Shown here one piece after another: positions 1-64,000 of a stretch of DNA of 64,000 bases (position 1 is the stretch's first letter; every line of letters starts with the position of its first letter). The DNA lies in assembly GCF_019880555.1 (NCBI RefSeq), contig NZ_JAINVU010000002.1, positions 558,001 to 622,000 of the forward strand, written 5' to 3'. A program made the position numbers and the translations under genes. Below the pieces are notes generated by a model that was not told the origin of the DNA, made no database searches, and saw only the letters and a program-made list of their open reading frames with translations. The stretch comes from Hephaestia mangrovi. Its GTDB lineage: Bacteria; Pseudomonadota; Alphaproteobacteria; Sphingomonadales; Sphingomonadaceae.

Positions 1-450
1 GCGAAGCGGGCGAAGGGCCTCGGCGTCTCGACCCCCGAACAGGCGCTGACGCTGGCCTCGATCGTCGAGAAGGAAACCGCCAAGCCCGAGGAGCGCGCGA
101 TCGTCGCCGGCGTTTATTACAATCGCCTGAGGCTCGGCATGCCGTTGCAGGCCGACGCGACGGTGATCTACCCGCTCACCAAGGGCCGCGCGCTTGGCCG
201 CCGCATCCGCGAATCCGAGCTCCACGCGAAAAACGATTACAACACTTATCAGATGACGGGGCTGCCCACCGGCCCGATCTGCAACCCCGGCCGCGCCTCG
301 ATCGATGCGGTGCTCCACCCGGCGGCGACCAAGGCGCTCTACTACGTCGCCGACGGCAAGGGCGGCCACATCTTCGCCGAAACCTATGAGGAGCAGCAGG
401 CCAATGTCGCGAAGTGGTTCGCGATCAGGCGGGCGCGGGGGGAAATGTAG
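1..450 (+). CDS. mltG: Endolytic transglycosylase MltG, 3' fragment
   Basis: The last 149 residues of MltG are in the window; the start lies off the left edge. MltG is an inner-membrane YceG-family transglycosylase that cuts nascent peptidoglycan glycan strands and so sets their length. The visible part is the C-terminal catalytic domain, with the family's ASIVEKET segment carrying the catalytic Glu, then YYNRL and a late TGLPTGPICNPG motif. The reading frame is open from base 1 and ends at a TAG. No neighbour in the same operon is visible. Recognition of the family is firm; nothing can be said about the transmembrane N-terminus. Confidence 0.93.
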   Translation, partial: AKRAKGLGVSTPEQALTLASIVEKETAKPEERAIVAGVYYNRLRLGMPLQADATVIYPLTKGRALGRRIRESELHAKNDYNTYQMTGLPTGPICNPGRASIDAVLHPAATKALYYVADGKGGHIFAETYEEQQANVAKWFAIRRARGEM

Positions 451-570
451 GGGGCGACTAGAGATCAGTTTCCGCTTTCTGGAACTGCGCCGCTCGATCC
501 GCACATAGATCGACGCCGCAAGGTATTGCTAGTCTGCCTAGCGGCTGCCAACCTTGGGCGGGGGTTATCC

Positions 571-1095
571 ATGACTTCGGACTATCTTGTCGCTGTTGGC
601 GCTGAATATCGAAAAGAGACGCAGAGGATAGAGCCGAAGCTACTATTTTTTGGCCTTGCTCTTTTAATCTCTCATGTCTTGGAAATTAAACCGTCAGATT
701 TTGACGTGGGTGGCATTAAGGTTGCCATAAAAGATGTGTCGGTCATCCATGGCGGCATCGCTCTGATATATTTATATTATTTTTGGAGCTACGTTGCATC
801 GGCATTTCAGGGCAGTGCGTTAATGCCGATCGAGTTTAATCGCCGAGTTTCGCGACATCTTTTGAAATCGGCGAAAAAGCCATATAAAAACGAAAAATCG
901 AAACGCATGACCTTCAGAACCCCCAAGCAAGTCAAGAGACATGCTTGGTGGGCAATGTTTTGGTTTCAGCTATTTTTGATGCCATTCGTTTTGCTGATGA
1001 TTGCGCTGATGTTTTTGGCTTGGATCGTGGGCCTGTATGATGCTTGGACGTTCTCCGAATACATTTACGAGCGTCTGTTAATTATTTGGGCATGA
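571..1095 (+). CDS. AT-rich orphan membrane protein
   Basis: A 174-residue protein of no family I recognise. It has a short polar N-terminus, a hydrophobic stretch at about residues 24-38, a second at about 56-78, a strongly basic loop at about 91-125 (many Lys and Arg), and a third hydrophobic stretch at about 127-156, so probably three membrane passes. The base composition is clearly more AT-rich than the neighbours, and it uses TTA leucine codons and ATA, which are almost absent elsewhere here; this suggests recent acquisition. The frame opens further upstream at 526, but the ATG at 571 follows a G-rich stretch and fits better. It stands alone between mltG and the convergent eda. Function unknown. 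Confidence 0.7.
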   Translation: MTSDYLVAVGAEYRKETQRIEPKLLFFGLALLISHVLEIKPSDFDVGGIKVAIKDVSVIHGGIALIYLYYFWSYVASAFQGSALMPIEFNRRVSRHLLKSAKKPYKNEKSKRMTFRTPKQVKRHAWWAMFWFQLFLMPFVLLMIALMFLAWIVGLYDAWTFSEYIYERLLIIWA

Positions 1096-1180
1096 CGTCA
1101 GTTTATGAGTTCCACGCCTGCAGGGGCGTCACTCGTCACACCACGTTTTGTGGCAGCAATAACTGGCTGGCAAAGTTGCG

Positions 1181-1783
1181 TTACGCTCGCAACCCCGCCG
1201 CCGCGCGCGCCTTCGCTTCCACTTCGGCCATGGTGCCGCCGGTCACCCAGCTGCCGCCGACGCACAGCACCGGATCGAATGCCAGCCACTCGGGGGCGGT
1301 GGCTTCGGTGATGCCGCCGGTCGGGCAGAATTTGCATTGGTAGAATGGCGCGGCGAGGCTTTTGAGCGCTTTGAGGCCGCCCGAGGTTTCCGCCGGGAAG
1401 AACTTGAAGTGGGTGAGGCCCAAATCGAGGCCGCGCATGATGTCGCCGGCGTTGGCGATGCCGGGGAGGAAGGGGACGCCCGAATCGACGATCGGTCGGG
1501 CCAGGCGCTCGGTCAGGCCGGGGGAGACGATGAACTCGGCGCCCGCTTCCATCACCTGTTCGAACTGATCGGTGTTGACCACGGTGCCGGCGCCGACGAT
1601 CGCGCCCGGAACCTGCTTCATCTCGCGGATTGCGTCGAGCGCGGCCGGCGTGCGCATCGTCACTTCAAGCACCTTGAGGCCGCCGGCGACCAGCGCCTCC
1701 GCCAGCGGCTTCGCGGTCGCGGCGTCGTCGATCACCAGCACGGGGATAACGGCGCTGGTCAGCATGATCTGGTCGATGGTCAC
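1181..1783 (-). CDS. eda: KDPG aldolase (2-dehydro-3-deoxy-phosphogluconate aldolase)
   Basis: Splits 2-keto-3-deoxy-6-phosphogluconate into pyruvate and glyceraldehyde 3-phosphate, the last dedicated step of the Entner-Doudoroff pathway, in the cytoplasm. The 200-residue product has the class I aldolase motifs: Glu40 in the LEVTMRT segment, Arg44, and the Schiff-base Lys127 in FKFFPAE, followed by PTGGI. The start is a GTG at 1783 whose GTGA overlaps the glk stop codon, so the two are translationally coupled. It is the last gene of the operon zwf-pgl-edd-glk-eda. Only a weak hairpin with a short T-run overlaps its stop, so I cannot assign a firm terminator. Confidence 0.95.
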   Translation of the reverse strand: MTIDQIMLTSAVIPVLVIDDAATAKPLAEALVAGGLKVLEVTMRTPAALDAIREMKQVPGAIVGAGTVVNTDQFEQVMEAGAEFIVSPGLTERLARPIVDSGVPFLPGIANAGDIMRGLDLGLTHFKFFPAETSGGLKALKSLAAPFYQCKFCPTGGITEATAPEWLAFDPVLCVGGSWVTGGTMAEVEAKARAAAGLRA

Positions 1784-2763
1784 TTGGTATGCTCCTGGGC
1801 GAATGCGGCCGCGGCGCCGAACAGGCCCGGCTGGGGATGGGTGATGAGTTTGACGGGGATCGTTGACATCAATTGCTGGAACCGGCCCTTGGCGACGAAA
1901 CGCTGGCCGAAGCCCGATTCGAGCAGGTTGTCCTTGAGGCGCAGGCCGAGCCCGCCGGCAATGACGACGCCGGTGGGGCCGTGGGTGAGCGCGAGGTCGC
2001 CGGCGACCGCGCCCAATGCGAGGCAGAAGCGATCCATCGCGGCGACGGCGAGGCTGTCCTTGCCGTCGAGCGCGAGTTTCCACAGCTCGATATCGTCCTG
2101 GTTCTGCTTGACGCGCTTGCCCTCGATCGCGGCGAGCGTCTCGTAGATCGCGACGATTGCGGGCCCCGAGCAGATGCGCTCGGCCGACACGCGGGTATAG
2201 GTCTTGCGCAAGCGGCGGACGAGTTCGTCCTCGATGCCGTCGAGTGGCGCGAAATCGACGTGTCCGCCCTCGGTCTCGATAACGTGATAGCCTTGTCCCT
2301 TGACGCGCAGCACCTGGGCGACGCCCAGGCCGGTGCCGGGGCCGCAGACGGTGATCGAGCCGTGATCGGGCAGCGGCTTATCCGGCCCGCAGAGATGGAT
2401 CAGCCATTGAGCGTCGAGCTGGCCGACGGCATGACCGACCGCGCCGAAATCGTTGATCAAGGTCCAGGTGTCGACCTCCAGCCGCGAATTGATCAGCGGC
2501 GGACGGATGATCCACGGATTGTTGGTCATCTTGATCAGCGTGTCGTTGATTGGCGAGGCGACGGCGATCGCCGCGGCGCGCGGCAAGTCGCGGCCGAGCT
2601 TCTTGCCGAATGCCTGCCAGGCGAGTTGCAGGCTGCCGTGGTTAGCGGTCTCAAGAGTGGTCGGCTCTCCGAGCGAGACGACGTGACCATCCTCGACCTC
2701 GGCAATCGCGAAGCGGGCGTTGGTGCCGCCGATGTCCGCGGCGACGACTTCCATTCGGCTCAT
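1780..2763 (-). CDS. glk: Glucokinase
   Basis: ATP-dependent phosphorylation of glucose to glucose 6-phosphate, feeding zwf in the same operon. The 327-residue length is normal for the bacterial Glk family. The N-terminal phosphate loop DIGGTNAR begins at residue 10, the INDF segment carries the likely catalytic Asp, and the second nucleotide-binding loop is seen as CGPGTGLG, with VIAGGLGLR near the C-terminus. Its ATG overlaps the edd stop by 4 bp (ATGA), and its own stop overlaps the eda start. A non-PTS glucose entry route is implied, because free glucose has to be phosphorylated in the cytoplasm. Confidence 0.94.
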   Translation of the reverse strand: MSRMEVVAADIGGTNARFAIAEVEDGHVVSLGEPTTLETANHGSLQLAWQAFGKKLGRDLPRAAAIAVASPINDTLIKMTNNPWIIRPPLINSRLEVDTWTLINDFGAVGHAVGQLDAQWLIHLCGPDKPLPDHGSITVCGPGTGLGVAQVLRVKGQGYHVIETEGGHVDFAPLDGIEDELVRRLRKTYTRVSAERICSGPAIVAIYETLAAIEGKRVKQNQDDIELWKLALDGKDSLAVAAMDRFCLALGAVAGDLALTHGPTGVVIAGGLGLRLKDNLLESGFGQRFVAKGRFQQLMSTIPVKLITHPQPGLFGAAAAFAQEHTK

Positions 2764-4589
2764 GCTCGCATCGCCGCGAGCATCGCGGAGCCGCCGCGCT
2801 CGGCTTCGTTAGCGGTAGCACGCATCAGCGCGAAGAGTTCGCGGCCCATGCCCTCGACCGGCGCGGGCGCCTCGGCTTGCGGGCGGCTGGCCCATTCATG
2901 TTCGTCGACCATCGCCTGCAGCTCTCCCGTTACCGCGTCGACCCGGATCAGGTCGCCGTCTTGTATCTTGCCGATCGGGCCGCCGCCCAGCGCCTCGGGC
3001 GAGACGTGGATCGCGCACGGCACCTTGCCGCTGGCGCCCGACATGCGCCCATCGGTGACGAGCGCGACCTTGTACCCACGGTTCTGCAGGACGCCCAATG
3101 TCGGCGTCAGCTTGTGCAGTTCCGGCATGCCGTTGGCGCGCGGGCCCTGGAAACGGACCACGACCACGACGTCGCGGTCAAGCTCGCCGGCCTTGAAGGC
3201 TTCCTGCACCGAGGCCTGATCGGCGAAGACGCGGGCGGGGGCTTCGATCGTCCAGCGTTCGCGCTCGACAGCGGAAACCTTGATGCACGCGCGGCCGATA
3301 TTGCCCTTGAGGATGCGGAAGCCGCCTTCGGGCGAGAACGGCTTGTCGGCGGGCGCGAGGATCGTCTCGTCGCCGCTCGGGCCGGGATCGCGCCAGACCA
3401 AAGCGTCGCCATCGAGCTGCGGCTTTTCGGCATAGGCGGCCATGTCGCCGGTGGACACCGTCAGAAGATCGCGGTGGATCAGCCCGGCCGAGAGCAATTC
3501 GCGGATCACGAAGGCCATGCCGCCGGCATCCTCGAAGCCGTTCACGTCGGCCGCGCCATTGGGATAGACGCGCGCGATCAGCGGCACGACGCGCGACAGG
3601 CGGTCGAAATCCTCCCAGTCGATCGTGATCCCGGCAGTCGCGGCGATGGCGGGGAGGTGGATCAGGTGATTGGTCGAGCCGCCGCTGGCGAGCAACCCGA
3701 CCGCGGCGTTGACGATCGCCTTTTCATCGACGCAGCGGCCGAGCGGGCGGTAATCCTCACCGTCCCAGCCGATCTCGGCAAGGCGGTGGACGGCGGCGCG
3801 GGTCAGCGCCTGGCGCAGCTTGGTGCCGGGATTGACGAACGCGGCGCTCGGCATGTGCAGCCCCATCATCTCCATCATCATCTGATTGGAGTTGGCGGTG
3901 CCGTAGAAGGTGCACGTGCCCTTCGAATGATAAGCGCCGATCTCGGCCTCGAGCAGCGCGTCGCGATCGACCTTGCCCTCGGCATAGAGCTCGCGGACGT
4001 GCGCTTTCTGCTTGTTGGGAATGCCCGAAGGCATCGGCCCGCCCGGGATCAGGATCGCCGGCAGATGGCCGAAGCGCAGCGCCCCCATCAGCAAGCCCGG
4101 CACGATCTTGTCGCAGATGCCGAGTAGCGCGGTGCCTTCGAACATGCCGTGGCTGAGCGCGATCGCGGTCGACATCGCGATCTGGTCGCGGCTGAACAGC
4201 GACAACTCCATGCCGGCATAGCCCTGCGTCACGCCGTCGCACATCGCCGGCACGCCGCCCGCGACCTGCGCCGTGGCGCCGACCTCACGGGCCCAGACCT
4301 TCATCTGTTCGGGATAGCGATAATAGGTCGCGTGGGCCGACAACATATCGTTGTAAGCCGTTACGATACCGATATTTACCGCGCGATTATCCTTCAGCGC
4401 ATCGCGATCTTCCTCGGTGCCGGCATAGCCGTGGGCGAGGTTGGCGCAGCCGAGATTGGGGCGCAGCGATCCCGCCTCGCGCTCTCGATCGATCAGCGCG
4501 AGATAGGCTGTGCGCTCGGGGCGCGAGCGTTCGATGATGCGGTCGGTGACCGCGGAGACTTCCTTATGCAGCGTCACGAGGCGCTCCAA
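2760..4589 (-). CDS. edd: 6-phosphogluconate dehydratase
   Basis: Converts 6-phosphogluconate to KDPG, the first committed Entner-Doudoroff step. The protein is 609 residues, the usual length for Edd, and belongs to the IlvD/Edd iron-sulfur dehydratase family. Cysteines expected to hold the 4Fe-4S cluster are visible in MCDGVTQG, GICDKIVPG and CTFYGTANS. The C-terminal half has the family segment VTDGRMSGASG. The ATG at 4589 lies 16 bases inside the end of pgl, so the genes are coupled. A paralogue of the same family, ilvD, lies at 33.6 kb; Edd is distinguished by its place between pgl and glk and by its sequence. Confidence 0.95.
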   Translation of the reverse strand: MERLVTLHKEVSAVTDRIIERSRPERTAYLALIDREREAGSLRPNLGCANLAHGYAGTEEDRDALKDNRAVNIGIVTAYNDMLSAHATYYRYPEQMKVWAREVGATAQVAGGVPAMCDGVTQGYAGMELSLFSRDQIAMSTAIALSHGMFEGTALLGICDKIVPGLLMGALRFGHLPAILIPGGPMPSGIPNKQKAHVRELYAEGKVDRDALLEAEIGAYHSKGTCTFYGTANSNQMMMEMMGLHMPSAAFVNPGTKLRQALTRAAVHRLAEIGWDGEDYRPLGRCVDEKAIVNAAVGLLASGGSTNHLIHLPAIAATAGITIDWEDFDRLSRVVPLIARVYPNGAADVNGFEDAGGMAFVIRELLSAGLIHRDLLTVSTGDMAAYAEKPQLDGDALVWRDPGPSGDETILAPADKPFSPEGGFRILKGNIGRACIKVSAVERERWTIEAPARVFADQASVQEAFKAGELDRDVVVVVRFQGPRANGMPELHKLTPTLGVLQNRGYKVALVTDGRMSGASGKVPCAIHVSPEALGGGPIGKIQDGDLIRVDAVTGELQAMVDEHEWASRPQAEAPAPVEGMGRELFALMRATANEAERGGSAMLAAMRA

Positions 4590-5287
4590 TGAATATCGAC
4601 CGGCAGCTCGACGTCAGCGAGGACGCGGCCGACCGGGAGTTGCGAGGAGGGGCCTTCCTCGATCGCGCGTTCGAGCACCGCCTTCTTCGCATCGCCGGTG
4701 ATCGCGATCATCAGCGCGCGGGCGGAAACGATCGCGGCGCGCGACAGGGTGACACGCGGGACGGGGGCTTCCTTGGGCAAGGGATCGGGCATCACGCCCA
4801 GCGCGCGGCGCTCCACCGGCCCCGCGATCGCCTCGTCGAAATCGGGGCCTGGGAAGATCGAGGCGCAATGGCCGTCGCCGCCGATGCCGAGCAGGCAGAG
4901 ATCCAGCGGCCAGTGCAGATCCTGCAGGATCGCATCGGCGGCGCGCCCGGCGGCTTTGTAATCGGGCGCGGTGGCGCTGACGAGCGGGATGACGCGCGCG
5001 CCGACCGGCAGGAACGCCTTGCCGATCGCGGTGACGTTCGACAGCGGATCGCCCAGCGGCACGATGCGGTCGTCACCGGGCACGATCGTCACGCGTTTCC
5101 AGTCGCGCTTGGTCTCGGCCAGTTTCTGGTAGATCGGCAGCGGCGTCTTGCCGCCGGCGAGCGCGATCACTGCGGCACCGCGCGCGTCGATCGCGCTATC
5201 GATGATGAAGCCGATATCGCCGGCGACCGCCTCCGCCATTTCCTCGGCGTCGTCGTATTCCCACCATTCGATCTCGGTCATTGTCAC
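4574..5287 (-). CDS. pgl: 6-phosphogluconolactonase (DevB type)
   Basis: Hydrolyses 6-phosphoglucono-lactone, the product of Zwf, to 6-phosphogluconate, the substrate of Edd. The 237-residue protein belongs to the glucosamine-6-phosphate isomerase-like fold family. Visible motifs are ALAGGKTP near residue 45, PGDDRIVP, and GIGGDGHCASIFPG with the conserved His. Two in-frame Met codons begin the gene (ATG ACA ATG); I used the first. It lies 35 bp downstream of zwf and overlaps edd by 16 bp, so all three steps from glucose 6-phosphate to KDPG are made from one message. Confidence 0.94.
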   Translation of the reverse strand: MTMTEIEWWEYDDAEEMAEAVAGDIGFIIDSAIDARGAAVIALAGGKTPLPIYQKLAETKRDWKRVTIVPGDDRIVPLGDPLSNVTAIGKAFLPVGARVIPLVSATAPDYKAAGRAADAILQDLHWPLDLCLLGIGGDGHCASIFPGPDFDEAIAGPVERRALGVMPDPLPKEAPVPRVTLSRAAIVSARALMIAITGDAKKAVLERAIEEGPSSQLPVGRVLADVELPVDIHWSAS

Positions 5288-5322
5288 TCTCTCAATTCAG
5301 TCAACAGATTAGGCAGGGTTGT

Positions 5323-6783
5323 TCAATCGTCCTGCCAGGTGACGCCATCGCGTTCGGTGAGCGCGATGGCGGTCGATGGCCCCCAGCTTCCCGACGGGTA
5401 GCTCTTGGGCTTGGTGTCGTTGGCGGTCCAGCCTTCGCGGATCGCGTCGATCCACGTCCATTGCGCCTCGACCTCGTCGCGGCGGACGAACAGCGTCTGG
5501 TCGCCCTCGATCAGGTCGAGCAGCAGGCGTTCATAGGCGATGCGCCGCCGGGTGCCGGCGAATTCGGCGTCGAGACTGAGGTTGAGCGGCACTTCCTTGA
5601 GACGCACGCCTTCGCGGTCGAGGCCCGGCTCCTTGGTCATCACCAAAAGCTGGATATATTCTTCGGGCTGGAGGCGGATAATCAGCGTGTTGGGCTGCAA
5701 CAGGCCGCCGCGCGAGGCGAACATCGAATGCGGCACCGGCTTGAACTGGATCGCGATCTCGCTGCGCCGCGTCGCCATCCGCTTGCCGGTGCGCAGGTAG
5801 AAGGGCACACCCTGCCAGCGCCAATTGTCGACATGCGCCTTGATCGCGACGAAGGTTTCCGCGGTCGAGGGCTTGCCGAGCTCGTCGATATACGACTTGA
5901 CGATCTCGGTGCCGATCGCGCCCGCGCCGTACTGGCCGGTCACGGTGACGTGCGGCACTTCCGCCGGCGTGATCTGGCGGAGCGAGCGGAATACCTTGAC
6001 CTTCTCGTCACGGATCGCTGTGCCGTCGAAGCGCGCAGGCGGCTCCATCGCGATCATCGCCAGCAATTGCAGAATATGGTTCTGCACCATGTCGCGCAGC
6101 GCGCCGGTGCCGTCATAATAGCCGGCGCGATCTTCCAGCCCGACCGTTTCGGCGATCGTGATCTGGACGTTGTCGATCCCTTGCGCGTTCCAGATCGGCT
6201 CGAACATCGAATTGCCGAAACGCAGCGCCAGGATATTCTGCACCGTCTCCTTGCCGAGATAATGGTCGATGCGGAACGTCCGGTCCTCGGGGAAAACCGA
6301 TGCGACGGCATCGTTGATCTCCCGGCTCGACGCAAGATCCTCGCCGAGTGGCTTTTCCAGACCGATGCGAACAAGGCCGTGCGCGAGCCCGGCTTCATCG
6401 AGGCCCTTGATCGTCGGCTCGAACAGGCTCGGCGCGGTCGACAGGAAGATGGCGAGGCCACCGGAGGTATCGCCGATCTTCTTGGCGAGATTGGGAAAGC
6501 CCTCGGGATGCGTGATATCGAGCGCCTGATAGAACAAACGATCGAGAAATTCTTTGATCTTCTCTTTGTTCTTCAGCTCCTTGGGTAAGAACTCTTCGAG
6601 CGCCTTGGAGGCGAAGGTACGATAGCTCTTGTCGTCATAATCACTGCGCGCAGTGCCAGTGATCGTCAGCCCTTCGGGCAACAGGCCGTCGGTGTGCAGC
6701 CCGAACAGCGAGGGGAGGAGCATCCGCTGGGCAAGATCGCCGGTCGCACCGAACAGCAGGAGCTTTGAAACGGGCTGGCGCAT
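5323..6783 (-). CDS. zwf: Glucose-6-phosphate 1-dehydrogenase
   Basis: Oxidises glucose 6-phosphate to 6-phosphogluconolactone with NAD(P)+, giving reducing power and the entry to the Entner-Doudoroff route. The dinucleotide loop GATGDLA is at residues 12-18 and the active-site segment RIDHYLGKE is intact; 486 residues is the usual length. An in-frame ATG at 6816 overlaps the argC stop as ATGA, but the ATG at 6783 has a much better Shine-Dalgarno (AAGGGAGA, about 4-6 bases upstream), and the extra 11 residues have no family counterpart, so I chose 6783. It is the first Entner-Doudoroff gene of the operon and follows argC directly. Confidence 0.95.
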   Translation of the reverse strand: MRQPVSKLLLFGATGDLAQRMLLPSLFGLHTDGLLPEGLTITGTARSDYDDKSYRTFASKALEEFLPKELKNKEKIKEFLDRLFYQALDITHPEGFPNLAKKIGDTSGGLAIFLSTAPSLFEPTIKGLDEAGLAHGLVRIGLEKPLGEDLASSREINDAVASVFPEDRTFRIDHYLGKETVQNILALRFGNSMFEPIWNAQGIDNVQITIAETVGLEDRAGYYDGTGALRDMVQNHILQLLAMIAMEPPARFDGTAIRDEKVKVFRSLRQITPAEVPHVTVTGQYGAGAIGTEIVKSYIDELGKPSTAETFVAIKAHVDNWRWQGVPFYLRTGKRMATRRSEIAIQFKPVPHSMFASRGGLLQPNTLIIRLQPEEYIQLLVMTKEPGLDREGVRLKEVPLNLSLDAEFAGTRRRIAYERLLLDLIEGDQTLFVRRDEVEAQWTWIDAIREGWTANDTKPKSYPSGSWGPSTAIALTERDGVTWQDD

Positions 6784-6812
6784 GGTTTCTCCCTTGGCTG
6801 GCGAAGGCGACG

Positions 6813-7742
6813 TCATAGCGTGAGCCCCGCGACCGGATCGATTCCGGCCATGATATTGAGGTTCTGGACCGCAGCGCCCGCGGCGCCCTTGCCGAGATTG
6901 TCCAGCGTTGCGATCAGCCGCGCGCGGCCGGTCTCGGCGTCGCCATGGACGCTCAGTGTCATGCGGTCGCTGCCGGCGTCGACGGCGATGTCGACAAGGC
7001 CGCCGTCGCGCTGTGCGACCGTGATGAGCGGCGCCGCTTCATATGCCTCCCGCAACGCGGTCTCGATCGCGTCGAGCGACGGACGGCGGCCGAAGGCGAA
7101 CAGCGGCAGCGGCACCTCGACGACCATTCCGCGATACGTCCGTGCCACTGCGGGCGCGAAGATGGGAGGATGGGCGAGCCGCGCGTGGCGTTGCATCTCC
7201 GGCACATGCTTGTGGGCGAGATCGAGCGCATAGCCTCGATATGCCGCGCCGCCGCTGTCGGTTTCGAACTCGGCGATCATTGCCTTGCCGCCACCCGAAT
7301 AGCCAGAGGTAGCGTTAACAGTCAACGGCCAGTCGTGGGGAACCAGGCCGGTGCGGACGAGCGGCCGCACCAGTGCGAGAAAGCCGGTCGGGTAGCAGCC
7401 GGGGTTGGCGACGCGAGCAGCTTCGGCAATCGCCGCTTGCTGGCCAGGCTCAAGTTCAGCGAAGCCGTAAACCCAGCCATCGGCGACGCGATGCGCGGTC
7501 GAGGCATCGATCACCCGCGTGCGATCGTTGTCGATCAGCGACACCGCCTCGCGCGCCGCGGCGTCGGGCAGGCAGAGAATGACGAAATCCGCGGTATTCA
7601 GCGCATCGCGCCGCGCGGCGGCATCCTTGCGGGTCGCCTCGTCGAGTTCGATAAGGTCGAATTCGGCGCGACCTGCGAGGCGGTCCTTGATTTCAAGGCC
7701 TGTTGTCCCGGCGCCACCATCGATGAACAATGAGTGCGTCAT
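6813..7742 (-). CDS. argC: N-acetyl-gamma-glutamyl-phosphate reductase (short type)
   Basis: Reduces N-acetylglutamyl phosphate to the semialdehyde in arginine synthesis. The 309-residue protein belongs to the shorter ArgC class. It has the N-terminal dinucleotide loop DGGAGTTG, the catalytic Cys116 in ANPGCYPTG, and SGYSGGGK. The start is set by the ATG at 7742, which overlaps the stop of the upstream SH3 gene as ATGA; longer in-frame extensions upstream read into that gene and have no ArgC similarity. Its stop lies 29 bases before the zwf start used here. Location next to the Entner-Doudoroff genes has no obvious metabolic reason. Confidence 0.94.
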   Translation of the reverse strand: MTHSLFIDGGAGTTGLEIKDRLAGRAEFDLIELDEATRKDAAARRDALNTADFVILCLPDAAAREAVSLIDNDRTRVIDASTAHRVADGWVYGFAELEPGQQAAIAEAARVANPGCYPTGFLALVRPLVRTGLVPHDWPLTVNATSGYSGGGKAMIAEFETDSGGAAYRGYALDLAHKHVPEMQRHARLAHPPIFAPAVARTYRGMVVEVPLPLFAFGRRPSLDAIETALREAYEAAPLITVAQRDGGLVDIAVDAGSDRMTLSVHGDAETGRARLIATLDNLGKGAAGAAVQNLNIMAGIDPVAGLTL

Positions 7743-8047
7743 GCCGCCTGCTCCGCTGCCCGGTCGAGCGCATCGCGCGCGACATAACCGACTACCCCGC
7801 CCGGCTGCTGGCCCCAGCACCACGTCGTGGTGATCTCTAGCACGTCAAACGTATCGCCGGAGCGCAGATGGGCGAATATCTCGGCATCGGGGTTTGCGCT
7901 GGCGAGAATCGGCGTATCGCGAACCGCGAGCATCGCGATCGGCTGCGCATAATGCGGGGCGAAAACCTGCGCGGCGAGGCGGACATCGGCAAGATCCGGG
8001 CGCACCGCATAAGTGCGCGGATCGAGCGCGACAGAGCGGCCGGTCAG
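7739..8047 (-). CDS. SH3-like domain protein, possibly a remnant of an NlpC/P60 peptidase
   Basis: A protein of about 90-102 residues that resembles the N-terminal bacterial SH3-like domain found in front of NlpC/P60 cysteine peptidases: it begins near ALTGRSVALDPR, continues through RPDLADVRLA and FAPHYAQP, and ends after the GYVARDAL strand. There is no peptidase domain: the frame stops 10 residues later, and argC begins in the stop codon. The start is unresolved. No ATG is available; the domain homology begins at a CTG at 8047 (used here), while the first GTG, at 8005, would lose part of the domain. It directly follows marR. Whether it is functional or a truncated relic is unknown. Confidence 0.55.
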   Translation of the reverse strand: MTGRSVALDPRTYAVRPDLADVRLAAQVFAPHYAQPIAMLAVRDTPILASANPDAEIFAHLRSGDTFDVLEITTTWCWGQQPGGVVGYVARDALDRAAEQAA

Positions 8048-8057
8048 CGCGAAAGCG

Positions 8058-8417
8058 TTACGCGGTGGCGTGCTGGACGGCGGGCAGGGAGGAGTCGTCG
8101 TCGAGGAAGTGTCCGAACTCTTCAAGAAAATCTGCCCCTTCAGCCGTGCGCGTGACAAAGATGTTGCGCTTGTCGCTGTCGTCGCGCTGGCGGCGCAGAT
8201 AGCCGAGCGCACCGAGCCTGTTCAAGGCGCGAGTCACAACCGGCTTAGAAACGTTGAGGCTCCGTGCCAATCCCCGCACGGTATGCGGTCCCGGCTTGAG
8301 GTAGACGATCATCAGAAGCGCCATCTGGCGGTTGGTGAGATCGGGCTCGCCCGATCGGACATAGTCCACGAGGGTCTGCATCCAGGTCTTGAGCGGCTTT
8401 TCGGCGATAGTCGTCAC
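8058..8417 (-). CDS. MarR-family winged-helix regulator
   Basis: A 119-residue DNA-binding protein with a winged helix-turn-helix: the recognition region runs through TVRGLARSLNVSKP and VVTRALNRLGALGYL, followed by the wing RRQRDDSDKRN. Sphingomonads carry a similar small regulator next to NlpC/P60 genes, which matches its neighbour here. The start is a GTG at 8417 with a GGAAG Shine-Dalgarno six bases upstream. It is the first gene of the leftward run that leads into argC and the Entner-Doudoroff operon and is divergent from secG, with 195 bp between the two genes. The ligand and target are unknown. Confidence 0.85.
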   Translation of the reverse strand: MTTIAEKPLKTWMQTLVDYVRSGEPDLTNRQMALLMIVYLKPGPHTVRGLARSLNVSKPVVTRALNRLGALGYLRRQRDDSDKRNIFVTRTAEGADFLEEFGHFLDDDSSLPAVQHATA

Positions 8418-8612
8418 GGCAGCTTCCGTTTGTCGTTAGGCATGACACCCGGCTGATGTTCTTGCCTTGTAACGATCGGAAGCGCTCTCGGTTTCAGTGC
8501 GGACGCGAAATGTCGCCCGGTTTTCTGCGGGGCGCGCAGCCATGGTTGATCCAGCGCGCCGCCTCGCTTATGTGCCGCGCACGTTTTGCCGTACGGATCG
8601 TCTGCACCCACC

Positions 8613-9008
8613 ATGCTCATTTTTCTGCTCGTCGTCCAAGCCATCATCGCGGCCTGCCTCGTCACCGTGATCCTGATGCAGAAATCCGAAGGGGGCGGCC
8701 TGGGCATGGGCGGCAGCCCGTCGGGCTTGATGTCGGCGCGCGGTGCTGCCGATTTCCTGACGCGGGCGACCGCCGTGCTCGCCAGCCTGTTCGTGCTGCT
8801 TTCGATCGCGATGGCGGTGCTCACGGCGACCAGCCACGACACCACGATCGATACGTCGCTGGCGCGCAAGCCGTCGGCGCCGCCGATATCGAGCCAGGCA
8901 CCGGAGCCCAATAGCGACAATCCGTTCGCTACTGCGGCGCAGAATGCGATTGCGCCGGCGAACGGCCCGGCCGCACCGGCCAACGATTCGGTCCCGCTGC
9001 AACAATAA
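8613..9008 (+). CDS. secG: Protein-export membrane protein SecG
   Basis: Small subunit of the SecYEG translocon, which helps SecA-driven protein export across the inner membrane. The 131-residue product has two hydrophobic helices (about residues 2-20 and 50-70) flanking a conserved cytoplasmic loop with MQKSEGGGLGMGG. The C-terminal 60 residues are a low-complexity Pro/Ala/Asn tail, typical of the longer SecG of this group. The ATG at 8613 gives the standard hydrophobic N-terminus; the frame extends 9 codons upstream without similarity. It precedes pyrG by 85 bases. Confidence 0.93.
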   Translation: MLIFLLVVQAIIAACLVTVILMQKSEGGGLGMGGSPSGLMSARGAADFLTRATAVLASLFVLLSIAMAVLTATSHDTTIDTSLARKPSAPPISSQAPEPNSDNPFATAAQNAIAPANGPAAPANDSVPLQQ

Positions 9009-9035
9009 ACACTCACCGATCGCACTTTTTTCGTG

Positions 9036-9053
9036 CCCGAAGGGATTCGGGCG
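9036..9053 (+). other. Stem-loop between secG and pyrG
   Basis: A perfect 7-bp stem (GCCCGAA / TTCGGGC) with a four-base loop lies in the 85-base gap between secG and pyrG. No T-run follows it on the plus strand, so it is not a standard terminator. It may stabilise or attenuate the pyrG message, but nothing in the sequence proves a role. Confidence 0.35.
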
Positions 9054-9093
9054 CTTGTCCAACCTCGTGTTCAGCAGCTAGGCAGTGATTCCC

Positions 9094-10728
9094 ATGGCGC
9101 GGTTCATTTTTATCACCGGCGGCGTGGTCTCCTCGCTCGGCAAAGGACTCATGGCGGCAAGCCTCGCGGCGCTGCTGCAGGCGCGCGGCTATCGGGTGCG
9201 GATTCGCAAGTTCGATCCGTATCTCAACGTCGATCCCGGCACGATGTCGCCCTATCAGCATGGCGAGGTCTATGTGACTGACGACGGGGCGGAAACCGAC
9301 CTCGATCTCGGCCATTACGAACGCTTTACCGGCGTCGCCGCGCATCAGAGCGACAACGTCACCTCGGGTCGGATTTACCAGCAGATCATCCAGCGCGAGC
9401 GCCGCGGCGACTATCTCGGCGCCACCGTGCAGGTGATCCCGCACGTCACCGACGCGATCAAGCAATTCGCCCAAGCCGATACAGACGACCTCGATTTCGT
9501 GCTGTGCGAAATCGGCGGCACCGTGGGCGACATCGAATCGCTGCCGTTCATCGAGGCGATTCGCCAGCTCAGGAACGAGCTCGGCCGCGGCAACTCGATT
9601 AGCATCCATGTGACGCTGGTGCCGTTCATCTCGGCTGCCGGCGAATTGAAGACCAAGCCCACCCAGCATTCGGTGCGCGAGCTGGCGGCGCTCGGGGTTC
9701 AGCCGGACGTGCTGGTGTGCCGCTGCGAAAAGCCGCTGCCCGAAGGCGAGCGTGCCAAGATCGCCTTGTTCTGCAACGTGCCCAAGGAAGCGGTGATCCC
9801 TGCGCTCGACGCGCCGAGCATCTATGAGGTGCCGCTGCAATATCATGCCGAGGGCATCGACCGCGAGGTGCTGAAGGCATTCGGCATGGAGCCCGGCGCC
9901 GCCCCGCGGCTCGATCGCTGGACCGAGATCGTCGAGCGGCTCGAAAACCCCGAGGGCGAGGTGACGATCGGCGTGGTCGGCAAATATGTCGGCCTGCCCG
10001 ATGCCTACAAGTCATTGAATGAGGCCCTGGTCCATGGCGGCATCGCCAACCGGGTGAAGGTCAACATCCGCTGGATCGACGCCGAACTGTTCGAGCGCGA
10101 GGAAAGCGAGATCGCTGCCAAGCTGGAGCCGTGCCACGCGATCCTCGTTCCCGGCGCGTTCGGTGAGCGCGGCGCCGAGGGCAAGATTGCCAGCGTCCGC
10201 TTCGCCCGCGAGCGCGGCGTGCCCTATTTCGGCATCTGCTTCGGCATGCAGATGGCGTGCATCGAGGGCGCGCGAGACCTGGCGGGAATCGAGCATGCGT
10301 CATCCACCGAATTCGGCCCCACCGACGAGCCGGTGGTCGGCCTGATCACCGAATGGATGTCGCAATCGGGGCTGGAAAAGCGCGAGGCGGGCGGCGATCT
10401 TGGCGGCACGATGCGGCTCGGCGCGTACCCGGCGAAGCTCGCCGGCAACAGCGTCGTCGCGTCGATCTACGACAGCACCGAGATCAGCGAGCGCCACCGC
10501 CACCGCTACGAGGTCAACACCGCCTATCGCGAACGGCTGGAGGAGGGCGGCCTGGTCTTTTCCGGCATGTCGCCGGACGGCATGCTGCCCGAGATCGTCG
10601 AGCGGCCCGACCATCCGTGGTTCGTCGGCGTCCAGTTCCACCCCGAGCTGAAGTCGAAGCCGTTCGATCCGCATCCGCTGTTCGCCAGCTTCATCGAGGC
10701 AGCGGTGCGGCAGAGCCGGCTGGTCTGA
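9094..10728 (+). CDS. pyrG: CTP synthase
   Basis: Makes CTP from UTP, ATP and glutamine. The 544-residue protein has the N-terminal synthase domain ([13 protein letters not shown]-loop near residue 6, then [15 protein letters not shown]) and a C-terminal class I glutamine amidotransferase domain with the nucleophile Cys in YFGICFGMQ and the HPE triad segment VQFHPEL. The frame could start at a GTG at 9085, but the ATG at 9094 gives the family N-terminus [10 protein letters not shown]. Its last 38 bases overlap the end of the convergent tetR gene. Confidence 0.97.
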
Positions 10729-11317
10729 TCCCGTCGAGCAGCGGCGGCAGCGCCGCGCGCAGGGTTTCCGCGATCGACAAATCCCGGTCGACCCAGGCCT
10801 GCACGATCAGCCCGTCGATCGTTGCCAGCAGGCTGGAGACGATCGGTTCGAGCGGCAGGGCATCCTTGACTTCACCGCGCGCCTGGCCGGCGCGGAGCAT
10901 CCCGACCAGCGCACCGCGAAACGCATCGAGCATCGCCGCATAGCGATCCGCGAAGCGCGCGCGCGTCGCCTCGACGCCGGCGGCCGACCAGAATTCCAGC
11001 GTCAGCGGCACCAGCAGCGAATCGCGATCGAGCCGGGTGCCGATCTCGACCAGCAACCCGATGACCTGATCGGGCGCGGTCCCGGCGGGCAGGGCGGGGG
11101 GCGCCGCCATCGCCTCGTCCGCGAACGCCGCGAACAGCGCGAAGAACAAGTCCTCCTTGCTCGCATAGCTCAGATAGAGCGTGCCCTTGGCGACGCCCGC
11201 CGCCGCCGCGACCTCGTCCATCGTCGCCGCCCGGAAGCCGCGCCGCGCGAACACCGCTGCCGCCGCATCGAGGATCTGTCGCTCGCGCGCCGCCTTGTCG
11301 ATTTTCTTCGGGCTCAA
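10691..11317 (-). CDS. TetR-family repressor
   Basis: A 208-residue regulator with an N-terminal TetR helix-turn-helix ([14 protein letters not shown], then [16 protein letters not shown] and the following FYF-type segment) and a helical ligand domain. An ATG at 11356 is in frame but would sit inside the palindromic operator described separately. The TTG at 11317 has a strong Shine-Dalgarno (AGCGGAGG, 4 bases upstream) and starts at [13 protein letters not shown], so I prefer it. It is divergent from the FAD monooxygenase, which it probably represses together with itself. Its 3' end overlaps pyrG by 38 bp. Confidence 0.88.
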
Positions 11318-11333
11318 GTCGCCTCCGCTCTTT

Positions 11334-11359
11334 ATTATGACTGACTGGTCAGTCATAAT
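11334..11359. promoter_or_regulatory. Palindromic TetR-type operator
   Basis: A perfect inverted repeat with 12-bp arms (ATTATGACTGAC / GTCAGTCATAAT) and a 2-bp centre. It lies between the divergent tetR and FAD-monooxygenase genes, and its inner part resembles the TGACTGGTCAGTCA-type operators of local TetR regulators. It lies 17 bases upstream of the preferred TTG start of tetR and 64 bases upstream of the monooxygenase start, so one bound dimer could control both genes. Confidence 0.85.
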
Positions 11360-11423
11360 AGCACGATCGCCGAGTCGGACGCCAGCAAGATCGCGCCGGA
11401 GGCACAACAAGAGGAAACAGCCG

Positions 11424-12614
11424 ATGCAGATCCTGATCAGCGGAGCCGGTGTCGCCGGGCCGACCCTGGCCTATTGGCTCGATCGCGCCGGGCACACGCC
11501 GATCATCGTCGAGCGCGCCCCCGCCTTCCGCACCGGCGGCTATGTCATCGATTTCTGGGGGCTGGGCTATTCGATCGCCGAGCGCATGGGCGTAATCGAT
11601 GCGGTTCGCGCGCGCGGCTATCAGGTGCAGGAAGTCCGCTTCGTCCGCGATGGCGGCTCCCGCGCGTCGGGCTTTCCGGTGTCGGTGTTCGATCGCCTGA
11701 CCAAGGGCCGCTTCACCAGCCTGCCGCGCGGCGATCTCGCCCGCTGCCTCTACGATACGATCGAGGGCCGCGTCGAAACCCGCTTCGGCGATCACGTCAC
11801 CGCGCTTGACGATCATGGCGACGGGGTCACCGTGACGCTGGCTAGCGGGGCGACGCGCGAGGTCGATCTCGTGATCGGCGCCGACGGCCTGCATTCGGGC
11901 ATCCGCGAGCTGGTTTTCGGCCCCGAGGCCCGGTTCGAGCGCGATCTCGGCTATTATGTCGCCGCCTTCACCGTGCCCGGCTATGCGCCGCGCGATCCCG
12001 ACGTCTATGTCACGCGCTCCTGGCCCGGCCGCAGCGTCTCGCGCTTCGCCTTGCGCGACGGCAGCACCTTGTTCCTGTTCGTGTTTACGTCGGATCACCT
12101 ACCCGATGGGCCGCCAACCGACGATGACGCACGCCGCGCCGCGCTCAGCCGGATTTTCGCCGGCTCGGGCTGGGAATGCGCGGCGATCCTCGATGCCATG
12201 GAGCGCGCAGACGACCTATACCTCGATCCCGTCAGCCAGATCGAGCTGCCGCGCTGGTCGCAGGGCCGAGTCGCGCTGATCGGCGACGCTGCCGCCTGCG
12301 TGTCGCTGATGGCGGGTGAGGGGACCGGGCTCGGCATGACCGAGGCCTATGTCCTTGCCGCCGAACTGGTGAAGGCGAACGGCGACCACACCCGCGCCTT
12401 CGCCGCCTACGAACGGCAATTGCGCGATTTCCTGCTCGCCAAGCAGAAGTCGGCGCGCAACTTCGCCTCGTCCTTCGCGCCCAGAACGCGCACCGGGCTG
12501 ATCGTCCGCGATGTCGTCGCCCGGCTGATGGCGATCCCGTTCGTCGCCGATTGGGCGATGGGCAGCAGCGTCCGCGACGATTTCGTGCTGCCGGACTTTC
12601 CAGAAACGAAATAG
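11424..12614 (+). CDS. FAD-dependent aromatic-type monooxygenase (TetX/PHBH family)
   Basis: A 396-residue class A flavoprotein monooxygenase. The N-terminal FAD loop ISGAGVAGP is at about residue 4, an acidic IVERAP segment follows for the ribose, DLVIGADGLHS is the family's second FAD/NADPH motif, and ALIGDAAACVS is the third. The ATG at 11424 follows an AGAGGAA Shine-Dalgarno. The frame extends far upstream but only through the operator and tetR. Divergent pairing with a TetR repressor suggests induction by its substrate, perhaps a xenobiotic or antibiotic. Relatives include tetracycline-modifying TetX, but sequence alone does not give the substrate. Confidence 0.88.
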   Translation: MQILISGAGVAGPTLAYWLDRAGHTPIIVERAPAFRTGGYVIDFWGLGYSIAERMGVIDAVRARGYQVQEVRFVRDGGSRASGFPVSVFDRLTKGRFTSLPRGDLARCLYDTIEGRVETRFGDHVTALDDHGDGVTVTLASGATREVDLVIGADGLHSGIRELVFGPEARFERDLGYYVAAFTVPGYAPRDPDVYVTRSWPGRSVSRFALRDGSTLFLFVFTSDHLPDGPPTDDDARRAALSRIFAGSGWECAAILDAMERADDLYLDPVSQIELPRWSQGRVALIGDAAACVSLMAGEGTGLGMTEAYVLAAELVKANGDHTRAFAAYERQLRDFLLAKQKSARNFASSFAPRTRTGLIVRDVVARLMAIPFVADWAMGSSVRDDFVLPDFPETK

Positions 12615-12706
12615 GGTGACCGGGTATACGTTCGGGCGCCTCGAAGGGCCGAGCGATTAGTCACGGCGGTGCTCAAGCGGAGCTGAATGGTGTGAGCCAG
12701 CGCAGA

Positions 12707-12973
12707 TCACCTAGGGAGATGCTCCCCGACCGAATTGGGCCTATCGTGGCAGGGTGCCATTGGCGAACCATCAAGAATCATAAGAACGACAGGTGGCTCT
12801 TTCGACGGTACCGGCGGCGACGTATCGGGGTCGCAACGCAAGTCGCTGCCGAACAATGCAATCGCTCGCTGACGCATGTATTGTATCGCGTCGGTCAAAT
12901 CTGCGGTTTCACCTTCGATCACATACAATGCGTTGGCCATCGCGGCGTCTGACCAGTCGCAATTGGATCGCAA
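12707..12973 (-). CDS. Small open frame, possible frameshifted tail of the upstream secreted protein
   Basis: An 88-codon minus-strand frame that overlaps the end of the secreted protein by 55 bases in another frame. The segment after its codon 10 (AAMANALYVIEGETADL) reads like a natural continuation of that protein, while its last 30 residues are Pro-rich and less convincing. It could be a separate short gene, the displaced end of a frameshifted gene, or noise. I recognise no family. It accounts for most of the otherwise gene-free stretch after the monooxygenase; 12615-12706 holds nothing I can identify. Confidence 0.3.
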   Translation of the reverse strand: MRSNCDWSDAAMANALYVIEGETADLTDAIQYMRQRAIALFGSDLRCDPDTSPPVPSKEPPVVLMILDGSPMAPCHDRPNSVGEHLPR

Positions 12974-13308
12974 CTTTCGAGAAGGTGGCTGATCTCAGCG
13001 ATCGACAGGTCGCGATATCCATCTATGCCGGCAAAGGTGCTACACTGCTTGCCGCGCAAGCCGATCGTCATGCCTACCGATGAGTCCTGGATCGTCAGCG
13101 CGGCGAGCGGCGTCGGCACGTTAAGCGACAGGGTCGCGACGGTATTTGCTATCCCGACGAAAGCCGGCTCGCCCTCGCCTCGGGAAGACACAACCTCATT
13201 GTAGGAAATGCGGCCGAATTGCCGGATGGAACGGGCAACGTCCCTTGCTGCAACGCTGGACGGTATCAGCGCAGTCAGTACGGCAAATCCCAGCAAGGCG
13301 CGGGTCAT
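12919..13308 (-). CDS. Secreted protein of unknown function
   Basis: A 129-residue protein that starts with a clear Sec signal peptide (basic MTR, hydrophobic LLGFAVLTALI, cleavage near SVAA). The mature part has two Cys residues (in KQCSTF and ESCDP) that could form a disulfide. No family is recognised. The end is odd: the last residues (GQTPRWPTHCM) look unstructured, and another frame running on from the overlap reads plausibly, so a single-base change may have truncated it. The region is less GC-rich than its neighbours. It lies alone between the convergent monooxygenase and hsp20. Confidence 0.6.
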   Translation of the reverse strand: MTRALLGFAVLTALIPSSVAARDVARSIRQFGRISYNEVVSSRGEGEPAFVGIANTVATLSLNVPTPLAALTIQDSSVGMTIGLRGKQCSTFAGIDGYRDLSIAEISHLLESCDPIATGQTPRWPTHCM

Positions 13309-13372
13309 CGACTTCTCCGCGATCGGTAATAATCAGAGTCCATTACACTTAGGCCTTACAACATAACAGAAA

Positions 13373-13398
13373 GAGCGCCCGGATTGCTCCGGGCGCTC
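13373..13398 (-). terminator. Rho-independent terminator of hsp20
   Basis: A perfect 11-bp stem (GAGCGCCCGGA / TCCGGGCGCTC) closed by a GCAA tetraloop on the minus strand, followed by TTTCTGTT. It lies 25 bases after the hsp20 stop codon and reads in the same direction. This is the clearest terminator in the window. Confidence 0.9.
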
Positions 13399-13422
13399 CA
13401 CTTTATCAACAGGCGCTCTACG

Positions 13423-13893
13423 TTACGCGGCGGCCTTGTCCTCGTGGCTCTCTTCGATCGCCTGCGGGCCGGAGCCGGTCTTGATCGCGATCGTCTTGGG
13501 CTTCATCGCCTCGGGGATCTCGCGGACCAGATCGACGGTCAGCAAGCCATCGGCCAGCCGTGCATCGTCGACCCGCACGAAATCGGCGAGTTCGAAGCGG
13601 CGCTCGAAGCTGCGATTGGCGATGCCGACGTGCAGGAAATCGCCATCCTGGGTATCGTCGCCGCGCTTACCCTGGACGAGCAGCAGGTTCTGCTGCGCGG
13701 TGATCTCGATCTCGTCGCGGCTGAAACCGGCGACGGCGATCGTGATGCGGTAGCGATCCTCGGACAGGCGCTGCAGGTTGAAGGGTGGATAATTGTCGCT
13801 GGACGCGGCGCGGGCGCTGTTTTCGAGCAGGTCGAACAGCCGGTCGAAGCCGATCGTCGAGCGGCGATAGGGGGTCAAATCAAACTGACGCAT
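13423..13893 (-). CDS. hsp20: Small heat-shock protein, Hsp20/IbpA type
   Basis: An alpha-crystallin-domain chaperone of 156 residues that holds unfolding proteins for later refolding. The N-terminus has FDLTPYRRSTIGFDRLF, as in IbpA; the crystallin domain covers about residues 30-130, with YRITIAVAGFSRDE, FERRFELAD and LADGLLTVDL; the end is an IxI-like KPKTIAI segment and an acidic tail. The frame offers an earlier ATG, but the one at 13893 sits eight bases after GGAGG, so it is preferred. It has its own sigma-32 type promoter and terminator, so it is a single-gene heat-shock unit. Confidence 0.95.
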   Translation of the reverse strand: MRQFDLTPYRRSTIGFDRLFDLLENSARAASSDNYPPFNLQRLSEDRYRITIAVAGFSRDEIEITAQQNLLLVQGKRGDDTQDGDFLHVGIANRSFERRFELADFVRVDDARLADGLLTVDLVREIPEAMKPKTIAIKTGSGPQAIEESHEDKAAA

Positions 13894-13901
13894 GTCAAAG
13901 T

Positions 13902-13927
13902 CCTCCAATGAGCGAGTTCAACAAAGG
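13902..13927 (-). promoter_or_regulatory. Possible Shine-Dalgarno-hiding hairpin in the hsp20 leader
   Basis: In the hsp20 5' UTR, CCUUU can pair with all five bases of the Shine-Dalgarno GGAGG (two of the pairs are G-U) across a 16-base loop; other stems lie upstream in the roughly 90-base leader. This layout resembles ROSE-type RNA thermometers, which control hsp20 genes in several alphaproteobacteria. The pairing is weak, as expected of a thermometer, but also close to chance. Confidence 0.35.
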
Positions 13928-13993
13928 TCGGCGCCCGCTCTTGCGCGACGCCGGCGATGTGCGTGGCCCGATTGTGGCACCACGCGAGATTGA

Positions 13994-14021
13994 AAATGGG
14001 AACCCGTCGCCGGAGTTCAAG
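13994..14021 (-). promoter_or_regulatory. Sigma-32 (RpoH) type promoter of hsp20
   Basis: The minus strand reads CTTGAA, 14 bases, then TCCCATTT. This matches the RpoH consensus (CTTGAA, then CCCCATnT) at all but one defined position with suitable spacing. It lies about 100 bases upstream of the hsp20 ATG, which leaves a leader long enough for structured control. A heat-shock gene is exactly where such a promoter is expected. Confidence 0.8.
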
Positions 14022-14027
14022 GGGCCG

Positions 14028-14410
14028 GATCGGCCATAACGCGGGATGATCGTCGATGCCGCCGCCGCCGTATCGAGCTCGAAAAGCAAACGCCCGGGCC
14101 GTTTGAACGACCCGGGCGCCTGCGTGACGATTGCTCGTCAGCCCCCTTGTCTCGTTACCGCTACGACGCTGCATCCGTTGCTGGACTGCGGAGCGGGAAC
14201 TCCCCGAACCCGGCTTTTTGCCTGAGCTTCAGTAAGACCGAACGCTATTGAAGGGCGGGGCTTTTGTCATCGTAAATCCCGGGTTCATCCGCCGATTGCT
14301 CGAATCCTGTGGTGATTCCGCAACAGGGGTGCGTCGACGTTGCCAGCCCGTCGGCGCTCCCCTAGAGGATCGATCATCGTAACTGACCGGGGGCAGATAC
14401 CGCCATCGCC
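14028..14410. other. Gene-free region between hsp20 and lolC
   Basis: About 380 bases without a supportable protein gene. It holds the minus-strand terminator at 14091-14118 and, upstream of it on that strand, a stretch rich in short stems (around GGGAACTCCC at about 14198 and CCGTTGCTGG at about 14176). A small RNA ending at that terminator is possible, but I do not recognise it as 6S, SRP, tmRNA or RNase P RNA. The right end must hold the lolC promoter, which I could not pick out. Confidence 0.5.
14091..14118 (-). terminator. Rho-independent terminator upstream of hsp20
   Basis: On the minus strand GCCCGGGTCG pairs with CGGCCCGGGC (one G-U pair) around a short loop, and the next bases are TTTGCTTTT. 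On the plus strand the G-U becomes an A-C mismatch, so the minus strand is the likely functional one. It lies upstream of the hsp20 promoter, so it should end some other minus-strand transcript. Confidence 0.7.
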
Positions 14411-15661
14411 ATGATTCTCTCTCGGTACGAACGCATCATCGTCCGCCGCTATCTGTTGCCCGGCAAAGGCGAGCGCTTCATCGGTCTGGTCGCCGGGTTC
14501 AGCGTCGGCGCCGTCATGCTCGGCGTCGCCGCGCTCGTTATCGTGATGAGCGTGATGAACGGCTTCCGCGCGGAGCTGTTCGAAAAGAGCGTGGGCCTCA
14601 ACGGCCAGGCGGTGGTGCAGGGATTCAACAATCAGCTACCCGATTGGCGCACCATCGAGCGCGAAGCGAAGGTGACTCCCGGCGTCACCAGCGCGATTCC
14701 GCTGATCGAGCAGCCGTTGTTCGCCAGCTTGAACGGCCGCACCGAGCCGATCCTGCTGCGCGGCATGGACGTGCCCGATATCGTCAACAACAAGACGATC
14801 GACGGCAAGGTCGTGATGGGTTCGCTCAACAGCCTGAAAGCCGGCAGCAACGTCGTCGCGATCGGCTCGCGCCTTGCCGAATCGCTCGGCGCGCAGGTCG
14901 GCAGCCAGATCACCATCGTCAATCCGCAGGGCCCCTCGACGCCGTTCGGCACGATGTTCCGCAGCGTTTCCTACACCGTGGGCGCGATCTTCGAGATCGG
15001 CATCTATGATTACGACAAGGCCTATGTGCTGATGCCGCTTTCCGACGCGCAGAAGCTGCTGTTGATGGGCGACACGGTGGGGATGGTCGAAATCAACACG
15101 GTCAATGCCGACAGGGTGAGCGAAATCCTCAAGCCGCTCGAGCCCAAGGTGCAGACGGTCGGCGTCATCCAGACGTGGCAGGACATGAACGCCGAATTGT
15201 TCAAGGCGCTGCAGATCGAGCGCGTGGCGATGTTCACCATCCTGTGCATCATCATCCTGGTCGCGGCGTTCAACATCGCCTCGTCGCTGATCATGCTGGT
15301 GCGATCGAAAACGCGGGACATCGCCATTCTGCGTACCATGGGGGCGACGCGCGGCGCGATGCTGCGCATCTTCATGACCGTCGGCACCGCGATCGGCGTA
15401 ACCGGGATCGCGCTGGGACTCGCGCTTGGCTTCCTGTTCCTTTTCTACCGCCAGGGCGTCGTGAATTTCGTGCAGTTCGTTACCGGGCAAAACCTCTGGG
15501 ATCCGTCTATCCGTTTCCTCACGGAGCTGCCGTCGCAGCCCGATCCGGTCGAGATCGTCTCGATCGTCGTCATCGCGCTGCTGATGAGCTTCCTCGCGAC
15601 GATCTATCCGGCGTTCAAGGCGGCGAGCACCGATCCTGTGGAGGTGCTGCGCTATGAGTGA
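14411..15661 (+). CDS. lolC: Lipoprotein-releasing permease LolC/LolE family
   Basis: Membrane subunit of the LolCDE ABC system that extracts outer-membrane lipoproteins from the inner membrane and hands them to LolA. The 416-residue protein has the usual plan: short N-terminal [10 protein letters not shown] segment, one membrane helix (about residues 22-45), a large periplasmic MacB-like domain, then three helices near the C-terminus (around 270-290, 320-340 and 375-395), ending with [18 protein letters not shown]. Only one permease gene is present here, so the complex may be a LolF-like homodimer, as in other alphaproteobacteria. Its stop overlaps lolD by 8 bp. Confidence 0.94.
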
Positions 15662-16328
15662 CGCGATCCTCGAAACCGTCGGGCTGACGCGGAGCTTCGA
15701 ACAGGGCGGGCAAACCATCGACGTCCTGCGCGGCGTCAACCTGCGGGTCGAGCCGGGAGAGATCGTCGCGCTGCTTGGCCCCTCGGGGTCGGGCAAGTCG
15801 ACGTTGCTGCAAGCGGTCGGGCTGCTCGAAGGCGGCTTCGGCGGCTCGCTGCGTATCGCCGGCATCGAAGCGGTCGAGCTCGATGCGGCGGGGCGCACCG
15901 ACATGCGGCGCGATCAATTGGGGTTCGTCTATCAATTCCACCATTTGCTGCCCGATTTCAATGCGATCGAAAACGTCGTCCTGCCGCAGTTGATCCGCGG
16001 CGCGGCGCCGGTTGCCGCGAACGACCGCGCCGAATCGCTGCTCACCGCGCTGGGGCTGGGGCATCGGCTGACGCACCGTCCGTCGCAGCTTTCCGGCGGC
16101 GAACAGCAGCGCGTCGCCGTCGCCCGCGCGCTTGCCAATCAGCCCGCCCTGGTGCTTGCCGACGAACCGACCGGCAATCTCGACGAGCATACCGCCGACG
16201 TGGTGTTCGCCGAGTTCCTGCGGCTGGTGCGCCACGAAGGCTCGGCCGCGTTGGTCGCAACCCACAATGAGCGTATCGCCGCGAAGATGGACCGCATCGT
16301 GACGCTCCACGAGGGGCATCTGGAATGA
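15654..16328 (+). CDS. lolD: Lipoprotein-releasing ABC transporter ATPase
   Basis: ATP-binding subunit paired with LolC. The 224 residues include Walker [10 protein letters not shown], the Q-loop in [12 protein letters not shown], the ABC signature LSGGEQQR, Walker [12 protein letters not shown] and the switch His in ATHNE. The LolD-specific FHHLLPDF segment supports this name over other MacB-type ATPases. The ATG lies inside the end of lolC, which implies coupled translation and 1:1 supply. Confidence 0.95.
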
Positions 16329-16368
16329 GGTGCATCGGGTTCCGCGCGCATGACACGGCAGAACGCGC

Positions 16369-16964
16369 GTGACTGCCTGGCGCGAAACGCCTGTGTTGGC
16401 GGGCCGTCACGTCACGCTGCGCCCGCTCGACCGCGACGACCGCGCCCAAATCCTCGCCGCGTTCGCCAGCGGGCTCGAAGGAGCGTTCGCAACGACGGTG
16501 CCCTCGCCGGAGACGATCGATCACTGGTACGAGCGGGTGGAGCGCGATCGCGACGCCGGGCGCGCGCTGCCGTTCACGGTGCTCGATCGCGACGGCGTCA
16601 TCTCTGGCGTCACCCGTTTCATGCGCATGAGCGAGGCCAATCGCCGGGTCGAGATCGGCGGCACCGTCTATGCCCCGCGCGTCCAGCGCACCGGGCTCAA
16701 TACCGAAGCCAAATTGCTGCTGCTCACGCACGCCTTCGAGGTGCTGGGCTGTCACTGTGTGCAACTGCGCACCGATTGGCTCAATCGTGCGTCGCGCCGG
16801 GCGATCGAACGGCTGGGCGCGAAGCAGGATGGCGTGCTGCGCGGGCATATGGTGCTCGGCGACCGCTTGCGCGACACGGTGGTCTATTCCATCCTCGCGC
16901 ACGAATGGCCGGGGGTTCGCCGCAATCTGCGGACGCTGCTCGCCGCGCATGAGGAGCAACCGCG

Positions 16965-16968
<4 letters not shown>
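16369..16968 (+). CDS. GNAT acetyltransferase, RimJ/RimL-like
   Basis: A 199-residue N-acetyltransferase of the RimJ/RimL type, with the beta-strand opening LAGRHVTLRPLDRDD, GVTRFM, and the late NRASRRAIERLGAKQDGVLRGHM segment that forms the acetyl-CoA-binding end of the fold. Proteins like this acetylate ribosomal-protein or small-molecule amines; the substrate is not deducible. The start is a GTG at 16369. Its stop overlaps the glutathione peroxidase ATG by 4 bp, so the two are co-translated, although a functional tie is not obvious. Confidence 0.86.
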
Positions 16969-17444
<476 letters not shown>

Positions 17445-17453
17445 CGCCTGCCC

Positions 17454-18014
17454 TTATACCGCGAAGGCGTGCGCGCCCTTGCGGTGGTTCATCGCCCGCG
17501 TCACTTCGACGAAGCCCGCCAGCAGGAAGCTGATTCCCAGGATCGCGCCGGGGAGCGTCAGCGCCGTCCACGAAATGGTCGCCAGGATCACCAACGCCAG
17601 CAGCACGTTGACGACGCCGAGCGCGATCATCCAGCCGCGATGCCGCGCGAAACGCACGCCCCACAGGAATTCCATCACGCCGCGCACCGCCAGCCAGATA
17701 GCGACGACGAGCGTCAGCGACAGCGCACCGGAGGCCGGATCGAACACCATGATCGCACCGATCATCAGCGAAACGAAACCGAACAGGATCGCGTAGAGCC
17801 GTCCTTCGCGCTTGCCGCCCATCACGCCCGCAGCGATCGATGCCACGCCGGCGATCAGGAAGAAGAAGCCGATCACCGTCACTGCCGCGACCGTCGCGGC
17901 CAGCGGCCACACGAAAGCAGCGAGCCCCAAAACCAGCGAGACGACGCCATAGGCCATCAGCCACCCCCAGCCCGCGCCGATCGGGCGGGTCTCGTCGTAC
18001 AACGTTTCATCCAT
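17454..18014 (-). CDS. HdeD-family (DUF308) membrane protein
   Basis: A 186-residue integral membrane protein with six hydrophobic helices arranged as repeated pairs, as in HdeD: WGWLMAYGVVSLVLGLAAF, then a helix pair around residues 40-90, and a last pair after ARHRGWMIALGV. HdeD is linked to acid resistance in E. coli, but most homologues have no known role. The ATG at 18014 has a strong AAAGGAGG Shine-Dalgarno. It is divergent from dnaE with 106 bp between them. Confidence 0.88.
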   Translation of the reverse strand: MDETLYDETRPIGAGWGWLMAYGVVSLVLGLAAFVWPLAATVAAVTVIGFFFLIAGVASIAAGVMGGKREGRLYAILFGFVSLMIGAIMVFDPASGALSLTLVVAIWLAVRGVMEFLWGVRFARHRGWMIALGVVNVLLALVILATISWTALTLPGAILGISFLLAGFVEVTRAMNHRKGAHAFAV

Positions 18015-18120
18015 GATCTGCCTCCTTTCGTCGCCAACGTCGCGATCGCTCCACAGGTTCCACCGATCGCGATCGGCAAATGAGGTTCACAGAATCGGCG
18101 GCGCGCTGCATAGTCGGGAA

Positions 18121-21100
18121 ATGCCGCATTCCGCCTTCGTGCCGCTTCGTATCTTTTCGTCCTTCACCATGCTCGATGGCGCGATTCCGCCCAAGGACAT
18201 CGCCAAGCGCGCGAAGGAGCTGGGCTTTCCCGCGGCCGCGCTCACCGATCGCAACGGCCTTTATGCCGCGATGGCCTTTTCGGATGCCTGCATGGGGGCG
18301 GGCGTGCAGCCGATCATCGGCACGATGCTGGCGATCAAGCGGCCCGACATGCCCGATGGCGTCGAGGCGCCGCTCGATTGGCTCGCGCTCTACGCGCAGG
18401 ATACGGCCGGCTACGACAATCTCTGCGCGCTCGTCAGCCGCGCGCACCTCGATCGTCCGATCGAGCAGGCCGCCCATGTCGAGATGTCCGATCTGGAAGG
18501 ACGGATCGAGGGCCTGATCGCGCTCACTGCCGGTCGCGAGGGGGCGCTCGCGCGGTTGTTTGCCGACGAGCAGCATGATCGCGCGCTCGGCTATGCCGAT
18601 CGCTTGCAGGCACTGTTCGGCGATCGCCTCTATGTCGAACTGACCCGTCGGCTCGATGAGACCGAGGGCAAGGCCGAACCGCACCTCCTCGACCTCGCTT
18701 ACGCGCGCAACCTGCCGCTCGTCGCGACCAACCCCTGCTGCTTCGGTGAGGCGGCGTTCAGCGAGGCGCACGACGCGTTGCTCTGCATCGCCAATTCCAC
18801 CTATGTCGCCAGCGAAGATCGCCCCCGATCGTCGCCCGATGCGTGGATGAAGCCGGCGCGCGACATGCGCGACCTGTTCGCCGACCTGCCCGAGGCGATC
18901 GCCAACACATTGGTCGTCGCGCAGCGTTGCGCGGTCGCCGCGCCCAAGCGTAAGCCGATCCTGCCCAGCCTTGCCGGCGATCGTGAGGGCGAGGCCGCGA
19001 AATTGCGCGATGATGCGCGCGCGGGGCTCGACGCGCGGCTGGCCAAGATCGAGTTGCTGGAGGGCGCGCCGCTGTCCGCGGACCGCCGCAAGGCCTATGC
19101 CGACCGGCTGGAGTTCGAGCTCGACATCATCATCCAGATGGGCTTCCCCGGTTATTTCCTGATCGTTGCCGATTTCATCAAATGGGCGAAGGATCACGAC
19201 ATTCCGGTCGGCCCCGGCCGCGGCTCGGGCGCCGGCTCGGTGGTGGCGTGGTCGCTGACCATCACCGATCTCGATCCGCTCCAGCTCGGCCTGCTGTTCG
19301 AACGCTTCCTCAACCCCGAGCGCGTCTCGATGCCCGATTTCGACATCGACTTCTGCGAAACCCGCCGCGGCGAGGTGATCCGCTACGTCCAGGAGAAATA
19401 CGGCCGCGATCAGGTCGCGCAGATCATCACCTTCGGAAAGCTGAAGGCGCGCGCGGTGCTGAAGGACACCGGCCGCGTGCTGCAGATGAGCTACGGCCAT
19501 GTCGATCGCCTCGCCAAGCTGGTGCCCAATCTGCCGGCCGACCCCTGGACGCTCGACCGCGCCTTGAACGGCGTCAGCGAGCTGGCGGCGGAATACAAGA
19601 ACGATTCCGGCGTGCGCCACCTGCTCGATCTGGCGATGAAGCTCGAAGGCCTGCCCCGCCACAGCTCGACCCACGCGGCGGGCGTGGTGATCGGCGATCG
19701 GCCGCTGAGCGAGCTCGTACCGCTCTACCGCGATCCCCGCTCGGACATGCCGGTGACGCAATTCGACATGAAATATGTCGAGGGCGCGGGACTGGTGAAG
19801 TTCGATTTCCTCGGCCTGAAGACGCTGTCGGTGCTCAAGATGGGCGTCGAACTGCTGGCGAAGCGCGGCATCACGGTCGATCTCAGCGCGCTGCCGATGG
19901 ACGATCCGGGCGTGTTCGAGCTGCTCCAGCGCGGCGAGACGGTCGGCGTGTTCCAGGTCGAATCGGAAGGCATGCGCCGCACCCTCTCGGCGGTGAAGCC
20001 GACGGTGTTCGAGGATATCATCGCCCTCAACGCGCTCTACCGGCCGGGGCCGATGGACAACATCCCGATGTTCGGCAGGCGGAAGAACGGGCAGGAGGAG
20101 ATCGAATACCCGCACCCGCTGCTCGAAGGCATCCTCAAGGAAACCTACGGCATCTTCGTCTATCAGGAACAGGTGATGCAGGCCGCGCAGATCCTGGCCG
20201 GCTATTCGCTCGGCGGCGCCGACCTGCTGCGCCGCGCGATGGGCAAGAAAATCCAGGCGGAGATGGACCAGCAGCGGGCGATCTTCGTCGCCGGCTGCAA
20301 GGAGCACAACGATATCCCCGAGGGGAAGGCCAACGAGCTGTTCGACTTGATCGACAAGTTCGCCGGCTACGGCTTCAACAAGTCGCACGCCGCCGCTTAT
20401 GCGCTGCTGACCTATCAGACCGCCTGGCTGAAGGCGCATCACGCGCCCGAATTCTACGCCGCGTCGATGAGCTTCGACATGGCGCTGACCGACAAGCTTA
20501 GCGTGTTCGTCGACGACATGCGGCGGCTCGGCGTCGCTTGCCTGGCGCCGGACGTGAACGCGAGCGAAGCTGACTTCTCGGTCGAGCCGCACGAGGATGG
20601 TTTTGCGGTCCGCTACGCACTCGCCGCACTCAAAGGGGTTGGGGAACGCGCGATGGAGGAACTCGTCGCCGAGCGGAAGGCCAGGGGCAGCTTCGCCTCG
20701 CTCGGCGATTTCGCCAAGCGGGTCGATCCGCGCCTCATCAACAAGCGCCAGTTGGAGACGCTCGGCGCGGCCGGGGCGTTCGATTCGGTCGATACCAATC
20801 GGCCGGGCATCGTCGCGGTCGCGGAAACCATCCTCGGTACCGCGTCCCGGCTGCACGAACAGCGCATCAGCGGACAGGGTGGCCTGTTCGGCGAAAGCGA
20901 TGCCGGCGGCGCCGCGATCGCCCCGCTCGCGACCGCCCGCTGGACGCTCGCCGAGCGGATGGAGCAGGAGAAAGAGGCGTTCGGCTTCTATTTCTCGGCG
21001 CATCCCGTCGATCGCCACCGGCTGCTCGCCAAGATGCACGGCGCGCGCAATTACGCGGCGCTGGGCGAATTGCCGATCGCCGAAGGCCAGCGCACCGGCG

Positions 21101-21612
21101 CGACGATGGCCGCGCTGGTCGAGGATGCGCGCTGGCGCACCTCGGCGCGCGGGCGACGATACATGATGGCGACGCTGTCGGATTCGACCGGGCAGTTCAT
21201 CGCCACCTGCTTCGACGATGCAGTTGCCGCGGATCTCGAAGATGCGGCCAAGTCGGGGGGCTGCGGCCTGCTCACTGTCGAGCTCGACCGCCGCCCCGGC
21301 GAGGAAACGCCGCGTGTCACCGTCAAGCGCATCCAGCCGTTCGAAACGCTGGCGACCAGCGCGCGCGTGGCGATGGAGCTGTCGGTCAGCGACGCGGCCG
21401 CACTTCGCCAGATCGCACAGCTCGTCGATGGCGCGCGTGGGGGGCGAGGGGAACTGCGCATCCGGGTCGCGTTGCCCAACGGCACGGCGCAGGTCCTGCT
21501 CGGCCGCGATTTCCTGCTCGATGCCGAGCTCGCCGCCAGCCTGGAAACACTGCCCGGCGTCGACGACGTGGCGTTCAAGACCTCGGAGATGCGGCTGGCG
21601 CTGGTCGGCTGA
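18121..21612 (+). CDS. dnaE: DNA polymerase III alpha subunit
   Basis: The replicative polymerase catalytic subunit, 1163 residues. Order: PHP domain (1 to about 270), polymerase palm with PDFDIDF (catalytic Asp406 and Asp408), fingers, tandem HhH motif (about 830-870, GVGERAMEELV) and an OB fold toward the C-terminus (about 1010-1090). In the PHP domain the two histidines of the first metal motif are replaced: where E. coli has His8 and His12 this protein has Pro8 and Phe12, so the PHP site is probably inactive and proofreading rests on a separate DnaQ. The frame opens upstream, but MPHSAFVPLR at 18121 matches the family start. Confidence 0.97.
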   Translation: MPHSAFVPLRIFSSFTMLDGAIPPKDIAKRAKELGFPAAALTDRNGLYAAMAFSDACMGAGVQPIIGTMLAIKRPDMPDGVEAPLDWLALYAQDTAGYDNLCALVSRAHLDRPIEQAAHVEMSDLEGRIEGLIALTAGREGALARLFADEQHDRALGYADRLQALFGDRLYVELTRRLDETEGKAEPHLLDLAYARNLPLVATNPCCFGEAAFSEAHDALLCIANSTYVASEDRPRSSPDAWMKPARDMRDLFADLPEAIANTLVVAQRCAVAAPKRKPILPSLAGDREGEAAKLRDDARAGLDARLAKIELLEGAPLSADRRKAYADRLEFELDIIIQMGFPGYFLIVADFIKWAKDHDIPVGPGRGSGAGSVVAWSLTITDLDPLQLGLLFERFLNPERVSMPDFDIDFCETRRGEVIRYVQEKYGRDQVAQIITFGKLKARAVLKDTGRVLQMSYGHVDRLAKLVPNLPADPWTLDRALNGVSELAAEYKNDSGVRHLLDLAMKLEGLPRHSSTHAAGVVIGDRPLSELVPLYRDPRSDMPVTQFDMKYVEGAGLVKFDFLGLKTLSVLKMGVELLAKRGITVDLSALPMDDPGVFELLQRGETVGVFQVESEGMRRTLSAVKPTVFEDIIALNALYRPGPMDNIPMFGRRKNGQEEIEYPHPLLEGILKETYGIFVYQEQVMQAAQILAGYSLGGADLLRRAMGKKIQAEMDQQRAIFVAGCKEHNDIPEGKANELFDLIDKFAGYGFNKSHAAAYALLTYQTAWLKAHHAPEFYAASMSFDMALTDKLSVFVDDMRRLGVACLAPDVNASEADFSVEPHEDGFAVRYALAALKGVGERAMEELVAERKARGSFASLGDFAKRVDPRLINKRQLETLGAAGAFDSVDTNRPGIVAVAETILGTASRLHEQRISGQGGLFGESDAGGAAIAPLATARWTLAERMEQEKEAFGFYFSAHPVDRHRLLAKMHGARNYAALGELPIAEGQRTGATMAALVEDARWRTSARGRRYMMATLSDSTGQFIATCFDDAVAADLEDAAKSGGCGLLTVELDRRPGEETPRVTVKRIQPFETLATSARVAMELSVSDAAALRQIAQLVDGARGGRGELRIRVALPNGTAQVLLGRDFLLDAELAASLETLPGVDDVAFKTSEMRLALVG

Positions 21613-21769
21613 TCGAGCCCCGGCGGCCACCACCGAAGATTTATTCGAACAGACGGTTCGCTCGCCTCCTTGCGGACGGAGAGGAAGCGTTGCACGATGC
21701 CCGGCGTCCGCTCACTGCCCGGAGGCGCGGTAAACGCGCCGGGGAAAGCGGGAGCGTTGGGAGAGGGCG

Positions 21770-23353
21770 ATGCTCGGAGGCATGCAGGATTTCGAATTGC
21801 GAGTACCCCGGCTACTCGATCACGCCGCGCGCGAGCATGCGACGCGGCGGATCGTAACCCGCTGGGCGGACGGTCGCGAAACGCGGACCGACTGGGCGGG
21901 AATCGCCCGCGATGCGAGGCGGTTCGCCCAGGCCCTCGAAGGGCTCGGCATCGCGCCCGGCGATCGCATCGCCACACTGGCGATGAACCACACCAATCAT
22001 CTCATCGCCTGGTATGGCACGATCGGCATGGGCGGCGTCGTTCACACGATCAACCCGCGGCTGTTCGATGACCAGCTTGAGTATATCGCCAACCATGCCG
22101 GCGATCGCGTGCTGCTCTACGACAAGACGTTCCAGCCGATCGTCGATCGCCTAAAGCCGCGCTGGACGTCGATCGAGCATTTCATCGCCTTTGACGACGC
22201 CGGCTTTGAGGCGCTGCTCGACGCGGAGAGTGGCGATTACGCTTGGCGCGAAGGCAGCGAGCGCGATCCGTGCATGCTCTGTTACACCAGCGGCACGACG
22301 GGCAATCCCAAGGGCGTGCTCTACGAGCATCGCTCGACCGTGCTTCATGCGATGAATGCGACGCAGCCATGGGTGCTGGGGCTGTCGTCGCGCGACACCA
22401 TCCTCCCGATCGTGCCGATGTTCCACGCCGCCGCCTGGGGGCTGCCGTTCGCCGCGCCGCTCGCCGGGGCGGCGCTGGTCTTTTCGCAAACCAATGATGC
22501 AGCGGTGCTGTGCGACCTGATGACCGCGGAGAATGTAACGCTGGGCAGCGGCGTCCCGACCGTGTGGCTTGCCTTCTTCCAGCATATCGATGCGGGCGGC
22601 ACGGTGCCGCCGGCGCTCAAGCAGATCACCGTCGGAGGCTCGGCGGCGCCGCGGGCGATGCTGGCGCGGTTCCTCGATCTCGGCATCAAGCCCACGCATC
22701 TATGGGGCATGACCGAAACCTCGCCGGTCGCAACCGCATTTGCCCCGCGCCCGGATTGGGATGAGATGCACCGCGACGCGCAACTCGACGTGATCTGTCG
22801 GCAGGGCGCGATCCCCTTCGGTATCGAGCTGCGCATCGTCGACGACGACGGCCGCGAACTGCCGCGCGACGGCTCCGTCTCGGGTCGCCTGCAGGTGCGC
22901 GGTCCGTGGATCGTCAAACGCTATTTCGGCGCCGATGCCGATGCCGTCGATGCTGACAGCTGGTTCGATACCGGCGATGTCGCGCTGCTTCATCCCGATG
23001 GCACGATGCAGATCACCGATCGCGCGAAGGACGTCATCAAGTCCGGTGGCGAGTGGATCAGCTCGGTCGATCTCGAAAATGCCGCAGTCGGGTGTCCCGG
23101 CGTGGCCGAAGCCGCGGCGATCGGCGTGGCGCACCCGCGCTGGGACGAGCGGCCGTTGCTCGTCGTCGTCCGCAAGCCCGGCAGCGACGTGACGGCGGAC
23201 GCCATCCTGGGCCATCTCTCCGGCCACGTCGCCAAATGGTGGCTGCCCGACGAGATCGTGTTCGTCGAGGAATTGCCGCACACCGCGACTGGCAAGCTCC
23301 TCAAAACCGTGCTGCGCGAGCGGTTCAAGGATTACCGGCTGCACGCGGCTTGA
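21770..23353 (+). CDS. Fatty-acid (long/medium-chain) acyl-CoA synthetase
   Basis: A 527-residue member of the AMP-forming ligase superfamily, activating a carboxylic acid to its CoA ester. The P-loop-like [11 protein letters not shown] is at about 180, and later the family's [30 protein letters not shown] and the catalytic C-terminal Lys in TATGKLLKT are all present. The hydrophobic substrate and VLYEHRS segment suggest a fatty acyl-CoA ligase (FadD-like). The ATG at 21770 has a GGAGAGGG Shine-Dalgarno; a second ATG at 21782 is too close to its GGAGG. It ends six bases from the convergent radical SAM gene. Confidence 0.9.
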
Positions 23354-23359
23354 GCTGGT

Positions 23360-24436
23360 TCAGTCGAACAGATCGCCCTGAGCGCCGCGCGGCGGCTTGA
23401 ACAGATCGGTCCTCAGTGCGATCCGCTCGTTGGCCAGCCCGGCGCGGCGGCAGGCGATCTGGAAACGGCGGCGGATCAGCTCCGCCCACGGCCCTTGCCC
23501 GCGCATCCTGGTGAAGAAATCGGGATCGTTGTCCTTGCCGCCACGCAACGATTGGATCGTCGCCATCACCTTGCCGGCACGATCGGGAAAATGCGCATCG
23601 AGCCATGCGCGAAACAACGGGGCGACTTCGAACGGCAGGCGCACCGGTATGAAGAAGCAGCCGCGCGCCCCGGATTCGGCCGCGCGCTCGATGATATGCT
23701 CAAGGTCGCCATCGGTGATCGCCGGTACGACCGGAGCGATCGAGACATAGGCCGGCACGCCGGCGTCGGCGAGCCGGCGCACTGCCGTCAGCCGCCGTTC
23801 GGGCGCCGGCGCCCGCGGCTCGAGCGTCATCGCGATCCTGGGATCGAGGGACGTCACCGAAAGCGCCACCGCGGCCAGGCCTTGCGCTGCCATCGGCGCG
23901 ATGAGATCGAGATCGCGGACCACGCGATCCGATTTGGTGGTGATCGTCAACGGGTGCCGCGTTTCGGCGAGCACGGCGATACAGTCGCGGGTGATGCCAT
24001 ATTGGCCTTCGATCGGCTGATAGGGATCGGTATTGGTGCCGAACGCGATCGGCTGCGCCCGATAGCCGGGCTTGGCCAGCTCGCTGCGCAGCAGGTGCGG
24101 CGCATCCGGCTTGGCGAACAACCGGCTTTCGAAATCGAGGCCGGGCGAGAGATCGTGATAGGCATGCGTCGGCCGCGCAAAACAATAGATGCAGCCGTGC
24201 TCGCAGCCCCGATAGGGATTGATCGAACGATCGAACCCGATGTCGGGCGATCGGTTGCGCGTGATGATCGTGCGTGGCTGTTCGATCGTCACCGACGTCC
24301 GAAGCGGCGGAGGCTCGCCATCGAGGTCGGTTCGCGCGTCGAGCCAGTCTCCGTCCGCCTCGGTCTGCGGCAGATTGAAGCGCGTGCTCGCCGCGTTGAG
24401 CGTCGCGCCGCGGACGGGGCGGGGGCGTTTGGCCAT
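23360..24436 (-). CDS. PA0069-family radical SAM protein (SplB-related)
   Basis: A 358-residue radical SAM protein with the cluster motif CEHGCIYC near residue 80, preceded by SINPYRG, which is typical of the PA0069/Rv2578c family related to spore photoproduct lyase. The later FGTNTDPYQPIE, ITTKS and VSIAPVVPAI segments support that assignment. The reaction is unknown; a DNA-repair or methylthiolation-like role has been suggested only by analogy. Single gene, divergent from a VOC protein. Confidence 0.88.
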   Translation of the reverse strand: MAKRPRPVRGATLNAASTRFNLPQTEADGDWLDARTDLDGEPPPLRTSVTIEQPRTIITRNRSPDIGFDRSINPYRGCEHGCIYCFARPTHAYHDLSPGLDFESRLFAKPDAPHLLRSELAKPGYRAQPIAFGTNTDPYQPIEGQYGITRDCIAVLAETRHPLTITTKSDRVVRDLDLIAPMAAQGLAAVALSVTSLDPRIAMTLEPRAPAPERRLTAVRRLADAGVPAYVSIAPVVPAITDGDLEHIIERAAESGARGCFFIPVRLPFEVAPLFRAWLDAHFPDRAGKVMATIQSLRGGKDNDPDFFTRMRGQGPWAELIRRRFQIACRRAGLANERIALRTDLFKPPRGAQGDLFD

Positions 24437-24492
24437 TGACCGAATCTACCCGACGGAATAGAACATATCAAGAACGATTGGGGAGACACACA

Positions 24493-24834
24493 ATGCCCGC
24501 ACGGCTCAATTACCTGGAGCTGCCGGTCGCCGATACGGCGCGCTCGAAGGCGTTTTTCAACGCCGCGTTCGGCTGGACCTTCGCCGATTTCGGGCCGACC
24601 TATGCCGCGACGACCAGCGGAGACACGGATATCGGCTTTCAGGCCGATACCGCGGAGAAAACCGCGGCGGCTTTGCCGGTGATCGAGGTCGATGATCTCG
24701 AAGCAGCCGAAGCGGCGGTCTGGTCGGCGGGCGGCACGATCACCCGACCGATCTTCGCCTTTCCCGGTGGCCGCCGCTTCCATTTCCGCGATCCGGACGG
24801 GCACGAGTTGGCGGTCACGCAACCCGGAGGATAG
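24493..24834 (+). CDS. VOC-fold (glyoxalase-like) protein
   Basis: A 113-residue single-domain protein of the vicinal oxygen chelate superfamily: N-terminal NYLELPVADTARSKAFF, FGWTF, and a closing RFHFRDPDGHELAV with the conserved DPDGH. Such small proteins act as glyoxalases, antibiotic-binding proteins or isomerases; which one is not clear. The ATG at 24493 is preceded by GGGAGAC. Twelve bases separate it from the convergent moaB. Confidence 0.85.
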   Translation: MPARLNYLELPVADTARSKAFFNAAFGWTFADFGPTYAATTSGDTDIGFQADTAEKTAAALPVIEVDDLEAAEAAVWSAGGTITRPIFAFPGGRRFHFRDPDGHELAVTQPGG

Positions 24835-24846
24835 CGGTGGTGGCGC

Positions 24847-25374
24847 TTATCGTTCGCGCAGCCGCGGCATCAGCTCGACGAAGTTGCAGGGGGTGTGGCG
24901 GCTGTCGAGCTGGCTTGCCAGGATGCCGTCCCAGCCGTCCTTCACCGCGCCGGTCGATCCGGGGAGGGCGAAGATATAGGTGCCGCGCGCAACGCAGGCG
25001 CAAGCCCGCGATTGCACCGTAGAGGTGCCGATCTTGGCATAGCTCAGCCAGCGGAACAGCTCGCCGAAGCCGGGAATCGCCTTGTCGGCGACGCGATCGA
25101 GCGCCTCGGGCGTTACGTCGCGCCCGGTGACGCCGGTGCCGCCGGTGGTGATGATGCAATCGATCTGATCGTTGTCGATCCAGCCTTGGAGATGCGCGAC
25201 GATCGCCTCGGCATCGTCCTTCAGGATCGCGCGATCGGCCAACACATGGCCTGCCACCGTCAGGCGCTCGACCAGCGTGTCTCCCGAGCGATCATCGGCA
25301 AGGGTGCGCGTATCCGAAACGGTCAGCACCGCGATGCGCACCGGCACGAACGGCGCGCTCTCGTCAATCGGCAC
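24847..25374 (-). CDS. moaB: Molybdenum cofactor adenylyltransferase-like MoaB
   Basis: A 175-residue MoaB/Mog-family protein, which adenylylates molybdopterin before metal insertion. The N-terminal [10 protein letters not shown], the central [17 protein letters not shown] and ALPGSTGA motifs bind the pterin and AMP. It starts 11 bases inside the upstream lytic transglycosylase gene, an odd partner. A moaA gene lies separately at 56.0 kb, so the pathway is scattered. Confidence 0.92.
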
Positions 25375-27145
25375 TGGCGAGCGCGTGCTTGTCGATCGGC
25401 GGATTGATCCGCACCGCTTCGGGGCCCCTCAGCCCCGGAAAGCGCGGCCACATATCTTGGGCGAGTGCCGCGCGGCTCGGCGATTTCTTGCCTTCCTCGC
25501 TCTCGTACATCCAGTAATTGCGCAGCACCGACACCACGTAGCCGCGCGTTTCCCAATAAGGGATCGATTCGATGTAGAGCAGCGGATCGGCATTGTCGCG
25601 CGGATCGGTGTTCCAAGATGCGACCGGCACCGGGCCGGCATTGTACGCAGCGATCACCTTGGGCAGCAGGCCGCCGGTCGCCGGCTGGTCGCGCAATTGC
25701 TCGAGATAGGATTGGCCGATCTCGATATTGGTCGACGGCTTGGTCAGCGCCGCACGATCGTAGGCGCCGTCGTCATGCCCCCGCGCGCGGGCGATGTCGG
25801 TCGCCGCGGCAGGCCGGATCTGCATCAGGCCATAGGCGCCCGCCGGGCTCACCACGTCGCGCCGGAAGCGCGATTCCTGCAGCGCATGGGCATAGACCAG
25901 CGCCTTGTCGACCCGCCAGCCGCCGTCGGGTGTCCAGTTCGGCGCCGGATAGCGCGCCGCCACCGACGGCTCGGCGCCCGCCGGCCCGTTGTGCGCCAGC
26001 CACAATTGCGTTTCGGGCAGGTTGAGGTCGGCGGCGAAGCGGGTCAGCGCGGGATAATCCTGCGCCTCGCCGATCGCAGCCTGGTGGCGGATCACCTCGT
26101 CGGCCAGCTCGGGCTCGCCGATCTCGACCAGCGCCGCGGCCACCTGCACATTGGGCAGGCGCGACAGGAGCTGCCATTCGTTGCCGCCGTTCTCCGCCGG
26201 CGGTGGGGGCGGCGCCAGGCCAAGCGCCTGGCGCGACAACAGCCCGTAGAAGGTTTCCTTATATTGCGCGGCGCTGTTGAGCTCGTCCTGGATCAGGTCG
26301 GGGCGGCCGCACATCATGTTGGCGCGGCTCGCCCAATAGAGGCCCGCCGCGCGCATATCGACGTCGGTCGCGCGCGTCGCGACGGTCAGGAACGCGCTGG
26401 CCGCGGTGGTGCAATCCTTCTGGCGCCATGCGGCGAGCCCGATCGTCCAATTAGCCTGGGCGCCCCAGTCGCTCGGCGCGTCGGCGCTCTTGGCGGCCAT
26501 CAGCCGGGCATTGGCGTCGTCACCGGAGAGATAATAGATCCACGCGACCCGCGCCTGCCATTCGGTCAGCGCATCGCCCGACAGGCCGCTGGTCGATTCA
26601 AGCAACGCCTGCGCCGCGACGCCATTGTCGTCCTTGATATAAGGCCGCATAGCGACCGCGAGTTGCTCGGCCGCCGCGTCGCTCGCGCCGGCATGCAGAT
26701 GGACGCGATTGGGCGCGCCGGGGATCCAGCTGAGCTTCTGTTCCTGGGGAATGGTGGGAAGCTGGTCGTCGCTCGCGCCGCGCCGCTTGGCCAGCCCGGC
26801 GAGTTGGTCCGCCTCGGGCAGTTCGGGGGCCTGGGCGAGCAGCGCGAGCAGCGAATCGCGGTCGATCTTCGGCGATCCCTTCGCAGTGTAGAGCTCGGCC
26901 AGCGCGATCGCGTGGAGCGGCCCTGGCTTCATCGCGTCGAGCTCGATCCGCGCGTCGTTCCACTGGCCGGCATGGATACTGGCGAAGACCTGGCGATAGG
27001 CCGTCCGCTGCGCCGGATCGAGCTGCGCCGGGATCGCCGATTTGGCCGGCGCCGCCAGGCGGATGTTGGCATCCACGTCGCTCGGTGCCGCCAACGCGGG
27101 CGTCGCGGCGATCAGCGCTGTCGCTGCCAGCAGAAATGATTTCAT
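25364..27145 (-). CDS. slt: Soluble lytic murein transglycosylase (Slt70 type)
   Basis: A periplasmic enzyme of 593 residues that cleaves peptidoglycan to 1,6-anhydro products. It starts with a Sec signal peptide ([21 protein letters not shown]). A long alpha-superhelical U-domain fills the middle. The C-terminal lysozyme-like domain has the catalytic Glu in HALQESRF, then [11 protein letters not shown] and VIAAYNAGP, the classic SLT motifs. The start at 27145 overlaps the upstream UDG-like stop as ATGA. Expected in cell-wall turnover. Confidence 0.94.
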
Positions 27146-27870
27146 GCCCCCATGCCCTCGATCAGCATCTGCAGGTCTCTCCACGCCCTGGCCTTCTGTG
27201 CCGGCTGGTCGAGGAGGAACCGCGGATGAAATGTCGCGACCGCCTCCGTTTGTCCGGCATCGTGCTTAAATACATGTAAAAGCGGCGGGCTCGCAGCCGC
27301 ACTGGTCCCGAGCAGCACACGATTCGCCGCATCGCCCATCACCAGCAGCCGCCTTGGCCGGACCAGCGCGACGTGATGCCGCGCGAGATCGGCGAGCGGC
27401 GCCGTCATTTCCGGCGCGATCCGCCCCGAGGCCGGCCGCGCGACTGCGAACGAGGCGAGATAGACCGATTGCCGGTCGCGGCCGATCGCCGCCAGCATCC
27501 GGTCGAACAGCCGGCCGACGTCGCCGGACAGCAGCGTGCCTGCGCGGCCGTCGTCGCGCTCGGGCATGTCGACGACGATCATCAACCCGGAGGCCGCAGC
27601 GCCCTGCGGCGCGATCGGCACACCCCAGCCGGCATCGGGCGCATCGGCGCCGATCCGCCACGCCTCGAACTCGGTGAGCGTCGCGGGTAGCGCGGCCGGC
27701 ACTGGATCGACGCCGGCTGCCGGCGCGGCAGCGGCCGGCCGGGCTTCCGGGGGCGCCAGCCAGTTGCGCGGCGCCTCGTCCACCAGCGTGTCGACGCCGG
27801 CGTCCTGCCACCATTCCAGCGCGCTTGCCGCCGCGCTTGCCCAGTCGATATGCTGATCGGCCCCCATCAC
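27142..27870 (-). CDS. Uracil-DNA glycosylase-like protein without cysteines
   Basis: A 242-residue protein that resembles the C-terminal fold of family 4/5 uracil-DNA glycosylases: a SGDVGRLFDRMLAAIG segment, VYLASFAVARP, LLVMGDAANRVLLG and ATFHPRFLLDQP at the places where those enzymes have their motifs. The usual motif 1 (GEAPG type) is replaced by VVDMPERDD, and there is no Cys at all, so the 4Fe-4S cluster of family 4 is absent. A Pro/Ala-rich linker occupies about residues 38-62. Activity is therefore doubtful. First gene of the leftward run to slt and moaB; divergent from the ETF oxidoreductase. Confidence 0.78.
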   Translation of the reverse strand: MMGADQHIDWASAAASALEWWQDAGVDTLVDEAPRNWLAPPEARPAAAAPAAGVDPVPAALPATLTEFEAWRIGADAPDAGWGVPIAPQGAAASGLMIVVDMPERDDGRAGTLLSGDVGRLFDRMLAAIGRDRQSVYLASFAVARPASGRIAPEMTAPLADLARHHVALVRPRRLLVMGDAANRVLLGTSAAASPPLLHVFKHDAGQTEAVATFHPRFLLDQPAQKARAWRDLQMLIEGMGA

Positions 27871-27983
27871 GACCCTATAGAGTCACTGGTTGACGAGCTG
27901 GTCAATTCGCGTGCAGGCGGGGACCGACAAAGCGTTGCCTCCGCGCGACGAGATCGGCCGCAGCGGCTGCGATACGGGAGAAG

Positions 27984-29651
27984 ATGATGAGCGATCGTGA
28001 GTCGATGCCCTATGACGTGGTGATCGTCGGTGCCGGGCCGGCGGGGCTGGCGGCGGCGATCCGCCTCAAGCAGCTGGCGACAGAAAACAGCGCCGAGCTG
28101 TCGGTCTGCATCCTCGAAAAGGGATCGGAAGTCGGCGCGCACATCCTGTCCGGCGCGGTGATCGACCCGCGCTCGCTCGATGAGTTGATCCCCGATTGGC
28201 GCGATCAGGGCTGCCCGCTCGCCGAAACGCCGGTCACCGAAAACCATCACTGGACGCTGTCGCGCAAGGGCAGGCGGTCGATGCCCGAATTCCTCATCCC
28301 GCCGTTCATGCGCAATCACGGCACCTATACCGGCAGCCTCGGCAACCTGTGCCGCTGGCTCGCCGGCCAGGCCGAAGCGCTGGGCGTTGAGATCTTCCCC
28401 GGCTTCGCGGCCGCTGAAATCCTGTTCGACGGCGATCGCAAGATCGTGCGCGGTGTCGCGACCGGCGACATGGGTGTGGCGCGCGATGGCAGCCACAAGC
28501 CCGACTATCAGCCGGGGCTCGAGCTCCACGCCAAATACACGCTGTTTGCCGAGGGCGCGCGCGGCCACCTGACCAAGGAACTGATCCGCCTGTTCGATCT
28601 GCGTAGCGATTGCGATCCGCAGATCTACGGCATCGGCATCAAGGAATTGTGGGATATCGCGCCCGACAAGCATGTTCCCGGTCGCGTCATCCACACCCAG
28701 GGCTGGCCGCTGAGCGAGACCGATGGCTCGAACGGCGGCGGCTTCCTCTATCACCAGGCGAACGGGCAGGTCGCGCTCGGCTTCGTCACCTGGCTCAGCT
28801 ATACCAATCCGTATCTTTCGCCCTTCCAGGAAATGCAGCGCTGGAAGACGCATCCGGACATCGCGGCGATCCTGGAAGGCGGCAAGCGCGTCTCCTATGG
28901 CGCGCGCGCGATCAGCGACGGCGGCTGGCAATCGGTGCCCAAGCTGGTCTTCCCGGGCGGTGCGCTGGTCGGCGATACCGCGGGTTTCCTCAACGTGCCG
29001 CGGATCAAGGGCACGCATACCGCGATGAAATCGGGCATGATGGCCGCCGAAGCCGCGTTCGCGGCGATCGCGGCAGGCCGCGAGCATGACGAGCTTGCCG
29101 CTTATCCCGAAGCCTATCGCACCAGCTGGGTGGAGAAGGAATTGCGCGTCGTGCGCAACGTCGCGCCGCTGGTGAAGAAATATGGCGACAGCATGGGATC
29201 GGTGCTGGCCGGCATGACGATGTGGCTGGAACATTTCGGCATTCGCATGCCCTTCACCATGAAGCACAAGCCCGATCACGAAAGCCTGTGGCGCAAGGAT
29301 CTGGCGCGCAAGATCGATTATCCGAAGCCGGATGGCGTGTTGACCTTCGATCGTCTCTCCTCGGTGTTCGTCTCCAATACCAATCATGAGGAGGATCAGC
29401 CCTGCCATCTGACGCTCAAGGACCCCGCGATCCCGGTCGATTACGATCTTCCGATGTACGACGAGCCCGCGCAGCGTTATTGTCCCGCCGGCGTTTATGA
29501 GATCGTAGGCGAAGAGGACGGTGATCCGAAGTTCGTGATCAACGCGCAGAATTGCGTCCATTGCAAGACGTGCGACATCAAGGACCCGACCCAGAATATC
29601 AACTGGGTCGCGCCCGAAGGCGGTGGAGGGCCCAATTATCCCAATATGTAA
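27984..29651 (+). CDS. Electron-transfer flavoprotein-ubiquinone oxidoreductase
   Basis: An inner-membrane-associated enzyme of 555 residues that passes electrons from ETF (fed by acyl-CoA dehydrogenases) to ubiquinone. It has the FAD loop VIVGAGPAGLAA at residue 13, the HILSGAVIDP segment, the FFADGA-like FAEGARGHLTKEL, and a C-terminal 4Fe-4S site with RYCPAGVYE and CVHCKTCDI. Two ATGs begin the gene; 27987 is better spaced from the GGGAGA. It lies next to an acyl-CoA pathway gene (enoyl-CoA hydratase, 32.1 kb) in the same direction. Confidence 0.96.
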   Translation: MMSDRESMPYDVVIVGAGPAGLAAAIRLKQLATENSAELSVCILEKGSEVGAHILSGAVIDPRSLDELIPDWRDQGCPLAETPVTENHHWTLSRKGRRSMPEFLIPPFMRNHGTYTGSLGNLCRWLAGQAEALGVEIFPGFAAAEILFDGDRKIVRGVATGDMGVARDGSHKPDYQPGLELHAKYTLFAEGARGHLTKELIRLFDLRSDCDPQIYGIGIKELWDIAPDKHVPGRVIHTQGWPLSETDGSNGGGFLYHQANGQVALGFVTWLSYTNPYLSPFQEMQRWKTHPDIAAILEGGKRVSYGARAISDGGWQSVPKLVFPGGALVGDTAGFLNVPRIKGTHTAMKSGMMAAEAAFAAIAAGREHDELAAYPEAYRTSWVEKELRVVRNVAPLVKKYGDSMGSVLAGMTMWLEHFGIRMPFTMKHKPDHESLWRKDLARKIDYPKPDGVLTFDRLSSVFVSNTNHEEDQPCHLTLKDPAIPVDYDLPMYDEPAQRYCPAGVYEIVGEEDGDPKFVINAQNCVHCKTCDIKDPTQNINWVAPEGGGGPNYPNM

Positions 29652-31260
29652 GCGTATTCTGCTCGGTGGCGCGACGGCGCTGGTGGTCGCCAGCCCGGCC
29701 TTGGCCGCGGCCAGCCCGAGCGATCTCGCCGCTTATCTGAAGGCACGCGCGGCCGATGCCGATGGCGATGCGGCGGCCGCGGTGGTCAGCTACGCCACCG
29801 CGCTCGATTCGGCGCCGGACAATCCCGTGATTGCGCTGCGCGCCTATCGCGCGGCGCTCGATGCCGGCGATTACCCGCTGATCGATCGCTCGGTCGCGGT
29901 CATGACCAAGGCAGGCGTCGCGCCGGCGGACAGCGCCATTTCGACGTTCGCCCAAGCGGTGGCTGCGAAGGATCGCCGTGCTGCCGATGCCGCGATCGAT
30001 CGTTTCGACGGCACACCGATCGCGTTCATGGCCCCGGTGCTGCGTGCCTGGCAGGCGTTCGATCGCGGCGACAAGGATCCGATGGCAAAGCTCGAAGGCA
30101 ATGCCAATCCGATCGGCCGGCGCTATTATGCCGAGAACCGCGCGCTGCTGCTGATCGCGACGGGCAACATTGCGGACGGCACGGCCGCCGCCCAGGCGTT
30201 GCTCGGCCCCGATCAGGGCAGTTTCGATTTCAGGGTCGCGGCGGCGCAATTGCTCGCCGCGAAGGGCAAGCGGGATCAGGCCGCATCTTTGCTCGCCGGC
30301 GACGATCCGGTGCTCATGGCTTATCGCGCGCAGCTTGGCGATGGCGCGCAGCCGGGTCTTGCGTTCGGCGCATCCCGCCTGTTCGATCGGCTGGCGTCGG
30401 ACCTGTCGCACGACGATCCCAGTCCGCTGACGGTGGTGCTGGCGCGCGCCTCGCTGCGGATCGATCCGCGTGACGATCGTGCCCGGTTGTTGCTTGCCCA
30501 GACGCTCGAACAGCGCGAGGAGACCGGCTTGTCGCTGGCCGCGCTCGACGGGATCGATCCGAAAGGCCCGTTCGCGACCATCGCGCGCGCCGCGCGCGTC
30601 GCCGTGCTCGACGATGCCGGGGACGATGAGAAAGCGCTGCAAGCCGCCGCCCAGCTCAACAGCGCGCCGCAAGCGACCGCCGCGGATGCGCGCCGTTATG
30701 GCGATGCGCTCGTCGCGGTCGATCGCTACGCCGATGCTGCCAAGGCCTATGACGAGGCAATCCGGCGCGCGGGCGATGCGGCGGATTGGTCGCTTTATCT
30801 TCAGAAGGGCGGGGCGCTCGAACAGGCCGGTGACTGGACGGCGGCCCGTGTCGTGCTCAAAAAGGCGGTCGAGATGGCCCCCAACGAACCGCTCGCGCTC
30901 AATTACCTCGGCTATGCCGATATCGAGCATGGGGAGGACATCGGCGCGGCGATGAAGTTGCTCGAGAAGGCAAGCGCGCTCAAGCCGGGCGATCCGGCGA
31001 TCACCGATTCGCTCGGCTGGGCCTATTTCAAACATGGCGATGCCGCGAAGGCGCTGCCGCTGTTCGAACGAGCCGTGGAAGGGCAGCCGGCCGACGAGAC
31101 GATCAACGAGCATCTCGGCGACGCTTATTGGCAGACGGGCCGCTATTTCGAGGCGCGTTACGCCTGGCGGGCTGCCAGTGTTACAGCCGAAGGCGATGAC
31201 AAGGCCCGGCTGATGGCCAAGATCGAAAATGGGCTCGGTGCCGGCCCTGTCGACAATTGA
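29623..31260 (+). CDS. TPR-repeat exported protein
   Basis: A 545-residue protein with an N-terminal export signal (KRILLGGATALVVASPALAA) and tetratricopeptide repeats, clearest after residue 360 (ALEQAGDWTAARVVLKKA, LGYADIEHGEDIGAAMKLL, LGWAYFKHGDAAKALPL, LGDAYWQTGRYFEARYAW). Such periplasmic TPR proteins are scaffolds; the partner is unknown. No ATG is available, so it begins at a GTG at 29623 inside the end of the ETF oxidoreductase gene (29-bp overlap), coupling the two. Its end overlaps ispE. Confidence 0.85.
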   Translation: MEGPIIPICKRILLGGATALVVASPALAAASPSDLAAYLKARAADADGDAAAAVVSYATALDSAPDNPVIALRAYRAALDAGDYPLIDRSVAVMTKAGVAPADSAISTFAQAVAAKDRRAADAAIDRFDGTPIAFMAPVLRAWQAFDRGDKDPMAKLEGNANPIGRRYYAENRALLLIATGNIADGTAAAQALLGPDQGSFDFRVAAAQLLAAKGKRDQAASLLAGDDPVLMAYRAQLGDGAQPGLAFGASRLFDRLASDLSHDDPSPLTVVLARASLRIDPRDDRARLLLAQTLEQREETGLSLAALDGIDPKGPFATIARAARVAVLDDAGDDEKALQAAAQLNSAPQATAADARRYGDALVAVDRYADAAKAYDEAIRRAGDAADWSLYLQKGGALEQAGDWTAARVVLKKAVEMAPNEPLALNYLGYADIEHGEDIGAAMKLLEKASALKPGDPAITDSLGWAYFKHGDAAKALPLFERAVEGQPADETINEHLGDAYWQTGRYFEARYAWRAASVTAEGDDKARLMAKIENGLGAGPVDN

Positions 31261-32098
31261 CGTGACGGCGATTGTCGAGCCGGCTCCGGCCAAGATCAAT
31301 CTCGCGCTGCACGTCCGCCGCCGACGCGAGGATGGCTATCACGAGATCGAGACGTTGTTCGCTTTCCTGCGTGATGGCGATCTCCTGACCGTTGCCGACG
31401 CGGACAGCGACAGTTTCGCGGTCATCGGCCCGTATGCGGCGGCGCTGGCGGGGGAGGGGACCAACCTCGTCATGGCCGCGCGAGACGCCTTTGCCCGCGC
31501 ATTCGGCGCGATCGCGCCGCTGGCGATCACGCTCGACAAGCGGCTGCCGGTCGCCTCGGGCATCGGCGGCGGATCGGCCGATGCCGCCGCGCTGTTGCGC
31601 GTGCTGGCGCGCCGGCATGGCGTGACGCTGGACGATCCCCGGCTGCTCGATTGCGCGGCGTCGCTCGGTGCGGACATTCCGGCATGTTTGCTCGGGCGCG
31701 CCGCGTTCGGCACCGGGATCGGTACCGACTTGCAAGCGACCGAAAGTCTTGTCGATACGCCGGTACTGCTGGTCAATCCCGGCGTCGCCGTATCGACCGC
31801 AGCCGTTTTCCGCGCCTGGAACGGAAGCGATCTCGGCCCGCTGGGCGGGGCGGACCCGCTTGCCGCCGCCAGGGCCGGGCGCAACGATCTCGAGCCCGCG
31901 GCACTCGCCCTCGCGCCGGTGATCGGCATCGTGCTCTCCGCGCTGGCGGCGGCGCCGGGCGTGCTGCTTTCGCGCATGTCGGGCTCGGGGGCGACCTGCT
32001 TCGCCCTGTTCGAGGATCGGCAGGCGTGCGCCGCTGCCGCCACCGCGCTGCGGGCCGCGCATCCGGATTGGTGGCAGCTCGAGTCGACCCTTGCCTGA
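31229..32098 (+). CDS. ispE: 4-diphosphocytidyl-2-C-methyl-D-erythritol kinase
   Basis: Phosphorylates CDP-methylerythritol in the MEP route to isoprenoids. The GHMP-kinase motifs are visible: EPAPAKINLALHV near residue 17, the ATP loop PVASGIGGGSADAAA, and RMSGSGATCFALF near the end. The ATG at 31229 gives 289 residues but overlaps the TPR gene by 32 bases; a GTG at 31262, just after that stop, would remove 11 residues that have no family match. Either is possible. Length and motifs are normal for IspE. Confidence 0.94.
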   Translation: MGSVPALSTIDVTAIVEPAPAKINLALHVRRRREDGYHEIETLFAFLRDGDLLTVADADSDSFAVIGPYAAALAGEGTNLVMAARDAFARAFGAIAPLAITLDKRLPVASGIGGGSADAAALLRVLARRHGVTLDDPRLLDCAASLGADIPACLLGRAAFGTGIGTDLQATESLVDTPVLLVNPGVAVSTAAVFRAWNGSDLGPLGGADPLAAARAGRNDLEPAALALAPVIGIVLSALAAAPGVLLSRMSGSGATCFALFEDRQACAAAATALRAAHPDWWQLESTLA

Positions 32099-32119
32099 TC
32101 CGCGCGGCCTCGGGCAATC

Positions 32120-32860
32120 ATGGCCGGCATGATCGATTGGACGCTTGATGGTCCGCTCGCCGTACTGACGCTGGATCGCGGCGGCGCGCGCAACGCCGTT
32201 CCGGTGGCGGGCTGGCAGCGCATCGCCGCTGTCCTGGCGGAAGTCGCAGCCAGCGACGCGCGGGTCTTGATCCTGCGATCGGGCGTGGCCGGCATCTTTT
32301 CCGCCGGTGCCGACATCGCAGAATTTGACAGGTTTCGGGCGGATCGTGCCGCCGCCGGCGCGTTTCGCGTCGCCATGCGCGATGCAATCGATGCCCTGGC
32401 AACGCTGCCGATCCCGACGATCGCTGCCGTTTCGGGCGGTTGCTACGGTGCCGCCGTCGCGCTGATCCTCGCCTGCGATTGCCGCATTGCCGATCGCAAC
32501 GCGCGCTTCGCCGTTACGCCAGCCCGGCTCGGCATTGCCTATCCCGCCGAGGACGTCGCTCGCCTGATCGCGCAGGTTGGGCGCGGACAGGCCAGCCGCC
32601 TGCTGTTCGCCGCCGAGCCGATCGACGCCGGCGAAGCCGCGCGAATCGGCTTGGTGGAAATCGCCGCGGAAGACGCCGATGGTGAGGCTCGCAACCTTGC
32701 GACGACCATCGCCGGTCACGCGCCGGAAACGATCGCGCTGCTCAAACGCGCCCTCGCCGATCCGTCGGACCCATCCCACGCCACCGCCTTCGATGCGGCA
32801 TTCGCCGGCGCCGCGTTCGCGCGCGCCTTTGCTGCCTTCACATCACGAAAGTCCCGATGA
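32120..32860 (+). CDS. Enoyl-CoA hydratase/isomerase family protein
   Basis: A 246-residue crotonase-fold protein. The oxyanion-hole segments are present: FSAGADIAEF near residue 63 and AVSGGCYGAAVAL near 110. In hydratases a Glu follows at the GLPE position; here the corresponding region reads ARLGIAYPAEDV, so the exact reaction (hydration, isomerisation, or another) is uncertain. Its stop overlaps the next ATG by 4 bp. A role in fatty-acid or aromatic-acid breakdown would fit the ETF oxidoreductase upstream. Confidence 0.85.
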   Translation: MAGMIDWTLDGPLAVLTLDRGGARNAVPVAGWQRIAAVLAEVAASDARVLILRSGVAGIFSAGADIAEFDRFRADRAAAGAFRVAMRDAIDALATLPIPTIAAVSGGCYGAAVALILACDCRIADRNARFAVTPARLGIAYPAEDVARLIAQVGRGQASRLLFAAEPIDAGEAARIGLVEIAAEDADGEARNLATTIAGHAPETIALLKRALADPSDPSHATAFDAAFAGAAFARAFAAFTSRKSR

Positions 32861-33564
32861 CCGAACCCGAAATCCTGTCCGGCAACGCCGATATCCTGCT
32901 GCTGTGCGATCATGCCTCCAACCATGTGCCGGAAGGCATCAAGCTTGGCGTTCGTCCCGAACAGCTCGATCTGCATATCGCGATCGACATCGGCGCCGAG
33001 CCGCTGACCCGTGCGCTTGCCGCAAGCCTCGACGCGCCGGCGATTCTCGCCACCGTCTCGCGGCTGGTGATCGACCTTCATCGCGAGCCGGAACACCCCG
33101 ATCTTATCCCGTCGGTCAGCGATGGCCACGTCATTCCCGGCAACGCGCTTCCCGATCGCGACGCGCGGATCGCATCTTTCCATCGGCCCTATCACGAGGC
33201 ACTCACCGCCCTGATCGATCGGACGGCGCCGGCGTTGCTCGCATCGATTCACAGCTTCACGCCGCGTCTCGAGACCGCCCATGCCGAGCGTCCGTGGCAA
33301 GTCGGCATTCTCTACAATCAGGATGATCGCGCCGCCCGCATCGCGATCGATCTGCTCGCCGCCGAGGGGCTCGAGGTCGGCGACAACCAGCCGTATTCGG
33401 GCAAGCTGCTCAACGCGACGCTCAACCGCCACGGCGAGGGCAGGGGGCTCCCCTATCTCGCCATCGAGGTGCGCAACGACCTGATCGCGGACGCCGCCGG
33501 CGTCGCGCGCTGGAGCGAGATTCTCACGCGTGTGATCGCCGAAACGCGCAACAGGGTTGCGTAA
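32857..33564 (+). CDS. N-formylglutamate amidohydrolase family protein
   Basis: A 235-residue zinc-hydrolase-like protein of the HutG family, which frees glutamate from N-formylglutamate at the end of histidine breakdown. It has LLCDHASNHVP near residue 16, SRLVIDLHREP, IHSFTP and LAIEVRNDLI, all typical of the family. There are no other hut genes here, so the natural substrate may be another N-acyl or phosphorylated compound. Co-translated with the upstream hydratase. Confidence 0.87.
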   Translation: MTEPEILSGNADILLLCDHASNHVPEGIKLGVRPEQLDLHIAIDIGAEPLTRALAASLDAPAILATVSRLVIDLHREPEHPDLIPSVSDGHVIPGNALPDRDARIASFHRPYHEALTALIDRTAPALLASIHSFTPRLETAHAERPWQVGILYNQDDRAARIAIDLLAAEGLEVGDNQPYSGKLLNATLNRHGEGRGLPYLAIEVRNDLIADAAGVARWSEILTRVIAETRNRVA

Positions 33565-33594
33565 ACGGGCTCAATCGGGAAATAGCCTGTCGCC

Positions 33595-35316
33595 ATGACC
33601 AGCCGTTTCGACAAATCCCGCCTGCCCAGCCGTCACGTCTCCGTCGGTCCCGAGCGCGCCCCGCACCGTAGTTACTATTACGCGATGGGCATTCCTGAGG
33701 AAGACATCGCCAAGCCGTTCGTCGGCCTCGCCAGCGCCGGCAACGATTCGGCGCCGTGCAACACCACGCTCAACGCGCAGGCCGATGCTGCGCGTGCCGG
33801 GGTGATCGCCAATGGCGGCATGCCGCGCCGTTTCAACACGATTACCGTCACTGACGGCATTGCGATGGGCCATCAGGGCATGAAGTCGAGCCTCGTCAGT
33901 CGCGAGGTGATCGCCGATTCGGTCGAACTCAGCGTGCGCGGTCATTGCTACGACGCGCTGGTTACCTTTGCCGGCTGCGACAAATCCTTGCCCGGCATGA
34001 TGATGGCGATGCTGCGGCTCAATATCCCGTCGATCTTCGTCTATGGCGGATCGATTTTACCCGGACATTTCCACGGGAAAGACGTCACTGTTGTCGACGT
34101 GTTCGAAGCCGTCGGCCAGCATGCTGCCGGCGCCTGCCCCTTGCAGGAACTGATCGAGCTGGAGAAGGTCGCGTGCCCCGGCCACGGCGCCTGCGGCGGC
34201 CAGTTCACCGCCAACACCATGGCCTGCGTCGGCGAGGCAATCGGGCTCAGCCTGCCCAATTCCAACATGATGCCCGCGCCCTATCCCGATCGCGCCGGCC
34301 TCGCCGTCGCCGCCGGCGAGCAGGTGATGAACATCCTCGAGAAGAACATCCGCCCGCGCGACATCTGTACCCGCGCCGCGTTCGAGAACGCCGCGCGCGT
34401 CGTGGCAGCGACCGGCGGCTCGACCAACGCCGCGCTCCACCTGCCGGCGATGGCCAACGAAGCGGGCATCGAATTCACGCTGTTCGATGTGGCCGAGATA
34501 TTTAAATCAACGCCTTACATCGCTGACCTCAAGCCCGGCGGCAAATATGTCGCCAAGGACATGTACGAGGCCGGTGGCGTTTACATGCTGATGAAGACGA
34601 TGCTCGACGGCGGTTTTCTCGACGGCGAGTGCATCACCGTCACCGGCAAGACGCTGGGCGAGAATATCGATCAGGTCACCTGGAACCCCGACCAGAAGGT
34701 GATCTACGACGTGAAGACCCCGCTGTCGCCGACCGGCGGCGTGGTCGGCCTCAAGGGCTCGCTCGCCCCGGAGGGCGCGATCGTCAAGGTAGCCGGCATG
34801 AAGCGCCTGCAGTTCGAAGGCCCCGCGCGCGTGTTCGATTGCGAGGAGGATGCCTTCGCCGCCGTCGAGCACCGCGAGATCGCCGAAGGGTCGGTCATCA
34901 TCATCCGCTACGAAGGGCCCAAGGGCGGCCCCGGCATGCGCGAGATGCTGTCGACCACTGCCGCGCTCTACGGCCAGGGCATGGGCGAAAAGGTCGCGCT
35001 CATCACCGACGGCCGCTTTTCGGGCGGGACGCGCGGCTTCTGCATCGGCCATGTCGGCCCCGAAGCCGCCGATGGCGGTCCGATCGCGCTGATCGAAGAT
35101 GGCGACATGATCCGCATCGACGCCGAAGCCGGCACGATCGATCTCGACGTGGCGGAAGACGTGCTCGCTGAGCGCAAGGCGGCGTGGCAGGCGCGACAGT
35201 CCGATTATGGGGCAGGGGCGCTCTGGCGCTATGCCCAGAACGTCGGTCCTGCCTATAAGGGCGCGGTCACCCACCCGGGAGCCCGAGCCGAACGCCATGT
35301 CTACGCGGATATCTAG
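33595..35316 (+). CDS. ilvD: Dihydroxy-acid dehydratase
   Basis: Penultimate step of valine and isoleucine synthesis: removes water from the 2,3-dihydroxy acids. The 573-residue protein has the iron-sulfur cysteines in [11 protein letters not shown] and [11 protein letters not shown], and the C-terminal [12 protein letters not shown] and HVGPEA segments. It is of the same family as Edd at 2.8 kb but is clearly the IlvD branch. A lipoprotein gene starts 20 bases inside its 3' end. Confidence 0.96.
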
Positions 35317-35668
35317 CGCCCTTCTTTTGTTCCTCGCTCTGGCTGCCTGCGACAGCGCGAACCGCCAGGGCGATCAATCCGCCGCCGATCGTGGCGAGAT
35401 CGACTGCGCGCCGCAGGGCGCCGCTGCGTTCAAACGCGCCTGCACGCTCGATCGCGTCTCCGGCGGCGATGGCCTGACGCTGGTCGTCCACAATCCCGAC
35501 GGCGGCTTTCACCGCCTGCTCGTCACCACCGATGGCCGCGGGGTCGTCGCGGCGGACGGGGCAGAGAAAGCCAAGGTAACGATCATTGGCCCCGGTCAGA
35601 TCGAGGTCGCGGTCGGTGGCGATCGCTACCATCTGCCGGCGACGGTAAAGGGCCAATCGGCTTCATGA
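35297..35668 (+). CDS. Small lipoprotein of unknown function
   Basis: A 123-residue protein with a lipoprotein signal: [18 protein letters not shown], with the lipobox LAAC and Cys18 as the lipidation site, followed by Asp at +2 (a residue that favours inner-membrane retention in enterobacteria). Two more Cys residues (in IDCAPQG and RACTLDR) may form a disulfide. No family recognised. It overlaps ilvD by 20 bp and its stop overlaps nnrD/E by 4 bp. Confidence 0.8.
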
Positions 35669-37047
35669 CGCCAATCGCCGGCAAGCCCGTTGTTACCGCT
35701 GCCGAAATGCGCGCCGCCGAAAACTGCGCGATCGCCGCCGGCACCAGCGCCGACGACCTCATGGAGCGCGCCGGCAAGGGCATCGCCGCCGCCGTCCACC
35801 GCCTCGCCGCCGGGGCGCCAGTTCTCGTCCTGTGTGGTCCGGGCAACAATGGCGGCGACGGCTACGTTGCCGCCACCGCGCTCGCAGCGATGGGGCACGA
35901 CGTCCGCATCGCTGCGATGGCCGAGCCGTCGAGCGACGCCGCCAAGCACGCCCGCGCCGCCTGGACCGGCCCGATCGAATCCATTGCCGAGGCCAAGCCC
36001 GCGCCGGTCCTGCTCGACGCCCTGTTCGGCACCGGCCTGTCGCGCGGCCTCGATGACACGCTGTCGGCGCGCCTGTGCGAACTCGTCAACGCCGCCCGTC
36101 TCGCGATCACCGTCGATCTCCCCAGCGGCGTCGCCACCGACGACGGCACGGTGCTCAGCCCGGTCCCCGATTTCGAAGTCACGCTGACGCTCGGCGCGGT
36201 GAAGCCCGCCCATCTGCTGCAACCCGCCGCGCGCCATTGCGGCGCCGTCCGCCTGATCGACATCGGCATTGTGGCCGACAGTGCCGCGCACGTTCTCGGC
36301 AGACCTAACCTGCCGGCCCCCAGCCCGGACTCGCACAAATACAATCGCGGCATGGTCGTGATCGTCGGCGGCCCGATGCGCGGCGCCGCGTTGCTCGCGT
36401 CGACCGCGGCGATGCGCGCAGGCGCCGGCTATGTCGCGCTGCTCGATGGCGGGGCGGGCGGCCCCCACGCGCTCGTTCACCGTGCTTTCGACGACCAACC
36501 GCTCGATGACGACCGCATCGGCGCGCTGCTGATCGGCCCCGGCCTCGGCCGCAATGAGGAGGCCGCCGCCAGGCTCGACAAGGCGCTCGCCAGCGACCGC
36601 CCGCTGATCATCGACGGCGATGCGCTCCATTTGCTCAAGGACCGGCTCGACCGCCTCCGCAACCGTCCCGCCCCGGCGATCCTCACCCCGCACGAGGGCG
36701 AGTTCACTGCCCTGTTCGGCAAGCTCGACGGCAGCAAGCTCGATCGCGCTCGCACCGCAGCGCGCCAGGCAAACGCGATCCTTGTCTACAAGGGCGCCGA
36801 CACCGTGATCGCCGCGCCCGATGGCCGCGCCCGCCTCGCTCGCGATGGCAGCGACTGGCTTTCCACCGCCGGCACCGGCGACGTTCTCGCCGGCACGATC
36901 GCGGCGACGCTCGCCGCCGACCTCGACCCGCTGGAGGCCGCCGCCGCCGGCGTCTGGCTCCACGGCGAGGCAGCGCGGCGTCTCGGCGCGTCATTCATCG
37001 CAGACGACTTGGCGAACGCGCTGACCGCTGTACGAGCGTCGCTATGA
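35665..37047 (+). CDS. nnr: Bifunctional NAD(P)H-hydrate repair enzyme (epimerase + ADP-dependent dehydratase)
   Basis: A 460-residue fusion that restores damaged NAD(P)H. The N-terminal epimerase domain (about 1-210) has LVLCGPGNNGGDGYVAA and LFGTGLSRGL; the C-terminal dehydratase domain (about 220-455) has KYNRGMVVIVGG, ILTPHEGEF and the catalytic GTGDVLAGTIAA. The fusion is common in bacteria (YjeF type). It overlaps both neighbours by 4 bp: the lipoprotein and the RNA methyltransferase. Confidence 0.95.
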   Translation: MTPIAGKPVVTAAEMRAAENCAIAAGTSADDLMERAGKGIAAAVHRLAAGAPVLVLCGPGNNGGDGYVAATALAAMGHDVRIAAMAEPSSDAAKHARAAWTGPIESIAEAKPAPVLLDALFGTGLSRGLDDTLSARLCELVNAARLAITVDLPSGVATDDGTVLSPVPDFEVTLTLGAVKPAHLLQPAARHCGAVRLIDIGIVADSAAHVLGRPNLPAPSPDSHKYNRGMVVIVGGPMRGAALLASTAAMRAGAGYVALLDGGAGGPHALVHRAFDDQPLDDDRIGALLIGPGLGRNEEAAARLDKALASDRPLIIDGDALHLLKDRLDRLRNRPAPAILTPHEGEFTALFGKLDGSKLDRARTAARQANAILVYKGADTVIAAPDGRARLARDGSDWLSTAGTGDVLAGTIAATLAADLDPLEAAAAGVWLHGEAARRLGASFIADDLANALTAVRASL

Positions 37048-38237
37048 CCCAGGACACCGAGATCATCCGCGTCGCCGCGCGCGGCGAAGGCATGACCGCC
37101 GGCGGCCGCTACGCACCGCTTGCGGCTCCCGGCGACACGTTGCTGCCCTCGGGCGAAATCGTCACCGGGCCGCACCATCAGAAGCCGCCATGCCGCCATT
37201 TCCCGCAATGCGGCGGTTGCCAGCTCCAGCATCTCGATGACGCCGCTTATGCCGGTTTCATCACCGACCGCATCGCTTCCGCTCTCGCCGCGCAGGATCT
37301 GACGACCGACATCCGCGCCCCGACCCTCTCGCCGCCCAGAAGCCGTCGCCGCGCCACGCTCCATGCCGAGCGCCGCGGCCGCCAGGTTCATCTCGGCTTC
37401 ACCGAGCAGAACAGCCACGCGCTGGTCGACATGCAGGAATGCTGGATCCTGACGCCCGACCTGTTCGCATTGCTCCAGCCCTTGCGCGGCCTCCTCTCGG
37501 TGCTGCTGACCAACACGCGGCGCGCCAGTGTCACGCTCACCCGCGTCGATCAGGGCGTCGATGTGCTCATCGAGGGCGTCGAGGCGACCGGCCTCGCCGC
37601 TGCCGAGGGCCTCACCGCCTTCGCTGAGCGCCACAGGCTCGCGCGGCTTTCGCTCGACAGCGGCTTCGGCCCCGAAACGCGCTGGGAGCCCGAGCCGGTG
37701 ACGATCACGCTCGGCGGCGTGCCGGTGCCGTTCCCCACGGCCGCTTTCCTGCAAGCCACCGCCGAGGGCGAGGCCGCGTTGCTCGACGCCGTTCGCGGGG
37801 CCGTCGGCCGCGCCGGGGTCGTCGCCGATCTATTCGCCGGTCTCGGCACCTTCGCGTTCGGCCTGCAGAACGCGCGTGTCTACGCCGCCGAGGCCGCGCG
37901 CGAGGCGATCCTGTCGTTGAAGGCCGCCGCCGGCCGCGCTCAGCGCCACGTCGCCGCCGACCATCGCGATCTCTACCGCCGCCCGCTCGCAGTCGAGGAA
38001 CTCGATCGCTTTGCCGCCATCGTGCTCGATCCGCCCCGCGCCGGCGCCCGCGACCAGATCGCCAACCTCGCCGCGTCGAGTGCGCCGGTCATTGCTTATG
38101 TCTCGTGTAATCCCAGCAGCTTCGCGCGCGATGCGAAAATGTTGCGCGAAGGTGGCTATATGCTCGATTGGGTCCAACCGGTCGGCCAGTTCCTCTGGTC
38201 CACGCACGTCGAGCTGGCCGCGCGGTTCAGCCGCTGA
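37044..38237 (+). CDS. RNA m5U methyltransferase, RumA/TrmA family
   Basis: A 397-residue SAM-dependent uracil-5 methyltransferase, probably for 23S rRNA. An N-terminal TRAM-like strand region is followed by the 4Fe-4S cysteines in [10 protein letters not shown] and one more in ECWIL, then a Rossmann fold with [13 protein letters not shown], the motif DPPRAGA and the catalytic Cys in [10 protein letters not shown]. It is shorter than E. coli RlmD. It overlaps nnr by 4 bp and the convergent truA end by 11 bp. Confidence 0.92.
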
Positions 38238-38985
38238 CCTCGTCCGGATAATCCGCCCGCACGAAATACAGTCCCTCCGGCGGTGCGTTGAGGCCCAGTG
38301 CCGCGCGGTCGCGCGCCTCCAGCGCCCGCCGCACGTCGTCTGGCCTCCATTGCCCGCGCCCGACCAGTGCCAGGCAGCCGACCATCGATCGCACCTGGTG
38401 ATGGAGGAACGACCGCGCCGACGCCTCGATCACGATCGTCCCGCCGGGCCCGGCGATCACCTCGAGCCGGTCGAGCGTCCTGATCGGGCTGTCCGCCTGG
38501 CAATGCGCCGAGCGAAAGGTGGTGAAGTCGTGCCGCCCGACGAGCATTGCGGCGGCTTGCGCCATCGCGTCGATGTCTAGCGAGACCGGGATCCGCCACG
38601 CCAGCCCGCGCGCCAGCGTCATCGGCGCGCGGCGTGTGATGATGCGATATTCGTAGTGCCGCGCGACGCACGAGAAGCGCGCATGCCAATCGTCCGCCAC
38701 CTCGCGACAATCGAGGATCGCGATCGGATCGGGCCGCAACAGCGCGTTCAGCCCTTCCATCAGCCGGAACGGCGTGATCGTGCGCGCGATATCGACATGC
38801 GCGCGCATGGCGAGCGCGTGGACCCCGGCATCGGTGCGCCCGGCGGCATGCACCACCGCCTCCTCGCCGGTGATCGCCGTCACTGCGCGCTCGACGGCTT
38901 CCTGCACGCTCGGCCCATGCGCCTGCCGCTGCCAGCCCATGAACGGGCCGCCGTCGAACTCGATCGTCAGCGCGAACCGGGTCAA
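38227..38985 (-). CDS. truA: tRNA pseudouridine(38-40) synthase
   Basis: Converts U38-U40 in the anticodon arm of tRNA to pseudouridine. The catalytic Asp lies in [11 protein letters not shown], and [11 protein letters not shown] and NAPPEGLYF are family segments. A GTG at 39000 is in frame, but the TTG at 38985, overlapping the fmt stop as TTGA, gives the usual N-terminus ([13 protein letters not shown]), so I prefer it; that makes 252 residues. Co-translated with fmt, a common alphaproteobacterial pair. Confidence 0.93.
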
Positions 38986-39881
38986 AGCCGCGTTCCGCAC
39001 GGGATCGCGAAGCCGCGCAGCAGTTCGTCCGCGCTCATCACCCCGCGCCCGGCGCGCTGCACCACCACCGGCTGGATCGCACCGCTGCCGCAGGCGATCG
39101 TCAACTCGCCGTCGATCACCTCGCCCGGCGCACCCGCGCCATCGGCCATCGCCGCTTCTAGCACGCGCACCCGCTCGTCATTCGCCTCGAACCAGGCACC
39201 GGGCGGGTTGAACGCACGCACCTGCCGCTCGACCGCCTCGGCCGGTTGCGTGAAATCGAGCCGCGCTTCCGCCTTGTCGATCTTGGCCGCATAGGTGACA
39301 CCTTCCTCGGGCTGCGCCACCGCCGGATACGCGTCGAGATCACTCAGCACCGTGACCATCAGCCCCGCGCCCATCGCGCTCAGCTCGTCGGTCAACGCAC
39401 CCGCCGTCTTGCCGTCGATCACGGTCCGCCCGGTCAGCCGCACCGGCCCGGTGTCGAGCCCGGCCTCCATCTGCATGATGCACACCCCGGTCTCGTCGTC
39501 GCCGGCAAAGATCGCCCGCTGGATCGGCGCCGCCCCGCGCCACCGCGGCAGCAGCGAGGCATGGACGTTGAGGCAGCCATGCGCCGGCGCCGCCAGCACC
39601 GCGTTGGGCAGGATTAGCCCGTAAGCCGCGACCACCGCCACCTCGGCCTCCAGCGCCGCGAACGCCGCCTGCGCCTCCTCGCCCTTCAGCGACACCGGCG
39701 ATCGAACCTCTAGCCCCAATGCCTCGGCCCGAGCCTGTACCGGCGAGGCGACCGTTTTCTTGCCGCGCCCTGCCCGCCGCGGCGGCTGCGTATAGACGGC
39801 GACGATATCGTGCCCCGCGTCGACCAGCGCCTGCAGCACCGGCACCGAGAAATCGGGCGTTCCCATGAAGACGATCCGCAT
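38982..39881 (-). CDS. fmt: Methionyl-tRNA formyltransferase
   Basis: Formylates initiator Met-tRNA, using 10-formyl-THF. The 299-residue protein has the N-terminal [12 protein letters not shown], the loop RRAGRGKK, the catalytic Asn-His in [18 protein letters not shown] and the Asp in GLDTGPV, then a small C-terminal OB fold. The ATG at 39881 is standard; the frame runs on upstream without similarity. Its partner def (peptide deformylase), usually adjacent, lies 0.8 kb away on the other strand. Confidence 0.95.
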
Positions 39882-39936
39882 GGCGCTTGCTCTGGCCGCT
39901 TGCCCGGCCCCTAGGCAACCCCCTATCTGTTCCCTC

Positions 39937-40533
39937 ATGGCATCCCCAGAGATCGAGGCGCTGACGCAAGCGCTGTCCCGGCTTCCCGGCCTCGGCCCCC
40001 GTTCGGCGCGGCGCGCGGTGCTGCATCTCCTCAAGAAGCGCGAGACCGCGCTCGAACCGCTGCGTGCCGCGCTCGAACAGGTCGCCGAGCGGCTCGCCAC
40101 CTGCTCCATCTGCGGCAATGTCGACACGACCGATCCTTGCGGCATATGCGCGGATCACCGCCGAGACCCGCGGGCGCTATGCGTTGTCGAGGAGGTCGCC
40201 GACCTCTGGGCGCTCGATCGCTCGCGGTTGTTTCCCGGCAAGTTCCACGTTCTCGGCGGCCGGCTCTCGGCGCTCGAAGGCGTCCGCCCCGAAGACCTCG
40301 CGATCGACACATTGCTCGCCCGCGTCGAGGCCGGCGGAATCGACGAGATCGTGCTGGCGATGAACGCCACGCTGGAGGGGCAGACCACCGCGCATTACAT
40401 CGCCGAGCGGCTCGAACGCTTCCCCGTCCGCCTGACTCAGCTCGCCCACGGCCTCCCGGTCGGTGGCGAGCTCGACTATCTCGACGAGGGCACCTTGGCG
40501 CAGGCGTTGCGCGCCAGGCGTCCAGTCGCTTGA
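39937..40533 (+). CDS. recR: Recombination protein RecR
   Basis: Works with RecF and RecO to load RecA at single-strand gaps. The 198-residue protein has an N-terminal helix-hairpin-helix ([15 protein letters not shown]), a C4 zinc finger ([16 protein letters not shown]), a Toprim domain with VVEE and [10 protein letters not shown], and the closing [15 protein letters not shown]. The ATG at 39937 matches the family start. Followed by a long hairpin repeat. Confidence 0.95.
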
Positions 40534-40552
40534 CGTTTCTGTTAGCCCACCC

Positions 40553-40628
40553 GCACCAGCCCGTTCCCCCTCCCGGCCTCCCAACAGCAGTATTCTATGG
40601 GAGGTCGGGAGGAGGAGCGGGCTGGTGC
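40553..40628. repeat. 76-bp near-perfect inverted repeat
   Basis: Two 31-base arms (40553-40583 and 40598-40628) match as inverted repeats with three mismatches, around a 14-base loop. Outer arm GCACCAGCCCG / CGGGCTGGTGC, inner arm CCTCCCGGCCTCCCA / TGGGAGGTCGGGAGG. It fills most of the recR-def gap. It is too long for an ordinary terminator and no T-run follows directly (a TTTACAAAAAG sits a few bases later), so a REP/MITE-like element or mRNA-processing hairpin is more likely. Confidence 0.8.
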
Positions 40629-40670
40629 CGTCTTTACAAAAAGACGCCCGCTGCCTAGCTGACTCGCATC

Positions 40671-41216
40671 ATGGCAGTGCTCGAAATCCTCGAAGTTCCC
40701 GATCCGCGTCTGCGCGACGTCGCCAAGCCCATCGCCACGGTGGACGACGACATCCGCGGCCTCGCCGCCGACATGCTGGAGACGATGTACGCGGCGAACG
40801 GCATCGGCCTCGCCGCGATCCAGGTCGGCATCGACAAGCGCATCCTCGTCATCGACCTGCAGGAACGCGTTACCGAGGACGAGGAAAAGGAAGGCGAGGG
40901 CGAGCCGGTCCGCGACCCGCACGTCGTCATCAATCCCGAAATCCTGTCGGTCAGCAACGAAACCTCGATCTACAACGAGGGCTGCCTGTCGATTCCCGAG
41001 CAATATGCCGAGGTCGAGCGCCCCGCGCGCTGCCGCGTCCGCTGGCTCGATGAAAAGGGCGAGACTCACGAGGAAGAGCTCGACGGCCTGATGGCGACCT
41101 GCATGCAGCACGAGATCGATCATCTCGACGGCGTGCTGTTCACCGACCATATCTCGCGCCTGAAGCGCAACATGATCATGAAGAAGCTGGAAAAGCTGCG
41201 CAAGAAAGCGGCGTAG
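40671..41216 (+). CDS. def: Peptide deformylase
   Basis: Removes the formyl group from new proteins. The three metal-site motifs are complete: GIGLAAIQVG near residue 44, EGCLSIPEQ with the Cys ligand, and QHEIDHLDG with the two His ligands and the catalytic Glu. There are 181 residues; an acidic insertion (TEDEEKEGEGEP) at about 67-78 is typical of alphaproteobacterial versions. A KKLEKLRKKAA basic tail ends it. Confidence 0.96.
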   Translation: MAVLEILEVPDPRLRDVAKPIATVDDDIRGLAADMLETMYAANGIGLAAIQVGIDKRILVIDLQERVTEDEEKEGEGEPVRDPHVVINPEILSVSNETSIYNEGCLSIPEQYAEVERPARCRVRWLDEKGETHEEELDGLMATCMQHEIDHLDGVLFTDHISRLKRNMIMKKLEKLRKKAA

Positions 41217-41280
41217 GCCGAAGCGCTTGCCCGTCGCGGCCTGAGCGGCTAGGTTCCCGGTTCGTTCCGGGGAGCCTTCG

Positions 41281-42669
41281 ATGTCCACAACCGCCGTCAT
41301 CCTGATCCTCGCCGCGCTTGGGGTCGGGCTGCTGTTCGGATGGTTTTTCGGCAGCCGCGCCGCCGCCGCCGCGCGCGCCGAACGCGACCAGCGCACCGAG
41401 GATTTCCGTAAGGCGATTACCGATCTTGCTGGCGCCGAAGAGCGCGCGAAAGCCGCCGATGCGCTCCGCGCCGATCTCGCCACCATCCGCGACGAGCGCG
41501 ACACCGCGCGCACGGAACTGGCGACGTTCAAGGCGGACATACGCTCGGCGGAAAAAACGATCGAGGAAATGAAGGCTGCGCGAGAAATCATGGCCGCGCA
41601 ATTCGCCGAGGTCGCCAACAAGCTGCTTGGCGAGGCTCAGAAGAGCTTCCTCGAACGCGCGCACGAACGCTTCAACCAGGCCGGCGAATCGAACGAGGCG
41701 AAGCTGAAGGCGCTGCTCCAGCCGGTCGAGGCGACGCTCAAGCGCTACGAGGAGAATGTCGGCAAGGTCGAGAACGAGCGCAAGGAAGCCTATGGAAATC
41801 TCACCGGCCTGATCGACGCGATGCGGATCGGGCAGGAATCGGTGCGCGGCGAGGCGGCCAAGCTGGTCAACGCGCTGCGCTCGGCGCCCAAGGCGCGCGG
41901 CCGCTGGGGCGAGCAACAACTCCGCAACGTCCTCGAAACCTGCGGCCTTGCCGAGCATACCGATTTCGAGATGGAGGTCTCGGTCGACAGCGAGGGCGGC
42001 CGCCTGCGCCCCGACGCGATCGTCCGCATCCCCGGCGGCAAGAGCCTGGTGATCGACGCCAAGGTGTCGCTGAACGCCTATCAAGACGCGCACGGCGCGG
42101 TCGACGAGACCGAGCGCGCCGACTTCATGGCACAGCACGTCGTGTCGATGAAGACGCACATCAACGCGCTCGGCGCCAAGGCCTACCAGCAGCAGTTCGA
42201 CGACACCCCCGATTACGTCATCATGTTCGTCCCCGGAGAGCATTTCCTGTCCGCCGCGCTCGAACACGCGCCGGAGCTGTGGGACTATGCTTTCGACCGC
42301 CGCGTACTGATCGCCACGCCGACCAACCTGATCGCCATTGCCCGCACCGTGGCGGCGGTATGGCGCCAGGAAAAACTTGCCGGCGAGGCGCGCGAGATCG
42401 CCGAACTCGGCAAGGAGCTTCATGCGCGGTTGGCGACGATGGGCGGACACGTCTCGCGGCTCGGCAAGAACCTCGAAACCGCGATGGGTGCTTACAACGC
42501 GTTTGTCGGCAGCCTCGAATCGCAGGTGATGACGAGTGCCAAGCGTTTCGAAACGCTCAACATCGAAACTGGCGGCAAGTCGATCGACGCGCTTCCCGTT
42601 GTCGAACAATCGCCGCGCCCGCTAACCAAGCTCGCCATCGCCGATGATACCGCCGAAGCGGCGGAATAG
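41281..42669 (+). CDS. rmuC: DNA recombination protein RmuC homologue
   Basis: A 462-residue protein: N-terminal membrane anchor (AVILILAALGVGLLFGWFFG), a coiled-coil region rich in Ala, Glu and Arg (about 30-150), and the RmuC nuclease-like domain with RGRWGEQQLRNVLE, RLRPDAIVRIPGGKSLVIDAKV and MFVPGEHFL. RmuC limits inversion at short repeats and has recently been tied to phage defence in some contexts, but the function is still unclear. The Shine-Dalgarno GGGGAG precedes the ATG. Confidence 0.92.
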   Translation: MSTTAVILILAALGVGLLFGWFFGSRAAAAARAERDQRTEDFRKAITDLAGAEERAKAADALRADLATIRDERDTARTELATFKADIRSAEKTIEEMKAAREIMAAQFAEVANKLLGEAQKSFLERAHERFNQAGESNEAKLKALLQPVEATLKRYEENVGKVENERKEAYGNLTGLIDAMRIGQESVRGEAAKLVNALRSAPKARGRWGEQQLRNVLETCGLAEHTDFEMEVSVDSEGGRLRPDAIVRIPGGKSLVIDAKVSLNAYQDAHGAVDETERADFMAQHVVSMKTHINALGAKAYQQQFDDTPDYVIMFVPGEHFLSAALEHAPELWDYAFDRRVLIATPTNLIAIARTVAAVWRQEKLAGEAREIAELGKELHARLATMGGHVSRLGKNLETAMGAYNAFVGSLESQVMTSAKRFETLNIETGGKSIDALPVVEQSPRPLTKLAIADDTAEAAE

Positions 42670-42696
42670 CCCGGGCGCCCACCCAGATCTCCCGTC

Positions 42697-42717
42697 ATGC
42701 TGAACTTGTTTCAGCAT
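42697..42717. repeat. Short palindromic repeat, REP-like
   Basis: ATGCTGAA and TTCAGCAT form an 8-bp stem with a 5-base loop, 27 bases after the rmuC stop codon. This TGCTGAACTTGTTTCAGCA sequence resembles REP-type palindromes that recur in sphingomonad intergenic regions. Only one copy of this exact form is in the window. Confidence 0.6.
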
Positions 42718-42807
42718 CCATGGCGCACCATTGGCGTCATTTGCGCGGGTTGGTGTGATTCATGGTGGAGCCTGAACCAAGCTCGGGTGAAGGGCCGGGC
42801 GCCTCCG

Positions 42808-43227
42808 CTATTTCTCCGGCGCCAAGGTCGCCGTTCCGGCATCGTCACTCAATGTCATCGAGCCATCGTCCTGCCACGTCATTGTCATCGGCTGGCCGAG
42901 GATTTTGAAGAACGCATTCTCCTGATCCATCCCGGCCCCGACACACGCCATCTTGGTGGAAATCACCTGCGTTGCGGTCATGACGTCGCCCGAAATTGCG
43001 TAACCGGCGCCGAAGCTGTTGCACCCGGCGTTGCCCGAAATGCGATCCTCGGAAAAGCGAACCTTGGCTTTCCGCTCGGCCGTCGGCGCGGCGCCGTTGA
43101 TGCTGGCAATCGTCCACGACGTTCCGGCGAGCTTGGGTGGCGCTGCCCCGCCTGTCGTCATGGTGGCGCCATCATGCGCGCACCCGATGAGTAGGGCCGC
43201 GCTGGCCAGTGCGATGATCGTCCGCAT
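42808..43227 (-). CDS. META-domain lipoprotein (HslJ-like)
   Basis: A 139-residue envelope protein with a lipobox ALLIGC (Cys at about 15) after MRTIIALASAA. The META domain follows: LAGTSWTIASINGAAP, RISGNAGCNSFGAGYAISGD, STKMACV and a terminal strand. HslJ-type proteins are heat-inducible and raise novobiocin resistance in E. coli; this one is probably a surface or periplasmic stress protein. The ATG at 43227 is preceded by GAGGGAC. Confidence 0.88.
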   Translation of the reverse strand: MRTIIALASAALLIGCAHDGATMTTGGAAPPKLAGTSWTIASINGAAPTAERKAKVRFSEDRISGNAGCNSFGAGYAISGDVMTATQVISTKMACVGAGMDQENAFFKILGQPMTMTWQDDGSMTLSDDAGTATLAPEK

Positions 43228-43281
43228 GAGTCCCTCCATCGTCTCGCCCACGAAACGAACGAACGGGCGAGGGGTTGCCGC

Positions 43282-44082
43282 TCAGCACCGCTGCTGCGCG
43301 AGCACCTCATAGGCCATCACTGCCGTCGCCACCGCGGCGTTGAGGCTGTCGGCCTTGCCCAGCATCGGCAGCTTGACCAGCAGATCGCATGCGGCGGCAT
43401 AATCGGCGGGCATGCCCTGCGCCTCGTTCCCGGTCAGCAGGAAAGTCGGCGCGTCGTAATGTGCGGCACGATAATCATTGTCGGTATCAAGGCTGAGGCC
43501 GACGAGTTGGCCGGGGCCACCACGCAGCCAGACAAGGAAAGCGTCCCACGATGCCCGCACGATCGGCACGGTGAACAAGGCCCCCATGCTCGCCCGCACG
43601 GCTTCGACCGAAAAGGGATCGACGCACTCGCCGATCAGGATCAACCCGCCCGCGCCGACCGCATCGCCGGTGCGCAGGATCGTCCCCAGATTGCCCGGAT
43701 CGCGCAGCCGTTCGGCGACCAGCCAGATTCCCGCGCTGGACCGATCGAGCGCATCCAGCGAGGTTTCGAATTCCTCGAACACGCCGACCACGGCCTGCGG
43801 ATTGTCCTTGCCGGAGAGTTTGGAGAGGATGTCGGGCACCGTTTCGATCGCCTCGCCGCCGGCGGTCTCCACCGCCGCGATCAACGATGTGACTAGCGGA
43901 TGGCCGGCGCTCGCCTTCGAAAAGAACAGCCAGGCCGGCAGCCGTCCGGTCTCGCGCGCCTCGGTCAGGATGCGCAGGCCTTCGGCGAGGAACAGCCCTT
44001 CCTCGCGGCGATGGCGCTTCTCGCGGAGTCCGCGCATCCGCTTGATCAGCGGGTTGGAAAAGGCGGTGATCTGGCGAGGCAT
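43282..44082 (-). CDS. SpoU/TrmH-family RNA 2'-O-methyltransferase
   Basis: A 266-residue SPOUT methyltransferase. An N-terminal substrate-binding domain (KRHRREEGLFLAEGLRI) precedes the knotted domain with the motifs ERLRDPGNLGTILRTGDAVG (motif 1), LLTGNEAQGMP (motif 2) and SLNAAVATAVMAYEVL (motif 3). The substrate is probably rRNA. Its ATG overlaps the ptsH stop (TGATG), so it is the last gene of the PTS-signalling operon, although no link to that system is known. Confidence 0.92.
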   Translation of the reverse strand: MPRQITAFSNPLIKRMRGLREKRHRREEGLFLAEGLRILTEARETGRLPAWLFFSKASAGHPLVTSLIAAVETAGGEAIETVPDILSKLSGKDNPQAVVGVFEEFETSLDALDRSSAGIWLVAERLRDPGNLGTILRTGDAVGAGGLILIGECVDPFSVEAVRASMGALFTVPIVRASWDAFLVWLRGGPGQLVGLSLDTDNDYRAAHYDAPTFLLTGNEAQGMPADYAAACDLLVKLPMLGKADSLNAAVATAVMAYEVLAQQRC

Positions 44083-44351
44083 CAGTCCTCGCCGAACTTG
44101 GCCTCGACGAGTTCGACCAGCGTGGCGACCGCGGCTTCGGCGCCATCGCCCTCGGCGCTGATCGTGATCGTGTCGCCCATCGCCGCGCCGAGCATCATCA
44201 GCCCCATGATCGAGGTGCCGGTCACCGCCTGGCCGTCCTTGGCCACCGCGACGTCGACCGGCTGCGACGAGGCGAGGGTGACGAACTTGGCGCTTGCCCT
44301 GGCGTGCAACCCGCGTTTGTTGGTGATGAGCACCGATCGTTCGGCGCGCAT
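44082..44351 (-). CDS. ptsH: HPr-like phosphocarrier
   Basis: An 89-residue HPr of the nitrogen/regulatory PTS. The phosphorylated His16 lies in RGLHARASAKF, and the regulatory Ser47 (the target of HprK) in GTSIMGLMML. No sugar-specific EII is nearby, so the role is regulatory. Both ends overlap neighbours (TGATG with the EIIA stop and with the methylase start). Confidence 0.95.
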   Translation of the reverse strand: MRAERSVLITNKRGLHARASAKFVTLASSQPVDVAVAKDGQAVTGTSIMGLMMLGAAMGDTITISAEGDGAEAAVATLVELVEAKFGED

Positions 44352-44758
44352 CAGGCAGCCGCCTCGCCGAGCACCTCGGAAGCGACCGAGATATATTTGC
44401 GCCCGGCCTCGCGCGCGGCGGCTACCGCGTCGGTCACCTTCATCGCCTTGCGCGCGCCACCCAGCCGAATCAGCATCGGCAGGTTGATGCCGGCGATCAC
44501 CTCGATGCGGCCGGCCTCCATCAGTGAAATGGCGAGATTGGAAGGCGTGCCGCCGAACAGATCGGTCAGCACGATCACGCCGCGGCCCGAATCGACCTCG
44601 GCAATCGCCTCGGCGATATCCTGGCGGCGGGCTTCCATATCGTCATCGGGGCCGATGCAAACCGTCGCGATTCGCTCCTGCTTCCCTACGACGTGTTCCA
44701 TCGCGGTCACGAATTCCTGGGCCAGCCGCCCATGCGTGACGAGTACCAAGCCGATCAT
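44351..44758 (-). CDS. PTS EIIA, mannose (ManX) family
   Basis: A 135-residue EIIA of the fructose/mannose type, the final phosphate acceptor in the alphaproteobacterial regulatory PTS. The active His9 lies in VLVTHGRLAQEF, and VLTDLFGGTPSN is the family hallmark. No EIIB/C/D genes accompany it. The frame extends upstream, but ATG 44758 gives the family start. It lies 22 bases after rapZ and overlaps ptsH. Confidence 0.93.
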   Translation of the reverse strand: MIGLVLVTHGRLAQEFVTAMEHVVGKQERIATVCIGPDDDMEARRQDIAEAIAEVDSGRGVIVLTDLFGGTPSNLAISLMEAGRIEVIAGINLPMLIRLGGARKAMKVTDAVAAAREAGRKYISVASEVLGEAAA

Positions 44759-44780
44759 GCGTAATGCGTTCCCGAAACTC

Positions 44781-45698
44781 TCATCTCTTGGTCGGCGCGT
44801 CTTCGAGCGAGTCCTGCGGCGCCGTTGCCAGATCGCGATGCGCGACCGTGGGCGAAAAACCCGCGTCGCGCAACCGTGACGCCATGCGATCGGCGACATG
44901 AACCGACCGGTGTCTCCCCCCGGTACACCCGAAGGCCACCGTGACATAGGCCTTTCCTTCGGCCCTGTAGCGCGGCAGCAGGGTCAGCAACAGCGCCTCG
45001 ATCTGCGCCATTGCCTCGTTATAGGTCGGGTCGGCGGCCACATAGGCGGCGACATCGGCATCGAGCCCGGTCCCCGGCCGCAGCACCTCGTCCCAATGCG
45101 GATTACGCAGGAATCTCATGTCGAAAACGAGGTCGGCATTGGACGGCAGCCCACGGGAATAGCCGAACGACATCACCGACAGCACCGTATCGCCGATCCC
45201 CTGCCGCGCGAACTGCGATCGGATTTGCTGAGCGAGGTCGTTCTGGGCCAGCGCGGTCGTGTCGATCAGCCGGTTCGCCCATCGCCTGAGCGGCGCGAGC
45301 AACTCGCGTTCGCGCGCGATCCCGTCGCTCGCCGGCCGGTCGAGCGCCAGCGGATGGCGGCGGCGCGTCTCAGCATAACGGCGCTCCAGCTCGCTTCCCG
45401 CGCAATCGAGGAACAAGGTGCCGATGTCGTGGCCATGCTCGTCGCGCAAACGCTTGATCCGCTTGACGATCCGTTCGGGCTCGAACCCCCGAGTGCCGGC
45501 CCCGAACCCGATCGCCAGCGGTCGCGAATCGCCGTCGGTGCCTTCGGGCAGCGGGCTCGCCAGCAGGCGGTCGAGCAGCACCAGCGGAAGGTTGTCGACG
45601 ACTTCCCAGCCCAGATCCTCGAGCGTCTTGAGCACGGTCGATTTGCCCGCGCCGGACATGCCGGTGACGAGCAGGATGTCCTTGGCCGCGTGCGCCAC
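44781..45698 (-). CDS. rapZ: RapZ / YvcJ-type P-loop RNase adapter protein
   Basis: A 305-residue nucleotide-binding protein. Walker A GMSGAGKSTVL at residue 13, Walker B-like FLDCAGSEL, and the strongly conserved C-terminal FSFGY-type MSFGYSRGLP, FDMRFLRNPHW and FGCTGGRHRSV. In E. coli RapZ presents the sRNA GlmZ to RNase E and senses glucosamine 6-phosphate. In this operon it lies between hprK and EIIA, as is common in proteobacteria that link it to PTS-Ntr. The start is a GTG at 45698. Confidence 0.94.
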   Translation of the reverse strand: MAHAAKDILLVTGMSGAGKSTVLKTLEDLGWEVVDNLPLVLLDRLLASPLPEGTDGDSRPLAIGFGAGTRGFEPERIVKRIKRLRDEHGHDIGTLFLDCAGSELERRYAETRRRHPLALDRPASDGIARERELLAPLRRWANRLIDTTALAQNDLAQQIRSQFARQGIGDTVLSVMSFGYSRGLPSNADLVFDMRFLRNPHWDEVLRPGTGLDADVAAYVAADPTYNEAMAQIEALLLTLLPRYRAEGKAYVTVAFGCTGGRHRSVHVADRMASRLRDAGFSPTVAHRDLATAPQDSLEDAPTKR

Positions 45699-45701
45699 GG
45701 C

Positions 45702-46130
45702 TCAGCCCGCGACTCGTGCCAGCGCGAGCCCGACCTTGATCGCGGCCGACGCTTCGCGGGCATTGAGGGTGATCATCGGCACCACGATGCCGGCGATCGT
45801 GCGGATTTCGCCGTCGTCCGGCATCCGCTCGACCTGTTCCGATAGGCAAACGACCAGCGCGACGGGCACCCGTTCGCCATGGGGCATGTCGACGATGCCG
45901 ATCCCGCGCACCTCGATCTTGCCCGCGATCGTCGCCGGCGGTTGCGCCAGCAGGCGGTCTCGCTCGCGAACCAATACCGTGTAATCGTCCGAAACCAGCC
46001 TGGCGCCGCGATCGATCAGGCGGAGCGCGAGGTCGGACTTGCCGCTGCCCGACCGCCCCTCGATCAGCACCGCGCGGCCGTCGATCGCGACGCACGACGC
46101 GTGCAGCGTCTCCGAGGAAACATTGGTCAT
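45702..46130 (-). CDS. hprK: HPr kinase/phosphatase, short form
   Basis: A 142-residue catalytic domain with the P-loop EGRSGSGKSDLALRL, the following SDDY segment and the HprK signature VRGIGIVD. The N-terminal domain of the Gram-positive enzyme is missing, as in other alphaproteobacteria. It phosphorylates the Ser of HPr; the HPr gene lies downstream in the same operon. It overlaps chvG by 4 bp. Only three bases separate its stop from the rapZ start. Confidence 0.93.
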   Translation of the reverse strand: MTNVSSETLHASCVAIDGRAVLIEGRSGSGKSDLALRLIDRGARLVSDDYTVLVRERDRLLAQPPATIAGKIEVRGIGIVDMPHGERVPVALVVCLSEQVERMPDDGEIRTIAGIVVPMITLNAREASAAIKVGLALARVAG

Positions 46131-47719
46131 CGCTCGCCCCCTGCGCCCGCCAACGGCAGCTTCACGACGAACCGCGCGCCCGACAATCGGTCCTCGCGCG
46201 ATTCGACCGCGATTTCGCCTTGATGCCCCTCCACGATCGTCCGCGCAATGGCGAGGCCGAGGCCGGAATGCTTGCCGAACTGTTCACTATGCGGACGGAT
46301 CGACTGGAAGCGGCGGAAGATCGCCTCGCGCGCTTCTTCCGGCACGCCGGGCCCTTCGTCCTCGACGCGCACGACCAACTGCCCCTGATCCGCGCCGGCG
46401 GCGATGGCGACCAGCCCGCCATCGGGCGAAAAGGAGACCGCATTGTCGATCAGATTCTCGAACACGCGCTCCAGCCGGCCACCGTCGCCCAGTGTAACCA
46501 GCGTGTCACCCGGCTTGCGATCGAACATCAGCCGCACGCCGCGCCCGACGCCGCGCTTTTCATGCGTTTCGATCAAGGCCGCGATCATCGCGCCGATATC
46601 GACGGGATCGAACTTGGCGCGGCTCAATTGCGCGTCGAGGCGAGACGCTTCGGAAATATCGGTAATCAGCCGGTCGAGCCGATGCACGTCGTCCCGCGCC
46701 ACGTCGATCAGCTGTGCCTGCAAATCGGGATCGCGGATCGTGGTCAGTCCCTCGATCGCCGAACGCAGCGAGGCGAGCGGATTCTTCATCTCATGGGTCA
46801 CATCGGCGGCGAAGGATTCGGTCGCGTCGATCCGTGCCCGGAGCGCCAGGCTCATGTCGGAAAGCGCGCGTGCCAGCATCCCGATCTCGTCGCGCCGCGA
46901 GGGCAGCCGCGGCACCACCACCTCGCGCGCGCGCCCCAGCCGCACCCGCACCGCGGCGCGCGCCAGCCGCCTGAGCGGGCGAACGATCGTCCGCGCGAGG
47001 AACAGCGACAGCAGGATCGACACGATCGTCACCGCGCCCAGCACCACGCTCAGCCGCGCGCGTTCGACGCGCACCGTTTGGGTGACGTCGCGCGCATTGA
47101 TCGTCGTCATGATCGCGCCGCCGGTCGGCAGCGGCGCCGCCGCCGTGATCACCGGAGTACGGTCGGGTGCCCGCCATACCGTCGCCGGCGCCTGGTTCGC
47201 CGAGAGCGCGGTGCGAACGTCGGGCCAATAGCGCCCATCGTCATCGGGCGCCTCTCGATAGAGCGGTGCCCGCGCTGCGCCCACCACCGTATCGATCACC
47301 GCATCGAGAAACCGCGCGACGCTTTGCTGCCATGGCTCCTTGTCGGGATCGATCAGCACGAAATTGCGCAGCCCCATCCGCCGGGTGTCGACCGCTTCGC
47401 GGCCATCGGCATTATAACGGCGAATGCGCGTCCGGGTCTCGCGCGCGAGCCGGAGCGTCATCGCGTCGCGATTGGCCGGCGGCGCGGCGCTCACCGCCTC
47501 GGCGATCAGCCGTACCTCGCGGCTCGCCTGGTGCATGCGTGCGTCGAGGATGCGGGTGCGATACGAATCGAGATAGAAAAACCCGCCCGCGAGCAGCGCC
47601 AGCGCGAAGATATTGACCGCCAGGATACGCCGCGTGAGCGAAACCCGGCCCGACCAGCGCAACGCCAGATCGCGCTCGCGCGGCTCATTCCTCGGCAAAT
47701 CGGTAGCCGGCGCCATAAA
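46127..47719 (-). CDS. chvG: Sensor histidine kinase ChvG
   Basis: A 530-residue two-component sensor. Order: N-terminal membrane helix ([19 protein letters not shown]), a periplasmic sensing domain of about 200 residues, a second helix ([15 protein letters not shown]), HAMP, then DHp with the H-box [13 protein letters not shown] and the ATPase domain with [16 protein letters not shown] and GLGLAIA. ChvG senses acidity and envelope stress in Rhizobiales, and controls the switch to symbiosis or virulence. The start is uncertain: ATG 47719 or TTG 47701, both inside the end of chvI. Confidence 0.93.
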
Positions 47720-48392
47720 GGGTTTCGATCGCATCGAAGTCGGGATCGGCCTGGCGGAACTTGCGGCGGATGCGCTTGATATGGCTGTCGATGGTGCGAT
47801 CGTCGACATAGATGTCGTCGTGATAGGCCGCGTCCATCAGCTGGTTCCGCGTCTTCACCACGCCGGGGCGCTGCGCCAGCGTTTCGAGGATCAGGAATTC
47901 GGTGACGGTGAGCGTAACGTTCTTGCCGCCCCAGGTGACGCGATGGCGCGCCGGGTCCATCGACAGCCGCCCGCGCTCGAGCTTTTCCACGCTCGTCTCG
48001 GCATCCTCGTCGCCCGGTTTCTGCGCCAGCTCGGTGCGGCGCAGGATCGCCCGGGTCCGCGCGATCAGCAGGCGCTGCGAAAACGGCTTGGCGATGTAAT
48101 CGTCGGCCCCCATCGCCAGGCCCAGCGCCTCGTCCAGCTCGTCGTCCTTGGACGTCAGGAAGATCACCGGCACGCTGCTTTTCTCGCGCAGCCGGCGCAG
48201 CAGCTCCAGGCCGTCCATTCGCGGCATCTTGATGTCGAAGATCGCCAGATCGGGCGGATTGTCGGTGAGCGCCTTCAGCGCCGTCTCGCCGTCCGAATAG
48301 ACGCGCGTCAGGAACCCCTCGGCCTGCAATGCGATCGACACCGAGGTCAGGATGTTGCGGTCGTCGTCGACGAGCGCGATCGTAGCCGTCAT
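47685..48392 (-). CDS. chvI: Response regulator ChvI
   Basis: A 235-residue OmpR-type regulator, the partner of ChvG. Receiver domain with the acidic pair in LVDDDRN, the phospho-accepting Asp in [12 protein letters not shown], and the Lys in KPFSQRLL; then a winged helix with [12 protein letters not shown] and [16 protein letters not shown]. The frame runs on 20 codons upstream of the ATG at 48392, which is the family start. First gene of the operon chvI-chvG-hprK-rapZ-EIIA-ptsH-methylase. Confidence 0.95.
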
Positions 48393-48475
48393 TGCGCTTG
48401 CCTCCGTATTGGCCGGGCCTTGTGCCGTAAGCGAAACCGCGCCGGTGCTCAACCATCACGTGCCGGCGCGCCGGC

Positions 48476-49318
48476 TCATCCCTCGCCGGGCGGCTTCAGC
48501 GCCGCGGCCAGCGATGCCGTCCCGCTGCCGCGTCGCGCCGGCTTGGGCTGCGACGGGCTGGGCGACCAGCCGGTGAGAAACACGATGTCGAATGTCTCTG
48601 CGAGACGTCCGTCATCGCCTGCGCGCTCTGCGAACAAGGCGGCAGCGCGGCCAAGCGCGGCGCGCGACAAGGGCTGCCGCTGGGCGAGCATGTTGCTCGC
48701 GCCCATCCCGCGCAGGTCGGCGAGCAGCGTGCCGAGGCTCGCATAGCGCACCGTGAGCGTCTCCAGATCGGCGACCGGCAGCGCAAAGCCGGCGCGCACC
48801 AGCAGATCGCCGGCCGAGCGCACGTCGATGCGGGGATGCGCGCGCGCTGCCGGGCGGTCGCCTTCGGCGGCGAGCAGCAGGCTGCGCAGCGTGGCGAGGC
48901 TGTCGCCGCCGACGAACGCGGCGAGGAACAGGCCGTCGGGCTGCAGCATCCGCCGGGCGAGCGTCAGCGCCCCGGGCAAATCGTTGACGCTGTCCAGCAC
49001 GCCGGCCGAGACGACCAGGTCGAACGTGCCATCGGCAAAGGGTGGCCGGTCTTCATCGGCCTGCACTCCGCCGGATGAGCGCGCGAACCGATATCCGGCA
49101 TCGAGCCGCGCGATCCGCGCGCCGGGCGGCGGCGTGAACGCACCGTCGAAGCTGCCGAGATCGAGCACGGCGCCGAAGCCGCGCTTCACCGTCTCGAGGC
49201 GATCCATGATACCGTCGAGCATTGCCGCCCGAAGGAAATCGTGCGCACTGTATTGCGCGGCGGCGCGGTCGCGGCGACGGCGGCGCAGGGTGCGGTCGAA
49301 AAGGTCAGGCGTGCTCAC
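48476..49318 (-). CDS. SAM-dependent methyltransferase, BioC/NDUFAF5-like
   Basis: A 280-residue class I methyltransferase with a degenerate SAM loop VLDLGSFDGAF, the DLVVSAGVLDSVNDLPGAL segment and FLAAFVGGDSLATLRS, which resemble the NDUFAF5/BioC branch. It starts at a GTG at 49318; the frame is open much further upstream, but that part is antisense to comF. It ends 84 bases before chvI and is divergent from comF by 48 bases. Target unknown; a metabolic or respiratory-complex assembly role is possible. Confidence 0.85.
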   Translation of the reverse strand: MSTPDLFDRTLRRRRRDRAAAQYSAHDFLRAAMLDGIMDRLETVKRGFGAVLDLGSFDGAFTPPPGARIARLDAGYRFARSSGGVQADEDRPPFADGTFDLVVSAGVLDSVNDLPGALTLARRMLQPDGLFLAAFVGGDSLATLRSLLLAAEGDRPAARAHPRIDVRSAGDLLVRAGFALPVADLETLTVRYASLGTLLADLRGMGASNMLAQRQPLSRAALGRAAALFAERAGDDGRLAETFDIVFLTGWSPSPSQPKPARRGSGTASLAAALKPPGEG

Positions 49319-49366
49319 GCCGGGCCTTGTGGCGATCGATGAGGGGCGCGGCAAGGGGGGCAGGAT

Positions 49367-50098
49367 ATGCGAACATTGCGCCGCGCGGCCGCGATCGCCG
49401 TCGATCTCGCTTTGCCGCCGCGTTGCCCCGGATGCGGCGCGGTGACGCGCGCCCCGCACCGTTTTTGCCCCGATTGCTGGCAGGCGCTCCACTTTCTTGG
49501 TCCGCCGTGGTGCGCCGGCTGCCAGGCCCCGTTCGCTTATGATCGCGGCGAAGGCGCCTTGTGCGGCGATTGCCTTGCCCGGCCGCCGCGCCATTCCGGC
49601 ATCTTCGCAGCCGTCGCCTATGGCGACATCGCACGGAACGTCGCGCTCAAGCTCAAATATGGCGGACGGATGGCTCTGGCCGAAACGATGGCGGGCCCGA
49701 TGGTCAGGCGGTTTCCGGCCAATACCGACCTGATCGTTCCGGTGCCGCTGCATCGCCGCCGCCTGCGATCGCGCGGGTTCAATCAGGCCGCGCTGATCGC
49801 CGCCGCGATCGGTCGTGAAACCGACGTGCCGAGCGACCTCTTCCTGCTCGAGCGGCGACGCGCGACGCCGGTGCTGCGCGGGCTCGGCGCCAGGCAGCGA
49901 GTTGCCGCGGTCAGCGGCGCCTTTTCGGTTCCTGACCGCCGCAAACCGGCGCTGCGCGGCAAGCGGCTGGTCCTCGTCGACGATGTCCATACCAGCGGCG
50001 CGACCGCCGCGGCCTGCACGGCCGCTTTGCTCGCCGCGGGCGCGGCGAGCGTCGCCATCCTGTGCTGGGCGCGCGTCCTCGACGGCGAGAGTGATTGA
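49367..50098 (+). CDS. comF: ComF-family phosphoribosyltransferase-like protein
   Basis: A 243-residue protein with a zinc ribbon of paired cysteines (CPGCG, CPDCW, CAGCQ, CGDC within residues 20-75), a middle KLKYGGRMALAE helix, and a type I PRTase PRPP loop VLVDDVHTSGATAAAC. ComF homologues help import single-stranded DNA in competent species; in most alphaproteobacteria the function is untested. The ATG is preceded by a GCAGGA Shine-Dalgarno. grxC follows 31 bases later. Confidence 0.92.
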   Translation: MRTLRRAAAIAVDLALPPRCPGCGAVTRAPHRFCPDCWQALHFLGPPWCAGCQAPFAYDRGEGALCGDCLARPPRHSGIFAAVAYGDIARNVALKLKYGGRMALAETMAGPMVRRFPANTDLIVPVPLHRRRLRSRGFNQAALIAAAIGRETDVPSDLFLLERRRATPVLRGLGARQRVAAVSGAFSVPDRRKPALRGKRLVLVDDVHTSGATAAACTAALLAAGAASVAILCWARVLDGESD

Positions 50099-50129
50099 CA
50101 AGCGCCCCGCCGCGCCACACCTCGGCTTC

Positions 50130-50387
50130 ATGGCGAAAGTTGAAATCTACACCAAGGCATTCTGCGGCTATTGCCACCGGGCGAAGGCATTGCTCGAGGG
50201 CAAGCAGGCCGCGTTCGAGGAATATGACATCACCATGGGCGGGCCGAAGCGCGCCGAGATGATCGATCGTGCCGGCGGCCGCACCACGGTGCCGCAGATC
50301 TTCATCGATGGCGCTCATATCGGCGGGTCGGATGAGCTTGCCGCGCTCGATCGCGGCGGCAGGCTGGATGCGCTGCTGGCGCCATGA
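50130..50387 (+). CDS. grxC: Glutaredoxin 3
   Basis: An 85-residue dithiol glutaredoxin with the active site CGYC (Cys12, Cys15), the cis-Pro loop TTVPQIFID and GGSDEL, all typical. It reduces protein or glutathione disulfides. The start ATG at 50130 gives the normal length. Its end overlaps the next gene by 4 bp, which acts on a glutathione product, so the pairing makes sense. Confidence 0.96.
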   Translation: MAKVEIYTKAFCGYCHRAKALLEGKQAAFEEYDITMGGPKRAEMIDRAGGRTTVPQIFIDGAHIGGSDELAALDRGGRLDALLAP

Positions 50388-51208
50388 AGATCGCGCTGGC
50401 GCAGATGACGAGTGGGATCGACCCCGCCGCGAACGCCCGAACGGTTGCCGAGGCGATCGCCGAGGCAGCCGCCGGCAGCGCGGCGATGCTGTTCACGCCG
50501 GAAATGTCCGGCGTGCTCGATCGCGATCGCGCGCGCGCTGCCAATAGCATTGCGTCCGAACAGCAGGACGTCACGCTCGCCGCGGCGCGCGACGCGGCGG
50601 CCAGGCACGGCATCTGGGTTCACATCGGCTCGCTGGCATTGCGTCGCGACGACGGCAAATTCGCCAACCGCGGCTTCGTCATCGATGCCGCGGGCGAGAT
50701 CCGTACCCGCTACGACAAGCTGCATCTGTTCGACGTCGATCTGCCCACCGGTGAAAGCTGGCGCGAATCGGCGGCCTATGCGGCGGGTGAAACGGCGGTG
50801 GTGGTCGATACGCCGGTCGGCACCTTGGGCCTGTCGATCTGCTACGATCTGCGCTTCGCCGATCTCTATCGCGCCTTGTCCAGCGCGGGCGCTACGATCC
50901 TGTCGGTCCCTGCCGCTTTCACCCGCCCCACCGGTGCCGCGCATTGGCACCTATTGATGCGCGCCCGGGCTATCGAATCGGGCGCGTTCGTCGTCGCCGC
51001 GGCGCAAACCGGCACGCATGAGGACGGCCGGGCGACCTACGGCCATTCGCTCGTCATTGGCCCCTGGGGCGATATCCTGCTCGACATGGGCGAAGCGGCC
51101 GGTGTCGCCTTCGCCGAAATCGACCTTGAAAGCGTTGCGGCGGTGCGGGCCCGCATTCCGGTGCTCGCACACCGGCGTGCGATCCCGCAGGTGGAGCATG
51201 TGCGATGA
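50384..51208 (+). CDS. Nitrilase-family amidase, probable deaminated-glutathione amidase
   Basis: A 274-residue carbon-nitrogen hydrolase with the E-K-C triad: Glu40 in LFTPEMSG, Lys in YDKLHLFDVD, Cys in GLSICYDLRFADLYR. The set of residues around the Lys and Cys fits the Nit1/YbeM group, which hydrolyses the damage product deaminated glutathione. Co-translated with grxC and the DUF1178 gene, a pairing seen in many alphaproteobacteria. Confidence 0.92.
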   Translation: MKIALAQMTSGIDPAANARTVAEAIAEAAAGSAAMLFTPEMSGVLDRDRARAANSIASEQQDVTLAAARDAAARHGIWVHIGSLALRRDDGKFANRGFVIDAAGEIRTRYDKLHLFDVDLPTGESWRESAAYAAGETAVVVDTPVGTLGLSICYDLRFADLYRALSSAGATILSVPAAFTRPTGAAHWHLLMRARAIESGAFVVAAAQTGTHEDGRATYGHSLVIGPWGDILLDMGEAAGVAFAEIDLESVAAVRARIPVLAHRRAIPQVEHVR

Positions 51209-51642
51209 TCGTCTATGATCTGCGATGCACGACCGGGCATGTGTTCGAGGCGTGGTTCGGATCGAGCCGCGATTATGAGGATCAGCGCGCCCGCGGCTTG
51301 CTCGAATGCCCGCTTTGCGGCGACCGCGAGATCGGCAAGGCGGTGATGGCGCCCAACGTGCCGGCAAAGGGCAACACGAAGATCGAGGCGCGGCCGCCGG
51401 ACCCGGCAGCGGTGAAGGCCGCGCTTGCCGCGCTCGCCGCTGCCCAGCGCAAGGCGCTCGATGGCTCGACCTGGGTCGGCACCGGCTTCGCGACAAAGGC
51501 GCGCGCGATGCACGATGGCGAGATCGATCACGCCCCGATCCATGGCCAGGCCAGCGCCGCCGAAGCCCGAGACCTGATCGAGGATGGCATTCCGGTGGCG
51601 CCGCTCCTGTTCCCCGTCGAGCCGCCCGAGACACGCAATTGA
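51205..51642 (+). CDS. DUF1178 protein
   Basis: A 145-residue protein of unknown function. The N-terminal MIVYDLRCTTGHVFEAWF carries one Cys, and CPLCG is nearby, so a zinc-binding knuckle is likely. The C-terminus ends with GIPVAPLLFP, the family signature. It overlaps the amidase gene by 4 bp. This trio (glutaredoxin, amidase, DUF1178) is a stable neighbourhood, but no role is known. Confidence 0.93.
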   Translation: MIVYDLRCTTGHVFEAWFGSSRDYEDQRARGLLECPLCGDREIGKAVMAPNVPAKGNTKIEARPPDPAAVKAALAALAAAQRKALDGSTWVGTGFATKARAMHDGEIDHAPIHGQASAAEARDLIEDGIPVAPLLFPVEPPETRN

Positions 51643-51678
51643 CCGTTCCCGCGCACGCCTCTACGACGCGGCGCGCGT

Positions 51679-51755
51679 GCCCCCGTAGCTCAGCAGGATA
51701 GAGCGACGGTTTCCTAAACCGCAGGCCAGAGGTTCGAGTCCTCTCGGGGGCACCA
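51679..51755 (+). tRNA. tRNA-Arg (CCT)
   Basis: A full cloverleaf: acceptor GCCCCCG / CGGGGGC, D-stem GCTC / GAGC, anticodon loop TTCCTAA with anticodon CCT (reads AGG), T-arm AGAGG TTCGAGT CCTCT, and an encoded CCA end. The top pair of the anticodon stem is A-C as read. It ends three bases before the stop of the convergent dinB. Confidence 0.96.
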
Positions 51756-51758
51756 GCA

Positions 51759-52829
51759 TCAGAACACCAGCGCCATTTGCGCCTCGGCGTGCGGTTCGGG
51801 CGCCGCGAAGCCCGATACCGTGACGCCGAGCAGCCGGATGCCGGTGCGCGGCGGGTAGATCGTCCGGACCAGTTCGACAGCCACGGTGCGCAGCGTGTCG
51901 CGATCGGCGACGGGGCGGGGCAGGGTGCGACTGCGCGTGGCGATCTTGAAATCGGCGAACTTGATCTTCGTCGTCACCGTGCGGCCGTACATTTCGGCCT
52001 TCTCGCACCACGCCCAGACGTCGTCCGCCTGGCCGATCAGGCCGGCCTCGATCGCGGCGGGATCGGTCAAGTCGACATCGAAAGTGGTTTCCGATCCCGA
52101 GGATTTGCGCGCGCGATGCGGCGATACCGGCCGATGATCCTCGCCGCGCGAAATCGAATGATACCAGCGCCCCGCCTTGCCGAACCGCCGTTCGAGAAAT
52201 GCGACATCCTGCGCGCGCAGATCGGCGCCGGTGAAAATCCCCATCCGGTTCATCTTCGCCGCGGTCTTCGGCCCGATGCCGTGGAACCGGCCGACCTCGA
52301 GGCCGGCGACCACGTCCGGGCCGCGCGCGGGCGTGATGACGCATTGCCCGTTCGGCTTGTTCATGTCCGACGCTAGCTTGGCGAGCAGCTTGTTGTACGA
52401 AATGCCGGCGGATGCCGTCAGCTTCGTCTCGGAAAGGATGCGGGCGCGGATTTCCAGTGCCGTATCGGTCGCGGACGGCAGGCCGCGGCGGTTTTCGGTG
52501 ACGTCGAGATAAGCCTCGTCGAGCGACAGCGGCTCGATCAGGTCGGTATAATCAGCGAAGATTTCGCGAATCTGCCGGGAAACCGCTCGATAGACGTCGA
52601 AACGATGCCGCACGAAGATGAGGTCGGGGCATAATCGCGCCGCCGTCACTGATGGCATCGCCGAGCGCACCCCGAACCGGCGCGCCTCGTAACTGGCCGC
52701 CGCCACGACGCCGCGCCCGCCCGAGCCGCCGACCGCCACGGGCTTGCCGCGTAACTCGGGATGATCGCGCTGCTCCACCGACGCGAAGAAGGCGTCCATG
52801 TCGACATGGATGATCTTGCGGCCGGTCAT
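51759..52829 (-). CDS. dinB: DNA polymerase IV (Y-family)
   Basis: A 356-residue translesion polymerase. Catalytic motifs HVDMDAFFASVEQ (residue 8) and SLDEAYLDVT, the RFHGIGPKTAAKM thumb helix-hairpin-helix, and a little-finger domain. The C-terminal end QMALVF fits a beta-clamp-binding motif (QxxLxF). It is divergent from a 35-residue membrane peptide gene and btaA. Family is secure. Confidence 0.96.
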   Translation of the reverse strand: MTGRKIIHVDMDAFFASVEQRDHPELRGKPVAVGGSGGRGVVAAASYEARRFGVRSAMPSVTAARLCPDLIFVRHRFDVYRAVSRQIREIFADYTDLIEPLSLDEAYLDVTENRRGLPSATDTALEIRARILSETKLTASAGISYNKLLAKLASDMNKPNGQCVITPARGPDVVAGLEVGRFHGIGPKTAAKMNRMGIFTGADLRAQDVAFLERRFGKAGRWYHSISRGEDHRPVSPHRARKSSGSETTFDVDLTDPAAIEAGLIGQADDVWAWCEKAEMYGRTVTTKIKFADFKIATRSRTLPRPVADRDTLRTVAVELVRTIYPPRTGIRLLGVTVSGFAAPEPHAEAQMALVF

Positions 52830-53006
52830 TGCCGGAACATGATAGGAACGCGCGCGATCAAAGTCACGCGTTTCGAAGTGCGCACTTGTGATGTGCCCCT
52901 CGGCGACTTGTGCGGTGCAGCACCGAATCAGGGTTGCGCCGCCGCAATATTGACGACAGTCTCGCTGTCAATAGCCACGACCAAGACAAAAGGCGGGGAG
53001 AGGAAA

Positions 53007-53114
53007 ATGGATTTGGGGCAATTGGCCATGCTGGCGATTTGCGGCATCGGCACCTTGGGCGCGCTTACTGCCATGGCGTTCTTCGCGCAGAAGAATTCGA
53101 CGCGCAGACCTTAG
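53007..53114 (+). CDS. 35-residue single-pass membrane peptide
   Basis: A short gene with a good Shine-Dalgarno (GGGGAGAGG five bases before the ATG). The product has a short start (MDLGQ), one hydrophobic helix (LAMLAICGIGTLGALTAMAFF) and a basic end (QKNSTRRP). It lies between the divergent dinB and btaA with its own gap on both sides. The signal plus helix plus basic tail support a real small protein, but there is no family to confirm it. Confidence 0.5.
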   Translation: MDLGQLAMLAICGIGTLGALTAMAFFAQKNSTRRP

Positions 53115-53194
53115 TTTTATCTTGCAGGGATCGGGGCCGGCGGCCGCAGTAAACGGCCGCGGGCGCTGGTTCGATTCACATGATTGACGCGGAC

Positions 53195-53212
53195 TGGTCA
53201 TCGCGGCGTCAT
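53195..53212 (+). promoter_or_regulatory. Weak Pho-box-like repeat upstream of btaA
   Basis: Two 7-base units, TGGTCAT and GCGTCAT, sit 11 bases apart, the spacing of a Pho box; both end in GTCAT like the CTGTCAT consensus. They lie 36 bases before the btaA ATG. Betaine lipids are made under phosphate shortage in other bacteria, so PhoB control would make sense. The match is partial, and could be chance in a repetitive stretch. Confidence 0.3.
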
Positions 53213-53247
53213 CGCCGCGGCGTAGCGGCGCGGCGGGGAGAACCGCC

Positions 53248-54474
53248 ATGCCCGATCGGTCGTATGCCAATGGCGCTGTCCGCGCCGCCGTCCACCGCCA
53301 CCGCCAACTTAGCCGCCAGGGGCTGCTCGAACGCGCCTTCACCTTCGCCTTCCGCGGCCTGGTCTATGCGCAGATCTGGGAAGACCCCGCGGTCGACCTC
53401 GAAGCACTGGCCGTCACCCCCGATTGCCACATCGTCACGATTGCCTCGGGCGGGTGTAACGTATTGAGTTATTTGACGGCTGATCCGCGCGCGATCACCG
53501 CGGTCGACCTCAATACGGCGCACGTCGCGCTCAACAAACTCAAGCTCGCGGCGGCGCGCCATCTGCCCGATCACGCCCACTTCCGCCGCTTCTTCGCGAT
53601 CGCCACCCGCGACAACATCGCAGCCTATCACCAATATGTCGCCCCGCACCTCGATGACGTCACCCGCCGCTATTGGGAAGGGCGGGGGCTCAATGGGCGC
53701 CGTCGCATCAGCGGTTTTGCGTCGGGGTTCTATAAGCGCGGGCTGCTCGGTCATTTCATTGGTGCCGCGCATCTGCTCGCGCGGCTTCATGGCATCGATC
53801 CCGGCGTTATCCTCTCTGCTCGTTCGCTCGACGAACAGCGTGCGATTTTCGACGCGAAGCTCGCTCCGTTCTTCGACAGCGGTTTCATCCGCTGGCTCGC
53901 CGACCAGCCCGCCTCGCTGTTCGGGCTCGGCATCCCGCCGGCGCAATACGAAGCGCTGGCCGGCGACCAGGAAATGATCGCAGTGTTGCGCGCCCGGTTG
54001 CAGCGGCTCGCCTGTGATTTCGATATCGCCGACAATTATTTCGCCTGGCAAGCGTTCGGTCGCGGCTATGGTAAGGGGGCTACTGCGCCGGTTCCGCCGT
54101 ATCTGCAGGCTCGTCATTATGCTGCAGTTCGCGATCGCATCGATCGGGTGGAAATTCGCCACGCGAATTTCGTCGATGATCTCGCCGCGCGGGCCGATGC
54201 GACGATCGACCGCTATGTGCTGCTCGATGCGCAGGATTGGATGACCGACGCGCAACTGGCGGCCTTGTGGACCGAGATCACCCGCACTGCCCGTCCCGAG
54301 GCCCGCGTCCTGTTTCGTACCGCCGGCGAGCCGACCATTCTGCCCGGGCGCGTGCCCGATGCCATTCTGTCGCGTTGGGATTATCGCGCCGCGGAGTCGC
54401 GCGATTTCACGCGGCGCGATCGGTCGTCAATCTATGGCGGCGTTCACCTCTATGTGTTGGGAGACCGGGGCTGA
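53248..54474 (+). CDS. btaA: BtaA: SAM:diacylglycerol 3-amino-3-carboxypropyltransferase
   Basis: First step of betaine-lipid (DGTS) synthesis: transfers the aminocarboxypropyl group of SAM to diacylglycerol. The 408-residue DUF3419 protein has FAFRGLVYAQIWEDP, TIASGGCNVLSYL, AVDLNTAHVALNKLKL and the later NYFAWQAF and RYVLLDAQDWM segments that mark BtaA. The ATG has a GGGGAG Shine-Dalgarno. btaB follows, and the two overlap if btaB uses its CTG start. Its presence predicts phosphorus-free membrane lipids in this organism. Confidence 0.93.
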   Translation: MPDRSYANGAVRAAVHRHRQLSRQGLLERAFTFAFRGLVYAQIWEDPAVDLEALAVTPDCHIVTIASGGCNVLSYLTADPRAITAVDLNTAHVALNKLKLAAARHLPDHAHFRRFFAIATRDNIAAYHQYVAPHLDDVTRRYWEGRGLNGRRRISGFASGFYKRGLLGHFIGAAHLLARLHGIDPGVILSARSLDEQRAIFDAKLAPFFDSGFIRWLADQPASLFGLGIPPAQYEALAGDQEMIAVLRARLQRLACDFDIADNYFAWQAFGRGYGKGATAPVPPYLQARHYAAVRDRIDRVEIRHANFVDDLAARADATIDRYVLLDAQDWMTDAQLAALWTEITRTARPEARVLFRTAGEPTILPGRVPDAILSRWDYRAAESRDFTRRDRSSIYGGVHLYVLGDRG

Positions 54475-54497
54475 CCGCGCACGACCACGCCGATCGC

Positions 54498-55106
54498 ATG
54501 GACGCGATGTATCGCACCCAGCGCCACATCTATGACCTGACCCGCAAATATTATCTGCTCGGGCGCGACCGCCTGATCCGCGAACTCGCACCGCCGCCGG
54601 ATGGCACCATCTTGGAGATCGGCTGCGGCACCGGGCGAAACCTGATCGCGGCCGCACGTGCCTGGCCGCGGGCCCGCCTTTATGGCCTCGATATCTCCAA
54701 TGAAATGCTGGCAACCGCCCGCAACAACGTCGCGCGTGCCGGGCTTGCCGATCGAATTCGGCTCGCTCAAGCCGATGCCGCCGATTTCGACCTGCTGGCG
54801 TTATGCGGGTGCCAGCGTGTCGATCGCGCTTTTCTTTCGTACACCCTGTCGATGATCCCGCCGTGGCAGGCCGCGATCGCCAACGCCGTTGCTATCGCCG
54901 ACCGCGTCCACATCGTCGATTTCGGCCAGCAGGAACGGCTGCCCGCAGTGTTCCGGAAGGGCCTGCTCGCCTGGCTCCGCCGCTTCCACGTAACCCCGCG
55001 CGCCAACCTCCACGCCGAAGCGAAAACGATCGCCGCGCAGTGGAACCTGACAGCCGAAACTGCGTCTCACTATCGCGGCTACGCCTGGAGCGCCGTGCTC
55101 GGCTGA
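54498..55106 (+). CDS. btaB: BtaB: diacylglyceryl-homoserine N-methyltransferase
   Basis: Methylates the amino group made by BtaA three times to give DGTS. The 202-residue SAM methyltransferase has IYDLTRKYYLLGRDRL at its start, the SAM loop LEIGCGTGRNL and GLDISNEMLATAR. The ATG at 54498 has no Shine-Dalgarno. A CTG at 54471, overlapping the btaA stop as CTGA and preceded by GGGAG, would add nine residues that resemble other BtaB starts, so the true start may be that CTG. Confidence 0.91.
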   Translation: MDAMYRTQRHIYDLTRKYYLLGRDRLIRELAPPPDGTILEIGCGTGRNLIAAARAWPRARLYGLDISNEMLATARNNVARAGLADRIRLAQADAADFDLLALCGCQRVDRAFLSYTLSMIPPWQAAIANAVAIADRVHIVDFGQQERLPAVFRKGLLAWLRRFHVTPRANLHAEAKTIAAQWNLTAETASHYRGYAWSAVLG

Positions 55107-55120
55107 ACTGGTGGAGGGGG

Positions 55121-55196
55121 TGGCTCCCTGAGTAGGATTCGAACCTACGGCCGCTCGATTAACAGTCGAGAGCTCTACCGCTGAGCTATCAGGGAA
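55121..55196 (-). tRNA. tRNA-Asn (GTT)
   Basis: A cloverleaf on the minus strand: acceptor TTCCCTG / CAGGGAG region with an encoded CCA, D-stem GCTC / GAGC, anticodon stem CTCGA / TCGAG closing the loop CTGTTAA, anticodon GTT, and T-loop TTCGAAT. It lies in the gap between btaB and nadK. Confidence 0.95.
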
Positions 55197-55244
55197 CGAT
55201 GTCGAGGGCGGCTCTATACCGCCTCGAATTCAGGATGCAACCCA

Positions 55245-56021
55245 TCACGCGATGAATTGCTCCATCGTGATGCGATCATCGAGCGCGTGTTCGGGATCGA
55301 ACAGCAATGTGAGATCGCGGGCGCGGTCGATCGCTATCTCGACCTTGGCCACCTCGCGCACCTCGCGCTGGTCGGCGACCGCGCTCACCGGACGTTTGGC
55401 GGCATCGAGCACCCGGATCGAGATGCGCGCCGAATCGGGAACGATCGCGCCACGCCAGCGCCGCGGCCGGAACGGGCTGATCGGCGTCAGCGCCAGCAGT
55501 GACGAGGCGAGGGGCAGAATCGGGCCCTGCGCGGAGAGATTATAGGCGGTAGACCCCGCCGGCGTGGCAACGAGAATGCCGTCGCAAGCAAGTTCGGGCA
55601 GCACCACGCGCTCGTTGAGCGTGACTTCCAGCTTCGCCGTCTGCCGCGTTTCGCGCAGGAACGAGACTTCATTGATCGCCGGAATGACATGCGTTTCGCC
55701 AGAGACCGTCGTCGCCGTCATCCGCAGGGGCGTGACCTTAAACGGCCTGGTCGCGGCCAACCTTGCCTCAAGACCGCTCGACCGCCACTCGTTCATCAGG
55801 AAACCGACCGTCCCCAGGTTCATGCCGAACACCGGCACCACCGGCGTCCGGCGATCGAGTTGGGCGTGAAGCGTCTGCAACATGAATCCGTCGCCGCCCA
55901 AGGCGATCACGGTTTCGGCTTCGGCGATCGGCACCCATTCATAGCGCTCGCGCAAATCCACCGCCGCAGCCTGGGCTTGCGGCGTCGGCGAGGCGAGGAG
56001 GGCACGGCGGGCGCCGTTCAT
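55245..56021 (-). CDS. nadK: NAD kinase
   Basis: Makes NADP from NAD. The 258-residue protein has the GGDG motif in IALGGDGFMLQTL, the loop GMNLGTVGFLMNE, and the second signature GILVATPAGSTAYNLSAQGP. The long upstream frame is not part of the gene; the ATG at 56021 overlaps the moaA stop as ATGA, which couples the two. Confidence 0.95.
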   Translation of the reverse strand: MNGARRALLASPTPQAQAAAVDLRERYEWVPIAEAETVIALGGDGFMLQTLHAQLDRRTPVVPVFGMNLGTVGFLMNEWRSSGLEARLAATRPFKVTPLRMTATTVSGETHVIPAINEVSFLRETRQTAKLEVTLNERVVLPELACDGILVATPAGSTAYNLSAQGPILPLASSLLALTPISPFRPRRWRGAIVPDSARISIRVLDAAKRPVSAVADQREVREVAKVEIAIDRARDLTLLFDPEHALDDRITMEQFIA

Positions 56022-57019
56022 CCGCCGGTAACGCTCATATGACGTTCGACCGCCGGCGCGGCGCCAGAAACGATCTGAAAATCGTGTCGCGCGGGCTTTG
56101 CCGCCATCGCGGCATCTATTGCATCGTCCACCGCGTCCAAGCCGCCACGACGAAGCGCCTCCTTCAGGTCGACGCGATCGCCATGCCCGAGGCACATGTA
56201 GAGTTTGCCCTCGGTGGTCAGTCGTACGCGGTTACACCCGTCACAGAAATTGGCGGTGAGCGGCGAAATCAGCCCGAGCCGGGTCTGGCTGCCCTCGACA
56301 CGCCAATAGCGGGCAGGGCCGCCTGTCGTACGATCGATCTCGCGAATGAGGTCGAAGCGCCCGCGCAACGCTTCGAAGGCTTCGGTGAGCGGCAGAAAAC
56401 GCTCGGCGCGATCCTCGTCGATCGCGCCGAGCGGCATCGTCTCGATCAGCGTCAGATCGAAACCATGATCGACGCACCACAGCAACATCGGCGCGATTTC
56501 ACGATCGTTGAGACCCTTGAGCGCCACCATGTTGATCTTGACGGCGAGCCCCGCATCGCGTGCCGCGAAGATGCCGTCGATCACGCGGGAGACATCGCCA
56601 TGCCGCGTAATGTGGCGGAAAGTTTCCGGATCACGACTGTCGAGGCTGACGTTGATCCGCTTGATCCCCGCCGCAGCCAAGGTCGACGCATGCTCGCTCA
56701 GACGATTGGCATTGGTCGTCATCGTCAATTCGTCGAGACCGTGGCCGAAGTGGCGTCCCAACCGCGTCGCAAGCTCGCCGATCCCGCGCCGCACGAGTGG
56801 TTCCCCGCCGGTCAGCCGGATTTTGCGCACCCCGCGCGCAACGAAGCGATCGGCGATCGCCGCAATTTCCTCGAGCGTCAGCACTTTGTCGCGCGGCAGG
56901 AAGCTCATGTGCTCCGCCATGCAATAACGACAACGCAGATCGCAGCGATCCGTCACCGATATGCGCAGATAGCTGATTCTGCGGCCGTGCTGATCGATCA
57001 AGGCTGAGGCGGGGGCCAT
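56018..57019 (-). CDS. moaA: GTP 3',8-cyclase (molybdenum cofactor step 1)
   Basis: A radical SAM enzyme of 333 residues that turns GTP into 3',8-cH2GTP. The N-terminal cluster motif CDLRCRYC, the middle IRLTGGEPLVRRG and INVSLDSRD, and the C-terminal second cluster CDGCNRVRLT with a later CLG are complete. The ATG at 57019 is followed by the family segment DQHGRRISYLRIS. Co-translated with nadK; divergent from the EAL gene. Confidence 0.96.
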   Translation of the reverse strand: MAPASALIDQHGRRISYLRISVTDRCDLRCRYCMAEHMSFLPRDKVLTLEEIAAIADRFVARGVRKIRLTGGEPLVRRGIGELATRLGRHFGHGLDELTMTTNANRLSEHASTLAAAGIKRINVSLDSRDPETFRHITRHGDVSRVIDGIFAARDAGLAVKINMVALKGLNDREIAPMLLWCVDHGFDLTLIETMPLGAIDEDRAERFLPLTEAFEALRGRFDLIREIDRTTGGPARYWRVEGSQTRLGLISPLTANFCDGCNRVRLTTEGKLYMCLGHGDRVDLKEALRRGGLDAVDDAIDAAMAAKPARHDFQIVSGAAPAVERHMSVTGG

Positions 57020-57094
57020 GACTTGGGAGCTAGGCTTTCGTCGACTGGCAAACAAGCCCGTTTGCGGATTGGCCTTGCCGCGATAGGACGGAGT

Positions 57095-58837
57095 GTGGAA
57101 CGTGCCCTCGTGCCGTTCCGAAGTGGCGGAGGGGGTTTGAGCGACTTTGAGATCCGATCGGCGGGCACGGCGGCGCCGCTTTTCTTGTTGTCTCCGACGG
57201 CGGCGGAGGGGCTTGCTGCATTGGCAGCCGCAGGGGGCTGGCGTGTGGTCCTCGCGGATGGGCCGGAAGACGCCGAGCGCCGCTTCCTGGCCAGTGGCGC
57301 CGGCGTTGCCCTCGTCGATATTCGCTCGGGGGTTGAAGCGGGCCTTGCCGCCGTGCGGGCGATCAGCGAAGCGGTTGAAACGACCGGTGCCGGATTGCTG
57401 GCCCTGCTGGACCGCAATGACAGCGCCTCGCTCGGTCGCTTGTTCGACGCCGGCGCGACCCATTTCCTGCTCACGCCAACCAATCCCGCAGATGTGCTGC
57501 AAGCGCTGCGCTATGCCACGCGCCATGCCGCCCGGATCGGTGCGATCCGTGATTTGCCGGCGCCCCCGGCTACGGGGCCCGGCGCCCTGTCTTCCGCGGG
57601 TGCGCGCCGTTGGCTCGATCGCGCTCTTGCGGGGCAGGGGGGGCGGATCACGGTCTTGCTGATCGCGCTTACCCGGTTCGACCTCGTCAACGCGAGCTAT
57701 GGCCGCGCCGCCGGTGACGCGGTGCTGACCATGGCGCTCGAACGGATTGAACATGTGACGGCGGAACTCCTCGGCAGCCGCGCGATCGTCGCGAGGATGA
57801 GTGGCGCGGAATTCCTGGTTGCCGCACGCGATCCCGATGCGCGGGCCGATCTCGCGGCCGAACGCCTAGCGGCCGAACTGGCCCGCACCTACCCGGTGGC
57901 GGACACGCCGATTGTCATCGCTGCACGGATCGGCATTGCGGGCGCCGAGCACGACGATCAGGCCGGCAGCCTGCTGCGCCGCGCGAGCGAGGCCCTTGCC
58001 GAAGCCAAGGCTTCGGATGGCGCCGTGATCCGCCGTGCCGGAAGCGACGGGATCGAAACCATGCCGATCGAGAAACTGGCGATCGACCTTCGCCACGCCC
58101 TCGATCGCGACGAGATCGACGTGCTGTTCCAGCCGCAGGTGATGATCGCCACCGGGGCTATCGTCGGCGTCGAGGCGCTTGCGCGCTGGGAACACGGTCG
58201 GCTCGGCGCGCTGGGGGCGGAAACGCTGTTTGCCGCGGCCGAACGCGCCGACTTGGCGATCGCGCTGTCCGATCGAATCCAGCAAAAGGCGTTGGCCATT
58301 GCCGCGTCCTGGCCGGCCGCGCTCCGAGCGTTGCGCCTGTCGATCAATCTTACCGCAGCCGATATCGCTCGGCCGGGTTTTGCCGACCTGTTTCTCGACC
58401 GCATTGATACCGGTGGCTTCCCGCGCTCGCGATTGACGGTGGAGATCACCGAATCCGGCCTGATCGACGATCTCGGCGCCGCTGCGGCATTGTTCGCGAT
58501 GTTGCGGGGCGCGGGGTGTCGCGTCGCCATCGACGATTTCGGGACCGGCTATTCGAGCCTTGCCTACCTGAAGGCCTTACCGCTCGATTATCTGAAGATC
58601 GACAAGCATCTGGCGCAGGATATTGCAGGAACGCCGCGCGATCGCGTGGTGGTGCGCGGCGTGATCGAAATGGCGCGCTCATTGGGGCTTGGCGTGATCG
58701 CCGAAGGGGTCGAGACGCCCGAGCAGCTCGATCTCCTCGCCAAGGAGGGGTGCAATTATTACCAGGGATTCCTGTGCGCCGAGGCGCTGTCGAGCGAGGC
58801 GCTGGCGGCGTTGGTCGAGAGAGGACAAGGGCGATGA
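57095..58837 (+). CDS. Cyclic-di-GMP phosphodiesterase with degenerate GGDEF
   Basis: A protein of about 580 residues. N-terminal region (about 1-130) resembles a receiver-like or PAS-like fold with FLLSPTAAEGLAALAAAG; the GGDEF domain (about 170-310) has SGAEF instead of GGDEF and so should not make c-di-GMP; the EAL domain (about 330-570) keeps all catalytic motifs (GVEALARWEH, INLTAAD, IDDFGTGYSSL, DYLKIDK, AEGVET). So it should degrade c-di-GMP. The start is uncertain: TTG 57023, GTG 57095 (used; AGGA upstream) or TTG 57140 (GGAGG upstream). Its stop overlaps the next gene. Confidence 0.88.
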   Translation: MERALVPFRSGGGGLSDFEIRSAGTAAPLFLLSPTAAEGLAALAAAGGWRVVLADGPEDAERRFLASGAGVALVDIRSGVEAGLAAVRAISEAVETTGAGLLALLDRNDSASLGRLFDAGATHFLLTPTNPADVLQALRYATRHAARIGAIRDLPAPPATGPGALSSAGARRWLDRALAGQGGRITVLLIALTRFDLVNASYGRAAGDAVLTMALERIEHVTAELLGSRAIVARMSGAEFLVAARDPDARADLAAERLAAELARTYPVADTPIVIAARIGIAGAEHDDQAGSLLRRASEALAEAKASDGAVIRRAGSDGIETMPIEKLAIDLRHALDRDEIDVLFQPQVMIATGAIVGVEALARWEHGRLGALGAETLFAAAERADLAIALSDRIQQKALAIAASWPAALRALRLSINLTAADIARPGFADLFLDRIDTGGFPRSRLTVEITESGLIDDLGAAAALFAMLRGAGCRVAIDDFGTGYSSLAYLKALPLDYLKIDKHLAQDIAGTPRDRVVVRGVIEMARSLGLGVIAEGVETPEQLDLLAKEGCNYYQGFLCAEALSSEALAALVERGQGR

Positions 58838-59283
58838 GAGCAATCGGTTTGGCGGCGGCCGCGATCGTGTTTTCCACACCGGTGGCAGCCCCGACACCGG
58901 CGGAGCATGCGCAGCAGGCGGTGATGGCGGCGATGACGGACAGCGCAGCAGGGTGGAATGCGGGCGACCTCGATCGCTTCATGGCAGTCTACGCCGATGC
59001 GCCGACGACGACCTATGTCACCGGCAACGGCCTCGCCCATGGCAAAGCCGACATCGCATCGCACTATCGCGATTATTTCGGCGGGGCCAAGGATGCTGAG
59101 CGCGGCACCCTGTCGTTCCAGATGCTCGATTTCCGGCTGCTCGATGCGACCCACGCACTGCTTATCGCGCGCTACACGGTGTCGCCGGCCGGTACGCGAA
59201 CGAAAGCGTGGACCGGGCCGACGAGCCTGGTGTTTGTAAAGGGCGCGGCTGGCTGGAAAATCATCGCCGACCATAGTTCCTGA
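58834..59283 (+). CDS. Secreted SnoaL/NTF2-like protein
   Basis: A 149-residue protein with a Sec signal (MRAIGLAAAAIVFSTPVAAP) and an NTF2-fold SnoaL/DUF4440 domain: GWNAGDLDRFMAVYADAP, YVTGNGLAHGKADI, LLDATHALLIARYTV and a closing VFVKGAAGWKIIADHSS. Catalytic role unknown. Its ATG overlaps the EAL gene's stop as ATGA, so it is translated together with a c-di-GMP enzyme. Ends three bases from the convergent mfd stop. Confidence 0.83.
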   Translation: MRAIGLAAAAIVFSTPVAAPTPAEHAQQAVMAAMTDSAAGWNAGDLDRFMAVYADAPTTTYVTGNGLAHGKADIASHYRDYFGGAKDAERGTLSFQMLDFRLLDATHALLIARYTVSPAGTRTKAWTGPTSLVFVKGAAGWKIIADHSS

Positions 59284-59286
59284 CAC

Positions 59287-62200
59287 CTACGCCATCGCCT
59301 TGGCCAGCCCTTTCGATAGCTGCAGCGCGCCGTTGAGGCGGCTCCTGGGATCATTCCACGCCCGGGTGATGACGAGCTTGCTGTCTGGGCGCAGCTTGGC
59401 GACGCCATCGAGACGCGCGACATAAGCGAGCAGGCCATCGACATTGGGCGGCTTGTCGTCATGAAATGACACCAGGGCGCCGCGCGGCCCCAATTCGATC
59501 TTCGCGACGCATGCCTTCTTGGCGTTAAGCTTGATTTCCATCAGCCGGATCAAATTCTCGGTCGGCTCGGGCAACTTGCCGAACCGGTCGATCAACTCGG
59601 CGGCGAAGGCCTCGATACCGGCCTTGTCGTCGACCTCATTGAGGCGGCGGTAAAGCCCCATGCGGAGATCGAGATCGGGCACATAGTCGTCGGGAATGAG
59701 GATCGGCGCATCGACGGTGATCTGCGGCGAGAAGTCGCGCGGGCGTTGCAGCGCGCCGCCAGCCTTGGCCTCGAGGATCGCCTCTTCCAGCATCGACTGG
59801 TAGAGTTCGTAGCCGACTTCCTTGATATGCCCGGATTGCTCGTCGCCAAGCAGATTCCCGGCGCCGCGTATGTCCAGATCGTGGCTGGCGAGCTGGAAGC
59901 CTGCACCAAGACTGTCGAGATCGCTCAGCACCTTGAGCCGCTTTTCGGCGGTATCGGTCATGATGCGGTCGGGTGGCGTCGTCAGATAGGCGTAGGCGCG
60001 CGTCTTAGCGCGGCCGACGCGACCGCGAAGCTGATAAAGCTGCGCCATGCCGAAGCGATCGGCGCGGTTGATGATCATCGTGTTGGCGCTCGGAATATCG
60101 AGGCCGCTCTCCACGATCGTGGTTGAAACGAGAACCTCGTAGCGCTTGTCGTAGAAGGCGCTCATGCGCTCCTCAACCTCGCTCGGCGCCATCTGACCGT
60201 GGGCGATGACGTAGCGCACCTCGGGCACTTCCTCGCGCAGGAATTCCTCGATGTCGGGAAGGTCGGCGATGCGCGGCGTGACGATGAAGCTCTGCCCGCC
60301 GCGATAATGTTCGCGCAACAGCGCCTCGCGGATCACTACCGGATCCCACGGCATCACGTAAGTGCGCACGGCAAGGCGGTCGACCGGCGGCGTCTGGATC
60401 ACCGACAGTTCGCGCAAGCCCGACATCGCCATCTGCAGCGTGCGCGGGATCGGCGTCGCGGTGAGCGTGAGGACGTGGACGTCGTTCTTCAGCGCCTTCA
60501 GCCGCTCCTTGTGGGTGACGCCGAACCGCTGTTCCTCATCGACGATAACCAAGCCAAGCCGCTTGAACTCGACCGACTTGGCGAGCACCGCATGCGTGCC
60601 GACGACGATATCGATCGTCCCGTCCGCCAGGCCCTCTCGCGTCGATTTCGCATGGTTGGCGGAAACCAGGCGGGATAACGCACCGATTCTTATCGGAAAG
60701 CCTTCAAAGCGCGCGGTAAAGTTCTGGAAATGTTGACGCGCGAGCAGCGTCGTCGGACACACCACCGCTACCTGCATCCCGGCCATCGCCGCGACGAAGG
60801 CGGCGCGCAAAGCCACCTCGGTCTTGCCGAAGCCGACGTCACCGACGATCAACCGATCCATCGGCTTGCCCGCCGCGAGATCGTCAAGCGCGTCGCCGAT
60901 CGCGCGTTCCTGGTCATCGGTTTCGGCGAAGGGGAAGCGATCGACGAACGCGGCATAACCCTGTGAATCGGGCTCGGCGACCTCGCCCTGGCGCAGGGCA
61001 CGCTCAGCGGCGACGGCGATCAGCTCGCCGGCGATCTCGCGGATGCGCTCCTTCATGCGGCTCTTGCGGCGCTGCCACGCCTCGCCGCCGAGCTTGTCGA
61101 GGGACGCTCCGTCCTCGCTCGACCCGTAGCGGCTCAGAACCTCGAGATTTTCGACCGGCACATAGAGTTTGTCGCCGCCGGCGTAGCTCAGCGCGACGCA
61201 ATCGTGCGGTGCTTGGCCAACCGGGATCGAGGTCAATCCGTCATAGCGGCCGATGCCATGATCGACGTGGACGACGAGGTCGCCCGGCGTAAGCGACGCG
61301 AGCTCGGCCAAAAAGGCGTCGGCCGACTTGCGACGTTTGGCACGGCGGACGAGCCGGTCGCCGAGCATGTCCTGTTCGGTCAACAACGCGACGTCCGGCG
61401 TGGTGAAGCCGTGATCGAGCGGCAGGACGATCAGCGCGACGTGCGTTTGCGCGGCGCCGAGCGCGTGCTGCCAGTCGTCGGTCTGGCGCCCGTGCGGCAA
61501 GCCATGATCGGCAAGTAGCCCGGCGAGCCGCTCACGCGCTCCAACCGAATAGCTGGCCAGAACCACCTTCTTGTCTTGCCGCCGCAGCCGCTCGACATGC
61601 TTGACGACAGCTTCGTAGATATTGGCACCGCTCGCGCGCTCGGGCGCAAAATCGCGCGCGCCGTCAACGCCGAAATCGAGAACGGTGGCGCTCTCTGGCT
61701 CATGAAACGGGGTGGCGAGGTGCGCTCTGGCAGCCTTGTCTCGCTCGGACATTTCCTCGGGAGTCAGGTAGAGCGCAGCGGCCGGCAGCGGACGGTAACT
61801 GCCAGGGTCGTTCGATTGCGCGCGGACCCGGTTGGCGTGATAGTCGGCAATGGCTTCGAACCGCGCCTCGTCGGCGCCGGGGACGCCGGCGTCGCGGACG
61901 ATCACGGTGTCGGCATCGAGATGGTCGAACAGCGTCGCCAGCTTTTCCTCGAACAGCGGCAGCCAATGCTCCATGCCGGCGAGACGACGGCCGTCGGAGA
62001 TCGCCTGGTAGAGTGGATCGCCGGTAGCGGTCGCCCCGAACGTCTCGCGATAACGGCTGCGGAAACGCTTGATCGAATCGGCATCGAGCAGTGCTTCGGA
62101 AGCAGGGAGCAGCGTAAAACTGTCGACGCGACCGGTGGTGCGTTGGTCGGCGGGATCGAAGGTACGCACGCTCTCGATCTCGTCGCCGAAGAAATCGAGC

Positions 62201-62742
62201 CGGAGCGCCTGTTCCTCGCCGCTCGGGAACAGATCGACGAGGCCGCCGCGGACCGCGAATTCGCCCGAATCGGCAACGGTCTCGACGCGGTGATAGCCAT
62301 TGGCCTGGAGCAATTCGGCGAGCGTGTCGCGCCCGATTCGCTCGCCGGGCGCGAGACGCGCGACGAGCTGGCGGATGCGGAACGGAGTGAGCGTGCGCTG
62401 TGTGACAGCGTTGGCGGTCGTCACCATCAACTGCGGCGCTTTCGCCGGCTGTTGCAATTTGTGCAGCGCGGCCAGCCGCTCGGCCATCACGCGGAGCGTC
62501 GGCGAGGCGCGATCGTAAGGCAGACAGTCCCAGGCCGGGTAGCTGAACACGTCAAGCTCTGGCGCGAAATAGGCGGCTGTCGCGGCAACCGCGCGCATCT
62601 CGGCCTCGTCCGCGGCAACGAAGACGGCGCGTTTGTCCGCCGCACGCGCCAGATCGGCGAGCAGCCAAGGCAGGAATCCCGCTGGGACGCCCGAGAGCGT
62701 CAGCGGCTCCTTTGCCGAGAGGATTTTAGAGAGATCGGGCAT
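59287..62742 (-). CDS. mfd: Transcription-repair coupling factor
   Basis: An 1151-residue translocase that removes stalled RNA polymerase and recruits UvrA. Order: UvrB-like N-terminal domains (about 1-330), RNA-polymerase interaction domain (about 460-540, with VVHVDHGIGRYDGL), RecG-like helicase domain with Walker A GDVGFGKTEVALRAAF, DEEQRFGV, TATPIPRTLQM, and QLRGRVGR, then the TRCF C-terminal domain. The true ATG is 62742; the frame extends upstream through a repeat. It is the longest gene after dnaE. Confidence 0.96.
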   Translation of the reverse strand: MPDLSKILSAKEPLTLSGVPAGFLPWLLADLARAADKRAVFVAADEAEMRAVAATAAYFAPELDVFSYPAWDCLPYDRASPTLRVMAERLAALHKLQQPAKAPQLMVTTANAVTQRTLTPFRIRQLVARLAPGERIGRDTLAELLQANGYHRVETVADSGEFAVRGGLVDLFPSGEEQALRLDFFGDEIESVRTFDPADQRTTGRVDSFTLLPASEALLDADSIKRFRSRYRETFGATATGDPLYQAISDGRRLAGMEHWLPLFEEKLATLFDHLDADTVIVRDAGVPGADEARFEAIADYHANRVRAQSNDPGSYRPLPAAALYLTPEEMSERDKAARAHLATPFHEPESATVLDFGVDGARDFAPERASGANIYEAVVKHVERLRRQDKKVVLASYSVGARERLAGLLADHGLPHGRQTDDWQHALGAAQTHVALIVLPLDHGFTTPDVALLTEQDMLGDRLVRRAKRRKSADAFLAELASLTPGDLVVHVDHGIGRYDGLTSIPVGQAPHDCVALSYAGGDKLYVPVENLEVLSRYGSSEDGASLDKLGGEAWQRRKSRMKERIREIAGELIAVAAERALRQGEVAEPDSQGYAAFVDRFPFAETDDQERAIGDALDDLAAGKPMDRLIVGDVGFGKTEVALRAAFVAAMAGMQVAVVCPTTLLARQHFQNFTARFEGFPIRIGALSRLVSANHAKSTREGLADGTIDIVVGTHAVLAKSVEFKRLGLVIVDEEQRFGVTHKERLKALKNDVHVLTLTATPIPRTLQMAMSGLRELSVIQTPPVDRLAVRTYVMPWDPVVIREALLREHYRGGQSFIVTPRIADLPDIEEFLREEVPEVRYVIAHGQMAPSEVEERMSAFYDKRYEVLVSTTIVESGLDIPSANTMIINRADRFGMAQLYQLRGRVGRAKTRAYAYLTTPPDRIMTDTAEKRLKVLSDLDSLGAGFQLASHDLDIRGAGNLLGDEQSGHIKEVGYELYQSMLEEAILEAKAGGALQRPRDFSPQITVDAPILIPDDYVPDLDLRMGLYRRLNEVDDKAGIEAFAAELIDRFGKLPEPTENLIRLMEIKLNAKKACVAKIELGPRGALVSFHDDKPPNVDGLLAYVARLDGVAKLRPDSKLVITRAWNDPRSRLNGALQLSKGLAKAMA

Positions 62743-62764
62743 GGGGTCGTGAGAAAATCCGGTC

Positions 62765-62834
62765 GTGCTGAGCTTGTCGAAGCACCGCACTTTTCGTGGT
62801 GGGAAGATAGAACGGCCCTTCGACAAGCTCAGGG
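62765..62834. repeat. REP-like inverted pair between mfd and sdhE
   Basis: Two palindromic units in opposite orientation: GTGCTGAGCTTGTCGAAGCAC (62765-62785) and CCCTTCGACAAGCTCAGGG (62816-62834). Their cores, GAGCTTGTCGA and TCGACAAGCTC, are reverse complements, with 30 bases between. They can form one large hairpin or two small ones. This CTTCGACAAGCTCAGG type is widespread in sphingomonad and xanthomonad chromosomes. Confidence 0.8.
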
Positions 62835-62843
62835 CGAACGGGG

Positions 62844-63110
62844 CTATTCAGCGACGGGCACGTATCCCAGTGCCTTCAACTGCGTCATCATCGGCCCCTC
62901 CCAACGCGCAGGGACGGCGATCGACCCGATCGCCCAGCCCATGATGTCGACGTCCTGCTCTTCCAGCAGTGTCTCGAACCAGTCGACTTCCTGATCCGAC
63001 CAGTTCGCCGAATGCGTGTCGAAAAAGCCGCCGATTAGCAGATCGGCCTCCTTCGTGCCGCGGTGCCAGGCGCGAAAGCGCAGGCGTTTCATTCGGGTTT
63101 GTCGATCCAT
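62844..63110 (-). CDS. sdhE: FAD assembly factor SdhE
   Basis: An 88-residue DUF339 protein that helps attach FAD to succinate dehydrogenase. The RGTKEAD motif (RGxxE) that binds the flavoprotein, and the downstream LLEEQDVDIMGW segment, are intact. The ATG at 63110 fits; the frame runs on into a spacer. It sits between two repeat pairs and upstream of mfd, with recG on the opposite strand. Confidence 0.94.
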   Translation of the reverse strand: MDRQTRMKRLRFRAWHRGTKEADLLIGGFFDTHSANWSDQEVDWFETLLEEQDVDIMGWAIGSIAVPARWEGPMMTQLKALGYVPVAE

Positions 63111-63181
63111 GCTTTCGTCCCATAGGCAATCGGCCGGCAGCCGTTCGACGGCAGTCGGCACCGAATCAACGCCCGCTCGCC

Positions 63182-63255
63182 CCGCGCTTGTCGAAGGGCC
63201 GTCCTTTCCGTTACGTCGAGGCAGAAGAAGGACGGGGCTTCGACAAGCTCAGCCC
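63182..63255. repeat. Second REP-like inverted pair between sdhE and recG
   Basis: The left unit holds GCGCTTGTCGAAGGGC and the right unit GGGCTTCGACAAGCTCAGCCC (63235-63255), again reverse complements at the core GCTTGTCGAAG. The spacer also has GTCCTT and AAGGAC in inverted orientation. It is the same family as the pair 350 bases away, and fills the divergent sdhE-recG gap. Confidence 0.75.
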
Positions 63256-63285
63256 GAACGGGTGTGGAGTAGAACCCAGATAGTC

Positions 63286-64000
63286 ATGCGCCCCGAAATC
63301 CTCAATCCGCTGTTCGCCGAGATCACCGCGCTCAAGGGCATCGGTCCGCAATTGGCCAAGCCGCTCGAACGCCTGGGCATTGCGCGGGTCGTCGACGCCG
63401 CGTTCCATTTGCCGACCGGTTTCATCGATCGCGTGCCCCGAGACGAGTTGATGCAGGCCGATGTCGGCCGCACCATCGCGATCACGCTGACGCCGGTCGA
63501 CTATCGCACCAGCGCCGGCCGTGGCCCGACGCGCGTGCGCGCCATCGATGCTCACGGCAATTACGTCAGCCTGGTCTATTTCGGCGGCTCGACCGGCTGG
63601 GTGAAGAAGCTGCTGCCGTTGAATGAGCCCCGCCGCATTTCCGGTCGGCTGGAACAATATGGCCAGGACCTGCAAATCGTTCATCCCGATTATGTCCTTG
63701 CCCCCGAAGAGGCCGCCGATCAGCCCGAGCGCGAGGCGATCTATCCGTTGTCCGAAGGCCTTACCGCACGCCGCATGGGGCAGCTCGCTGCGCAAGCGAT
63801 AGAACGCGCTCCCGATCTTCCCGAATGGATCGAGCCGGGCCTCAGGGCGCGCCACCAATGGCCACATTGGCGCGAAGCGCTCGCCCGTATCCATGCCGAT
63901 CCGGCTGACGCCATCGCCCGGACGCGGCTCGCTTATGATGAAGTGTTCGCCAACCAGCTCGCACTGATGCTTGTCCGGGCCGCCTCGCGTGGCCGTCGCG
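63286..64000 (+). CDS. recG: ATP-dependent DNA helicase RecG, 5' fragment
   Basis: The first 238 residues of RecG, the helicase that rewinds stalled forks and processes Holliday junctions. The visible part is the N-terminal wedge region: LKGIGPQLAKPLERLGI, VVDAAFHLPTGFIDR, VDYRTSAGRG, the OB-fold strand NYVSLVYFGG, and the start of the connecting helices with IYPLSEGLTARRMGQL. The helicase motifs lie beyond the right edge. The ATG at 63286 is the family start. Confidence 0.94.
   Translation, partial: MRPEILNPLFAEITALKGIGPQLAKPLERLGIARVVDAAFHLPTGFIDRVPRDELMQADVGRTIAITLTPVDYRTSAGRGPTRVRAIDAHGNYVSLVYFGGSTGWVKKLLPLNEPRRISGRLEQYGQDLQIVHPDYVLAPEEAADQPEREAIYPLSEGLTARRMGQLAAQAIERAPDLPEWIEPGLRARHQWPHWREALARIHADPADAIARTRLAYDEVFANQLALMLVRAASRGRR

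Follow-up and report, generated by a model that had tools for sequence, protein, structure and literature searches.

How might the small heat shock gene hsp20 of Hephaestia mangrovi be controlled by heat, and at how many levels? The gene and its leader lie on the minus strand of the window, i.e., the whole stretch of 64,000 nucleotides analysed here, and a preliminary description of this DNA proposed two layers: transcription by sigma-32 (RpoH) and translation by a leader of the ROSE type, in which a CCUUU would cover the Shine-Dalgarno sequence. Comparison with relatives backs the promoter and the ROSE-type leader, whereas CCUUU proved to be the wrong partner. As judged from sequence, a sigma-32 promoter and a putative ROSE-type leader ahead of hsp20 are well supported, and the gene is very probably heat-controlled twice, through an RpoH promoter and through melting of the ROSE-like leader. 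The arrangement is an ordinary one that is conserved in relatives, and it supports the notion that Sphingomonas, a large genus of environmental bacteria, possesses a heat switch with two layers.

hsp20 and its sigma-32-type promoter

The hsp20 gene (13423-13893, minus strand) codes for an IbpA-like small heat shock protein of 156 amino acids (Pfam PF00011, E 1.2e-18), which is 52.9% identical to IbpA of Escherichia coli. Its start is the ATG at 13893, as judged against 80 relatives and from the Shine-Dalgarno sequence GGAGGA (13901-13906, minus strand) just upstream; the TTG at 13908, given as the start in the list of open reading frames, was dropped in favour of this ATG. The relatives, taken from a species collection, belong mainly to Sphingomonas and reach up to 78% identity. 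Two of the records (L035 and L054) are titled Arthrobacter and Microvirga, respectively, and carry a Sphingomonas-type hsp20 plus leader; the titles may be wrong. Downstream of the gene, a pattern scan picked up a terminator-like hairpin (13372-13399, minus strand), a weak signal given one such hairpin seen versus 1.5 expected in shuffled sequences. The genome also harbours a second hsp20 (L001, G000:C22:52958-53263), which begins with GTG.

Upstream of the gene, an exact -35 element of the sigma-32 type, CTTGAA (14016-14021, minus strand), is followed after 14 bp by the -10 element TCCCATTT (13994-14001, minus strand), which agrees with CCCCATTT at seven of eight positions and lies at -108 to -101 relative to the ATG. 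The preliminary description had claimed just such a pair, with this spacing and some 100 bases ahead of hsp20, and the elements are present as described. Scored as CTTGAA plus CCCCATNT, the site reaches 12 of 13, a value attained by none of 400 shuffled leaders (11 was reached by two of 400); against the consensus quoted in PMC3669281, CTTGAA-N14-TCCCATTT scores 11 of 13. The site thus shows the features of a sigma-32 promoter, CTTGAA followed at 13-18 bp by a CNCCATAT-like octamer. A sigma-70 scan gave no site. With one mismatch allowed, the looser promoter pattern matches three times in the window compared to a mean of 4.8 in shuffles, which is not above chance, and the case for the promoter consequently rests on position and conservation.

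The relatives were chosen by protein similarity only, and therefore their upstream DNA provides an independent test of the promoter. When scored with CTTGAA plus CNCCATAT at a spacing of 14, 63 of 79 relatives' leaders reach at least 11, as opposed to three of 395 stretches taken from elsewhere in these loci (seven of 395 reach at least 10), and in 76 of the 79 the top score falls on an exact CTTGAA located at -115 to -140. Among 48 distinct leaders from further genomes with ROSE hits, the best site contains CTTG at -100 to -150 in 38, and in 10 it does not.

The genome encodes RpoH itself (TIGR02392, 366.5 bits, cut-off 323.1). Throughout its 3.79 Mb, CTTGAA-N16-CCANNT occurs six times, versus once for the backwards control; one match scores 13/13, two score 12/13 (hsp20 and C18:242291-242318) and three score 10/13. 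The perfect site (G000:C11:674807-674834, seen in L115 and L120) begins 37 nt upstream of the start codon of a frame of 316 amino acids, which by eye we take to be rluD, and which is followed by rpoH. This neighbourhood is fitting company for an RpoH promoter and suggests possible feedback by RpoH on the operon that encodes it. The site at C18:242291-242318 (L118) equals that of hsp20 in score, and no heat-shock gene was recognised there.

RpoH (sigma-32) would thus transcribe hsp20 from the promoter at 14021-13994. The transcription start probably falls at 13986-13988 (minus strand), around 13987, which is 6-8 nt past the -10 element and immediately upstream of the first leader hairpin. In this manner promoter and leader fit each other, since the 5' end of the hsp20 mRNA would coincide almost exactly with the beginning of a three-hairpin ROSE-like leader. 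Use of the promoter by RpoH is itself deduced from these features.

Detection and distribution of the ROSE-like leader

ROSE-like thermometers (Rfam RF00435) reside in the 5' leaders of small heat shock genes, comprise several hairpins and place the motif U(U/C)GCU opposite the Shine-Dalgarno sequence in the last of them, as does the window leader. Named cases include ROSE1 of Bradyrhizobium hspA, a Caulobacter element and the ibpA leaders of E. coli and Pseudomonas, and U(U/C)GCU is stated to be the hallmark of the class (PMC3669281, as far as its treatment of these cases goes). The putative element ahead of hsp20 spans 13887-13984 on the minus strand, i.e., the 5' leader of the mRNA and the first codons. 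The Rfam ROSE model aligns to it end to end (13984-13887) with 36.4 bits and an E value of 6e-4 for the 451-base leader region, and genome-wide the leader is the single match at E ≤ 10 (E 0.0012). The score lies below the gathering score of 45, and therefore the leader is filed as ROSE-like rather than as a formal RF00435 match. A search of the window at gathering scores returned two tRNAs only, so that finding the ROSE match required a permissive search. The second hsp20 of the genome lacks a ROSE match at E ≤ 10 in the genome-wide search with the Rfam model.

A model built from the relatives themselves recognises the leader far better. The leave-one-out version, made from 43 relatives with the window excluded, scores 83.8 bits (E 5.3e-18, 13992-13886), the next best match in the window having 15.2. 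As to the two models called R1 and R2, R1 includes the window and R2 does not, and R1's 84.7 bits for the window were set aside for this reason. Across the order, 68 of 196 genomes yield matches to the leave-one-out model at E ≤ 0.01, the own genome counted. In 199 genomes of the family, searched with stricter filters at which weak matches are lost, the Rfam model matches 73 at E ≤ 0.1 (126 without match) and exceeds gathering in 22, while R1 matches 90 and leaves 109 without a match. Moreover, a search of 20 relatives from the 80 loci with the Rfam model reported three at E ≤ 1, all of them under gathering; for this lineage, the public model makes too few calls.

The element keeps close company with its gene. 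An hsp20 frame lies beside the match in all 68 ROSE-hit loci of relatives that were inspected, these being the best-scoring ones (30 by Rfam, 29 by R1 and 9 by R2, partly the same sites), and in the 59 loci measured the hsp20 start is found between -13 and +2 nt from the end of the match. Eight weak R1 matches elsewhere in the own genome (E 0.09 to 9.9) are taken as chance and were discarded as ROSE elements, as hsp20 was absent at all seven inspected. Some relatives contain several ROSE matches per genome (five in G057, four in G102 and three in G017). The strongest Rfam matches mostly precede an hsp20 that fits the window type less well (E of about 1e-60 versus 1e-75 and better).

Searches of open-licence papers for Sphingomonas, Sphingomonadales, sphingomonads or Novosphingobium turned up no account of a naturally occurring ROSE element in this group, and a 2005 survey with more than 40 candidates may list one. 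An experimental counterpart is ibpA of Pseudomonas putida, for which control by sigma-32 and ROSE has been established; there, too, a sigma-32 promoter is directly followed by a ROSE-like element and control has two layers (PMC3669281). The P. putida leader folds into two hairpins over 62 nt, whereas the window leader has three and measures about 94 nt by its presumed start.

Hairpins of the leader and the partner of the Shine-Dalgarno sequence

The folding of the leader was assessed in 44 leaders, retained out of 80 after removal of those identical to a leader already kept at over 85 of 103 positions; L014 has too little upstream DNA and was left out of the leader sets. The sequences were aligned without structure, and the Rfam structure as placed on the window was then counted. 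Overall, 79.3% of cells are paired, compared to 72.2% in shuffled alignments and 33-44% when the structure is slid along the alignment, a comparison in which the structure is favoured over its slid versions by being derived from the window. Both sides have changed in 25 of 34 pairs versus 15.0 in shuffles, and such cells number 113 versus 38.5, counts that kinship among the sequences inflates.

The three hairpins contribute unequally. Hairpin I (13961-13985, minus strand) is strong: all eight counted pairs have changed on both sides, 98.0% of cells are paired, and a bulged G is present in 41 of the 44 leaders; the Rfam ROSE consensus likewise carries a bulged base in hairpin I. Hairpin II (13928-13954, minus strand) is good, with eight of ten pairs changed on both sides and 83.6% of cells paired. 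Hairpin III (13889-13927, minus strand), which contains the Shine-Dalgarno sequence and is presumed to be the thermosensing one, is conserved in its core only. The core pairs (columns 117-122 with 134-138) are kept in 37-44 of the 44 leaders, and their changes are mostly one-sided, as expected since one strand is the Shine-Dalgarno sequence itself. In the outer stem (columns 106-110), 131 of 211 cells are unpaired, and thus the outer stem of the last hairpin, in addition to the score, sets this lineage apart from RF00435, being largely not retained. Given free choice on the alignment, RNAalifold predicted hairpin I alone and did not call II and III. With these gradations the leader displays three of the two to four hairpins typical of the class.

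Within hairpin III, the conserved partner of the Shine-Dalgarno sequence is the ROSE motif UCGCU (13911-13915, minus strand), a representative of U(U/C)GCU, whose predicted anti-Shine-Dalgarno pairing is imperfect and conserved. T[CT]GCT is found in 78 of 80 leaders, the window counted, and GCU in all 44 of the alignment. According to folding of the 44 leaders, the partner lies at most 16 nt upstream rather than farther away in 42, and in 33 shuffling of the upstream sequence leaves the Shine-Dalgarno sequence more exposed, a modest difference. The CCUUU (13923-13927, minus strand) named in the preliminary description can indeed pair with GGAGG by means of two G-U pairs and offers a possible alternative fold; it would mask the ribosome binding site in a way akin to a fourU thermometer, the likeness to ROSE then being incidental. 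This fold is the one of minimum energy for the fragment from -94 to +15 at all temperatures tried, and some other fragment ends also favour it, yet its predicted occupancy ranges from 3 to 69% (22 to 95% for UCGCU) with fragment ends and temperature. CCTTT occurs in three of 80 leaders, and 50.9% of cells are paired against a shuffled mean of 48.0%, with 32 of 500 shuffles as high, in a gappy part of the alignment. FourU thermometers also employ a U-rich partner (PMC4166951, in its account of that class), whereas the window has no four uridines on the AGGA of the Shine-Dalgarno sequence, merely CCUUU. As a conserved switch the CCUUU pairing is ruled out by its rarity and near-shuffle level, and masking by CCUUU in the window itself appears very improbable.

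With UCGCU as partner, the leader would work as follows. At growth temperature, UCGCU would pair with GGAGGA in hairpin III and block ribosome binding; upon heat, the imperfect hairpin would loosen and translation could begin, while hairpins I and II probably serve as a stable folding scaffold. Folding at 25 and 42 °C had been recommended in the preliminary description. The Shine-Dalgarno sequence is mostly paired at 25 °C whichever partner is chosen, but the predicted opening is small: its mean unpaired probability in the window, over the fragment ends tried, goes from 0.16-0.25 at 25 °C to 0.20-0.38 at 42 °C, and across the 44 leaders the value changes from 0.247 at 25 °C to 0.281 at 45 °C, a rise of 0.033. 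Nearest-neighbour models do not include non-canonical pairs and may therefore miss thermal opening, although they lend it no support either. They predict almost no opening, and temperature folding was dropped as uninformative on melting.

The small predicted opening would also suit a simpler view, according to which transcriptional heat control alone matters and the leader folds merely as a by-product of being rich in G+C. This view can further draw on Sphingomonas melonis TY, where heat shock raises the hsp17 mRNA 1,857-fold and the protein 11-fold (PMC10434288), the change in mRNA far exceeding that in protein. Hsp17 is reported to be 50.00% identical to IbpA and to have a mass of 17.2 kDa (PMC10434288); the S. 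melonis relative in our set (L005) is 50.7% identical to IbpA at 17.4 kDa, and we infer that Hsp17 is the orthologue of the window hsp20. A word search of the text of PMC10434288 found RNA thermometer, ROSE and RpoH in the reference list only. The compensatory changes in the leader and its link to hsp20 argue against a by-product, and control by transcription alone is scarcely credible next to the two-layer arrangement of RpoH promoter and ROSE-like leader.

Possible self-repression by Hsp20 and the neighbouring sequence

A third layer may be added by the protein itself. E. coli IbpA binds its own leader and represses its own translation, which essentially requires R93 and needs an aromatic residue at position 34; from residue conservation, self-suppression has been suggested for alphaproteobacteria as well (PMC10474464, in the passages drawn on here). 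Y34 and R93 of IbpA correspond to Y35 and R94 in the window Hsp20, and arginines occupy the places of residues 97 and 98, the latter replacing K98. All 80 relatives have Y, R, R and R at IbpA positions 34, 93, 97 and 98. In another set of 48 ROSE-bearing proteins, 42 keep Y34, 44 keep R93 and all 48 keep R97, and 43 have R at 98.

One might accordingly argue that the leader is conserved mainly as a site of Hsp20 self-repression, from which heat would draw the chaperone off to unfolded proteins. The constancy of Y34, R93 and R97 in the window protein and all 80 relatives speaks for this explanation, as do the conserved sequence of hairpin I with its bulged G and the suggestion already made for alphaproteobacteria. 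The ROSE-less second Hsp20 (L001) also fits in that it has G in place of both Y34 and R93, yet it retains R at 97 and 98, the protein being distant and its alignment uncertain in the first part. The two kinds of small heat shock protein differ at many residues, and the residue pattern is thus consistent with self-repression without proving it. Moreover, R93 is absent in four and Y34 in six of the 48 further ROSE-bearing proteins, and IbpA self-suppression is demonstrated in gammaproteobacteria only, in the parts of PMC10474464 considered. Self-repression is also compatible with a thermometer and does not exclude one. As the main reason for conservation of the leader it seems unlikely.

A combination of the mechanisms can be entertained as a tentative extension of the two-layer reading, though we would not bet on it: RpoH-dependent transcription and ROSE melting might be joined by Hsp20 oligomers that bind the covarying bulged-G hairpin I. 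If true, the three-layer reading would mean feedback repression beyond gammaproteobacteria, and the locus lends itself to a simple check on whether self-repression of the IbpA type reaches alphaproteobacteria.

The sequence farther upstream contains two additional elements. A G+C-rich hairpin at 14086-14123, located 5' of the hsp20 promoter, comprises 17 predicted pairs (some of them G-U) and a loop of 4 nt, followed by TTTT on the minus strand; it looks like a terminator, yet the terminator pattern scan did not flag it. Adjacent to it, a non-coding stretch between hsp20 and a LolC-type gene (14411) is conserved at 14125-14230, and part of the region 14125-14410 is matched in 28 of 61 genomes of the genus, the own genome counted. 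Rfam gave nothing of note for this conserved stretch upstream of hsp20 (best E 2.1). In all five loci read it adjoins the LolC-type gene, and two of these (L173 and L174) have no hsp20 within the 3.1 kb examined; the stretch may therefore belong to the LolC-type gene or to an unlisted small RNA.
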